DNA of 64,000 nucleotides, from positions 28,631,953 to 28,695,952 of the forward strand of contig NC_036445.1 in the NCBI RefSeq assembly GCF_002775205.1, written 5' to 3'. Made by a program: the position numbers and the translations under genes. The DNA comes from Xiphophorus maculatus. Its lineage: Eukaryota; Chordata; Actinopteri; Cyprinodontiformes; Poeciliidae. A model generated the notes under the pieces. That model had not been told where the DNA came from, did no database searches, and worked only from the letters and a program-made list of their open reading frames with translations. Of this stretch, positions 1 to 64,000 are shown one piece after another. Each line of letters begins with the position of its first letter. The stretch's first letter is position 1.

Positions 1-12
1 TAGCACATGGCG

Positions 13-646
13 TAGAGCTGCGACAAATTATTTTAGCAATCAATTATTCAATAGATTAATCTGACGATCAATCGGACAAAACTATTGGCAGATTCTTCGT
101 TTAACCATTTCGGCGGTTTACATACAATAATGGAAAAACATTTTAAAATGCAAAGCACAAATAATTACAGTTGTCTTTTCGAAAAAAGAAAATAAACATC
201 TTATTGTTAACATAAGGAGGCATCTGCAGCCGAAGGTATTTCTAACATCAACGTGTGAAAAGCTCAGGCCTTTCTGCCTGACTTAGCATCAATACAGTGT
301 AGGATTAATCCGTTGATTAGTTTTTGGATTAATAATTGCATAGCAAAAGGTGCTTAATAGGACATTTACTTTTTAAAAAAATCTTAAACTAAGACTAAGC
401 CACTTGAGGAGTTGAGTTGAAAATATTTCTTTACATATCTCTGTTTATTCTTAGAAACAAAATGTATATATTTTGTAAAATGTTTCCTTAATTACTGCTG
501 TCATTGTGTTGTTCTTCCAGCAAATGGTCTTCTTTGAGTCTGTATACTTCAGTTAATGATAGATCAATTATTAAATTATCTTACGATTATTTCAATCATC
601 GATTCATCACGATTAATCTGATTACCAGTAATCGTTTCAGCCCTGC
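13..646 (+). repeat. Interspersed repeat family A, copy 1 (DNA-transposon-like)
   Basis: Roughly 630 bp that starts near GAGCTGCGACAAATTATTTT and ends near TAATCGTTTCAGCCCT. It shares long diverged blocks (for example a TTTTGGATTAATAATTG segment) with the copy at 6474-7007. It is related in opposite orientation to 60221-60819 and 61740-62138. The ends are inverted versions of each other around GATTAATC motifs, as in non-autonomous DNA transposons. No coding capacity. Confidence 0.6.
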
Positions 647-1658
647 AACTGCCCAATGGTATATTGTGCAGCTCTTCTAATTAGCATAAGCATATTTACT
701 TTATTTTTGTTTACTAATTAGATAGACCTAACGCAACAGTAACTTCAGAAAACAATCTTGAATGAATCTTGAATCTGGATTGTCCTTAAAGGAATTCATT
801 AGAAAACCTGATGGGTTTATTTTAAGACCATTGTTTTGTTGCAAAGCTCAGATTGGGCCACGATTGAGGTTTTGGACAAATGGCCTCACTTTTGAAAAAC
901 TAGAAACAAAATCCCTAAAAGCAAACAATAAATAATAACCTTTCTTCTACATACTTTATGGTGAGAATATCTTGAAGAAAATACTGAATTTGGTTCCGTT
1001 TTTCATCCGTAAAAAGTAAATGTTAATAACCGTTAATAGTGTCACCTGCGTTTGATATAGTAGGACAAAGGAATAATGCGAGGGGAGAGATATCAAAACG
1101 TCTGAGCCAACGTTTTGAACTGACAGCTGGTCAGCCGCCGGGCCGGCCAGCATGTCATGCTGCTCCGGCATGTCAGGCACTGTTGATGTATTTGTGGCTT
1201 TGTGAGTCCGACCGGCTATTTATCCAAAACAGCGTGAGGCCATGTAAGGAAAGAGACGACGACTCGCTGCTCCAACGGTCACCAAGGATACGTGACTCCA
1301 AGGGAGGAAGAACGTGGCCGCCTGGCAGCGCTGTGGTTCTGATATCTGTGTTTACAGTGTCACACGTTTCCCTCAGCTACAGTTTCCTGTTTGCGAATGA
1401 AATTGGTGAGGAAAAACGATTCTCAAAAACTCTCCTCAGGCTTTGAACTTTAAAGATTCAAGAGAAAACACATCCTGAACAGAAGAATCAGAACTATCTA
1501 CATAAATACCCACCATGTTTTCAGGATTAAAACCTACCATTAAGAGACAAATCTTCTGAAAAATGTTTAAAGATGTGCTTGAGAGAATACTGAAAGTAAA
1601 CATCTATTTAATTAATTTTTTTTACACTTGATATGTTCTCTGACCATTTTACTTCTGA

Positions 1659-1883
1659 CCACTTTACTTAAGATCAAAGGCCTCAGCTACATATTCTAAT
1701 GACAGCAAGGAAAATGACTACAGTCAACTGGATGAAGCCCAACTCACCAAATATAAAGCACTGGATATGAAAATTAAACATGTTAATACAATGGAACGAC
1801 TAAGTGCTAAACTAGAACTGAAAGCTGATAAAACCAGATTGAAATGTCAACTCAACGTTGTTATAAAGTATTGCTTAAAATAG
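1659..1883 (+). other. Unassigned open frame, possible fossil exon
   Basis: Stop-to-stop frame of 74 codons in AT-rich sequence, where chance frames are usually short. From 1671 it reads RSKASATYSNDSKEND, later DEAQLTKYKALDMKIKHV and MERLSAKLELKADK. It is charged and helical, like a coiled-coil protein. A weak acceptor-like TTTACTTAAG sits just before 1671. There is no good start codon and no clear donor. I do not recognise the protein. It could be a decayed retrocopy or a transposon fragment. Confidence 0.25.
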
Positions 1884-1964
1884 AAAATGAACAAAGCCTT
1901 TGCAATGTCCTCCACAAATGAAACTGGTGTATCTGGAACAGTTTGGATTGTTTTCGCCGCTGAC

Positions 1965-4900
1965 CTTCAGGATATCTGTGTAGCTGTGAACGCCGCAGAT
2001 GCTGCCATGGCCGTCGTCCGTCTCGTCCTCTTCTTCTGTGGCCTCGTAGCCTTCGTCCAGGCAGGCCTCCTTCTCGGCCTCGGCCGAGTTGGTCATGAGG
2101 TCGATGAGCTGCTCCAGCGGAGGACTGAGTTCCCTCTCCTCGTTTTCCTTCAGACCGAAGTCCAGAGCCTTGTAGATCATGATGCCCAGAGACTCAATGA
2201 CCTGCAGGGGAAGAACGCAGCAGCACCGCAGGAATGTGTCAGAAATATTCATCTCCCGGTTTTATTTACAGTGCGGAGATTTCATGTTTTCCCCGTGTTC
2301 GTTCCGGGTTCTCTGTCTCACAGTACAAAACCGTGACTCTTAGGTGCTGGGCGCACGTCTCACCCATAGGATGCATGTCTCAATCCTCAATCATTTTGGT
2401 CACTTTCTTGTCATTTATGTTTCAATCTTTCTATTATTATTACTTAGCAGGTTTTCCCATGTTCTGTTTAGCTTTGTTTTACAGGTCTTGCTGTTTTCAT
2501 TCCTTTGTATGAACATTTATTCTTCTGTTCTCTGTGCTTTTTAACGTTGCTCTCTTTGATTGGTGTTATTCTATTCCCCTTGATTTGTTACTCTTTTAAG
2601 TCATAGATTTGCCTCGTTTGGAGATGACAACCGTATATCTGTGAAAATATTTATTACAAAAATAATAATTTCAATATTTAAAAATTACATATTTTAATAT
2701 TAAAATGCAAACAATGACGCCTGTGCCCCAGCAGAAACAGAATAAACAAATATCTAGTGCATACTGTCAGATTTTATTTTATTGATCCATGTTGCACACA
2801 TCGCGTTGCATTTGTGTGAGAGAAGTGACATAGTTTGGTTTTAGGATAGAGATAAAGGCGTAGATAAGATTTTTAAAATAAGGTTAAAAGCAGCTGGAGG
2901 CTGTACGGCACAACGATCTTCCTGTGAGAAACATGAACCGAGAATGAAACGTCAAATATTTCTAATCATGTAAAAGTAAAAAGATAGGTTAAGTAAGAAT
3001 TAGTTCATTTTGATCTCCTCATGGTTATGCATATCCAAGGAATGTCTCCCCTTTGTTTCTTTGTTGTTGTTGTTGTTGTTTTGTCTTTTATTGTTTGTTT
3101 TGATTTTGTAATTGTAAATGGAAATGCTAACGATAAGGAATTTTGAAATTGATCACAGACTGGGACTGTGGCCATGTGGTGATATCAACCTTTTGTGTAA
3201 CCTTCTTAATATTTCAACAAATAATAAAAGAAAATAACCTGAAGTACCATTATAACTGATTTACATAGTTGTTGTTTTTCTCTGTCACAGATAATAAATG
3301 ATTGATTCAAAATGTAGGATAAACATAAGAACATAAAACATAGTAAAACACCAATACTATTACTCAGTTTGGAAGTACATTTGTAAGCTGGCTTTATTTT
3401 ACTAGTCTGTCCTGGTGGAACTGAAGAGTCATGGTGGATAAAGCAAGTACTGCCAGAGAAGACAAAGGACAAGAGTGAGAAATCACAGATGGGATTATTT
3501 TTGCAGCCCTAAGCGCTCAGAAATAACTGGGAAGAGAAGGGACAGCATATAAAGCACTAATGGAAGTAAGTCGCAGCGTGAGAAACAGTGTGCTGCAGTG
3601 ACAGAGTAAAACATTAAAGAGCTTTTATGTTGTGATTACGCCAGGAGGCAGTTTTTAATAAAGTGGTGAATAATGGCATGAAAACAAGCTGATTTATCGG
3701 TGAGGCTAAAGACAAAGGTGAGACATCAAGGGAAGGAAAGATCATAACAAGCACTGGTGTGAGCGTTTGGGTGGGTGTGCGTGTGTGTATGTGGACGGAA
3801 AGGTCACAGGCAAAGCGAGGGGGGAGGAGTCATGTGAGCTCTTTTTTCCCAATCACTACATCGCAGCTGGGTTTCCTCAGGGGGGAATCAACACAAAGAT
3901 GATAGCATGATAGACTTGGCAGCTTGTGCTGCCCTGCCCACAGCAGTGAATGGTGCTCAGTGATGGGCAACTAGATTTTCAGACTCCTGTCTCTTATCTG
4001 TTCTTTTCCTCAGCCGTTCCAAATCATCTTTGATGGCTCTGAGACTCAAGTTTGAAACAACTGCAAAAGGATGTAAGAGAAAATCCTCGTGACTGCAAAC
4101 ATTCAATCCAGACATTCTCCCCCGACTGGTTCCCAGGCTCGCAAGCGACCAGGCGGAATGATGGGATGGAAAGGAGGAAGGGGTGAAGGAAAAAAGAAAG
4201 ACAACAAGAATGAGAAGGGGGGGAATTGGGATGTTAACCAAAGGGGATTTGGCATGGCTGCAGATTAGCAGCAGCAGCAACGTCCATCATGTCAAGGAAG
4301 AACCCGATCAAACAGCTTGGGTTTAAGACGTCTTTCTATCACGGATGGTTTTTGATTTCAGGACTATTCCAAAACCCATCTTTACCCCAAAGTTCTTTAA
4401 AAAGACTATACAACAGATTACATTTTGTTCCGACTAAAACAACATGGAAAAGTTGCCACCATCTTGCTACTACGCTCTCCTAGTGTGTTTCTTATCACCC
4501 AGTAACGCGTGCTCGGTTCCCCAAACTGGTGGAAACGGGCGTCGGCTCTCAACAAAGAATCAAAGTTTGAAGGCAAACGGACCGAACAGGTTCAAGAAGG
4601 AGAGTTCTTCTGGTGGAAAGCACCTTCTGGATACGCAATCGGGAGTTCATGGTCTTCTACCCTTACAGCCAAGACATAAACTATCTCAGCTTCGACGAGC
4701 TGATTCAGTGTCAAAGAAATATTTCCAGGGGAACACCGACACAAAGTTTTGGATTTTTAATCATTCAGACTGAGACACAGGCACTTCTCTACTTAGCTGT
4801 TCACCCCCTAACTTTAGCTTTAGCTAACCGTAGATACTTGTAACAATAGAAACAAACGCCTGCAACAAGCATACTGACATCTCCACCTCGGACACATATG

Positions 4901-7900
4901 TAAATATTGTCACTACACTTTTAGTAACTGGTAGTTTTTGTATAGAAAGAAGCTGTTCTGCTTAGCTGTGCAATAAACCTATTAAAGTATTTGATCAAAT
5001 AAACACACAGTCACTAAGATTTGTTGAGGAAGTTTCTGGCACATTTCTGGCTCCATATTTGATTACATCTCTTGGTGGAACTAGTAGAACTTTCACTTGG
5101 ATTCCATAGTATTTAAACAGGTTTTTGGTCAGAACCATTATAGAACCTTAAAGTTACACTGCTTTATCTAATCCAAAACCAGGATTTTTTTTTATTATGA
5201 GGCTTTTCCATTGTCTAATTGTGTCCAAGTATCAACCATCTTCAAGACCAACATGAACAGGAAACTACGGTAAGACCAGCAGTGTCGTCATAATGAGATC
5301 AGCCGACACTGGATTTGAGCAAACAGACGGTGAAGCTTCAAAACCAACACCTTTGAGCTGGACTGGAATTTGCAGAAGTCAACACACGAGCCACATAGAA
5401 GAAAAGGTTTAGAAATTCCACACCAACTTTAAATCTGTATATTAAATTCTAGCTTTTTTCTTATTTATTTGAGATTTTTGCAGTATGCCCAAAGGAAGAA
5501 AAAAAAAACAATTAAGAAAGCCTGGACATAAATTTTTCACATGTTTTACATAAAAATATGAAAATGTATTGTTCTCTTATAACTATGATAATTGCATTAT
5601 ATTATTTAAATAATCAATAATTCATAGAACCCTGAGAGAAAAGTATGTCAGCGCAATAATCTTTGAATAATAACGCGTCATGCGCAAACATAAGTCATTT
5701 CCACTCAGGCAGAAACAAATGCTCCCTCATCTAATTCCTCCTGACTCCTGACTCTGCTGCCATGACCCACTGTCATATGAGTGAGTCACGTCTGCTCTGG
5801 GGTTTTTTAACACACCTACACAGTATGCTCTTAAATATTCTAAATAAATATCCTCCACTACTTCAGTTTGTCTTTTCACCTTCATTGTCCGGCCTGAAAA
5901 AGTATCCATACTCCCTAAACCGTTTCACGTCGTTTTCACCTTACAATCACAAAAGCCAATGCATTTGACCAAAACAAAACAAAAACATATGAGAAAAAAA
6001 CAAAAGCCTTTTGGTCAATATGCGGAACGCCGTGTAGAGGGTCACATGAAAACGTGACAGAGCGAAAATATATTGGATGTACTGTATATCAGGATGGTAT
6101 AGTCAAAGTCAAAAGTGAATTTGTGGCAAAACTTGCACATTTCTGTTCACAGATCCTCATTGTGAAATCATATTTTTTATTATTATTATTTACTTTATAT
6201 TCCTTGAAATGCAGATGAGTGTAATATGTGTTGGGATTAATCTGCAGATGTTCAAAACCAGCTGAAAATCTTGAACTAGTGGTAATTACAGCAAAAGATT
6301 GTTCCACAAAGTATTGGCATGAAGGGAAGCTGATTACAAATCAGAGCTATCTTTACTGTTTTACTTTTCTAATGGCTCATTTAATAAAATATTTTTTGTT
6401 TGCATTGTTTGTTCTACTTAAAAAATAAGTATAGTTTATTCATTTGTTTTATTATTATTGTTACAATACTATTTTTAGTAACTGATTAATCTATTGCTTA
6501 TTCTGGTGACTAATTGAATAATCAGATAAAAAAAACTGGCACCGATCGATTATTTTGACGATTAACTGATTAATCAGATGGAAACAAATAGCACATTCTG
6601 CAGATATATTAATATCAGAAATACATTAAAAGACGCAAACAAACAAATAATTTAATTCATTTATTAAACAAGAAAATAAACATTTTATTGTCTAAAATAT
6701 AACACAAATGCTTTAGTGTGTCGTCATTTGCAGCAAAAGATTCACCTGCAGCTAAAACAAACTTCTAACTTCACCATAACAGCTGATCAGAGTAGGGCGG
6801 ATCTGGTGATTATCTTTTGGATTAATAATTGGAGAGCAAAAGATGCTTAACAGGAGATCTTTTTTTAACACAACTTGAACCAGGTGAACCTTAAGTAGCC
6901 GTTGTTCTTTCAGCATGTTTTAGAGTCTGTAAACTGCAGCTAACAGTGAATCGATTACTAAATTAGTCGACGACTATTTTGATAAAATCCGATTAATCGT
7001 TTCAGTCCTCTTACAAATGCATGCCAAGCAGACACTTGTCTGCGAAGTGACAACAGTGTCGGCAACAACATCTCCCCTAAGAACCGCAAACAATAATTGT
7101 CACGTATTTCTGATTAAATGAAAAACCGATTAATAAAAATATGCAGATTCTTTTTTTCTTCATTAATAAACAGAGGCTCTGGTGATTACCAGACAAAGGG
7201 CCTTATGTTCCCCCACTGCATCCGTGAACCCGGCTCATATGTTACGGAGAAAAAACAACAACAACACATCATCTGACATGCAGCATCACTTTGCATGAGT
7301 TCCTGCTGTTTTAAGCCATGTGCAGATAATGTGTCGGCTCGGTCTAAACACGTCTTCCTGTTCATCCAGCTTTGGGTGGATTCCACGCTCTCTGCCAGCC
7401 AAATGCCTGCAGCGCCGTCAAGCATCCAGCAACTCCGCCGACTTGCCAGCGTAGTTTTCATCAGCCATTCTGCCGCGAAAGGGGGCATTGTGAGAACTGA
7501 TTTCTGGTGCAAAGCTGCTTAGTGGGGATTTTGTCTATGCGGTTTCACATTCCCTGCTTCTCCAGCGGGGTGGAAGCGTGTGCGCCCAAGTTATTTACCG
7601 GCTGCCCATCTGTTACGCAGCAGTTCTTTATCTAGATTCCGCCGGAAAGCTTCTGCACACTGTCCACGCGGAACCAGGAGGAGACGATAAAAGTTATGAA
7701 TTTGTCAAATTCTCTGTTGACTGGATAGAGATGCAGGCGATTTTAACGGGTTTTTGCCCGTGGTAATTCTGCTGCAGAGTGTTGACCCTGACCTTGACAT
7801 AACATTCTTACAATGTTCATTAAAAATTGACCGCCGCAAAGACCAATAAATAATTTCGGAAGCAACTAGCACAGACTTTACCAGCACATTGGAAGTAAGA

Positions 7901-10900
7901 CAGATTTATGACGCGTTTGAATTAGTTTACATTTTTTTTCCCCATTGCTCTTATTGAGCGGGAGGTCTTAGTGGGTTAGATTCCTGACCAGTTAATCACA
8001 AATACTAGCTGGGGCTCTAATTACGAGGAAGAAACGTCTGTGTCCCTTATCGTAATAACTTATGCCTTGTAAAAACAATATCAGCAGATAAGCTTGTGGT
8101 AAATAAAACCACCATGTGCTCTGTTAAAGGTTTATTCAATTTAAACACTCGGGTTGTTTTTTTCTATCACTTAGAGTTTGGCTTTTCCTGGTCAAGTTTT
8201 GGCTTAGATTTGACAACATTTGAAAGTTTAGATAATTTAAAAAAAAAAAAGTAACAAGCTTTATTTAAGTACACCATTCTTTCTACAGCAACTATAATGA
8301 TATACTGAGTGCAAAATAAAGCTCGGTTTTTCTCACTATTGATAGAGAAAGGGGAAAACTCAGAGTTTAATTGGAAGTAACAGACCAGGAAGGCAGAAGG
8401 TTGACTTCTTTTGGTTATTTTATTTAATGCTTTTGGAAACAAGTTTCAGTTTCCCAGAAATCTGCTGGTTTTAGAAAGCTTGATTAGAAAAGCCACCGTT
8501 TAAGATGAATTACATTTTGTCTAAGGGAAATGAATGAACTGTTATAAAATAGCATTAATTTGTCTTTACCAGGCATGTCAGTCAAGAAGGCATATTTTCC
8601 AGTCAGATACTCTAAACTCAATATCAGCACTTTTTTTTCTGGAGACTAGAGGACAAATTCATTAAAGTTTTATTTTAGTCTTTCAGTAGACATAAAAGTA
8701 TTTATTACATAGATGCAGTGCAAACGTTTCTCCTATTCCTAATTCCAGGCTAGTTACATCCTGTTGCGGATGTAACTAGCAAATGCTAAATAGCTCTGCA
8801 GTGTCAATATAATGGAAACGATGCCATTAGTGGTTAAGGCAGCCATTTAAAAAAAGATCAGCCACACGTGTATCATTTCAACATCCCATTGTTCTGTTTA
8901 CAGCCCATAGCAGATACTGCAAACCTTCAAAAACAAATACATTCGCATAATACTGACCACACTTCTGTAGGTACATGAGGGTGTAGGAACATATTTGCAG
9001 CAGGATAACAGTTACTCACCTCAGTTGTTGTTGAAGGGCTGTATTTACCTGCAGGCAAAACAAGAAAGCAGTGTAAGCTCAACCCCAAATACAAACTCAC
9101 AGCTAGAAAACCAACACTGGGTGGTCACTGAATTATTCATGAAAGCATATCTACAACAGCTTTAGGCAGATTTCATCGTGTTTGAAACAATTATTTGCTA
9201 GTTTCGCATGAATAAATGAACTGTTATAGAGCTAATGAGCACCAATAGCCAAAACAAGATAAGCTTCTTCTAACACATTTATATTAGCTTATATTGCTCG
9301 CTAGCTAGCAGTTGGCCCAGCCACTGAGCATATTGATTTGCAAGTCCATTGGTTTTCCTTTTCTTAACAAAAATGTCTCATAAAACAATAGCTGTGAACA
9401 TTTTTGAACTCCCAATCTGGAAATAAATAATAAGTCCAAGTCTTTACTTACACTGTGGTTCAAATGACTTTAAAGTTGGAACTAATACCAGAAAATGACA
9501 CCAAACCTAACATAACTATGCTCCAGGTCCGAGTTTGCAAATCACTGCTCAATGACTGGGCTGGACTAACTAGCTAGCAATGTATTTTGTTGCATGTTGT
9601 CATTTTAAAACATGGCAAAGTGTTTTCTAAGAGCGGCTCTTATGTATTAAAGATGTATAAAGAAAAATATCACAATTTTCCCGCATATATCAAAACTTAA
9701 TAGATGCTAGATGGCCATTTTCAATTTTGAGATTGGGGGTGAGGTCTGTCTTAACTCAAAGTTTCAGGACATTTCTCCAACTTATATTCCAACTTCTCAG
9801 TAAAGATGGAGTCCATTTTCAGATTGCATCCTTCAACCAAACATGCAGTGCAGATAAATAAAAATATTTCTTCTTCACGCTCCCTTTGTTTAAAAGTTTT
9901 TATAATGTAGCCCAGCAACCTGACAAAGTTAAAGTTCTCTTGCCAGAGTCCTAACAACATTTTCTGATCAAACTTTCACACAATTCCTTACTGAAATTTG
10001 TCAATTTTTCCTCAACATATTTGGAATCCGTGCTCACATTTAGATACAAAACACTTAATATAGTTGAGATTTACCATTATGTATGTACTCCAATTAATGA
10101 AACAGCACAATTCTCAGGTTGGTGACTTGGCGTCAGATTTCAAAGTCGAATAAAGTCGAATATTTCACTTTTTTTTCTCCCGTGACATGTGGACTCATTT
10201 GGATCAAACCCATTTCTAAATCCTTTCAACTTGTAAAACTGTATATAATACCCATCTTTTGTCATTTATATTCATTCTTAAACCTACACTACACAACATT
10301 TTGTTGTGGTAAAGATAGATTGGATAAAGAAATGAAAAAAACATTATGTCAATAAAGCAAGTTTTGAAAATTACAGGTTGTTTAAAACTGTTGCTCATTA
10401 TAATATGACAAAAAGAAAAAAAACACAACTCAAAAGTCACATTTGAATGGCTCATTTTGAAACACATTATTAGTGCAATTTGAAAAGGGAGTCAGGATTT
10501 TTATTGTCATACCATTTCACAATTGCTTGCATGTGGTAAAAAAATTGAACTCAGGTCCCAGATGTGTAAATAAAAAAAGGAAAGTTGCCTATAAATACTT
10601 CTACTTACTGGCAGTTCAACTAAAGAAACCGCAACATTTTTTTTAATGTTGCGCTCCTTATTAATCCTAGTGCATTTTTTTACGCTTCTCACTAAACTCC
10701 TTCAGTCAAACCTCCCTGCTTGGTTCGTGTCTTTGTGCAAACTAGACCTGCTTTATTTGTTCAAATTTCTTTCATTCTAATCATCTCATCAGTTTGAGCT
10801 GCATGTGATCCGTGATGACAAAACTCCTTCCAAGAACCTTTGTGGGATGAATGTTCCTCCTTCAAAAGAAAGACACTTTAGCAGCCTCTCCAGGCTACGT

Positions 10901-12217
10901 GTTTTACTTCATGACCAAACAAGCAGCTGACAGATGTTCCTCCGAACAAATAGCTCCTTTGTACGATAACAGACAGTAATGCATCACCACATTGTCAGTG
11001 ACATCATCAGGACATCAACTTGAATCAGCAGATTACAGGCCACACGGCTGTCAGTTGTAGAGCTACATATTTCTGTCTTTATAGTAAAGTTTTTAATATG
11101 TTTGCTAAATATTATCTGGATAGACGTAACATAAAGTGTATGTGAGGATAAAAACTATTTGGTCCCGTTCAGATTTCTTCAGTGTTTGTCACAGTAAAAA
11201 TGTTTCAGATCATCAGAAATTAATTATATGAGCAAGATTAAATACAAAAGGCCCAGTCAGTTTGAATCATGAAAAAACTGTTAACTAGCAAAAAATGATT
11301 GGCCACTCAGCAACAGAGAAGACCTCCAGAAAGAGCATTTCCTCTCCAAAACAGCAGGTGGCAGCGGTGATATATGGTTAGCAATATATTTAGAAATATA
11401 GGCCTATATTTGTTTGCTTCAAGGAAATATATATATATTTTTTTTTTTTATCTCTAGTGAATTATTTGGAAAATACAGACGTCGCGCTCCGAAGTGGTCC
11501 TGGTACCAATGTTTGGTTTTTCACATAGGGAAAGATTAGTTTTGATCGCTTTCGTCCTTTAATAAGTGAAATTGCACTTTAAAGCAAACAACAGTATATT
11601 TCCTCAAATTATTTCTATTTGATATTAAAAACAATTTAAAATCTAAAATATTTAAGTGGGACAAAAAAACAAAAAAACAAAAGTAAGATGAGAGTGGTAT
11701 AGGACAGGAAACACTTTTTCACACGACTATAGGGAATTTTGGTCGACGCTCATGTCTAAAATATGTCGTTTTGAATATAAACAAAGGTCAGCTTAGCAAA
11801 TAAGAGATTTTAAACTCCTAACAGCACTTTGTATTGATTTGTCTAATTATGTACACGACTGACTCTGATTAGCCAAGCTGCTGTGTAGAAGAACAGCACA
11901 GCACTACTGAAGACTGTCAATACGTGGCAATTAGAGCAACTACTTGAGCAAGAAACTGAGATTTCATTGATACACGTGAAATGGCAAAATTTACAGATTT
12001 TTATGTGACGTCATTCCTTTAATATTTAACTCTACTTATTAGGAGGAAGACTAGAATATCATGAGGGTGGCGTGGAATAACGTAGATACGGTGAGAGGGT
12101 GAGAGTCTAGAGATGAAAATGTAAATGCAAATTCTGAGGTTGAAAATAAAACTTAACATGAAGGTGTAATGTTGCTAACAACATGAAGTAGAGTAAGAGA
12201 TTCATCCATCCATCCAT

Positions 12218-12253
<36 letters not shown>

Positions 12254-14878
12254 CAAATGGAGAAAAAAAAACATGGAACATCTGTCAACCTTACCAGGAG
12301 TTGCCTGTCTGCCAAAATTACTCCAAGGTTGTTCTGACGGCTCATTCAGGAGGTCACAGAAAAAGCGGAACTCAGTCTGAAACACTGTAGACCTCACTTC
12401 TCTCCGTTAAAGACAGGGTTATTGACGCAACAATTAAAAAAAAAGAAACACATGGCAACCATTGGAGAGCTCCTAAAGGAGTGAAAACCACTTCTGACCA
12501 AAACTAGATCAGAGGCCTGTTACATTTCCCCCCAAAAAATATATATTGGACTGTCGAGACGACAGTGAAATCTTCTGGAAGGTGTGCATACCGTTACATC
12601 AGACTAAAGCAGCGTTTTAGGAAATAAATACAACATCATCAGTCAACTATGATGGTAATGTGATGGTGTGAGACTGCTTTGCTTCTTCAAGACTTGTCAT
12701 AATCGATGGAACCACTAATTCTGCAATAACAGAAAATCGTAAAGGCGAACGACCAGCAGTCAGTTCCTGGTCTTAAGTCAGTGGTCTCAAACTGCATTCC
12801 TCAAGGGCCAGTGTCCTACAACTTTCAGATGTCTCTCTGCTTCAGCACAACCGGGTCCAATATTAGCTCAGTGGCAGAGCTCTGAAGAGCTTGACTGCAT
12901 GCTAGTGAGGCGGTTTTGCGTTTAATTCAATGGACAAGGGGCAAATCTAAGAGTTGAGGGAGGGCTGTGGTTTGAAACAGTGATTTGGTACACACCAACA
13001 AATGAGCAAATGAATGCCTCAAAAACAACTAAATGAAGGTTTTGGGGGAGGCCTAGTCAAAGTGGTGTGGCATTTCAAACTCCCCAGTGTTCCTATATCA
13101 AAACAATTCTCCATAGATTAGTGGGTCATCATTCCTCCTTAGAGATGAAAGAGTCATTGCTAATGAAATGCTTGAGAACAGATGGTGCCACCGAGGCGAA
13201 GCAGTCATTGGGTTCAGAGGGCAATTACAGGTTGGCCTGCATCGCTTGTTTTCCCTTAAATAAATTAGACTATCCGTTTGAAACTGCTTTTTGTGTTTCC
13301 CCAACTCATCTTGATCTATTATTAAAATGTGTTTCTTGATCTGAAAATGTGACAAAGGAAAAAAACATTAACAAAAAAAAAACAAAAAAACAACAACAAC
13401 AGAAGAAATCTGTAAGGGAGCAAATACTTGGTATGCGATCAAAAAAATGTCTATTTTTGCCTTATTATACAACAGAGAAACACAACGTTGCACTCCCCTC
13501 TTCAGTGGTTTCTTCCTCGAATCTAAAAATAGCCCATTCACTTTACTCAGATAGACTTACAGGCCAACGCTAGCATCATCATCATCATCATCATCACAGC
13601 TGTGCCTTTCAGATTTGCTCAACCAAGTCGCTTACACAAGACATGAGGCGCATCCATTGAATCCAAGGCTACACCGTTAGCTCAGTTGTATATACAGGCT
13701 CTCTAGGCCCTTTGGAAGCCATTAAGACTGATAGGCATTTACTTGGTAGCATTAAGTCTAGTCTGGGAATTCATTTAAAAAAAAATGTCTGGCTTTAGTT
13801 TGACGAGAGAAAGCAAAGTGTTAACTTTGCCCCACCAGAGACACACCCAACATCTACTCACTGCGACTTATTTGTTGTATAAGAAATGTTGTAAGGTAAC
13901 ATTAATGTACTCGATGGCCACGGAAGCATCATTCCGTGTGCCACCGCAATCCGATCAGTTCAGCTCTTAATCGGCTCCTTTAATCAGATGGAAGCATCAG
14001 GATGATCAGCCTGATCTGAAACGAGGTGGCGAAACGGACACAGAGGCTCCTAATGACAACGTGGTGAAACATGATGGGAGCACGCACGTGGGGAGGAGGA
14101 GGAGGAGAAACGGGCTCCGTGGAAATCAGCGAAAACACACAAGAGTGAGAGCAACAAGGGTCCGAGACTCCTTTGTGTGTCACGGAGCCTGATGGCCTCA
14201 TGGTGTTGTTTTCATTCCTACATGCGCAATGAGCCCAAACTGGCTGGGGGGGTTGAGAAACAACAAGAAATAGTGTGAAACAGGCTTTGTGTGAGCCTAT
14301 TAGCCCAACTTAGGGTTTATATATAGGCCTAACTGCCCGCCTGCTGTGGTCCTCATGTTCAAACTGCGCCTCATTTGAATAAACCTGTGATAATAAAGGC
14401 GACAAGGAGGTGGATTGATTTCGGACAATCTTGAGCAGCTGAGCCTGCCATGAATTTTAACTGGGCCGGGTTGTCATAAACAACCGCTTCTGTTACCTTC
14501 ACAGCCGTGCTGGTCCATCCTCACCGAGCCGTCTTTCTGTATCCTAACATCCCCCGGTCCAGATATCCTAAGCGGAGCCGCCGCCGCCGCCGCCTCCACC
14601 GAGGATGCTCCGGTGGCGGCGGCGCCAGCGAGGCTCCCTTTACCCCGGTGGGTCTTCGCCAGCGTCTGGCAGCACTGGTAACACACCGCCCATGCCTGCT
14701 CCTCATTGATGGGCTGGCTGTAAAGCTTCAGTATCTCCTCCAGAGACAGGTCCTCGGCATCCTCCGATGAATTCATCTCGTCATGGTGCTTCCGCTCAGC
14801 CCGGCGAGTCGCTGCTGCTGCCGCCGCCGCAGCATCCGTCAGCACTTCGTGGTCCCCGCCGAAGCGCCGCTCGGCCAT
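1965..14878 (-). CDS. spire1: spire1, protein spire homolog 1 (5' part; continues past the left edge)
   Basis: Spire nucleates linear actin filaments with formins on vesicle membranes. Exons, in transcription order: 14878-14497 (382 nt), 9048-9020 (29 nt), 2201-1965 (237 nt). Phases close exactly (382+29=411; +237=648 nt, 216 codons). Exon 1 starts MAERRF, has two poly-Ala runs, then the start of the KIND domain ([20 protein letters not shown]), which binds formins. The microexon encodes KYSPSTTTE, and exon 3 continues with [20 protein letters not shown] and [13 protein letters not shown], all KIND hallmarks, then an acidic DEGYE stretch. Donors are AAG|GTAACA, GAG|GTGAGT and AAG|GTCAGC; acceptors are CTGCAG. 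The residues fit SPIRE1 better than SPIRE2 as I recall those families. WH2 repeats and the FYVE-like end lie off the window. A second in-frame Met at residue 35 is a possible alternative start. Confidence 0.93.
4444..4773 (+). CDS. Candidate small secreted protein (unrecognised, 109 aa)
   Basis: The ATG is in a strong Kozak context (AACATGG). The first 23 residues look like a signal peptide: MEKLPPS, a hydrophobic YYALLVCFL core, then SNA|CS. Residues after it include possible dibasic processing sites (GGNGRR, where Gly before RR would suit amidation, then FKK, RR and KK), as in a peptide-hormone precursor. A canonical AATAAA lies about 200 nt after the stop. It sits inside a spire1 intron on the opposite strand. 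No family is recognised, no upstream exon or promoter is established, and another frame is also open over 4613-4843. A chance frame is a real possibility. Confidence 0.22.
   Translation: MEKLPPSCYYALLVCFLSPSNACSVPQTGGNGRRLSTKNQSLKANGPNRFKKESSSGGKHLLDTQSGVHGLLPLQPRHKLSQLRRADSVSKKYFQGNTDTKFWIFNHSD
4972..4977 (+). terminator. AATAAA poly(A) signal downstream of the 4444 frame
   Basis: AATAAA hexamer about 200 nt downstream of the candidate stop codon at 4771-4773. Such hexamers also occur by chance in AT-rich DNA, so it is only supportive. Confidence 0.25.
6474..7007 (+). repeat. Interspersed repeat family A, copy 2
   Basis: Same family and orientation as the copy at 13-646. Shared blocks include ATAAACATTTTATTG-like and GGATTAATAATTG-like stretches, a TTTAGAGTCTGTAAACT-like block, and the end CCGATTAATCGTTTCAGTCC. 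Non-coding. Confidence 0.6.
8749..8780. repeat. Perfect 13-bp inverted repeat
   Basis: Arms GCTAGTTACATCC (8749-8761) and GGATGTAACTAGC (8768-8780) around a 6-nt loop. No element ends were identified around it. Confidence 0.7.
12203..12254. repeat. (CATC)n microsatellite
   Basis: About 13 tandem CATC units with one interruption (CGTC). The minus strand reads as a WMDG repeat, so the open frame across it is an artefact of the microsatellite. Confidence 0.95.
13574..13597. repeat. (CAT)8 trinucleotide repeat
   Basis: Eight CAT-type units in a row inside spire1 intron 1. Confidence 0.85.
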
Positions 14879-15060
14879 CCTTTCATTCTCTCAGCGAAGG
14901 AGGCCCGAAGACGAGAGCAGGTCCAGGCCGACGTGACAGCGGCAGTCTGGGGGCATTTGTGCTTAGTTTCACAAGGCAGCAGCGCTGACCACTGATACAA
15001 GAAGAAGCACGGTGACTGTCCGCTCCTTGGTTTTGCTGTCGCACGTCAGTAGGTGGCGTA
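14879..15060 (-). promoter_or_regulatory. spire1: spire1 5' leader and probable promoter
   Basis: GC-rich, CpG-containing stretch directly upstream of the spire1 start codon, contrasting with the AT-rich flanks. Exon 1 and this leader together form a CpG-rich block of roughly 14.5-15.06 kb. No TATA box was recognised. The transcription start is not determined. Confidence 0.5.
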
Positions 15061-16418
15061 TATTTTCCCGAGTAGCTAACAGGGAGTGTGGGAGTCTTAA
15101 AAGCATTGGTCCTATTTTACTTATGACCACGAGGGGGAGTGCTGTCATTTATATATAATTCAGTGATGTACCAGCAAGACACTGACGAGGTATGGAGGAA
15201 TGCAGTTCACTCACTTTCAAACAAACATGCAACGGTGTGAGATATTTAAAAAAAAAAAAATAGGAAGAGATTTAGGATCGACATTTAAGATTTAAAATAA
15301 AACTGTCAGTGTTTGTAGGAAAATTAAACATAAAGAAGGACTTTTATTTTTAGCATCAAAGTGAGTCCAAAGCTGTAGAAATTCTTCGAATAAAAGTGGC
15401 TGAAAGCGGAATGAAAACATATTTGAACAATTTGCTAACCAATTCGGTTGAGCCTTTTTTTGTGTTTGTCTCTTGATTGAAAAATTAAAATGAAATATCA
15501 CATCATTTGTGAAAAAGGTTTTGAAATGATTCATCAATGTCATGTTGGTCACGTGTGAAACATTTCCACAAGCAACAAATGCAGACACAAATGAGAAGTT
15601 TGAACAGTTTATTGAATGTTAATGTGTCTTCTCTCTCCTCGTTGGCCCAGTGATGTCGTCTTGTCTCAGTCATGCTACAGAATCATCACATAATAATTTA
15701 TTCATTTCTGCCTGAACGAAAGTGGACTCAAGGCGACTTTCTGATCAAATCATAATCATGTTCTCACCATTCCCACAATGTACTATAACCAGTAGATCGG
15801 GAGGTGGAACAAATCTTCTGATTAAGTTTCTGGTCATATGACAGGAGTTGACAAAAAAAAAGAAAATAAAGGGTTAAATAGAAGAATATTCATGGATAGA
15901 AGAGAGTCGGAACAGTTATGAACTCTGACCTCAATCTCATCCATATTTAAAATTACTATATGGGTACAAAAAAGTTTCCTTACTTATTTTTTCAACTGGG
16001 TTCCTTTATCTGCCTCCTCCTGACTGGTGGAGTTGAAGGTGGAGGTTTACAGGCTAAGGAGCTCCAACCTGGGATGATCAGAGACATCAGAGTTCTGCAT
16101 AGTCTTGACCTGGGATCAAAAACCAGCTCTGGATTTCCTAAAGTGCTTTTGTGTCCAATGTCTGACCCATGAACAGGTCATTTCAAGTTGTAAAAGCAGA
16201 GGGTAATGTCAGCATTAGTTATAATAAACTAAACAATTCGAGGTGTTGTTTTTCAATCAATGTTTCCATGGAGACCACTGTTTTCCAGGTAATTTTTCAA
16301 AAAACTGGTTCCAAAACTTATGTCAAATCAAAACAACTAGTCAGCATTAGTAATAATAAACTAAACAATCTAACATGTTGTTTTTTAATATCAATAAGGT
16401 ATTTATATTCCTCAAGCA

Positions 16419-16447
16419 CCCCCCCCCCCCCACACACACACACACAC
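16419..16447. repeat. Poly-C plus (CA)n microsatellite
   Basis: Run of C followed by CA dinucleotides. It makes an open frame across it read poly-Pro and Thr-His. Confidence 0.9.
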
Positions 16448-16779
16448 TTCTTTTCCTGTGATGGAAATAGGGTTTATTCTGACCCTGTGTCTCCTGAAAT
16501 CTACAATCATAGCCTTTGTTTTACATTCAAGATTGACCCTCATGAAAGATCATGGTCTATGGTAGAAAACAAAATGGACGAAGAACCAATTTTGGTCTAC
16601 AGTAGACCACATTTACCAGTGGGGGACCAGTGTGGCGTTTTTTCATTGGGACACAGAACAACCACATTTCCTTGCCAAATTGACAATAAAGTAATTCTAT
16701 GTCTCTTTAAGTCTAACAATAAGATGAAATAATATAATCCAAAACAAAACAGTTAGCCACTGTTTAGAGCCACCTGTCT

Positions 16780-17298
16780 TCGACAAACCTCTGACAGCTT
16801 CACGGTACAGCTGCATTTATACTGAGATTAATTTGCTAATAGGCAGATTTTATTATTTAAATGACCTCTGAAGACTATAGATACTGTATTTTATTCAGGA
16901 GTGCACTGTATTACAATGTAGGTCACCTCTCTCAAATTTTTATTTGTGAAACATTTTGAAAGTGATGCTCCTCTTTCCCCCTCATATACATATCTGCATT
17001 TTTTTCCTGAATCTTTGCAAGGACTGCTCTTAAGTTGCTTTTTATATTAACAGCATTTCATATTTTTACAATTTATAGCATTTTATATTTTATTTTTATT
17101 TCATCTACAACTACTACTCAGTGGTATTGTGTTATTGTGTCTTGTCTCTATGCTGTAACTGTGAAGTAATTTCCCTGCTGGGATGAATAAAGTATTTCTA
17201 TCCTATTCTATTCTATTCTATGTGCAGTTGGCCTATTATACAATGTAAAATACATTAAGGGTTGTGGCTTGAATGTGAATACTTTTGCGAGGCAGTGT
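16780..17298 (+). mobile_element. Decayed DNA-transposon relic with a LINE 3' tail inside it
   Basis: Ends with GTGAATACTTTTGCGAGGCA, the terminal phrase of a common teleost repeat (consensus recalled as GTGAATACTTTTGCAAGGCA). The interior resembles the same family (CTGCATTTATACTGAGATTA). Inside lies a LINE-like 3' end at about 17135-17222: a 'TTTCCCTGCTGGGATGAATA'-type tail followed by CTATT-type repeats. Confidence 0.55.
17135..17222 (+). mobile_element. LINE (L2/Rex-like) 3' tail
   Basis: A phrase of the type 'AATTTCCCTG...GGGATGAATAAAGTA' followed by short CTATT repeats, typical of fish LINE 3' ends. Only the tail is present. Confidence 0.6.
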
Positions 17299-18439
17299 AA
17301 ATGAATACTGTTTTTGTTTAGTCCTTTTCTTTCTCATAATTATGAATTAGTTTTAAAGAGTTCTCTGACATTTAACTTCAAAACTGTTACAAAAACTTTT
17401 TTCTCTTTCAAGAAAATGTCTCACACAGAATGATTTGCGCGAGCATTTCTTCAGATTGCACTCACGTAAATGTTTCACGTTAAAGCTACTGGATTACTTT
17501 TCTTTAGGCTGCTCACATTTCATGGAAAAGCTGCAGCATCCGTTTGTTTTGAACTAAAAACTTTGTACACACGTGTCTCTTTGGCGCCCCCTGCTGTTTT
17601 TTAGCTGGCATTGACAGTGAAATTTAATCGTTTCTCAATTACATTCCAAGTAATTTCTTCTCAAAAACGTAAACAGCCTATGGCTCTGCACATGATCAGT
17701 CATCACACAGCTTCATGGAGGATCACTTTTTATTAAACAGATGCTGCTTATGTGACTCACTCTTATCACATGCACATTATCGTGTGATTAGATCACAGTC
17801 TGGTATCCAGGCCTCGGCTGTTTTATGTACACATAAATCCTTGGTTTCAATTACATATAATCATTTATTTAATCAGCTGCGTTCACAATACTCAGTTATA
17901 GATCTCTTTTCGACAGCAGATACACACGACAAGAAACAACAACAACACACACTCCGTTAATAACTTGGGTTTCACGACGTCTGCAGGGGTCGCCACGGAC
18001 TCCGAAATGCGTACCGGGTGTGGTTGCCATGGGAGCAATGATGTAACTACCCATATGTAAACAGAAATCTCTGAACACCGACACAGATGCAGCTATAAAT
18101 ACACACCAGCACATGTGGAATGACAGTAAATATATAACTCTCCAGTAAGATTTCTGTGTTCACCTCACATTAAAAAAAAGCTAATCACTTGTGTTAAAAC
18201 AGGAAAAAAAATCAACTTTAAACTAGGACAATATATAAAAAGTCTTTTTGTCCCTTGGTTGTAAAAGTGGTAGAGGCTTTCTGATGAGCGGTTTTTACCA
18301 CAAGGAATGATCATGCAGCACAGTCGTGGCAGAAGCCGACCAAAGATTGGAGGTTGGGGGGGGGAGACAGCGTGAGAGAACAGGAAGAACATAACTTAAT
18401 AATAAACACACGGCATGAGGACGAAAACTGGACGACTGT

Positions 18440-21400
18440 TTAAACTTTGAACTCTAACAGGTTGCAGTCGATCTTGTAGTAGACGTAGGGATAGTACTCC
18501 TGCTGGCTCAGGTTCAGGCCTGGGATGTCCATGGCAGACTGGAACGAAGCAGAAGACTTAGTGTGTGGAGAAACGTTGAGTCATCTCAGTACATCTTAAT
18601 CAAGCTGTCCATTAAACAGAATAGGGTAATGGTTCGTTTAAAACTAGCATAGTGGAAGAGGAAGATAACATCCAAAGTCTGTGTTGTCACAGCATATCAA
18701 TGTCCATACCTAATATTAATCAATTTGAACAAAGTATAAAGATCTAAGAAGCAATACAACATTGCTGGAAATAAATTTTAAAAATCCATAGAGCAGAACG
18801 AAGAAAAAAAATCTAAAGTAGTGAAATGTTACACTTTTTACTACATTTTTTGTTACATCTAAAATATTGAAACTTTTTTCTAAAACCACAGTTGGTTATA
18901 GGATAGACAGAGGTTTTAAAAATGTCAGATGAAAATTTGATTCTGTTCACATTAATGTGTAATGCAGAACTCTCCCTCCCCTTGTACTGCTGTTCAACTG
19001 GGTGAAACAGGCTACCATACGTTTCTCATGCCTATGAGAAAAATGACTGCGGCTGCTGTTTAAAAATAGTTGGAGCTATAAAAAAGAAAAGCTTAAGTAA
19101 ATGGTATTGATGGGATTATGTTAATGATTGCTTCCTCAGAACGATTAAGAATAATTGTTTTTCTGTATTAAATAAAAACAAATAATATTTAAAACTTTTT
19201 TTTACGTTCTTGGTAAAACAAGACTGGGTATTTTTACTCGTATTGTGGGAATCTAATGTTTCATCTCCATCCCTCCTTCTCTTTTCCACAAATGTGAATG
19301 TGATCATTCACATTTATAAACACATGTTCTTAGATTGAACACATGTTCAAACAGATGTTTGAACACATGTTCTTAGATTGAACACATGTTCAAACAGATG
19401 TTTGAACACATGTTCTTAGATTGAACACATGTTCAAACAGATGTTTGAACACATGTTCTTAGATTGAAGTCAGTGTTTAGATATCTTCTTTTGTAAATGA
19501 CCTTTAATGACTGAAAAGAGTTGCTTTTTTTCAGTCTTTAAAGACATTAAAGACATTATATACTAATAATGACATTAAAGTATTGCTTCTCGTGTTTTAT
19601 TAACAAGGCTAGTGTTTCCTTAATGTCTATAAGATCAGCTCAGCAGAAGGGGGTGTTATTACAGCACTCACGTCAATGATAGCTGCTGCACTACTGTCCA
19701 GATGTTTGTACAGGTCGTTCAGAACCTCCCGCAGCTTCTTCATGGTCTTCTTGCTAGGCTGCAGAAGCATTGCCTGAAAGTTCACTGGCAGCCCATATCT
19801 ACGGGAGAACAACGCGGCAGACATGTTCACTACCACTGGGTTTATTTACAGCAGAAGTGAATCTAAACTGCTAAATGAATACCTCAAAACAGATTCCACA
19901 AAGACCCTCAGTGCTTTAATGTGAATCCATGCGATGAAGGCTTCACTGAAGTTAACTTTTAGCCATCGGACAAGGGGACCCTGCAGAAATCGGAACAAGA
20001 GGATCGGTTATGTTTGGCTTAAAAGTTTACTTTCCATCTAAATTTGGATTTATGTTTTATTATAAGAGGCACAGTTTCTGTGCCAGAGTTTTAGGCAACT
20101 TCACTGACAATCAGTCCCTCTGGTTTTTTGTGATTCCGCAATCACACAAATTTACACAAAATGAACAGGTCATTCTCTTGCGCTAGTTTATTGTAAATTT
20201 TCAGAAAAATAGTCAAAAACATAGGGTTCAAGTAACTGCTTATTTCCACCTGCAAGTGGCAGCATTTCTTACTTCTATTACATTGCCGCCTCAGTCTTAC
20301 TTGATGTCAAGCTTTAGTCAATATGGAGTGCACCAAAAATCGAGCTAAATAAGCTCTTTAATGAATAACATTGTTTGTGTGTCCAATCCATCTGCTTGTT
20401 ATTTCACATTTGTCTTTTATCTGTAGATTTTGGAAGGGATTTTAATGAGGAAAAATATGACAAAATTCCTTGCAAAGATTTCTAAAGTGGCACCGTGAAC
20501 TGAGTGATTTTGACTGAAAAAAAGAAAGAATTTTTTTAAAAAAAAAGGTAAAATCCCAGAGGGACTGCATGAATACAATTTTCAAAGTGATTCAGGTTAT
20601 AACAGGTAAAAGCAAACATTTCTGTTTTCTATGCAGAACATGATGGAAAAATATCCAGCAGTGTGAGGTTCCCCACATTGGGCAGGAGCTGAGTTCAGAT
20701 CCTGTGGCTTGTGAGAGCAAGCGATTATTTTATTTTTATTTACTCGGCTGTAATAATGCAACCAGAAAATGTACGGGATGACCTAAAGGTCATGTTCATG
20801 TATGAACACTCTGAAACACTGCTATGGGCTTCGGTTTAAACACTGCATCGTTGATGATTCAATGATCTAACTTAGATAGGAAAAAAACAAAACAATCCAA
20901 CAGGAATCAGCTGATCGATATGTAGAAAAGTCAAGTGTCTCACAATCAACTTCACTTACAAACTGCTTCTTCTTATCTGTGGAGAGCCTTGTCATCTCCT
21001 CCTTGTCAGCCTTCATCTCCTCTTCATTGTACTGGAAGTCTCTCACCGTGAATCTGGCAGGAAAAAAAATAATAATAAAATAGCTTCATCTAATCAAACA
21101 AGCACCGTCTTGTGGAAAGCCACATGTTGGGGGAGAGACTAAATCAATGGCGCCCGACTAAATCATAAAGTCTTACTTGTTCTCTCTGGCTTTGTGCTTG
21201 AAGTCATCTATGGCTTTCCTGAACAAAGTGACGCTGAACAGCCCACTGTCGCTGTCTTCAAACAGCAGGCTGGAGGACAGCATGAATGGGGATTTTAATA
21301 TTGCAGAGAGTCGTGTAAAAATCCTCGGCATTGTTGTTTGATCACATTTTTGTTACTTACTTTGACGATCGAGGCACCACCATCTCGGCCAGTGTTTCAT

Positions 21401-24400
21401 ACGTTTTCTGCCAGTCAGGATAATTAATCCTAAAAGAACGGAGCAGACGCGTTAATGATCCAAACTTTTGAATCAATCATGACTAGAAGTTTTAGACTTA
21501 CTTTGGTACAACCACCAGCATAGTAATGAGGTACTCTGAATCCAGGACAAAATCTTCCTTTTTGACAATGTCAGCCAGGCTTCTGGTCAGCAAGCTCCCC
21601 CTAGTGGCAAAGGACGATTATACAGGAATACAAAACAAAGTAAAAAAAAAAACAAGAAAACATTCCAGTTCTACGGAAGAGGATTAGGGCCACCAAAAAA
21701 AAAAAAAAAGAATTCTGACTTTAAAGTCAGAATTATTTTTTTTATTTTTTCGGTGGCCCTAATCCTCCTCCGTACAGTTCACATCTGAATAGAGTAGAAC
21801 AATAAAGTACCACATTGAAGCTTCTTCTTGAGACCCTTAAAAAAAAAAAAGCTCTTTAAACTAAATTTCAATACATCTATCTAACACTTACGCATTCTTC
21901 CTTTCCAAGTTCTGCAGGTTTCCCTTCAGGTTGTTATAAGCTGATGCTCTGGCCTTCAAGTCATTGTCAATTTGGCTTACTTGCTGAAGGGAAGCAGAAG
22001 CAAAGCAGAGATTTAACGACTTACGAAGAATCTAAAAGCACTTCATGGATGGAAAATCTGGCAAGTTCAAACAACTCTCTCCAAGACAGAAGCAATCCAG
22101 TAAAGTAATTATTACAAGGATTCTGGCAAAAAATTCACAGGACATAAGAGATTATTTAAATCGTACAGACAGACCTACCTTTGAGATGATTTCTGAGATG
22201 TTTTTAAGGGACTGCTTTATGGGATATTTCGCCATGTCCCACTGGAACCGTGTGATGTAGGTGACCAGGTCAACTAAAACACAAACAAAAAAGCACTTGA
22301 GGTTTTTCTGTGCTATGCAGTTTTTTACAATGTGTCAAATATATCAAACCCCAAATCTGAATGTGTTTTATTTGTATTTTCTGTGATAAACTAACACAAA
22401 CTACAACATATTTTTGTAGTGTAAGAAAAGATGAATATGTTTTCAGAATTTTCTTTATTTTACAAATAATCTTAGAAGTGTGGTGTGTAATTGAATTTGG
22501 TAAATTGTAATTGTATTTAAATAAAATCCAGGGCCTTCAGAAGTGACCTCAGTTGTAAACAGCTGTAATTGCAGCGACAGATGGTTCTACTCAGAGTAAG
22601 GCAGGGCAATAAGGCATGAAAATAAATCTGCTGACTTTTTCATACTACATCTTTTTCGATTTTAACAGATTTCTTTCTTGCTTTTTGCCCCCCAAAAATT
22701 ACAAATAACAGAAAACATTTTAGAAGTGCCTTTTATTTCAATCATTCCCTTGTACAACAGTTTCTTCATGAGAATATAGTCATAATATTAGCAAAACACA
22801 GATGCAATTTTACCAGAAGAAAATCTTAAAATTATGAGGAATAAATCATTTTAATGATAAAAAGCTTGGATAACTAATTTGTTATATTTTGTGTTGGAGT
22901 TCTAATAAATTTACTACTTCATTCTCATAATATTCTGACTATATTCTTGTAAGATTATGACTTCATTCTCGTCATTACAAAAAATATCTTAGCCGGACAT
23001 CACTCCGAACTATAAAAACCCAAGGAGATCAGTGGCGAAAAAAAAATCCAGATTTAACTAACCTTCAAAAAAACAAACTTTGAAAAACATACATGACATT
23101 TTCAAGCACTTCACAATCATGCTTTTTGTGTTGGTCTATGAAATAAAATCCAAAAGATATACATTTAGATGTGAGGTTGTTCTAGCTAGAAGAATGAGCT
23201 TTAGTTTCATGACATTACTGCTCAAATTACCACATTTAAACAACACAATTCTTCCTATATATAACTTTGATCAACGCAACAACATAGTTAGAACTGTACC
23301 TCCGTTGGCCAGCAGGTTCTCCTGCACTTTGTCTCGGCTGTCCTCCAGCACATCGGCCATGTACTGAGCCACCTTCTTCACCACACTGCGAAACCCCAGA
23401 AGACACCAAATTATGATGTGATCTCATAACCCGCAAGCAAAAAGCTCCCGAAAGCTCAGAAGCTTTCGCACATAAATGTTAAAAAAAAAAGAAGCTTTTG
23501 ACAAGGTTAGTTCTAACATGGCACATCAAAGCAAACCCCTTCAGAGGGCCAAACGCTACATAAGAAACTACTATTTTAGAATAATATCCAATTCTCTTAT
23601 TGTACATATGAAATGTTTTAGACAACTAAGACTTCTTTTCAGATTTACTAAACGCAAACTTCGAAGTGGAACTAAACTTATGGCCGACGGACGGCAAACA
23701 ACTGCTGCTGTGATGCAAGCTTGGTTTTTTTCCTCACAGATGTGGAAATCCCCACAGTGGAACCAAAGCATAGATCAGGCAGTAACAGCAGCGTGCGAGT
23801 TCTGGATGAGACACTTTTCCAAAAGACTAAACTTATACCAGATAGGCCGTACGGCCAAAACATGACTAAAGACAAATCTGCTGATGTGTCACCCAACTGT
23901 AAAAGGCCAAGTTTAGACCTCAGGAGCTCACTGTTCGCAATTCCCGGCAAAATTCCTCAAGGTTACGAGGTCAGGGAGGAGGGTAGAGAACGGTAAACCG
24001 GCCACATCTGAGGGTCAGTGTTGAACGTTAGTGTTTTGATAGAGATGCATCAATCAGGTTTTCATTAGTTAAGGCCAACGTACAGGTTCCTTTCAAAATT
24101 AACTCTCTAAATCTAGGCTGTTTTTAAGGACTTAACCTGCAATTTAAAGATCGGAGTCAATCAAGAGAAATTTCAACAATTCTGATCCCTGGATGATTGG
24201 TTAGTACTTTCAATCATCAAACGCTAAAGAAGCACCGCAATAATAACATTTCTAGTCATGAAGTGTGAAGCGATGTGAATACCTTTCGACAAATGAATCT
24301 AATTTGGCGAGTTCGTCTGAAAGTCCAACCAAGACATCAAGCGTTCCCACCTGTTTTATGCATAAAATAGAAAAGAAAAAACATTAAAACGTTTTTGCCA

Positions 24401-25021
24401 TTTAGGGATGGAGACCCCCCTCCCCCGAAGGTCAACAAGGCCGTGTTTGAACACTGACAACTAACGCTAAACCAGCCTGCAGTGATGCCCAGGGGGGGGG
24501 GCCCTGTGTGCTTAGGATGGCGCCTCTTTGTCCAGGGTTGCTCATGCATCGCTAACGGTTCCAGGAGGACATCACAGTCCCACGTAGAAACAACGTCAGC
24601 AGGGTGCACTTACTCCATGTTCAGCACGGAGACGAGCTGAACCCATGATCTGAGCTGCTCCGTGGATTGAAACTTTGCCTAAACGCTTTCACCATGCAGA
24701 AAAGCGATGCGTGCAGGGACTGCTTTTCAAACAGACAGGCTGCTTACTCTTGACAACGGATCCACACAGTGAGTTGTCTTGAAAACTACATGGATTTCAG
24801 ATTGGATTTATAAACGGGTGGGGATATATTCTTAAAAAAGTGGAAGGATGAAAACTGACAACCAGAGGAGCACTGGAATCCACTCTAACCTTGAGGTCTG
24901 GGATGCTGAACTTGTGATTGGTGGAGAGGTTGTTAGTGCGTGTGGTTGCTGCCATCAGCTTGTCCCATGTCTGTTGGCAGGTCTTCTCTCCAGGAGCAGA
25001 GATGAGCCAAAACTCGGTCAT
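18440..25021 (-). CDS. atp6v1c1: atp6v1c1, V-type H+-ATPase subunit C 1 (complete)
   Basis: Subunit C of the V1 sector links the catalytic head to the stator of the proton pump and controls V1-Vo assembly on endomembranes. Exons, in transcription order: 25021-24890, 24350-24283, 23385-23300, 22273-22179, 21983-21892, 21600-21502, 21429-21361, 21269-21177, 21053-20960, 19980-19883, 19798-19672, 18538-18440. Total 1152 nt, 383 residues plus stop; human C1 is 382. It starts [20 protein letters not shown] and ends with [20 protein letters not shown] then EFKV. All junctions are GT-AG and the phases close. The start ATG follows a 5' UTR acceptor (TTTCCAG at about 25044). It is convincingly C1, not C2. 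Fish may carry a/b copies, which I cannot separate here. Confidence 0.97.
19319..19466. repeat. 43-bp tandem repeat, 3.4 copies, palindromic unit
   Basis: Three identical 43-bp units (19319-19361, 19362-19404, 19405-19447) and a 19-bp partial. Each unit contains TGTTCAAACA-GA-TGTTTGAACA, a 10-bp-arm inverted repeat; the tandem joins also create GAACA-CA-TGTTC. It lies in the last atp6v1c1 intron. Confidence 0.95.
20112..20567. mobile_element. Non-autonomous hAT-like element (456 bp)
   Basis: Terminal inverted repeats CAGTCCCTCTGG at the left and CCAGAGGGACTG at the right, followed inward by T-rich and A-rich tracts, the pattern of hAT MITEs. No transposase frame. A clear 8-bp target duplication was not seen. 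It lies in an atp6v1c1 intron. Confidence 0.6.
21666..21780. mobile_element. Palindromic MITE with flanking direct repeat
   Basis: Element 21672-21774 has 23-bp terminal inverted repeats with one mismatch (TACGGAAGAGGATTAGGGCC then ACC on the left). A perfect 24-bp palindrome fills the centre (21711-21734, core CTGACTTTAAAGTCAG), separated from the ends by A- and T-runs. CAGTTC occurs immediately on both sides (21666-21671 and 21775-21780), consistent with a target-site duplication. It lies in an atp6v1c1 intron. Confidence 0.85.
22330..22620 (-). mobile_element. Decayed teleost DNA-transposon relic
   Basis: On the minus strand it resembles the family at 27670-27993 (a lead-in of the type TTCTGAAGGCCCTGGATTTT then a TTTATTTAAATACAATT stretch). 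Diverged and non-coding, in an atp6v1c1 intron. Confidence 0.4.
23740..23996 (+). other. Exon-like open frame antisense to an atp6v1c1 intron
   Basis: Follows a good polypyrimidine tract and acceptor (TTTTTTTCCTCACAG|AT, exon start 23740) and stays open to TAA at 23994-23996. It reads [20 protein letters not shown], then [12 protein letters not shown] and [18 protein letters not shown]. Composition resembles a disordered protein tail. No start codon, partner exon or poly(A) signal was found, and other frames here are also open, so chance is possible. Unrecognised. Confidence 0.2.
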
Positions 25022-25700
25022 GGTTACAGCTCTGGAGAAGATTCTGGAAACTGGAAGGAAAGCCGTTTTAGGAATATTTTCAATTATTTCCACAATTATA
25101 TAAACATTTAAGTTAGCAATAGAAAGCACTCTACTAATAAATTGTTATTCCTTGACTGCAATACATCTAAGGCGACGTACTGACATGGTTTTTATATGTA
25201 AAATGCAGCAATGGGTGGTCATACTATACCATTAGGCTAATGAGAAACTCATTCAATAGGAATGTCCATTATTGTTCTGGCCTTAATTTATTGCCTTCTC
25301 TATTCGACTTCGCTCCCGGCTACTAACCAAACAGCAGTACTGAATATTACCCAAATAACGTGTTGAAACAACGGCAGAAAACGATAGTTAAGGTCAAGCA
25401 ACATCCAGCAGGGATTAGCTGCCGCTAGCCACTGGGCTAGCTATGCTAACAACAACACAGGTGTTTTTTTTCCGAGCTCCTTAACTATTTCACTCACCCG
25501 TATGCTAACTGCGTTGGTGTTACTGGTGGAAATACAGCCGCCTGTAGTGATTCTATGGCTTGACAATGTTCATAGTTGCCATTCAGCGCAGGTCGTGAGG
25601 TCTCCTGACAGCAGCATCAGAGTCAGCTGATCCAATAGAGGAACCGGAAGGCCTCTGTCAGGCTTACCGAGGAGGCCGCAGCGACACCCACTGGTACTAG
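25022..25700 (-). promoter_or_regulatory. atp6v1c1: atp6v1c1 5' UTR, first intron and probable promoter
   Basis: A non-coding first exon probably ends at about 25499 with a good donor (CGG|GTGAGT on the minus strand). It splices to the acceptor TTTCCAG just upstream of the ATG. Upstream at about 25580-25700 the sequence becomes less AT-rich and holds a CCAAT motif and an E-box (CAGCTG). I saw no perfect CLEAR palindrome. Start site unknown. Confidence 0.45.
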
Positions 25701-26039
25701 AATGGTAGTGCAGTACGAGTTGTTTTTTACAGTGGTATTGAATGAAGGAAGATATTAAATAACTCTATAGATAGATATAGGGTGTAACCTTTCGTATATC
25801 TTGCTGGTCCATATTAGTTATATTTTTCTATATTTTGTGACATCTTCTTTTAGTAGTTTAAACATCTCTACTAGCTATTTTCCTTACCTTGTAATAGCAT
25901 CTTTAACTGCATCTCCTTTGGGTAATTCTGAGTCTATTTGTGTATTTATTCTCTCATTTGTTCTCTTCCATATGATGCAACTTTATAGTTTTAACCATAC
26001 CAAGCAAAGAAACCTCTCATAGAAGACTCTAAAACAATA

Positions 26040-26130
26040 TAATATCAGAATAAACTTTATTGGCTAAGGTTGTGTGCGCAAACATGGAATTTGACTTCAG
26101 TTTTCAAGCACTCACAGCACACAGACATAA
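26040..26130 (-). mobile_element. LINE 3' tail, reverse orientation
   Basis: ATCAGAATAAACTTTATTGG followed by a 'GTGCGCAAACATGGAATTTG' phrase, the reverse complement of a common fish LINE 3' end. Truncated. Confidence 0.5.
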
Positions 26131-27452
26131 AGTATAACGATAGAAACTTCAGAGGAGATAAAATGAAAAATAAAAAGAAAAATATGCATATAAACTAACC
26201 CATTTAATAAATTGCAATATCACTGAAAAGTCCATATATATTAAGTAAAATATTAAATAGATTAATTACACTTTTAGATGTTTGAAAGCTTTCATTTCTG
26301 TTAATTGTGATAATTTTCCACTTACAGGTAATAAAAACATGACATTTAAAATTTAAATATTACATCAGACCAATTAAAAAAACATTTTTAAAAAACAAAT
26401 GTGGATTTAATGAAATGTTTGCATCATACCTGTTTAAGGTTATTTTCAAAGGTCCTTTTAATTTAAGATCCATTGGGACATGCATTCTAATTTATTATAC
26501 ATGCAGTCAACAATTATGAACAAGGGCCCCAATACTGTTTGGGTCCCCAGTCAGTTTCTTTAGTAATGTGTCCCTAGCAACAGCGGTGTAGATATTACAT
26601 TAGAAACATTGCAGAGAAAAAAATATGTTGTCAAAGGTCACTTTTTTTGTTGCCATTTATGGTTTTGACAAATGTCAAAAAAACAATAAACTATAAGACC
26701 TCCACCTCAGAGTCAAGCTACCGTCGACATCCTCTATTCTTTAGCATTTTATTAGAGCAGGAGACAAATGATGATTGGTGACAAGTCAGTGGCACTTGAG
26801 GTTTGAGGGTTGCTAAATTTAGGCAAGTCAGGTCAGGTTTCCTGATTATGGGTGTCTCCTGCAAAGAAAGCGAGGAAAACGCCCCCAAAGGGACATGTTT
26901 ATAGTTTAGTGGGCCTGGGCTTTATTGTTTGGGACACAATGCTTGGTCTGTCTGGAGCCAACCCTCGACATCAAACAGCAGGCTAGAGTTTGCCCGTGGC
27001 TGGCAACAGGCCAGTCTGCAGGGACATTATCAGGACACCACATGCCAGCGCTGGGCACTGTGCCGCTGGGAGTCCGGTGTGCGATCAGCTGAGGCTCAGT
27101 GAGGATGAAGCTGTTTCCAGTACTGCTTCTGCCACAAACGGCAATGTGGAATGTTTTTTTCCTGACATTTCTATGGAGAATAGGCGCCTGGAAGCATTCA
27201 AGAATTTAAACGTAGTAGAATAGATCTGCCGACTTTTGTCATTTTTTGTTGCTAGCGCGTCTTCTCTTTTTTTATTTCTCTTACTGAATAGCAGTATACA
27301 AATGAACAATTATATTGTTGTTCAAGCAGAAATCTGGAGAGCTAAAGTAAACTGCTACGTTTTTATTATGAAGGCAAAAGAGTGTTTTTAATGTTTTTTA
27401 GAAACGTTATTCCTGCATGCAACTAGTTCAACTATCGTGCAACTGTCTGCCC

Positions 27453-27533
27453 TCTATAGTTCACACATAGATGAACTATAGATGGTAGCCCAACTGCCAT
27501 AGTTTACCAACTACCAATTGGTAAACTATGGCA
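27453..27533. repeat. Pair of perfect hairpins
   Basis: Hairpin 1: 11-bp arms TCTATAGTTCA / TGAACTATAGA (27453-27482). Hairpin 2: 16-bp arms TGCCATAGTTTACCAA / TTGGTAAACTATGGCA with a 7-nt loop (27495-27533). They are 12 bp apart. Confidence 0.85.
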
Positions 27534-27669
27534 CCTCCATTTTGCAAGAGCAACATATAAACCACCTGGCATTAAGCAAACCCAAAAAACTTTTAGAATA
27601 GAAATGTTCTTTATTACATTACATTATTACTCTGATACATTTTTGTTTGAAAATTTCCACAACTTTACA

Positions 27670-27993
27670 CAACCCTGATCCAGCACACTGTCCTCTCACT
27701 AATGTTCTCAAGCAAACACCTGAGGCCTGTCCAGAAACGGGGTGTTTATATTAAGATAAAACTATAAACAGGTTGCATCAAATTCTAGGTATTAGAGTAA
27801 AGGGAAATTAATACCAACATACACTTTTCAGTTGTTTTTGTAACATCTTATTTTGCTTCTTCTTCACAAATTGACACTTTTTATGCTGGTCTTTCACATA
27901 AAACATTCCAATGAAATACTGTGAAGTTGGTGGTTGAAACTTGACAAAATATGAAAGGGTTCAATGGGTGTGAATACTTTTGCAAGCCACTGG
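27670..27993 (+). mobile_element. Teleost DNA-transposon relic
   Basis: Runs from a 'CACTAATGTTCTCAAGCAAA' phrase to the terminal GTGAATACTTTTGCAAGCCA. A middle phrase resembles 'TGGTCTTTCACATAAAA'. Same family as 16780-17298. Non-coding. Confidence 0.55.
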
Positions 27994-29843
27994 ATATTTG
28001 ATAACACAGTAGAAAATAAAACTCACGCTTACAGCTTTTTAAAATAAGGTCTTGCTTGATTCATGGGAATTAGGTTTTATTTCCCAGAAAGAATACACTA
28101 TACTCCTTTCATTTTAGTCTGAGACACACTCTCATAAGTTCATGATCTGACATAATTATGAAGTTTAAAGACACTCTGTCTTTTGCAGGGTGGAGACAAA
28201 GGTTAAATGTGCATCATTTGTCAGACTGCGTTATTGTTTGCCCTTCAGGTACTATCTTACAGTCTCTCTCCACCTCTTTGATACAATTGTTGAACATGAC
28301 ATGTCAAGAAAATGGCTGCAGATAAGGGTTGATTCATCTTTTCAGTTTATTTTTAGGTAAATTATTTTATTTCTTTCCCTCCTGGATAAATGCTTTCGGA
28401 TTCTTATTTCAAATCACATCAAAAATAATGCTTTATATTTGTTGCATTCACGGCTGAACAAATGCTGCTCAGTTTAGTCTCGCATACATACTCATCACAT
28501 GAACAAAAATGTATAAAACATGGTCATAAATGTCTGACTTATTCATTTGATTTTGGAAAGAGTGTCCGGCTTGTCAACACAGACTCTGAATAGCAGGGAA
28601 GGTCCAGCCAAGTGTGTTGTTATATGGGTTCTTGGATCCAGTTGCGTTTCTTTTTCCCTGATTATCATGCAGATCATTGTGAGACATTTGTTTGCATTTC
28701 CTTTCTGCTCACTGGCATTCTCTGGCAAAAAGAGGGGAAACCATGTCTGTGTGACTTAACAACACCACAGCAACTTGCATAAAATCAGTTCATAGAGGAT
28801 TTGTGCAGTCGCTCATGTCCACATGATGGATTAATGGCCTAATAATTAAACGTGGATTTACAAAGAAGACCTGATACCTAAACATTCATTATATTGGTGA
28901 CTAAGAGCTGCAATTTATTGTAAAAAAAAAAGAAATAAATTGGATGTTGTTTAATACATTTTTTTCAGCTGTTACCCATTTAATCGGTTTTAAAAGGCCT
29001 GTTTTGTTCTGTCTGACTGGAAATTCAATCAGACCCGATTTAGGGTCTGCCTAAATCTGTGCACTGAGGTAATCTGTTTGCAATGTTTGCAGATATGAAT
29101 TCCTGCAGCACAATGCAGCCACTGGAGTATTTGGCCTGACGGTGGGTGGTACGCATGTCCCTCTGTCGCATACCCAACGGGCTGCGCTGCCTATTATGAG
29201 CCAAACAATGGAAATCAGGAGCAAGCTTTACTGGAAGCCACTCTAGATGCTATGTATGATTAGCCTTATATATACATAGCCTCAGTTTGTGTCGCAGAAA
29301 ACGGGCACAAAACACGGAACAGCTTTTGTGCCGCAGCCCGAGGAAAGCCTCTCCGGTCTTTACAATGGACTCTCAGTAATAGTTTTATTAGTGAAACAAA
29401 CAAGGCCATTGTTTATTTTGCCGCAAGGCACATTCAGATTTCATCTAACAATTTGAAGATTTTTTTTTTTTTTTAAAGGAACACATCATGCATGAACTGC
29501 TGCAGGTTCTGAAATATATTTGGGTCAATCAAGGTGGCAAATACTTCGTGGATATTGTTGTTTTTGGAAAACAGAGGATTTTCATAGGCGATTAAGGCTT
29601 GTAGGTTCACTGGGGCAAAGTTTGCTGGATTGTAGCTTTTGTAGCGTGATAAGAAGCTGCTGTTTGCATGTGGCTATTCAGAATAGGCATGCCTTGTTTG
29701 TGTGTTTTGGTTATGGGTACTGTGTGTTCTCCGACTGTACAGAAAACGCTCACTTAAGAGAACATGGAGTAGCTATGACAAGGCAGACTTCAGGAGATCT
29801 TTGCACCTGGGAAATAAAACACACAGAAACAGCTTCATTCGTA

Positions 29844-29868
29844 ATATATATATATATATATACATATA
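29844..29868. repeat. (TA)n microsatellite
   Basis: Alternating TA run with one interruption. Confidence 0.85.
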
Positions 29869-31283
29869 TTTAAATTTGTGGCTAAAAGTCCATCTGCAAC
29901 TTATTTTGCTGCTTTATGCTGGCATGATGTGAGAAAACACTTCACTTCTGTGTTTGGCAAACAGTTGTTGGGCTTTCCTTGTCACCCTCCTCCTCCAGTG
30001 TTGAGGAGGGAGACATGTAAATTCATCTTCTCAAAAAAAAAAAGGAAAGAAGGAAGGAAGAAAGGAAAAAGAGAGGGGCAGGCACAACTCAAAGTCATAG
30101 CAACTGAGGCTGTGGGACAAGAAAGTCCTGTCTTAGCATGAGCTTTAAGAAAAATAAAATGAATGTAATATCTGATTGTGACATTAGGAAGATTCTGATT
30201 GATTTATTATAGGCAGGAATATTCCACAAACTTTACTGGACAACATTTGGTCCTCACTGAACAGCCATGGAAAATGCGAAGAAGACATAGCACAGGTAAT
30301 CAGAAAAAGTACGGATTATCAAATGTTTGCCAGATGGGTCGGATCGTAACAGATGCATTATACGATAAAAAGGAAATTTGAAAATTAATTTAACTTCAAC
30401 TGATGACATTAAAGTTAAATTAAATTCTAACAGCAGCAGCTTCTTCCTGGAGATTGTTTGTCATGTGCTCCACTGCAGCAAAGAAAAATGCCTGATGTGT
30501 TTATTGTATTGTATTATGCATAAAAATGTTAACTTAGAAAAAGTGAACAATCTAAAGAAGACTTGTTAATAGGACAGCATAAGTAAGAAAAAATACTATT
30601 TCACTTTGTTGCGGTTCCAGCCCAAACATTTAATACCAACATGTATAACAGCTTTGCTCTTCCAACTGCTTTAATGACAAACAAAAAGGCAACAGTTATT
30701 GTCACCCATGCTAAAATAATATGCTTATTTATTGTTTAAGTCATTAAAATATATTAAGTGCGTTTTGTTTGTGTAACTGGAAATATTTCCATACAGCCAA
30801 ATTTAGTGAAAATGTAGTTGCCTTCTTTCAGCCAGCTGCATGGCAGTGTGAAGCAGTAAGTGGTACCAGTTAACTGAAAGTCTAGTCTATCCAACATCCT
30901 TCTGGCATCTCATTAAGAGCAATTTGTAACGAATTAGATGTAAAATTCTAGTTCTTTGAAAGTTTTAAAATGATTATTTTATTACCTCAGAGTAGCTTGG
31001 TTCCATAGCTTGCCATGCATATTGTGTACAAAAAGTACTATGAATGAGAACTTAAAATATTTTTTGTTCTTAATGAATTTACATCAAAAAAGTGACATTT
31101 TTCTAATTGCTAGGATATTTCGGTGTGGAGTTTCTACCACTTCCCATATTAATTTAAATTTGACAGAGCGACGTCAATCTGAAATTAATCAAGCTCTTTC
31201 ATCATCTCTATGAGATGAATTGCTTTTCACTATTATTTTTTCGTTATTAATGTTATTGAAATGAATGCGACTATTAATCATAG

Positions 31284-31847
31284 GCGCCGGAACAGGAGGG
31301 TCAGGGGCCCATTACCTCCCCCCTTCGTAACGTGATGATACGCTGGGACTATTAGGTTCTCCTGCTGCTCTAAATTGGCATTGAGGATATCTGACATCTA
31401 TTTTTTTTTTTTTTAATTTTACAAATATTTGACCAGTCGTGATTTTCGTCATATCTATCTATCCTCGGCATAGTTGTATTGTGCGTATTTTGGACTTGTA
31501 ATAAGTAGCACAGCAGAGGGCTCCCGCAGCTGTACGGCTGGTCGCACTGTGTGCACATTGAGAGCTGAATGCTCTGTGTAAAGCTGCCTTCTGCATGTTC
31601 CCCACTGACAACTTTTAACATTTTTTTACTGATTATTTTCCACCAAATGTCTATGACCGCAGTGCATTTAATAGCAAACAATCATCGAATCTAGCCAGAC
31701 CGCAGCGCATGATAGACCCTAAAACGTTGTAAGGGATGTTTGCTGTTTACTACGGGACAAATTACGACAAACCCACTGAATTGATCATAGGTGATGAAAA
31801 CACCCCACGGCACCCCCACCCACCTCAAAAATGAATCCGGCGCCGCT
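31284..31847. mobile_element. Possible element bounded by GGCGCCGG motifs
   Basis: Left boundary ATAGGCGCCGGAA, right boundary ATCCGGCGCCG in inverted orientation, with a CpG-richer interior than the flanks. The short inverted ends suggest a transposable element, but no target duplication or coding frame was seen. Confidence 0.25.
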
Positions 31848-32061
31848 GCTACTGACTTAAAAATTGTCTCCATATCGGCTGTCGGAATTTACTGAAACTA
31901 TTTCCATATCGCTTTTATTTTGTTAAATTGCCGGATGTGTCTTCATTTTGTACTTTCCTGCTTGACGCTCCCGAGTGTCGGTCACTTCCGTCGTCTTCGT
32001 TCAATCAGTTGTAATAAATGAGTGGTGCCAGCAGCTAAAATACGCAACTCTCACTGTTTCT

Positions 32062-32106
32062 ATGGCAGCTGCAGCTTTCTTTGTCAGTAAACCCAACACG
32101 CTTTAA
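32062..32106 (+). promoter_or_regulatory. azin1 short AUG upstream ORF
   Basis: ATG at 32062 opens a 14-codon frame (MAAAAFFVSKPNTL) ending with TAA at 32104-32106, two bases before the ATT that starts the conserved upstream frame. Only relevant if transcription starts upstream of 32062. Confidence 0.45.
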
Positions 32107-32108
32107 AA

Positions 32109-32919
32109 ATTCCGCCAAAAAGGAAAAAGCGTTCTCGTCCCAGTTTTGGGTCTTCAGCCAACGTAAGTAGCGTTAGCTGGTTCCACTGTTAGCTCCTTGT
32201 TAGCCATCGCTTGCTGTTTGCTAAATTAAGCGGGACGGACATGTTTGCCTGGTGTGAATGCCTAAAAATGCTATTAACGTGGTTGATATGGTAGTAACTT
32301 TACTCAGATTGTATAAAAAACGTTCAAATGACTGCCTTGAAGGTGGCTTCATGCTAATATCCGATAAATGACACAGTAATAATAAGCTAAGGGAGAAATT
32401 ACAAATGAATCAATGTCATATTAGGTGACTTAATATTGTTTGGCGGATGAGGAGTAATAAAGTTTTACGGTCATAATGTGATTGTAACTCTCCCACTTAT
32501 GTTTGTGTGTTTATAGGTATATATTTTAATGTGCGAGTTTATGGTTTCATATTTTAAAAAAATAGTAATTGTAGGATTATACCCATAAGTATATCAAGTC
32601 CTTAGCCTCTATTTCTTTCTTTCTTACTAAAAAAAGTGATAGTTGATTTGTCAATAAGTAAACTAAACTAGTCATTTAGTAATGCCTTAATTACTAGCTT
32701 AGTAATTAAGGCATGTAAGTAATAGGAAAGGAAAACCATTATTGGGCTACTACTTGCTGTGTTTTTTGTCTTTTAACTTGGTCAGTAATTGTTTTGTCTT
32801 CCTCTCTGTCCTCCTCTGGTTCTCTGCAGGTGTTCAACAACTACCCAGAGGATCTAGGGGCAGCTCTTAACAGAGAGCCGTTTGACTTCAACGCCGAGCC
32901 GCCTTGGGATCCTAGCTGA
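32109..32919 (+). promoter_or_regulatory. azin1: azin1 conserved non-AUG upstream coding region (uCC), polyamine sensor
   Basis: Joined frame 32109-32162 plus 32830-32919, 47 codons then TGA at 32917-32919. It starts at ATT (32109), continues PPKRKKRSRPSFGSSAN across the splice, then VFNNYPEDLGAALNREP, and ends NAEPPWDPS. The frame is open only from 32091, has no AUG, and ATT is the first plausible near-cognate codon. In AZIN1, a conserved upstream region initiated at AUU contains a PPW motif where high polyamine stalls elongating ribosomes. The resulting queue raises AUU use and lowers AZIN1 synthesis. The PPW motif is present six codons before the stop. The join across the intron keeps phase exactly. 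Confidence 0.88.
32682..32714. repeat. Perfect 15-bp inverted repeat, 3-nt loop
   Basis: Arms ATGCCTTAATTACTA and TAGTAATTAAGGCAT around GCT, in the intron that splits the azin1 uCC, about 115 bp before the uCC second exon. Confidence 0.85.
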
Positions 32920-33912
32920 TAGCGGACGAGTTCCTCACTGGACTCCTCCATGTAGGTACATTGATGCCTCTTATCAGAAGATACACAAATAGCATTTTCA
33001 CGTACCTTTTTTTTTTACGCAGTGTATCTCAGTTGGAAGGCTACTTCTGTTCAGCCTCTGTATCGAAAAACTGTCCCACATAAATTGCAGAATGGCTATA
33101 TTTAGATTCAAACCTCTTAGATGTATTTTTGGCTTTTGTTGCAAAAAAAAAAAAAAAACATTGCATGTTTTTTTTTTTGTTTTTTTTTCAGCTACAGACT
33201 TTCTAATTACACTTAAATATTCCCTTTGCTTCTTTAACATTTTGCTACAAAAGGCAATGAAGTACAAGTTGACTGTCAGCAGTGGCTTCTAATGTAATAT
33301 TTGCTGTTTAAAAATGTACTGAAAAGACAACAGAGTAGACATTACAGGTCACAGTTAGCAATAATTACCTCACCTTCACCGACATGGCAACTTTATCGCA
33401 ATATTTGGCAACTTTTCCAGCAAAAGATCAGTGAGTTGTTTATGTTTTTTAATGGGTTCATAGTTAATGAAATTGATTTTATTAGCCTAAGTAACACTTT
33501 TTTTAATCATTGTGATATAAACAAATCAAGTTAAGACTAGGTGAGCATACACAGAAACAAAACAAAATGTGTGCCCGAAAAAAAGGAAGGAAAAAAAAAG
33601 TCCAGTACAGGCATTTGTAATACGGAGTGTGTTTTCTGATGAAATTGCAGAGGAAAAATAATAATTATAATAAAGGGAAACAAATACCAATAATAAAGGG
33701 GGGAAATGAATGTTTAATGAAGTTACTAATAGAGCTTTATGTTGCATTAATGTTTTGAAACATTCCCAGCAGATTTTGACTTTTTTTTTTTCCCCCTCCA
33801 CAGTTTGTTGTGTAAATCTAGGACCCCAGGGGCTTGACGTGCAGCCACGAAAACCACTCTTGACCAGCTCCGTTCTTTATGCCTGTCGGATCAGAAGACA
33901 AAGATCCAGAGG

Positions 33913-36900
33913 ATGAAAGGCATCACAGATGAACCGCAGTATTCTGTCAGCTTACTGGACGGAGGCACCGCCCTAAGTGATGTGATTAATAATCACATTG
34001 AAGAACAAACACTGGTGAGCGCGCTCCACCTTCACTAAACATTGCTTTGAATAGTTTTTGTTAGATTCAGGGCCATAACTGTGTTAAAGTCCATTGGTTT
34101 ACACCTTTTCCAAACTTAGCAAAGTGAGGGGGAGCTGACTGGTGCCCGGCCTGCCACCATAACAAATTTTTGCTGGAGCGATAAACTGTTCCAGACGTTA
34201 TTGCGGTAAACAATAATATTGTTGTTTTGAGACCATTTTCAAGTATTGTAATGATAATGGCATAATAATGCAAGAAAATATTCTTAAAGATCAATAAGCT
34301 TTAAATTCTGGTGACGGTTTAATGCTGGGAGTGTAAGATATTTAAAAAATCCAAAATAAATGAACAAAAACAACAGAAAGAACAACTAAAATGACTTATG
34401 AAGTCTGTGTAAACAAAACTGTCCTTCAGAAAAATGGTTATTTGAGAGCAAAGCAAACAGACTGAAGGCTTTTTGGTAAAAAAAAGAAAACGATAAATCA
34501 CGCTAATGGAAATGATTGCGTTTGATAATACTCGATATTTAATTTATCATGCGATTTAATTGATTTATTATTGCGACAGGCCTAGTTGGTATATCTTAAT
34601 CTCATTCATATTTCTGCTCTCGCTCTTTGCAGTCTGAGAAGAGTGCTTTCTTTGTCGCTGACCTGGGAGCGATCATGAGGCAGCACGTTCGCTGGCGAAC
34701 TCACATGCCCCAAATTCGTCCTTACTATGCTGTCAGATGCAACAGCAGCCCGGCAGTGATTGAGGTTCTCGCTGCCCTTGGCTCCGGGTTCACGTGCTCC
34801 AACAAGGTAATGCTCACACCTTATAGGAGTTTTGCTGTCTGTCGGTTTGGTCCGATGGGCGTGAAGTGTTTCATTTTAGCAGAGCGTCAAGATGCCTGTA
34901 TTGCTTCTTTCTCAGTTCAGACTGTTTTTGAATTCCAGTCTGAACTTGAGCTCGTGCAGAGCCATGGGATTCCCTCCGAAGACATCATCTACAGCGGCGT
35001 TTGCAAACAAGTCTCCCACATAAAATACACGGCTAAAAATGGCATTGACCTCCTTGTGTGTGATAACGAAGCAGAGCTGCGCAAGATTTCTCGCTGCCAC
35101 CCTAATGCCAAGTAAGTCAGTGCAGTATGTGTTTCCAGTCAGTGGACTGATGCACTTTGATGAGGAACTAGATGTGCTGTGTTCAGAATTTGTGGATGAT
35201 TTCAGTCCCCAGTTTTGGTAAAGCTTAGACCTGCTGCTACTGAAGTTAGCTTAGTGAGATTCTAAAATAAGTTTTTTATATTAGATTGTATTATTAAATT
35301 ATCATTCTGTCTAGCCTTCCATGAGCATTTTCTTTTATAAGAAGTTGATGTGATGGCACAATAATTTAACCATTATTGAATTGACATTTTGAGCTAGCTG
35401 CTAAGCATCATTTAGCTTTACTCAGACGTCAGTGAGACTCTAAAGTTTCTAAAATCCTGCCATGGCCTCCAAGATGTTCCAAGCTTAAAAAGATAAAACT
35501 TCACTGTATTACGTTATGTTATGTTACAATGATATCTTATTTACAGAGACGCCATAATCCATTTTATTTTTGATTTTGGTTGTGTGTGATGTTTTGTTCA
35601 TTTTCTTTTTATTTATCATTTTTGGTTGTTGTGTTTTATTTTGGATATTTAAAATTTCTTGCAGTTTCAATGTTAAGTGTTCTGTACAGACTTAAAGTTT
35701 ATTAATCTTTGGAAGGCTGAATTCGCATTATTAGGACATTATTTTAGGATATTGACAATGGCGTAAGTCATGTTTTTCTTTTTTTTTTCCAAATCTTTTC
35801 TTGCTAAAAGATAATTTAGGAAAAAAAAGACATTGGCCATTATTTTAGGAAGGTGATTATATAGTACTTGAAATGGTTTTAAAACAACACTATTATAATT
35901 TATGGCAATAACTATTGGGGCAGGTTATCATCTGAAAACTGTGTAATTGTGATCAATGGGGTATCGTGTCTAGTTGGTGTAGCAATAGACTTCCTGTAGC
36001 TCATGCTAATTACTTCTTTAGCAGAGTGCTAACCAGGGTAAGTGCAAGAATCCAGGTTGGTTCTGGTGTTAAAACACCTGACAGTAGTTAAAAATGTAAT
36101 TGCACCACCTTGAACATGGACATATACTGTGAAAGAAGCTGGACATTGTGACCCAACACCAAATTGTTGAGTGAACTTCCACATCGGTAACCGCTGCTCT
36201 TTCTGCCATGCGTCGACCCAGGCTGCTGCTGCAGGTGTCCACCGAGGCCCGTAACCCAGACGACGAGATGGGCATGACGTTCGGCTGCTCCCTCAAAGAC
36301 TGCAGGCGTCTGCTGGAGAGCGCGAAGGAGCTCGGTGTGCAAGTTGTGGGAGTCAGGTGAGACGCGGTGAAAATCATCCTAAACAAACACACTGAAGTGA
36401 TTCCACAGCAGCAATTCATTCCCGAGAAAATAATATTCTGCAGTAAACCGAATAAAACCGGACTTTGTGCGACTGTGACGGGCGTCTTCTCCCTTTCAGG
36501 TCTCACATTTCCAGCACATGTGACGATGACCAGGTTTACAGTCATGCAATCTCTGATGCCCGCTGCGTCTTTGACATGGGTGTAAGTATTGTAAATTTAA
36601 AAGTGAACTGGTTTTAGTTTCAGCTCCAGAGATGGGTAAAACGGGTAATATTTCGCTTTTGTCTCCGGCAGGAGGAGGTCGGTTTCAGCATGAACATCTT
36701 GGACATTGGAGGCGGATTCAGTGGTTCTGAGATTCAGCTGGAAATGGTCAGCTGTGCTTTCATGATGTTTCTGGATGTATTCGATTTAGCTTAGACTTAA
36801 AATTCCTAACATCCTGTCATGTTTTTGTTTTTTTTTTAGATTAACTGTGCTGTCATGTCCATGGTGGACCTTTACTTCCCTTCTTCCACTGGAGTCTCCA

Positions 36901-38915
36901 TTATTGCAGAACCCGGAAGCTTCTTTGTGTCCACTGCATTCACTCTGGCTGTGAACATCATTTCCAAAGCGGTGATGGCTCGTGACTGCCAGGACCAGAA
37001 ACAAAGTAGGTTGAACAATGCTTTGTGGTTAAGATGAATAATTTAATTTGATGCGTTTACGGGATTAATTAAAGCTTTCGGTCACCTTTAGACTGTATTT
37101 TGAAGTATTAAATAAACTCTACATTCTTGAACAGGCGAGCTGTCTCCCAATGAGGAGCCAGAGTTCCAGTATTACATGAACGAGGGGGTGTACGGATCAT
37201 TTTCAAGCAAGCTCTCAGAAACAGTAATTGCAACGCCGTCTGTTCATAAGGTGAGTCTCAACAACATTCCGGACATAGAACATGCAAACCCAACAAGACT
37301 GTTCTTTCCACCCACGCCTTAAAGTAGGGGTGCACCGATGACAGTTTTCTGGCCGATCACAGATCTTAAAAAAAAAAAACAAACAACCTGCTAATTCCGA
37401 TTTTGGCCAATACTGAGTTTTTCACCTGAAACGTCAGTAGGTAAATCAACAAAATTGATAAGTTGGCAACAGTGGGGTGACTATTGTTAACCATGCACAT
37501 TAAAGACATAGTTTTACATTAAGTAAACACAGTTATCATTTACATTTGTAGTCAGATTTTACCTATTTAATCCAATTTTAACTGCAAATGTTTAGATCCA
37601 TGGCTTACGCCGCTTTATTTTGGAGAATAAGCATCTGCACTTTAAGACCGTTGCTCGTGTTGTATGTTGTACTGTGGAGGGACGTCACATAAATCGACAC
37701 TAACATCGGTTTTGGCTGATAATGGTTGTTTTTTAACTGTCTTCTGTATCAGTCTTCCTCGTGAGCTACAACTCGTCAATGAGCTGCATAAATCAAAGTC
37801 TGCCAAGACTAGAGTAAGATTCTGGTTCAGCAACAGGTTGTCACTTGTGCAGCAGATGGTGCACATTCCTGTGCTTTTCCAGGTTTCCTAGTTGTTTGGA
37901 AATGATCCCAACAATCAGCTGATCAAGCAGACTAGTGCAGGCTCAGATAATGGAACTTGACGTGTATCACAGACTACATTCAGTTGTGAAAACAACCTCA
38001 TTCAATAGCGTAGTATAGCATTATGTCTAATGTCCTTTAAATTGCCAATAGTAGGGCTAAATCGGCCCTGATTTTCTTAGTTTTTGGAGATCAACCGATA
38101 CGTAGATGTGCGAAATTTAATACTGTGATTTAAATTTCGTTGTTCTTGTGACAATGACAATAAAGATTTATCTATCTATCTACAGTATCTATGAAACTGA
38201 TCTGCACAGTGGCCAACTTGGTGTTATATTTAGGGACTTTTCCTACAAAAATCAGAATCAGCAGGTCAGCCTTTTTAGAAATCTGTGATCAAGTAGAAAA
38301 CTGCAATCAGTTCATCCCTAGCTAGTCAGTATACATGGCACGTCTTTGAGGATTTCTTCACTTTTTTTTTTTTTTACAACTCTTTCTACAAATATGACAT
38401 TGCTATCACAGATAAGGGAACATAACTTCAACAAATCTGATCTGTCCCTTTAATTTCCAATGGTTTAATGATTCTGTTTGATGCCTTGTGGACAGAATGC
38501 GTCTCTGGACCTCCCAGTGTTCAGCAGCAGCTTGTGGGGTCCCTCTGGGGACGACCTGGACCAAGTGGTGGACCACTGCCTGCTACCTGAGCTCCACACT
38601 GGGGACTGGCTGCTGTTTCCACAAGCCGGAGCCTACACTCTGGGTCAGCCTCTATTCCCTCCCACTGACTCAACACCGCCCCCTGTCCACTATGTGATAT
38701 CCTCGAGAGATTGGTGAGAATCTCTCTGACGTTTTTCTTCTGCATTCAGAAGGAATCAGTTATTTAATTTTTTTATTTTTATGCTTGTTTCCTTCTTTAG
38801 GGTAGAAATGCAGGATGCTGGTGTAACCAATGAGACTACGATGAAGTACTTCTCATGGATCCCATATTTCCTCGGCTCCTGCCAAACAGAAGCGGCACTG
38901 TCTGTTCCAGCTTAG
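33913..38915 (+). CDS. azin1: azin1, antizyme inhibitor 1 (complete)
   Basis: A catalytically dead ornithine decarboxylase homologue that binds antizyme, freeing ODC and polyamine uptake. Exons: 33913-34014, 34633-34806, 34939-35111, 36222-36356, 36500-36581, 36672-36746, 36840-37005, 37135-37250, 38496-38713, 38801-38915. Total 1356 nt, 451 residues plus stop; human is 448. ODC-fold signatures: [43 protein letters not shown]'s PLP lysine is Arg in YAVRCN, the catalytic Cys of WGPxCD is Gly, and the Asp before CASK is Thr, so it should not decarboxylate. That, and the leader, mark azin1 not odc1. It starts MKGITDE. Convergent with klf10. Confidence 0.96.
34158..34582 (+). repeat. Interspersed repeat family B, copy 1 (azin1 intron)
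   Basis: About 425 bp closely matching 55701-56116 in the same orientation. Shared phrases include CATAACAAATTTT at the left, GAGACCATTTTCAAGT inside, and CAATAAGCTTTAAATTCT. It ends near a GATTTATTATTGCGACAGG phrase typical of non-autonomous DNA transposons. Non-coding. Confidence 0.75.
37325..38320. mobile_element. hAT-like element with long TIRs (azin1 intron)
   Basis: The left end TAGGGGTGCACCGATGACAG and the inverted right end TAGGGATGAACTGATTGCAG match over roughly 42 bp, continuing through CAGTTTTCT and GATCACAGAT. About 996 bp, with no intact transposase. A LINE tail at 38095-38185 is nested inside. No convincing target duplication. Confidence 0.7.
38095..38185 (+). mobile_element. 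Nested LINE 3' tail
   Basis: Phrase AATTTCGTTGTTCTTGTGAC followed by AATGACAATAAAG and a TATC tandem tail, typical of fish L2-like 3' ends. It lies within the 37325-38320 element, so it inserted later or was carried by it. Confidence 0.65.
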
Positions 38916-39811
38916 CAACCTGCCGACCAAGAAGGCTTTCGGCTTCTCCTACTGGTTTGCGCTGCTATTGTCCTTCACCTTGACGAACTCATTAAGCCAG
39001 TTGTGCAGATATGTGTAAAAGCACTGGGACCAGGATCTAACCTTATCCTCAACTCTGATGAGATTACACCCTGAAAATCAAAACAGTTCATGTCAAATAG
39101 TACGTAGCAGAATTATTTCAGAATTACTCAAGTATTTTATGTTATCAGCATCCCATTGAATTGCAGTTTACTGAATTAGGTATATGTAGAATTGTTGTGA
39201 TTATATATTTAACTGATGTATTTACTACTTCTGCTAGTGTTGCCAGTCTCAGTAAATTGCATATCTGAGTGATTGAAACATTGCTCTGAAATAATTTTTT
39301 ATTACACTTGTATTTATAATTTTTATTGTCTTGCATAATTTATTATATATGACAAGCTTAACTCCCATCAGTTCTTTCAAAAATCTACTATTTTCAGTTA
39401 TCGTTGGTGTCGCAGTGGCATCTGCTCCTTGCAGAAAACATAGACTGTTTCGGCCCGGTGCGGTTTGAAAGCAACGGTTTAAGTGATCACCAGTTGGTTG
39501 GTGTGTTTTGTGTTTCGCCAAAGTGCAGAGCGGCTTTCCGAAAAGGGCCAGCAGATCGTAGAGCCAGAGCATTATACAGCATGTGCTGCAGATGGAACAG
39601 GGTAAGTGTTGATGGATAAGGAATCAGCTGCAACAGAAAGGGACATTTCAGTAACAAAACAGTACGTTTTGTGTTTTCTATAAACTTCACATCCTGTTAT
39701 TTATACTGAATATATGTGTTGCAAGATTATTGCCAGAGTTTTTGACAATGCAAGGTTGCTTGTATTGCATGTCTCACATCTGTAAAGCCGTCTCCCAAAT
39801 CTGTGTCTAAG

Positions 39812-39817
39812 AATAAA
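39812..39817 (+). terminator. azin1: azin1 poly(A) signal (a second at 39876)
   Basis: AATAAA about 900 nt after the azin1 stop; another AATAAA at 39876-39881. Both lie before the klf10 3' end on the other strand. Confidence 0.5.
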
Positions 39818-39881
39818 ACTGGTAAGGCACTTGCCTTCTGTTAAGTTGCTGCTGTAGCTTGTCAAAATGAACATTAATAAA

Positions 39882-40433
39882 CAGCTAAATGACGTGGCTG
39901 TGTGTTACTGGGTTTTTAATTTCTCTCGTCAAAAGCAGGGCTGCCATGCATCGGTGTCACTGGACCCTGACCACCACTGGCAGGCAAGACGGGAGAAGTA
40001 TCTTGCCCAATTACACAACATGTGAGACAAATGGAGCGAGGTTTGAACCAGCAACCTACCCTACCAGTTACAGCACAAACTTCATTACCCCAGAAACATG
40101 CAAACCCTTGATCTCAATATCCATATTGACCTCAAACAACAAAGTTTGCTTTGTAATACTGTGTTCCTAACAAAAACTAAACATTGCACAAACATTGTTT
40201 AAAAATAATATACTTTATAAGGCACAAACAGACTCTTTGTTCAAATAAAAAAAGGTTGACAGAAAAACAAAAAGTTGCAGGAAAAAAAGAGCTCATGGAA
40301 GAGAGTTTGATTCCTCTTCTCCATACACACAGCAGTGCTTAATCTCTGTTGCACTTTTTAACTGGAAAAACATAAATATCTGTGCAAATTCAGCCTCAAT
40401 AAGTTTTTGTTTGCTTTCGCAGTCTTTGGCCTT
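39882..40433. other. azin1-klf10 convergent junction
   Basis: Short spacer between the two 3' ends. A stretch at about 39935-40075 has SINE/LINE-like phrases (CTTGCCCAATTACACAACAT and a GGTTTGAACC box-B-like motif). The rest is probably klf10 3' UTR on the minus strand; a clear reverse AATAAA was not seen. Confidence 0.45.
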
Positions 40434-43063
40434 TCAGCAATTAGAGTGTCTCACGAGAGCGTTCATAGAGGAGACTTTAACAGCAATGGATGCAGAGAGG
40501 TCTGCGGTGGGGCTGATCCCTAATGCCCAGAAGGGTTTCTTCTTCGCCACAAAGTGTCGTCGGGCGTGCTTAGCCAGGTGATCGCTGCGCATGAAGCGGC
40601 TGAGGCACATGGGGCACGTAAACCTTTTCTCTCCAGTGTGTGTTCGACGATGGCGGGAAAGTTCATCCGAACGAGCGAATCGCCTCTCACAGCCCTCCCA
40701 CTTGCATTTGAAGGGTTTTTCACCTGTTGGGACAAAGACAGAGGGGATTTGACTTTCACTGTGCTTGAATCATCAGCAAGATCGCACTTCTTGAGATTCT
40801 TCGTCTCTTACCTGTATGTGTCCTTATGTGGGCCTTGAGATGGGAGCTCTTGAAGTAGGTCTTGCCACAGTCCTCATGAGGGCAAACATGACTGCGCACA
40901 CGTGACGACTCTCTTTGCAGAGCGGCGCTCCTTTGCTCCAACGCGGCACGCCCAGGAGCGGGGGCAATGGGTGCAAACCTGGTGCCACCAGATGTCCTCT
41001 CCACTTGCTGAAGGTTCCAGATGGCAGGAACAGATGGTTGGTGGACAAGAAACACTGCGGGCCCTTTCACCACCTGACCTTCTACTAACAGGATACGTGG
41101 AGGGGAACCTGTTGGTATCAGTGGCGATCCAAGTTCCTGCTGTGAACCATGTGAGGTTGTGATTGCTAATGGAACAGACGTAGAGGTTGTGACACTGTTT
41201 TGCGGTCTAGTGGTGAGTGTGGAGGACAAGGGAACGATCTGGCTAAAGACTGGTACATGAGAAACTAGAGTGATCCCAGCCGGAACTAAAGGCACCATGT
41301 TTGATCTATCGTTTGGTTTTATCCGACTCATCTGGATCTGGCTGGGTTCAAAATGCACTGATGCATCTTTGGAGGTTTTCTGTTTTGCAACAGTTTTATC
41401 AGAGTCTTGGTTAGTCCAACTGTTAAAGGCGTCCACATTCGTTTTAGAGTCTTGCGCAAGAGACACCGAGGCTGTGTCTTCTTGCAAGGGTTGATGAGTG
41501 CTACAGGAGCAGTGCTGGATATCCGCAGTGTGGCGGATCACGCTAGTGCACTGGTACTTCTGGGAAATGGCTGTATCCTCTGGAGAGTGATGCAGTTTAG
41601 GCGGTGACCCTGAAAGGGTGGCCTCACAGTGGGGTGGGCTGTAGGGTGGCGTCATACACTGCAAGAAAAGTCAAAGAGTGGGACTAAGTTTTCAGTTCTG
41701 CTGCCAATCCACTCACACCACTTAATATTTTTGCAGGTTATGAACACAAATTATGTTGTATTTTGCTGAGATAGACCAACATAAAGTAATGGATTACCGA
41801 AAAGGGGGAAAGATAATGCATGGTTTTCATTGTGTTAATTTGCAGGTCACAAAGACACATCTCTTAACAGCTTCTTCCAGGGTAGCCCAGTGAATAGTTT
41901 CATCCTTCTGCCTGTCAACTTTGACGATCTTCACTGTCCCTCCCTATAAAACGCCGACAGTATGACGCTGCTGCCCCCCTGTTTAACTTTAGAGATAATT
42001 TGTTCAGGGTGTCAACTATCCACATTTGGAGGCCAACAAACTTTATTATCTGTTCAGACAACCTTTATAACATTTCGCTGAGTCACTTATAGGCTTGTGG
42101 CAAGCTGGAAATGGGACCTCTAATGTGTTTCTTTCAACACTGGCTTTCTTCTTACCACCCTTCCATTAAGGTCCAGATTCATGGAGTGCTCCACTAATAG
42201 TGTTAGCAGATCTTCCCATCTGAGCTGTACCCCTTCCTTCAGAGATGCTTTGGCTTTCGTGGCCACTTCTTTCTCTAATCCTCTCCTTGATTTGCCCATG
42301 AGTTGAGTTGCATCACCAGGTCTGGGTAGGTTTTTAGTTGAGATGATAGATTGAACATCACTCCATGAGATGTCCAAAACTTGGATAACTGTTTTATAGC
42401 CTCACCTTGCTTTAAATCTCTCACACAACTTTATCCCTGGCCAGTCTGTTACGTCACTTGGTCTTCATGATGCTCTTAGTTCACTAAAAGTCTCCAAAAA
42501 CCCCAGAGATGCCTTCACTGAACTGTACAGTTATGCATGTTACACTTTTCTTTTTTTTTTACATTTTGCTTGAGAAAATTTTCAATTCACAGATATGAAC
42601 AGTGAAACCCTAAAAGTGTGAGGGGTGGGGAGGCATGGCTATACTTGGAAAAATGCTAGCCACCCCACTGGAACACCCAGAGAATCGTGTTCAGCACCCA
42701 TATGAACATCTTCTGGTGTCGCCACTGGATATGTGCGAATTTGTGTTGGTCCGTCAAATAACAGCTGGCCAAAATACAATGCAGAAAAGAAAACAAGCAA
42801 TGTGACATTCACTGAAATTATAGTTCACTTACAAAAGACGACCCAAGCATCGCAGAAGGACCGGAGGGTACAGAGTCATCCTCTGAGCATTCTGAGGAGG
42901 GGGTGAGGGGTCTGGGCTCTTTGGGCCGGAAGTTCCTCATCTTCCAGTGCTCAGTCATGGAGATCAGAGCTTCCACTGCCTGCAGGTCACCTGCACCCAT
43001 TGAAGAAGGCTGGAAATCAGACCGGGTGTCTAACACCTCATTTTGGTCCATTTCAACTTTCAT
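40434..43063 (-). CDS. klf10: klf10, Krueppel-like factor 10 / TIEG1 (complete)
   Basis: TGF-beta-inducible GC-box repressor. Exons, in transcription order: 43063-42833, 41658-40812, 40723-40434; 1368 nt, 455 residues plus stop. The N-terminus has the Sin3-binding-type helix (AVEALISM), then a proline-rich region with FCMTPPYSP spanning the first junction and [11 protein letters not shown], both as in KLF10. Three C2H2 fingers at the C-terminus: [55 protein letters not shown], with TGEK linkers. The tail after finger 3 ([10 protein letters not shown]...) is unlike the human one. The start is placed at MKVEMD, just inside the exon after acceptor TCTCTAG at 43065; the upstream exon appears non-coding or was not resolved. 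KLF11 is the alternative, but the azin1 neighbourhood favours klf10. Confidence 0.92.
41735..41880 (-). mobile_element. DNA-transposon relic in klf10 intron
   Basis: On the minus strand contains a 'TGTTGGTCTATCTCAGCAAA'-like phrase shared with the GTGAATACTTTTGCAAGG family. Short and diverged. Confidence 0.4.
42120..42377 (-). pseudogene. Tc1/mariner-like transposase fragment
   Basis: An 86-codon frame containing [11 protein letters not shown] and, near the end, [11 protein letters not shown] then KETH. It lines up with the paired-like DNA-binding part of fish Tc1 transposases (NLPRxGRP..., GRVARRKPLL). No catalytic DDE region follows, so it is a broken relic. It lies in klf10 intron 1, between exons 43063-42833 and 41658-40812. 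Confidence 0.6.
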
Positions 43064-43689
43064 TCTAGAGATCGGACAGACAAAAACAAGAGAGAAGTGT
43101 TGAGAATTTGCTCCGGGCTCCACACAGTAATGTCTAATGCCTCACTGACAGTCATCCTGTGGAGGTTTAGTTTTCAGGTTTATTGATTCAGCTATTTCCA
43201 GGACATGGGGGAGGGAGGACGTGCAACCGGCATGATCAGCCGGTGTTCTTCACTCACTCCCCTTTCACCTAGTTTCTAGTGAAAGCTGAGAGTGGTTACA
43301 AAACAACCAGACAACCCCTTTATGGCAGGGGTCTGGCACAGACCGCCAGAGCCAGCCATCCTTCTCCCTCCTGTCTGCCATAAGGATAAAATGCATAGCA
43401 GGTTGCAAATATAAAGCAATCTTATCCATGCAAAAGTAATCTTTTCAAAGAAATGTTATCTAATTTATGCAATATTTATTTCTCTTTTTTTTAAGTGGAA
43501 TTAAAAAATCTTACTTACATCTATGTTGGATTGGGCGATTTTTAAAAAATTTCCCCAGGGGAGCAGTCTTTAGGTTTCACCTTTAGGTCAGCCTTGTCGT
43601 CTGTGCGTGAATATCTAAGTGCAGAATTTGATGTTTCCCACTTTTCTCCTCTCGACCTGTTTCTCATTCATCGTCTCAAATGCGACGGG

Positions 43690-43765
43690 GAGAGATTAAG
43701 GGGCGGGGCTTATCGCGGCGACCAATAGACCGCATAGGTGTGCTGAGGTGCCGGCCAATAGGAGG
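43690..43765 (-). promoter_or_regulatory. klf10: klf10 promoter cluster: GC box and two CCAAT boxes
   Basis: GGGGCGGGGC at 43700-43709 and CCAAT at 43722-43726 and 43755-43759, in a CpG-rich patch about 640-700 bp upstream of the assigned start. It fits a TATA-less, Sp/NF-Y-driven, rapidly inducible gene. The transcription start is not fixed. Confidence 0.55.
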
Positions 43766-44021
43766 AGATCTCGGTGCGTGATTCGAGGCTGATGGGGACG
43801 TGGAGGCTGCATGGTACACAACACCTTTGACTTGTGGGAACGGCAACGCAACCCACACTCTCTCTCTCACACACACACCCACCCACCCAACACACTCGCT
43901 CTGTCTATCTTGAATTACTCTCCTAATTCTCTGTCGGTGCAGAAACATTTTTCCATCGCTCATAGGAAATGAAGATCTTATCTTATTTTGTAAGATTATA
44001 AATATGAGCTCCCCCAAAATA

Positions 44022-45075
44022 TTCGCTTGTTTATTGCACCAAACACGGCACCTTCAATGGCGCCCATTCGAATCGTAGGATACTCTCAACCAAAAAAAAA
44101 AAAAGAACCTCATGCAGGAGCTAAATATGAAGATCAATCATATTAGTGATTTTTAGTAGTTTAAACAGCATTAAGATACAAATCTTAGACATTTTTATAT
44201 GTTTGAATGTTTTTATGCCTTGTTTTGTGACAGAATATCACTTCATCACTTTCTCCTGATTACTGGGTTGAACCCTCTCCATTGCATTCAGAACTCCTTA
44301 ATACTAGTTTCAACAATAGACTCAAAAAGGTGCTGGAAACATAATATTTTGCTCCATATTGCAGTTGCTGATGATATCACTGATGCAAATATCCTGTTCC
44401 TGTAAATATCCACATTACACACCTGCTCTATTGAATTGAGATCTGGTGACAGTGGAGGTCATGTTCGCAAAGCAACATTAAGACGATCCGAGGTCTGTCA
44501 CCCGGTGCATTGTCCTGCTGGAAGTAGCCATCAGAAGATGAAATTTTAATGCTGGAATGTATTTTTTTTCTGTGTTCCAAATCAAGTTTTCCAGTGAAAA
44601 CACTTGTGCATCGAAAGAAAACAGTTAAAGTGGTTCAGGCATCTGATTAGGCAGCCTCAAAAGGTGCTTCCCTTTAGATGGGTGACTGGACAAAACACAT
44701 TAAATAATATGCAGTAGATTAACTCAAAGCTGGTACCTTCAGTATTTATGTTACTTTTCTTTAGTAACACAGTAATGCCTAATGTGACGGCAACAACTCT
44801 AGGGGGTAAAGAAGACGGGACAGCTTGAATAGCAGTCAATGCAACTTCTGGTCTCTTCTGTGCAACAAAAGCTCAGAACAGCTTTTATTCGCTTCTTTAT
44901 TGCACCAAACACGGAAGCTGCAACGACTCCCCTTCGAATCGTTGGATCTATCTGCTCGCAAGAAGAAAAAAAAAGAAAAAAAAAGTATGAACCTCATGCA
45001 GGAAATAAATATGAAGACGTTTGAATTTTTATGTTGATATAAAAGTGTGTGATTTGCCGGTTTTTAATAGTTAAC
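44022..45075. repeat. Direct repeat pair flanking about 720 bp
   Basis: Copy 1 (44022-44165) and copy 2 (44887-45075) share ATTCGCTT.TTTATTGCAC, CAAACACGG, TTCGAATCGT.GGAT, A-runs, GAACCTCATGCAGGA and AATATGAAGA. They are diverged and in the same orientation. The interior holds a piece of another transposon (about 44425-44545). This could be two copies of one short element, or long-terminal-repeat-like ends. Confidence 0.65.
44425..44545 (+). mobile_element. Fragment of a common teleost DNA transposon
   Basis: Phrases ACACCTGCTCTATTGAATTG, GAGATCTGGTGACAGTGGAG and TCCTGCTGGAAGTAGCCATC match a repeat I recall as widespread in fish genomes. Short fragment. Confidence 0.45.
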
Positions 45076-46631
45076 CGAAATCTAGTCCCTAGGGGGTGAA
45101 AGAGGTCGACCAACAGAAGATGGCGTCAGGCAGCTCTGTGGATTAGGTAAGTCTCAGCTGTCTGGATCTTCCTGCACAGCACACAGAGCCGGAACAAAAG
45201 CCTGGCTGTGGGCACACAAAGGAGAAATACACACACAGACAGAGAGTGCCATTGACTGTCTCTGGCTCAGTGGGATGTTCCTGAAAAGCATATTTGCTGG
45301 AAAAGAGGAAAATCTGAAGGTGAACAGAGTTCATCCTGCATTTATTATTTGATAGCTTAAAATTCTAAACATATTGGTAACAGTTTCAATGTACCTATAA
45401 TAACATGTGTACTCTGTTGTGCCTGCAAAAGTCAAACATTTTCAACAGTTTTCAAAAAAAAAAAAAAAAACTCAAAACTTTAGGCCATGTATGTTAGCAA
45501 GAACTTCTGAAATACAATAGTGTGGGAAATCTTCTGATGAGTTCCTCCACATTAACCAAATTTAAAAAATGCCTAAACATCCAGAAAAAAATCTGGTTGG
45601 TAGAGGAGGTGAACCAAATGCAGATGCGGATGCGCTTTGGTAAATCCAAAGCCCATCTACTGCATGTCTTTATCTTCTCTCTCCACCTTATTGCCTCTCA
45701 AAATACTTTTCAACATTCTTAAGCTGCGTATTTTTGCAAAGTCCTCGTGTCTTTTTAAAAATAAAGCCCAAAATGAATCACCACCAAAGCTGAGTGGCCC
45801 TACTACAAAATATGAAAAGGTTTCTCTGCCCCTCAAAAGTGAACATCCTTCCTACGCCCCAGAAAATGTTCACAGACGTGGCCAGATTGGCCAGAGAAAC
45901 TGTGAGAGTAGTAATATGACTGTATGTCAGTACTGGGCAACTGCTAACTAAAATGTTAGTTACACTAATCCCAAAACACTAATCATGAACATCAGCTATG
46001 CAAACATTGAGACACTACACCAACACAGTATTTAATGAAAGCTAATGCTAGCGCACTAACTTCATTTCAATTTATATCTGCCTTTGATACCACCAATTTA
46101 ATTTTGACATAATTTACATATTCTGTAATGCCCTTAGATAACTATATGTATGTTTATATCTGGTTCGCTTATGTCAGTGTTTTATTTTGTTCCTTTATCT
46201 TGTTTGAAATAAAGTCATTTGCAGGTAAAAGAGAGGCAACGGAACTGCATTTTCAAAGTTAGCAATAGCGCACTATTAGCGCATTAGCAAATTAGCGGGA
46301 AGTGTGCCCACCTTGGAGAGCAATTGAGCTAGCATTTTTCCTGGAAAGGCCTGGGAGACCCCTGTTTATCCTCCAGGGGCCCAGCTGCCGACTTGTCTCA
46401 AACTCCCGTGTGTGGAAAACATTGTCGCATTTCATGCCTTATTTACTGCCTGTGGCTGATTCTGTTAAGGTGTTTCGGAAGGTTTAGCTGACCTGCATTA
46501 TATTTCTCTGCCGGCAGAGAGAAGTTATTTTAAACTCTTCTTCTCTAGCTAATTATCGTGTTACTCCAGTTGGTTAAGCAGCCTTTTCCTGGTAGTCCCC
46601 AGACTGACAGCAGCTGGTGTAATGTTTTAAC

Positions 46632-46919
46632 CTACCGTAATCTTCTTTGTTTGAATTCAATCGCTTTTTGATTGTATAATCGTGTTTGAAGTTTTGACAT
46701 TGTTAAATTAGAAATCTCGTCCAGGAATTTGAACATTTCCTCAGGCTCAAAGGTCAGTCCGATGGCGGCTGAGTTTCCTGGCTCTATCTCTTTGTATCCA
46801 TATTTAACATCACCACAGGTCATCTGATAACCCACTGCCCAGGCAGCTAAAAATAGGGCTGGATTTTTATGAAGTTTGTTTGACTTTCCTGTTAAAAAAG
46901 GGTACAGGCTTTTCCTCAT
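46632..46919 (-). other. Unassigned 95-codon open frame
   Basis: Starts MRKSLYPFLTGKSNK and includes LFLAAWAVGYQMTCGDVKYG and TFEPEEMFKFLDEI, ending FKQRRLR before a TAG. Codon composition looks protein-like despite AT-rich surroundings. I do not recognise it. A transposon or retroelement fragment is the likeliest source; a lone short gene is less likely because no promoter or partner exon was seen. Confidence 0.25.
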
Positions 46920-48364
46920 GGGACGTTGACCTGATATCTAACCTTTGTACTAAATTCTGAACAGAAAGGGGGAAAAAATGCAGACCTTAAATGGTTACAT
47001 GATATGTGGAGCGTGCATACTTACAAAGAGAAAGGTTATATCATTCGAATGTAGGTTTTCCATTTCTCCCTTTCATTCCATTCGGGTTTTTGCTCAATCC
47101 GGTCCCTCAGATCCTTTCAGGTAATGTTACATCACCAAACAATTAAACAAGAGGACATAAAAACGACAGTGGTCACATTTTAAATATAATATCTCAAACA
47201 GAAAGCTGGAACTGAACATATTTTTGGTCTAATGAACAGAAGCAGTAGGAAATGCACTTTGTACAGTGATTTTCTTAGTTTTACACAATGCTCTACTTGG
47301 CATTTGCTCAGTATTAGGTAATGAATTCCAAAAAGTCATGCTGCATTGGAGAATGTTGGAGATTAAAAATAAAACAAAATTCCCCTTCTATTCCTGCTTC
47401 TGATTGAGTCTTCTCCAGCAAGAAAGCCTCTCATTTCAATACCATCCCCGCAGGACGTTTTACCATCAGCAGTTAATTTTACAGACGCGGTATTTGACAA
47501 CTGTTATTCACCATTTGTTTCACATGTCTCACATGGGGCAGTGCATGAAAGAAATAGCTGCCATTTCTGGCACTAATCTTTATTAGATTAGGAAGAAGGC
47601 GAACAGAGCCACCTAGTGGTAAAAATATAGAAAACCCTGTATGAATTGTCCATTTGACAAAGGGGACATTTTAAAATAAAGGTAAAGAAAATAACCCAAA
47701 TATCTTTCTGGGGATATATTCATTTGAAAATAAAAATGTATATTTCTGTGTAACTCAAACCACTTCCATTCATAATGGAGTTTCCCAATGTACAAGCTAC
47801 CTTATACTGTAAAGGTTTTTTTTCTCGAGATCCAATAAAAATGTGCTTGTCCCACTATATCCTCTGCATATATTTGGTGCATTCTCTCCGTTTTGATTCT
47901 AGCTGTTTTTATTGCAGCTGAGTGACTTCTCAAAAACGGCTCAGTCAAATTTTGGGTTTATTAGAGCACAACATAGAACTTTCTCTGAATTAACTCGAAC
48001 AGAAAAAACGTTGTTTTCATCTTAGTTATTTTTTTTTATTATAGTTTTTTTTTATCCTTTTACTCTGAACGGTTCTGTATTTGAACAGACCCTACGTTGA
48101 CCTGTAGATGCACAGGCGTTTTTTTCTGTTGTTGTTGTTTTTAAATGAATGTGACCCTGGGTGAGCCACTACTTCAGCTTGTCAAAATTTCTCAAAGAAA
48201 AATGTGTTTTATAGAATCTGTCTTTGGTGTACAAACAAATACAGATGTTTTTCTGAACTGTGATGGTTTTGTCAACATTCTCTACCTCTATCTCAGCATG
48301 CTAGATGTGCTTTTAGAATATGCACTGTCTACATCCCTAAGGTTTCATGTTTTTTTAAGGGTTT

Positions 48365-48540
48365 ATTGGCTCTAGTGGCCTTTATTTGATAGTGAATTGA
48401 CAGGAAAGTGGATAATGAGAGAAGGGGGAAGACATGGGGCAGGGGTCACCAGGTCAGGAATCGAACCGGCGACAGCCCTGTCGAAAACTAAGGCCTCTAT
48501 ATGCGGGTTGTGCTTAACCGCTGCACCACCACAGCACCTT
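48365..48540 (-). mobile_element. tRNA-derived SINE-like element
   Basis: Contains GGAATCGAACCGGCGACA, a tRNA box-B-like segment, ending with CCGCTGCACCACCACAGCAC. This tRNA-like head is read on the minus strand. The left part (GGCCTTTATTTGATAGTGAA) matches the body of a common fish SINE as I recall it. Confidence 0.55.
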
Positions 48541-49068
48541 CATGTTTTAATGTAAGACACTTAAACCTAGAAACACAATTGCAGCATTGGGCAAAGGTAA
48601 ACTGCTGTTGCAAATTTCTGCTATTTTATTCAATTTAACTACATGTAAAACATTTTCTGTGCTTCACTGAATTAAAATTACTGTATTTAAAAGAGATCAA
48701 AATGAGGGTATATCTTTTTTAAAAATTTTTTTATAGAGTTCAACCCAGGCTCCTTGTCCTTTTCCCTATAAAGATCTAGGATTTCAGAAAGTGCTTCATT
48801 TTCTCTCTTTGCCCCGTCTGGCCAGACACACATATTTTCAGTTTTAGTTTGTTTACTCTGGATAGGGTTGTCCTATTGAGAAGAGAGACCTCTTTTGAAG
48901 GGATAGACTTAGTCAGGATAGCAACAACACAGTTCAAATCCAACAATCGCACAAAAAAGTAGTAAATTATATTGCTGGCCTAGAAACATGTGCAGTTTGT
49001 CAACACTCCAGAGGTCTTTGGGCAGGTCTTTAAATTTAAAGACCCAATTTAGGAGGAAGCTAGAATTA

Positions 49069-49101
49069 AACCCACAACTTTCAGACCGCAAGTTGTGGGT
49101 T
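49069..49101. repeat. Perfect 12-bp inverted repeat
   Basis: AACCCACAACTT and AAGTTGTGGGTT with a 9-nt loop. Confidence 0.8.
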
Positions 49102-50425
49102 CAACTTGCAATCTCTTTCCACTCAGAGATATTTTCTTTATCCTACTGTCATAATCATATTGCTATTATATTGTTGCCCTTATAAAATTTTCATGACCTA
49201 TTAAGAGACCTAAGTGTATATTCTTTATGCTGCCTCATATTCACTTTTCAACCATAATTTTTTAGATAACTCTTAAGCAGAAGAGAAGACATGAATTAAT
49301 TAGGATAGTAATCTGATCTTGAATTGAAAAGTCCAAACGCTGTTGTCTGTTTTCTCTGCAAAATATCTAAATAAAAAACAAGAGCTTTTTCTCGCACCAT
49401 TTTATAGGTATCTGTGTGATGGAGACCAGGGGTCCCATCCCTAATAAATGATGATTGATATTATATTGTGTTGAATTTATTTGCAGGCCAAATGCGTTTT
49501 GTTTCAGTTCTTTATGTCAGTTACATTGTGACATTTAGTTGAACGTTCTTTTTGGGTAGGGAGACTGGCCATCTTTCCTGTTCACAGATAATGTGGGAGA
49601 AAATGTCAGTTTGTTCCAGATTTCTATTGGTTTAATTTGCTCTGAGGCGTTAAGTTAAATTTATTCTTTGATTGATCTTAGTTCAGGCCCTAATGATTTG
49701 CATGCATGTAAATATTTATTGGTACCATGTATTGTTTTGTGTTAGGTTCGTGTAAATAATTATTTCCATCTACCTGAATTGCCTAGGCTCTTCTACCTAC
49801 AAGATGCTTTGCAAATACAACACATTTCATAATATTTATGCTGATATTATCTATTAAGAAACTGTAACTGCTTGTGTTACATGTTATGCTTTTCTAAATT
49901 TCCGTCAAGTATATCCTTTTTTTTTTACCCTAAAGGAGAAAACTGTATGAAAGGAAGCTAGCATTATATTAAAAAGCCTTAATATAATCAGCCATGATTA
50001 GTTTGCAAAGTACTACCACTATACTAATGCGGTTTATAACAAATGTTCGATGTAGTCTCTTCGTTTGACTGTATGTGTCGGGGATATTGTCTTTATTTTA
50101 CTGTTTTGTCTATTCAAGAGAAAAAACTAATAACATAACTGACCACTGTCTTTGAACTACTCTTTTTTTTAATGTACTGACGGCAGTTTAGCCCTTACAT
50201 ACCATCGAGAACTAAATGCATATGAACTAAGACGAAGTCTACGCCTTGGTTAGAACCAACGCTTTGAAGCTCGACGGTGTTCCTTTCTGCAGAATTGCTC
50301 CTGTGGCAATTTTCGAGGCTACTCCGATCCAAATTGAACACATTTCCTGTTTGTGCTGGAGCTCCAAGCAGCGGAGCGGCTGCATGTGCACTTATCAACA
50401 CTAACAGAAGAAGCTCGGTAGAGTT

Positions 50426-50436
50426 AAGATGGCGGC
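50426..50436 (+). promoter_or_regulatory. ubr5: YY1 motif at the ubr5 promoter/5' UTR
   Basis: AAGATGGCGGC, the full YY1 consensus in the sense orientation, about 140 nt upstream of the ubr5 ATG. This placement is typical just downstream of the start site in TATA-less housekeeping promoters. Confidence 0.6.
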
Positions 50437-50576
50437 ATGTGGGTGAGGAGGCAGGGATCCAAACTCTTGGTTTTTCGCAATTAAACGATTCCTATGAACG
50501 CACACACGCACAGCATTCGAAGGAATAACAGTTTCCACGCCGTTCACGCATCTGTGTGTGATTTTGGACTGACTCC

Positions 50577-53500
50577 ATGACATCTATTCACTTCGTTGTT
50601 CACCCGTTGCCGGGGACCGAGGATCAGCTCAATGACAGGTATTTTGTTGCAGTACACGAACAAGAACAAATTAAGTCACTCTTTATGGGCTGGTTGCGTT
50701 AAAGTGCACTCTGCGTTGTGTTCGCCGCCGGTGTTGATACTGTCATGTGTTTGCTTTTGGGTTTGAGCGATTCAAATGTGAGCCCTTTGGGATGATAGAA
50801 GGCCCGGCATTTTGAGCAGTCCTCGTTAGCTAGCTGCTAGCTGTGAAACGCTAGCAGGACGTTTCTTGGTTCTTTGGACGGATTGGCTCGCACTCAAAGT
50901 TGAGATAGACAATGCGGGTTGGGGGATGGGGGCAAGAGGGGGGGAAATGTTGGACTTTTAACACAACCATTTTTAAAATGTCCACGCTTTTGGCATAAAT
51001 TACGTGTATCCACTTGGGGCATGAGTATTAATTTGTTTTGCAGGCGTTCGGGGGATTATTATGATCAATGAAGCAGCTAACGCCTGCTAACTGTTAGTTA
51101 GCCACGAATGCTAGCTGGCTAGGTTTTCTCAGCCACGCGCATAACAAAGGCAAATATTCTTACTTCAGAGTCTTTGGTTCATTTTTTTGTTCTCATCTTG
51201 TAACTTAGTTGCACATTTTCTCACTAATATTTGAGGAAAAATTACTTCATCTTTTGTTGCTAACGTTGCGCACTGAGATGCATATCTAAAATCTGCGGCG
51301 AAGCAGAGCTAGCAACATTACATTTACATGAATCCTATCGACTTTATAACGATGTAGAGCCCAGGGTTTCAAACTGCGTTTTAAAAATGATATCTGAGCA
51401 CACAGTCGAGTCACATTTATTTTAAATACCGGCTTCGTTTTAAAGGCGAAGTTCCTCAATAACACGGTGCTGTTACATATTCTGTCCTCTGACTCTTACT
51501 AGTTTGTTTTTTACATATGTAAAACAAAAAAAACAACGTCATGAATCAGTAGTATTGGCGTTAAAGCGATCCTAGAATTTGGGTGAACTCGGTGTAGTTC
51601 GACTCAACATGTGATTTATGTTGGCTCTATTTATACTATCCTTCGAGATCGAACTGATTAATGAGCTGTTCCACTTAGAGACAAAGAGGTGAGAAGTCAC
51701 CGTTTTGCTTTTTTAAAAATGTTATGTTAACACATTGACCTTGAGATTAAAGGCTAGATTAAAGCAGAGTTTTGCATTTTAACTGGGTTTCAGTCTGACA
51801 GGAAAGATCAGTTTACTCTGCCGGAGCAATCTTTGGTGAGAACAGCCACAGAAGTGTATTGGTGACATTGGTGACATGGACCACTGGTTTCCTAAAGAGG
51901 GCATGGCAGTTCCATCCCTCGTGTCTGTCACCATGTGCTGTTAAGAAATCACCCCCTCCTCCTCACTCCTCCAGTCTTTCTCATAGCTATCGCTGAACTT
52001 CCGGTTGTCAAATCAAGTAGGTGGGCCTCCATCTGAAATAAGAAGGGATTGGTCCAGTTGAGCCGTTTGCTGTAAACATCTGGTCCGACTTCCTCAGCCA
52101 GATGTCTTTTTTTTTTTTTTTTTTTTTTGACACGCTGCTGTTTTGTTTTTAGTGTCCCTGTTGCAGAAGGTGGAGCTGGATACATCGAAGTGTAATCACA
52201 ATATCTTTATTGCAGAAGACTGCGTGGACGCACCGTTTGGGGGGCTTCCTGCCCTGTACCGCCTTCACGTTTTATAGATTTTGATGACATAGATGCTGCA
52301 GCTTGCTATATGGAATTTTCCAATCCGGTTCCAGTGTGTACCAAGTTGGTGGTTCTCCACTGGGTCGGAGGAAAGAAGCTGTTTTCATGAGGAGCTTGGG
52401 GGGTGGCTCACGGGGAACCAATCAAAACTCCAGAGTTTCTGTTTCATTCCAAATCTAAAAGCATAAAAACAGTTCAACAAGAATAAAATGTGAGATTGGT
52501 GTCGGGATAAAAGAAGCAGACTGTCTCTCATCTCAAAAAAGAAAGAAAAAAAAAAAAGTCACTCATCCTGAAGTTTTAAGTAGGTCAGTTTGCCGCTGCG
52601 CTCACAGCTGATTTATTTTCCACTGAATTTATAAACGTTATTCCTGACTCGGTTCTCTTCAGACTGGTGTTTTTTTTTAATTTTTTTAGTTAATTTTTTA
52701 CTTTACCATGTGGTTTCAATAAATACTGCTTCATAAGCTGCGTTTAATTCCTATGTTCCAACTTCTGGTGTGGATGAGAGGTCAGCTGATCAGGATTGAG
52801 AGGCGTTCACAAGCATCTCTGGTCATATAAATTGCCGTTAATAGATTAAGTTGGCAGGATCTGCCAAATAGCCTCTATTTGCAGAATTAAAAAATTAATT
52901 ACCGGTAATCTTTTAATTTTTACCTCGCTCTCTTCTGCAGTCACAATCCCACAAAAAAAAAAAAATCATTCTCTAATACAAAAATGCCATTACAGAGAAG
53001 AAAGGTTTGAAATCAGAATTTCTTTATTGTCATTGTGCCAGAAATGTCCAAAATATAAACTCTAGAAGGAAGTGCAAATAAATAAGTGTATATAGTAGAA
53101 ACACACAAACAAACTGGTTGTTTAAAAAAAGGAAAGAAAGAAAGAAGTTGCAGCCAGACTTGCAGCTGTACGCCTGAACGGTTCACAATAATTGCAATTG
53201 ATTATATTATAAAACAAACGCTGCTGCTTTTATTGATGACCTCGTCAGACCAGTTTGTGAAAATATAGCTGTGACTGTTTTGGAGTCTTTTCAGAGTTTA
53301 CTGAAAAACTCTGTGATAATCACATTAAACTGCGATTGCATTGGACAAACATTATAATAATTGTCTTTTTCCATCCTGTACAGTTAATGTGCCATTTACA
53401 ATGATGACTGATTTGAGCCGTTTGCTCCTGGATCCCTGCAGTAATTTGGGCTGATGCATGCTCATTGTACGCATTACTTTGAGAGGAAAAACTTCCTTTT

Positions 53501-56500
53501 AATAATTTAATTTTACTTACGGCATAAGAAATGAATACTAACACACAGCTTGTAATTTGAAAGCATAAATCTGCTTTTAATTTGCTGCCTACTGACGTAG
53601 TTTTGAGTAACGTTCTTCGAAAACCTGCTTCCCGCACGACTGAAGTATCGTAACATTTGTGTGGATTCATTTAAAAGAAGTGCAAGTTTACAAGTAAAAC
53701 TGAAGTAAAACACAAGTTCTGCCTTTCATCCAATGAAGCGTTTTGGTGTGTCTGAGATGACTGACTGAGTAAAGCTGCCTTCCAGGAAGATTAGGAGGAT
53801 TGTTGTGACTCACCTGAAAAGAACTGGTCAAACATTTGGGTGGATGTTTAAAAAAAACCCAAACATCCATGTAATCCTGGTTATGAACGGAGCAGTAAAT
53901 ATAATTTCCTTAATACTCTTAGATTCCAAATGACCCTAAACAGATCAACACTTGTTTGTCCTTCAATTGAAAAGTTTTGAAGCGGAAGACGAGATGTTGT
54001 GACGTTATCGAAGTTGGAGGTCTTGATGGTGATGATGTTTACATTTCCTTTTTCTATCTTACTGAACATTGTGGCTAAAAAATGAAATATTTCTTCTGTC
54101 TTATTGCCATGACTACACAACAAAGTTATAATAGTTTTGGGTTTTTCATTACCGTACACTGGTCAACAGACAAAAAACTTGTCTGGGTTTTTTCAGCTGT
54201 CTTAGGGTCATTTTGATGAGCTGAATCCAAAAATCACATTGGTTTTGCTCAATCAGGTCAACTTTCTGAACTATGGAGCAACACGAGCATCAAAATGCAG
54301 GACTTGTTTCCACAAATGGATCAAGTTCCTGAGAATCTGGGATCAATGAGCGATGAGCAGGAGGAGAGATTCAAGTTTGTAACATTTTAATTAATAAAAC
54401 TCTGTTAGAAAACAATTTTTTTTCTCCTAAAACCTTTTTTGGATGGGAAACATTAATGGAAATTAACTGATAATATCACAAAAATGTCATCAATTTAGTC
54501 AGAAGATGGGATTTCTCTACATCAACTTAGAATAAAAACCTGACCTGATTGAGAAAAATGGACGGCAGTTTTGGATTCGGCGCTGCAAAAATATTCCTAG
54601 TTCAGTTGGAAAAAAAAACAGACAACTTCCAAAAAATATTCTTTTGTAACCCAGTGTTACAAATGAAATTTAGTTTTATTTTTGTTACATCTGCAGCTTC
54701 AGTATGTTTTAGCTCGTTTTACAAATGGACAATATAGTTCCAGTTGGTTCTAGTTTTTCCCCATCAGCTACTGTTTTTATTTATGTCAGTTAACAACAAA
54801 TGTTTTCTCAGTTTCCGTTGTTTCGTTTTAGTAACGACCTCGCCACAGATAACATAGGAAGTTAGGACTGCTCAGGGTGCATTGAATGTTGGCTAATATA
54901 TTCCACTTGTAATGAACATGAATTTTTCATGCTAATGTAATATTTAGCCAGTTGGACAGTCTCACCGCAGCAGATGCTCACACCGGACTCTAACGACATT
55001 GCCCGAAACGTTAAAAGGTCACAGAGGGATGGAAGCTCAGATGAGAACAAGAGGAAATGAAAACAGACTCGTATTAACAACTGATATTGCAATATTTGCC
55101 AATATTATCCCCACTGGAAGATTTCCTAATATTACTCAACCCAACATGCTCTGGAGTCTCATATGAAACAGAAAATGTTAGCTTTTCATATTTGCTTTGG
55201 GGAGCAAAACCACGACTTAAAAATTCCAAGGCAGATTTGACTCGGTTTGGTTTGCACTTTGTTAGGAGCTGCATGTTTAACCGTGACACTTTGTATTTTT
55301 ATCCCCCCGCAACAGAAACTCGAATCCAACCTGTGAAAAGCTGATATGTACTTCGTGTTTGTTGCTTTGGAGGAAGTGAGTGAACTAAGCTGTTGTTCTC
55401 TGAAGGCTGCTTCATGCAGAGCTGCAACAAGCACAAGTCACCTCGACCTCAGAGTGAAAGGAAAGGACGGTCAAAACCAGGGAATCTGTTGAGTCTTTAT
55501 AGAAACGGGCCGTTGTGTTTTCCAAGGATTTTTTTCCCTTGATAATTTTGGTTGCGAGCTTCTTTCAGAAAACACTTAAAATTGTGATAAAGAAACTTTT
55601 TTGTCATTTCTGTCTGCTTTCTGAAAGAAAAACGTAACAATCCAGCATCATAATCTGCCTCTTGTAATCTGAGTCCTGTGTTGGTGCTACATGGGTCTGA
55701 CATAACAAATTTTACATGGGTGATAAATTGTCCCACAAGTTATTTCTGTAAACGATAATGTTGTTTCGAGACCATTTCCAAGTAATGTAATAGTAATTGC
55801 ATAATAATGGAAGAACACATTCTTAAAATTCAATAAACTTTAAATTCTAATGAACATTTAACACTGGAACCGGAAGATGTTTTAAGTATCCAAAATAAAT
55901 AATCAAAACAACAAATAAAATGAATCTTGAAGTCTCTGCTAACACAACCGTCCTTCGTAAAAAAGGGGTAGTTGAGACCAGAAATCTTGTCAAGACTTTT
56001 ATCATCCAGTTTTTGGTAGAAAAAAAGAAAACCAATAAAATCCTACAAATGGAAAGCATTGGGCTTGTTTTATTTCATCATGCAATAAATTGATTTACTG
56101 CTTATTTCCACAGACTAGAACTTTAGTTTTATAAGTGTCTTAGTAATGTTGAACTTCGCATGATGAAATCAGTTGTATTTTGCCAATATTTTCCATACAG
56201 CGTTTTTCATAATTATGTTTCTGTTACTCTCTGTTAGCATTTGAATCTTGTTGAACTTGATCGGAGTTGATGTGGGCATCCATCCACCACGGCAAATTTA
56301 GAAATCCTAAATTTGGATTTCAGCTGCTAGAGATGACGATAATAATAATGGTTAACAAAAAATTTTTATGTATATATTTTATATACATATTTTTTGCTTT
56401 TTAAGCATCACAACTGTGCTCTTATTTTGTAAAGTCAGCTGTCTGATGTGGACTTCCACCTGTTTTGAAGGCTGAACCCCGGACAATTGTTGTTGTTTTT

Positions 56501-59500
56501 CAAATCAGTGAAACTAAAGATGGCGGAGTACAGATTTTTAAACCTGGAAAAAAATCGTCTGGGAAACGAACAAAATTATAACAGCATGACCAAAAAAAAA
56601 AAAGCCCCAAAGAAAAACAAATGTCTTGTGTGGGAATGCTTCAAATTTTAAGATAAAAATACATTGTTTGTTTAAATGCTAAAATGATTAGGAAAAAGTT
56701 TATATGCACCATTGCCACCAGGGTAGTTCTACCTGAATGTGTGTGTGTATAAAATGTCAAGAGATTTTCTTCATGTACCGTGCAGATTAAAATATTTCCA
56801 TATGGAATTTTGAGGTGAAAACGAAATTGAGACAGAAGTTATAAACTCCTCAAATAACATTCCTCAAAACCCGTCCGTAGCGGAAAGTGTAAACATTCCA
56901 GCGCAAGAATGTCTAAACGTTAATAAAAGCGAAGAGTGAAGCAGTCACTCCTTTTACATACTTGATCTTCAGAATCACATTTCCCTGTCAGTTATTATTC
57001 TAGTGTGTCCTTTTAATACTCTGCTATTTATATGTTGTCTCTGTCATAGAAAATGGTTTATTTTTACTGGTCCATTGCTTCTCTGGTGCCTAAGAAGAGA
57101 GATTGAGATACTTTCGATTTATTAGGGGATAATGAGTGAGAGATCACCCAACAGCGAAGCTCCTAAAAGTCTTCATGGATCTCCTAACAACTCTCCGGAC
57201 AATTTGAAGTTCATAAAGCTGACAGGAAGTGTAGAAAAATAAAAGGGGGGGAGGAATATTTCTCAGGACAAGATGGTAAAGAAAGCCATGGCCTGTTATC
57301 CTGGGTAGAGCGGAGTGCAGTGGGTTTAACTGCAGAAAGAAGAGCAGCTATTGGCTTCCAGTTCTTTAATAAAAACATAAACATGTCAGCTGAGCCCTTC
57401 GTCAGCCTGCAGCTGGTAAAACAATGTGGTAGATCAGGATATGACTAAAGAATTGCACACATTTGCCAAACTCCAAGGAAGGACGACTACTTTTTTTTAG
57501 TCTCATTTATTTTCTGAACATTTTTATCATTATTATTTTTAATTGTTTGCTTTGTGTTGATATATTTTGTGTATTCCGCCCAGGCTTCGGGAAGTCTCAG
57601 AGAAACTCAATAAATACAGCTACAACAGGTGAGTTGAGTCAAATTTCAATTTAGAGATGCAAAAATTTGATAGTATCTGTATCTGTTCACTCTAATTGTA
57701 TGTCTTGTGCTCTGAGCGACGTCATGTTTTATTATTTAATACAATATATCTAGAATTCCTAATTGCACTTTGTAAACCATTTAAAAGGTTTGGTGCAGTT
57801 TATTTTTTTATGTTTGACCAAAATGGCCAACCTTTATTTATTATTTTTTTTTACCTTGGCTGTTATGCTTCTAATTACACTGACTGCACAAATTAAAGTT
57901 GTATTTTTTTCCCCATGTTTGACCAAGGTATTGTGAAACTATTTGGTGCACTTTAGTTTACTGTTCTGGTACAGAGTACGAAACTTAATTCAGTACCATT
58001 TGAAACCTTTTTTTTTTTTTTTCTTCTTCTTTTTTTTTTACTGAATTACAAATTTATGTCTTTTTTTTAAGCGTTTTGAATTAATTCAGCTGTTTTTCTG
58101 CATCAGATTGGTTTCTACAGATACTAAACCTCACATATCGGTATTGGAAATGAAAAAGCAGATCGATACATCCCTATTTAAACTGATACTATTTGCTTAC
58201 TTTAAATAGTTTTGGATAGGGAACATTATTCCTTTGATTCTTAATTGTTTTGTTTTCATTGCAGTCACCCACATCTTAGTCTGCTGGAGCAGGCCACCCT
58301 AAAGCAGTGTGTTGTTGGTCCGAACCACGCTGGTTTTCTCCTGGAGGTAAGCTTAGAAGACAGACTTCCCATTGGCATTTGGCAAATATTTGGATTGTGG
58401 TTTCAATTGAGCTTTGCAAATGTGTTTAAGTAACGTCTTGTACTGTTCACTAGTTGGACTAGAAGAAGACTGTTTAAATGCCTTCTGCATGAGACGCAGT
58501 AAATGCTTGATAAATGTCGGTAAATGTTTTAAGTGAGTGACCTTTACAGCTTTAAGTGTGCAGCACTGAGAGTCCTGAATGTGTTTTAGGATGGACGGGT
58601 TTGCAGAATCAGCTTCGCTGTTCAGCCCGATCGCCTGGAGCTCAGCAAACCGGATGGCGGTGATGGGTGAGAGACTTTGTTAGGTTCTATCCTGGAGACG
58701 ATTATATGGATATATAATATATATAATTATAATTTCACGTTTCTTCAATATGTTAATTTATTAGTTTCTGTTGTAGAATTAAACCTCTTTGCTAGGATGA
58801 TTTCCATCTAGCAGATAAATAGCCATTCCATTTGGAGCTGTGTGTTAAAGCTATCTGTTAGCATCTTTTTAAACAATGTTAAGCTTTTCTATTTGTGCAC
58901 TAAAACAAACACGGTTATATTTCAACTGTTTTCGGACTCAACTCAGGCTTCTACCTGAGAGTGTTTTTTATTTTGAAATATTTTCTTCTCTTGAAGCTTT
59001 TGAATTATTATTTTTTTACTAGCTGCTGTCTTTAGGGTTGACTGGTTATGCATTTGGCTGAATGTCTGCTACTGATGTCCTGCCAACAGAATATTTATTG
59101 GTTATTTCTTTTGAATTAGTTGGTTTTAAACTGTCACAGCCTTTCTGTGTTGCATGCTTGTGGTCTTGTGGGAAAGGGGGAAGGACAAAATATGACTGGG
59201 TGTCTTTGGCAGGTTGGGCTGCCTGATTTCTTCCGTAATTTAATATCTTTTATAAAAGTTTCATAAATACAGTCAGGATCTTAAAATCTAGTACAAAAGT
59301 GCTTTTTCTCTGTCTAATTTGATTCTTTACTCATATTCTATAGATTGTCAGGTAGTTTAAAAATTATTATTTTTTTGTTTAATTAGCAATTTAGTCTTCT
59401 TGCTACTACAAAACAAAATGTAGAGAATTAATGTTTTTTAGAGCAAGTGATTGAAGCAGATTATGATCCATCATAAAATAGGAGAAAGCAGTCGCAGCCC

Positions 59501-62500
59501 CAAAACCCAAGAACTTTTTACAAAAGAAAAGTCTTGAAAGAGGAACGAGTTGCAGACAATTCTGATTCCCAAGGGTGTTGCCATGCTGGTCTCCAAAAAT
59601 ACCCCTCCTGTTTTTCAGAGTAATAAAATTAATCCTGGGCTAAACGTACCGTCAGCTGACCCAGGACTGCAAAGAAAATATATAATAATAAAAAACACAA
59701 AACCACCTTTTATCGGTCCTTCTGGGACTGCTGTAGGTTTGTAACTCATCTCCCATCTTTTGTTTCCAGTTCAAAGTTGAGCAGTGGTTCAGGGACAGGA
59801 AGGAGCTCCAGGCCAGGCAGGACCAGTGATCCACCCTGGTTCCTGTCTGGTTCTGACACACTGGGCAGACTGGCAGGCAACACCCTTGGGTAAGTTCTGG
59901 CAGGGCTGGCAGACATATGGTCCTGTGAAAGGCTGGTGCTTGGAGGACAGCAGCGGGTTAGGGGTGTGTTTTCTGTCAGCTTCGGTGCTCTACACTCCGC
60001 ACAGGGAGGCGGAATTGAGAAATGTGTCCCAATAATAATAACAACCTGCTAATAAATACTTTTCTTTTTTTCTAAATTATAGATGACAATTTCCTTCCTC
60101 AATATTTTGGTTATCCTCCTGGTATGTTTGTTTCTGCACAGAATTCAGAATTACCTTCTAAACTTTACCTCGTTAAAATGCAAGCAACTCGTTATTTGAA
60201 CCATCATAATAAATATGCTCTAGGGCTAAAACGGTGAATCGAATTAGTCTGATTAATCGACCATTGAAATAATCTGCAACTAATTTAATGAACAACTAAA
60301 CGTGGGAAATACATAGACTAAAATTTGCTGTTTACTGGAAGAACAAGGCAATCAGAGCTGTATTTAAACCAAAACTTTAGACAAATATACACATTTTGCA
60401 TTTAAGATAAAAACTAACTAAATAAAAATCCTCTGTCTGTCTGGATAGAACTTAAAAGAGCTCCATATAAGACTCCTTAAGTTGCAGTTTTTGCTTCACC
60501 GGTTTCAAATTTTGTTAAAAAATCTACTACCACCTTCTGAGGTCAAATTATTAATCAAAAAATGATGAACTGATCAGCTGATGCATCCTTTTGCTACAAA
60601 TGATGAAATATGCACTAAAAGAATGCTGTTATTGTATTTTAAGCAATAATATTTTCTTATTTAAAAAATGAATTTTCATTATTTTCTTATTTGCATCTTC
60701 TAATATATTTCTATGTTGTGTAACAAAGGCTGAGGTGGTTAAATGAAAAAGCTGCAGAATGTGCCAATTTTCTAAAAATCAGATTAATCAATAGACTCTT
60801 TTATTAGTTGCAGCCCCATATGTCACTGTCCTCATCTAACAGGCAAAATCCTTGAGCTCAGAATGAGACCGGAGGTTTATAAAAAAAATAAATAAAAATC
60901 TGATTGTCAGAATAATCAATAGAATAATTGATTACTAATACCATTTTATTTTTTATTTTTGGGTTGTAGTAGAGCTTTATTTTATTGCTTCCTATTTAAA
61001 ATAAAAGGCGTACATTTGTTCTTACTCGATTTTGCTCATCTAAAAAAAAAAAAAAGCAACACGAATGTGGATGTAATGCTGTTGTAGCCCAATGTGTGAT
61101 TTGCATCTGCTCCAAGTTTCTGGCTGCTGTTTCTGACCGTTTCCTGCTGTGTGTATAACAGGAGTCGCTGGAGCTCCGGGGTGAACGGAGGCAGCGGAGG
61201 AGGTGGGAGCGGAGGAGGAGCAGGAGGCGGTGGCGGAGCAGGAGGCGGTAGCAGTGGCGGAAGTGGAGGTGGAGGAGGAGGGAGCGGAGGAGGAGGCGGC
61301 GGAGGTGGGAATACGTCAGGCAGGTCATCAACGGCGGCTCGAGATTCCCGCCGCCAGACCAGAGTGATCCGCACGGGGAGGGACCGTGGCTCTGGGCTTC
61401 TAGGCAGCCAGCCACAGCCGGTCATCCCAGCATCAGTCATTCCAGAAGAGCTCATTACCCAGGTATGGTTGTTTCTTTAGCAATGTGTTTTATTTGAATT
61501 AACTATGCACATTTTGTAATAAACCAGTGCTTTCCTCTAGGCCCAGGTTGTCCTACAGGGGAAGTCAAGAAGCGTCATCATCAGGGAGCTCCAACGGACT
61601 AACCTTGACGTCAACCTCGCTGTCAACAACTTGCTGAGTCGCGACGACGAAGATGGAGATGATGGAGACGACACGGCCAGCGAGTCCTATCTCCCAGGAG
61701 GTGGGAACACATTCGGCCAATTATTCCTCAGCATCAGAAATGCATTTGTAACTAATCGTGATTAATTATGATCAATGTAATCTTGATTAATCAAGATTAA
61801 TTTTGATTAATTTGATTATTGTGAATAATTTGATTAGTAATGATTAAATTAATCAAGAACAATTTAATTTACTTTTATTTTTGCCAAAGCTTTTCTAGTC
61901 TTAAAGTTTTAGCTTCACCTGGTTCAATGTTGCTAAAGGAATGGTATGTCTTTGCATTTTAGGAAAACATTTGTTTATAAACGGAATTGAATCATTTATT
62001 TGCATCTTTTAAAGTATTTCTAATATTGCATAAACAAGGCTTAAGTGGTAAAATGACAAATCAGCAGATTGTGGCAATTTTTTTATCCAACTAATTGTCA
62101 AAACAATTGATTATTAAAATAATTGTTTGTTGCCCTATTTGTAACATTCCATTATTACTGCTCATAGGAACATGGTGAGACCTGTGCAAAGCATCCCGTA
62201 CTTCACCTCATTTAGTTATAATGATTGAAATGCTGCTAGTTTTACAGTTATCTTTACACACGGATCTTTTTCTTGTTTTTTTCCACGCAGAAGACTTGAT
62301 GTCCCTGTTGGACGCGGACATCCACTCGGCTCATCCCAGCGTCATCATCGACGCCGACGCCATGTTCTCCGAGGACATCAGCTACTTTGGCTACCCGTCT
62401 TTCAGACGCTCCTCGCTGTCACGGCTGGGATCCTCCAGAGGTAACGCAGCATCTCACTAATGACTAATCACAGGAAGGCTTTGGTGGCAGCACTGGTGAT

Positions 62501-63980
62501 GGCTGGTTTCTGTTGGGGTGGCTTCAAAATCCAAAATGATAAGCAGATTTTTTCCCCATCCTACGTCAAAATGAAACCCTCGTGTTTTGCAGGTGTTTGG
62601 AAAATATAGGTGTGATGTGTAACGTTGCTGATTAACTGAGATGCATTGAAAAATTTGAATTTGACAATTTTCAGGTTGTTTGGTCTTGATCAGGTGGTAG
62701 GAATCTCTCATGTCCGATCCTTTTCCAATCAGTGAATGTAGCATACCTAACAATCTTCAGTGCGGATGTGGTTATAGACTGAGGAAGACACAGTTAGTTA
62801 AAAAGGAGGTTAAAACTCTAGTCGGAGAAATAGGAAGCCATTTAGAAGAAAGCTGTATTTTCTGTGGCGTCGTGACATTTCTATTATTCACTCAGGCTGC
62901 AAGAAAGCCAGAATGAGCAAGGTTTTTTAAGACAGAGAGTCGTACAGCAAAGCTGCAATGTCTTTTTTTATTATTATTATTTTTTTAGGAAACATGCTGG
63001 TTTTGAAAATGTTGACTTCTTTTTTCAATTAGCCTTGGCATAAGGTCTAGATTTTCTAAGATGAATATCTGTAACTCCAGTGCTAAATGCAGGTGAGATA
63101 CTGAAGGCAATTTAAAATATGAACTTCAGATCATTTCTTTGTTTTTAAGTATTAGTAAACTTCTGTCTTACAGACTCTCTCATTCTAATAGTGATTATTA
63201 GCTGCTGCCCAAGGCAAGAAGGTGTTAAAAGTATGGTTTACATTCTGATAGGAACATGTCTACCAAATACTACAAAGCAAACTTGCCTGAATGTTTGTTT
63301 GCATATTTTTCTTGATTCAGTTTGTTACGGTGAATATAAATGCTACATGTTTGGTGTTGTGTGCTGCATGGCTGTAGTAAATACTATGAGCTCTCTGAGA
63401 AAGGCCCGCCAGGCCCACATGTCTTAACGGGGACCCTATTAGACAGTTTATTTTTTTCCTTAAAAAAAAAACAAAAAAACCCACTTTCAATCCATATGCA
63501 TGCTTTCTTTTGTTCTTTCTCTCCTTCTCCTCACTTCCTGTTAGCTCACTCTTTAACACACGAGCGTGCAGAGTGACTCACCCTTCGTATATTTTCGATT
63601 TCCCGGTCAATCCTTCCATGATTGCAACTGATTGATTTGCACTACATTGATTCTAAGCAGTATTTCTCTCTATTATTAAAAACTTTATTTTATTTTATTT
63701 TTTTCGACGGGTCTTTCCCAGAGAGTGGCTTACTTCTATCCCACTGGTGTGACCTTATTGCATACCAGTTCTCCTTCTTCCCTTAGAGCGTGACTCAGAG
63801 CTGTTGCGCGAGCGTGAGTCTGTGCTGAGGTTGCGAGAGCGCCGGTGGCTCGACGGGGCGTCGTTTGACACGGAGCGGGGTTCGACGAGCCGCGAGGGCG
63901 AGCCCAGCCTCGACAAGAAGAGCATCCCCGTCCAGAGCCCCGTCTCGCTGGGAGAGGAGCTGCAGTGGTGGCCTGACAAG
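50577..63980 (+). CDS. ubr5: ubr5, E3 ubiquitin-protein ligase UBR5/EDD (5' part; continues past the right edge)
   Basis: Giant nuclear HECT-type ligase of the N-degron and quality-control pathways. Exons: 50577-50638, 57584-57628, 58265-58346, 58590-58666, 59770-59889, 61162-61462, 61541-61700, 62291-62440, 63769-63980; 1209 nt, 403 codons, all phases closing. It starts [20 protein letters not shown]. Landmarks: [33 protein letters not shown], a long Gly/Ser tract, [18 protein letters not shown], the UBA domain ([20 protein letters not shown] ... [12 protein letters not shown]), and LQWWPDK at the edge. Exon 9 has tandem acceptors (see findings). The RLD-like, UBR box, MLLE and HECT regions lie off the window. 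Intron 1 is about 6.9 kb. Confidence 0.97.
52107..52129. repeat. Poly-T run
   Basis: 23 consecutive T. Confidence 0.95.
53005..53060 (-). mobile_element. LINE 3' tail, reverse orientation
   Basis: Reverse complement of a GACAATAAAGAAATTCTGAT-type LINE end. Very short. Confidence 0.4.
55701..56116 (+). repeat. Interspersed repeat family B, copy 2 (ubr5 intron 1)
   Basis: Collinear with 34158-34582: CATAACAAATTTTACATGGG at the left, GAGACCATTTCCAAGTAATG, CAATAAACTTTAAATTCT, then an AATAAATTGATTTACTG end. Non-coding. Confidence 0.75.
57652..58177. mobile_element. Possible hAT-like element (ubr5 intron 2)
   Basis: Left TAGAGATGCAAAAATTTGAT and right GATCGATACATCCCTA are loosely inverted (TAGRGATG...). 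T-rich interior, no transposase. Weak. Confidence 0.3.
60221..60819 (-). repeat. Interspersed repeat family A, copy 3 (ubr5 intron 5)
   Basis: Starts TAGGGCTAAAACGGTGAATC and ends TTAGTTGCAGCCCCATA; the ends are inverted relatives, and the whole is inverted relative to 13-646. A further partial piece follows at about 60870-60980. Confidence 0.65.
61740..62138 (-). repeat. Interspersed repeat family A, copy 4 (ubr5 intron 7)
   Basis: Same orientation as 60221-60819; shares the GGCTTAAGTGGTAAAATGAC-type block and an end near AATTGTTTGTTGCCCTA. The left part is a GATTAAT-rich stretch. Confidence 0.55.
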
Positions 63981-64000
63981 GTAGGACTAAAATCAAAGAG

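Follow-up and report, generated by a model that had tools for sequence, protein, structure and literature searches.

The leader of the azin1 gene of Xiphophorus maculatus contains a reading frame that starts at an AUU codon, lacks any AUG and, as the sequence comparison supports, is orthologous to the human AZIN1 uCC from its AUU to its stop codon. We consider it very probable that the frame is the fish ortholog of the uCC, with a polyamine mechanism that is carried over from mammals by orthology. The mammalian AZIN1 uCC was reportedly described by Ivanov in 2008 and 2018. The present analysis covered a window of 64,000 nucleotides (contig NC_036445.1, positions 28,631,953 to 28,695,952 of the forward strand), and all coordinates refer to this window. 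Reading-frame analysis showed that 32109-32162 and 32830-32919 (plus strand), when joined, give 47 sense codons that run from an ATT (32109-32111) to a TGA (32917-32919). The first exon contributes 18 codons, namely the AUU start and codons 2-18, and ends at 32162; the second exon contributes codons 19-47 and the TGA. The full peptide of 47 residues is IPPKRKKRSRPSFGSSANVFNNYPEDLGAALNREPFDFNAEPPWDPS, ending with AEPPWDPS, and the joined frame contains no ATG in any of its three phases. On the 5' side, six codons separate the ATT from an in-frame TAA; none of the six is a near-cognate start, and the ATT is the first near-cognate codon after this TAA. Further near-cognate codons of the frame are AGG, AAG and, at the beginning of exon 2, GTG. 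A preliminary description of this DNA had proposed precisely such an ATT-started frame of 47 codons without AUG across 32162|32830, ending with AEPPWDPS and with an intact PPW motif. The spliced sequence bears out the frame, and the Pro-Pro-Trp codons were found at 32899-32907 (plus strand). These codons represent the published pause motif, the pause itself being known from mammalian papers, and the frame is closed by a Pro-Ser-stop (32911-32919, plus strand) that is identical in human. A Pfam search with the 47-residue peptide gave no match above the cut-off of 25 bits (best value 12.8 bits), and a search of the Protein Data Bank gave no match at E values up to 10.

The uCC is split in phase 0 by a leader intron (32163-32829, plus strand). 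The junction AAC|gtaagt ... ctctgcag|GTG has consensus splice sites, with the frame resuming at 32830, and we infer that 32162 is joined to 32830. The donor of this intron scored 7.51 with a matrix built from the nine coding donors of azin1 itself, which range from 5.63 to 11.21. Without splicing the uCC frame would run into a stop after 27 codons and the PPW would not be reached. Exon 2 probably ends at 32951 (donor score 6.22), and exon 3 starts at 33804; with these borders the azin1 ATG follows the uCC stop at a distance of 141 nt. An alternative donor GT, located 4 nt further on after 32955, scored 1.45 compared to 6.22 for 32951 and was set aside. If used, it would add the start-stop pair ATGTAG (32950-32955; AUGUAG) to the leader, and the ATG at 32950 enters the leader only with this donor. 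The term antizyme inhibitor was absent among the matches listed in a literature search for splicing of the antizyme inhibitor leader.

The human AZIN1 uORF peptide, 52 residues beginning with Ile, is printed in a supplementary-figure legend of PMC9648851, and our comparison was made with this one relative at the peptide level. Fish and human peptides aligned from the first to the last residue with a score of 135 and identity in 29 of 46 aligned residues, while the best of 20,000 shuffles of the full fish peptide scored 61. The earlier assignment of the frame to the known AZIN1 uCC is confirmed by this end-to-end alignment. The stretch FDFNAEPPW is identical in both species, as is the terminal Pro-Ser-stop. 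A basic segment just after the start had likewise been pointed out; KRKKR is indeed present at codons 4-8 (32118-32132, plus strand), the human counterpart at these codons is KKRRR, and the basic run is therefore a family trait. In the exon-2 part 21 of 28 aligned residues equal the human ones. This part alone reached a score of 115 against the human peptide, a value attained by none of 20,000 shuffles (maximum 54). Six-frame translation of the window yields 2,896 fragments without a stop, of which the one from exon 2 scored 117 and the next best 42. The exon-1 part (8 of 18 aligned residues identical) ranked third among the same fragments, below an unrelated one; its score was matched by 14 of 20,000 shuffles and equalled by 20 of the 47,674 18-mers without a stop that the window contains, those that overlap the uCC being counted as well. 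By itself, the exon-1 half thus appears close to chance, weaker than the exon-2 half and not decisive. It is supported by its position, its phase and its IPPK start, a tetrapeptide that opens only one of the 47,674 18-mers.

The fish peptide is shorter than the human one (47 versus 52 codons), and the distance from the AUU to the second Pro codon amounts to 126 nt in fish and 141 nt in human. With the ribosome footprint of 30 nt given in PMC11058473, these distances correspond to 4.2 and 4.7 footprints. In the two sequences compared, the exact spacing of AUU and pause is therefore not common to both. PMC9082881 places the AUU about 30 codons 5' of the stall, a distance that does not fit the human peptide as printed, in which the Trp is residue 49.

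The gene 3' of the leader had been named azin1 in the preliminary description, and the protein comparison agrees with this. Its coding region (33913-38915, plus strand) consists of ten coding exons with 451 codons. In the Protein Data Bank the encoded protein matched chains 4zgz (554 bits) and 3btn (547 bits), both named antizyme inhibitor 1, better than the best ornithine decarboxylase (ODC; 416 bits); we take 4zgz to be the human and 3btn the mouse protein. Both decarboxylase domains were found by Pfam. In the alignment, the fish protein has Arg69 and Gly359 opposite Lys69 and Cys360 of the aligned ODC, which are presumably catalytic residues of that enzyme; the ODC numbering was counted by hand. 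Lys and Cys are retained at the two sites in both aligned AZIN1 chains, in contrast to the fish protein, and this azin1 has therefore lost both. The presence of Arg69 and Gly359 is in keeping with an antizyme inhibitor, as opposed to an enzyme. Zebrafish is reported to have both azin1a and azin1b.

According to PMC4458265, a uCC has about 50 codons, no in-frame AUG and an AUU near its 5' end, and, with reference to Ivanov 2008, is present in all available vertebrate sequences. The fish frame has 47 codons, no in-frame AUG and an AUU near the 5' end, is located upstream of the AZIN1 coding region, and encodes the conserved peptide (29/46) with an intact C-terminal PPW. It shares with the mammalian uCC the position upstream of AZIN1, the AUU start without in-frame AUG, IPPK followed by a basic run, FDFNAEPPW, the Pro-Ser-stop and a length of about 50 codons. 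As a general vertebrate trait already known from PMC4458265, the fish uCC is ordinary for a vertebrate azin1. Data on a fish uCC were not found in the available portions of PMC9082881, PMC11550727, PMC7530721, PMC9648851, PMC6067879 and PMC9859826. The present frame thus adds a fish copy to a known polyamine feedback switch. With its spacing of 126 instead of 141 nt it is a natural variant on which a requirement of the queuing model for one set distance could be tested directly.

By orthology with mammals we infer that the fish AUU is translated and that azin1 is repressed by polyamines. Most scanning ribosomes would skip the AUU and translate azin1. At high polyamine levels the function of eIF5A at the PPW would be impaired, so that an occasional ribosome translating the uCC would stall there; scanning ribosomes would then pile up as far as the AUU and initiate there, by which azin1 would be shut off. 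With less AZIN1, antizyme would be free to act on ODC and polyamine synthesis would decrease. Such a queuing model is described for mammals in PMC9082881 and PMC11058473. In mouse reporters, spermidine represses 6.5-fold relative to polyamine-depleted cells, and repression is essentially removed by an AUU to UUU exchange and similarly by changes of the last 10 sense codons (PMC4458265).

Counted against this explanation were the near-chance resemblance of the exon-1 half taken alone, the C at position +4 of the AUU, the spacing, which falls 15 nt short of the human distance, and other AUGs in the leader, which could change ribosome flow. Non-AUG initiation depends on a G at +4 (PMC9082881). 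Two AUG uORFs precede the AUU on the plus strand, one of 6 codons (32018-32038) and one of 14 codons (MAAAAFFVSKPNTL, 32062-32106), which terminates 2 nt 5' of the AUU; both are of relevance only if transcription starts 5' of them. A third uORF of 17 codons (33879-33932, plus strand) has a weak context (TTTATGC) and overlaps the azin1 start in another frame. Provided that 32951 is the end of exon 2, the spliced leader is free of ATG triplets in every phase between 32062 and 33879. The G2 quadruplex of the AZIN1 5' leader is defined in PMC6067879 by four GG runs with loops of up to 16 nt and at most 45 nt in all; among the 19 GG positions of the spliced leader (32000-33915) no set with this pattern was present.

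The Pro-Ser-stop that is kept in fish and human could point to a different site of control. The uCC would then be real, and termination at the Pro-Ser-stop, alone or together with the PPW, would be the main regulatory step, as in yeast HOL1. PMC10855120 writes the motif as PPWxxPS-stop and in one place assigns AZIN1 repression to termination at PS-stop. The motif in this form has two residues between PPW and PS, whereas fish and human peptides have one. PMC9082881 and PMC11058473 place the stall at the PPW, and we regard this alternative as rather unlikely. The yeast HOL1 uORF resembles the fish frame in its Pro-Ser-stop end and in a published control by polyamines and eIF5A (PMC10855120), but encodes MLLLPS-stop, starts with AUG, lacks PPW and belongs to another gene and organism. 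Similarly, the AMD1 MAGDIS uORF is a polyamine-responsive stall in the leader of a polyamine gene (PMC9648851, PMC10855120) but has an AUG, only six residues and no PPW (PMC9648851).

The unfavourable +4 position (PMC9082881) could also argue for initiation at another in-frame near-cognate codon, such as the GTG at 32830 (context aacGTGttc), leaving the exon-1 half untranslated. The in-frame location of this GTG would agree with such a start. However, human shares the IPPK directly after the AUU, and mutation of the AUU in mouse essentially abolished the response (PMC4458265), which makes a GTG start very improbable. Still less credible, as judged from sequence, is a chance or relic likeness without function in Xiphophorus maculatus, against which stand the alignment score of 135 compared to the shuffle maximum of 61, the open frame across the phase-0 splice and the intact azin1 frame. 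The leader might also be layered, a combined reading to which we assign a low probability. 40S subunits that have terminated at the 32062-32106 uORF would pass the AUU before regaining initiator tRNA, providing a bypass that does not respond to polyamines. Since start and pause lie on different sides of the leader intron, the sensor would be disabled if this intron were retained or another first exon used. Splicing and sensor could moreover be linked, as mouse cells reportedly splice Azin1 in a different pattern under the influence of polyamines.

Other coding sequences were noted on the minus strand of the window. An open frame of 101 codons (46632-46937) gave no Pfam match at E values up to 0.01, and its Protein Data Bank matches, with E values of 0.53 and above, did not exceed chance level. 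Two exons with a KIND domain (Pfam PF16474) at 1875-2261 (9.1e-33) and 14474-14890 (1.1e-22) presumably belong to a spire-like gene. A C2H2 zinc-finger gene extends over 40434-41670 and 42818-43141; Krueppel-like factor 10 (2epa) was among the best 60 of its 216 matches, though not the top one. We assume that klf10 adjoining azin1 would fit the human gene order.
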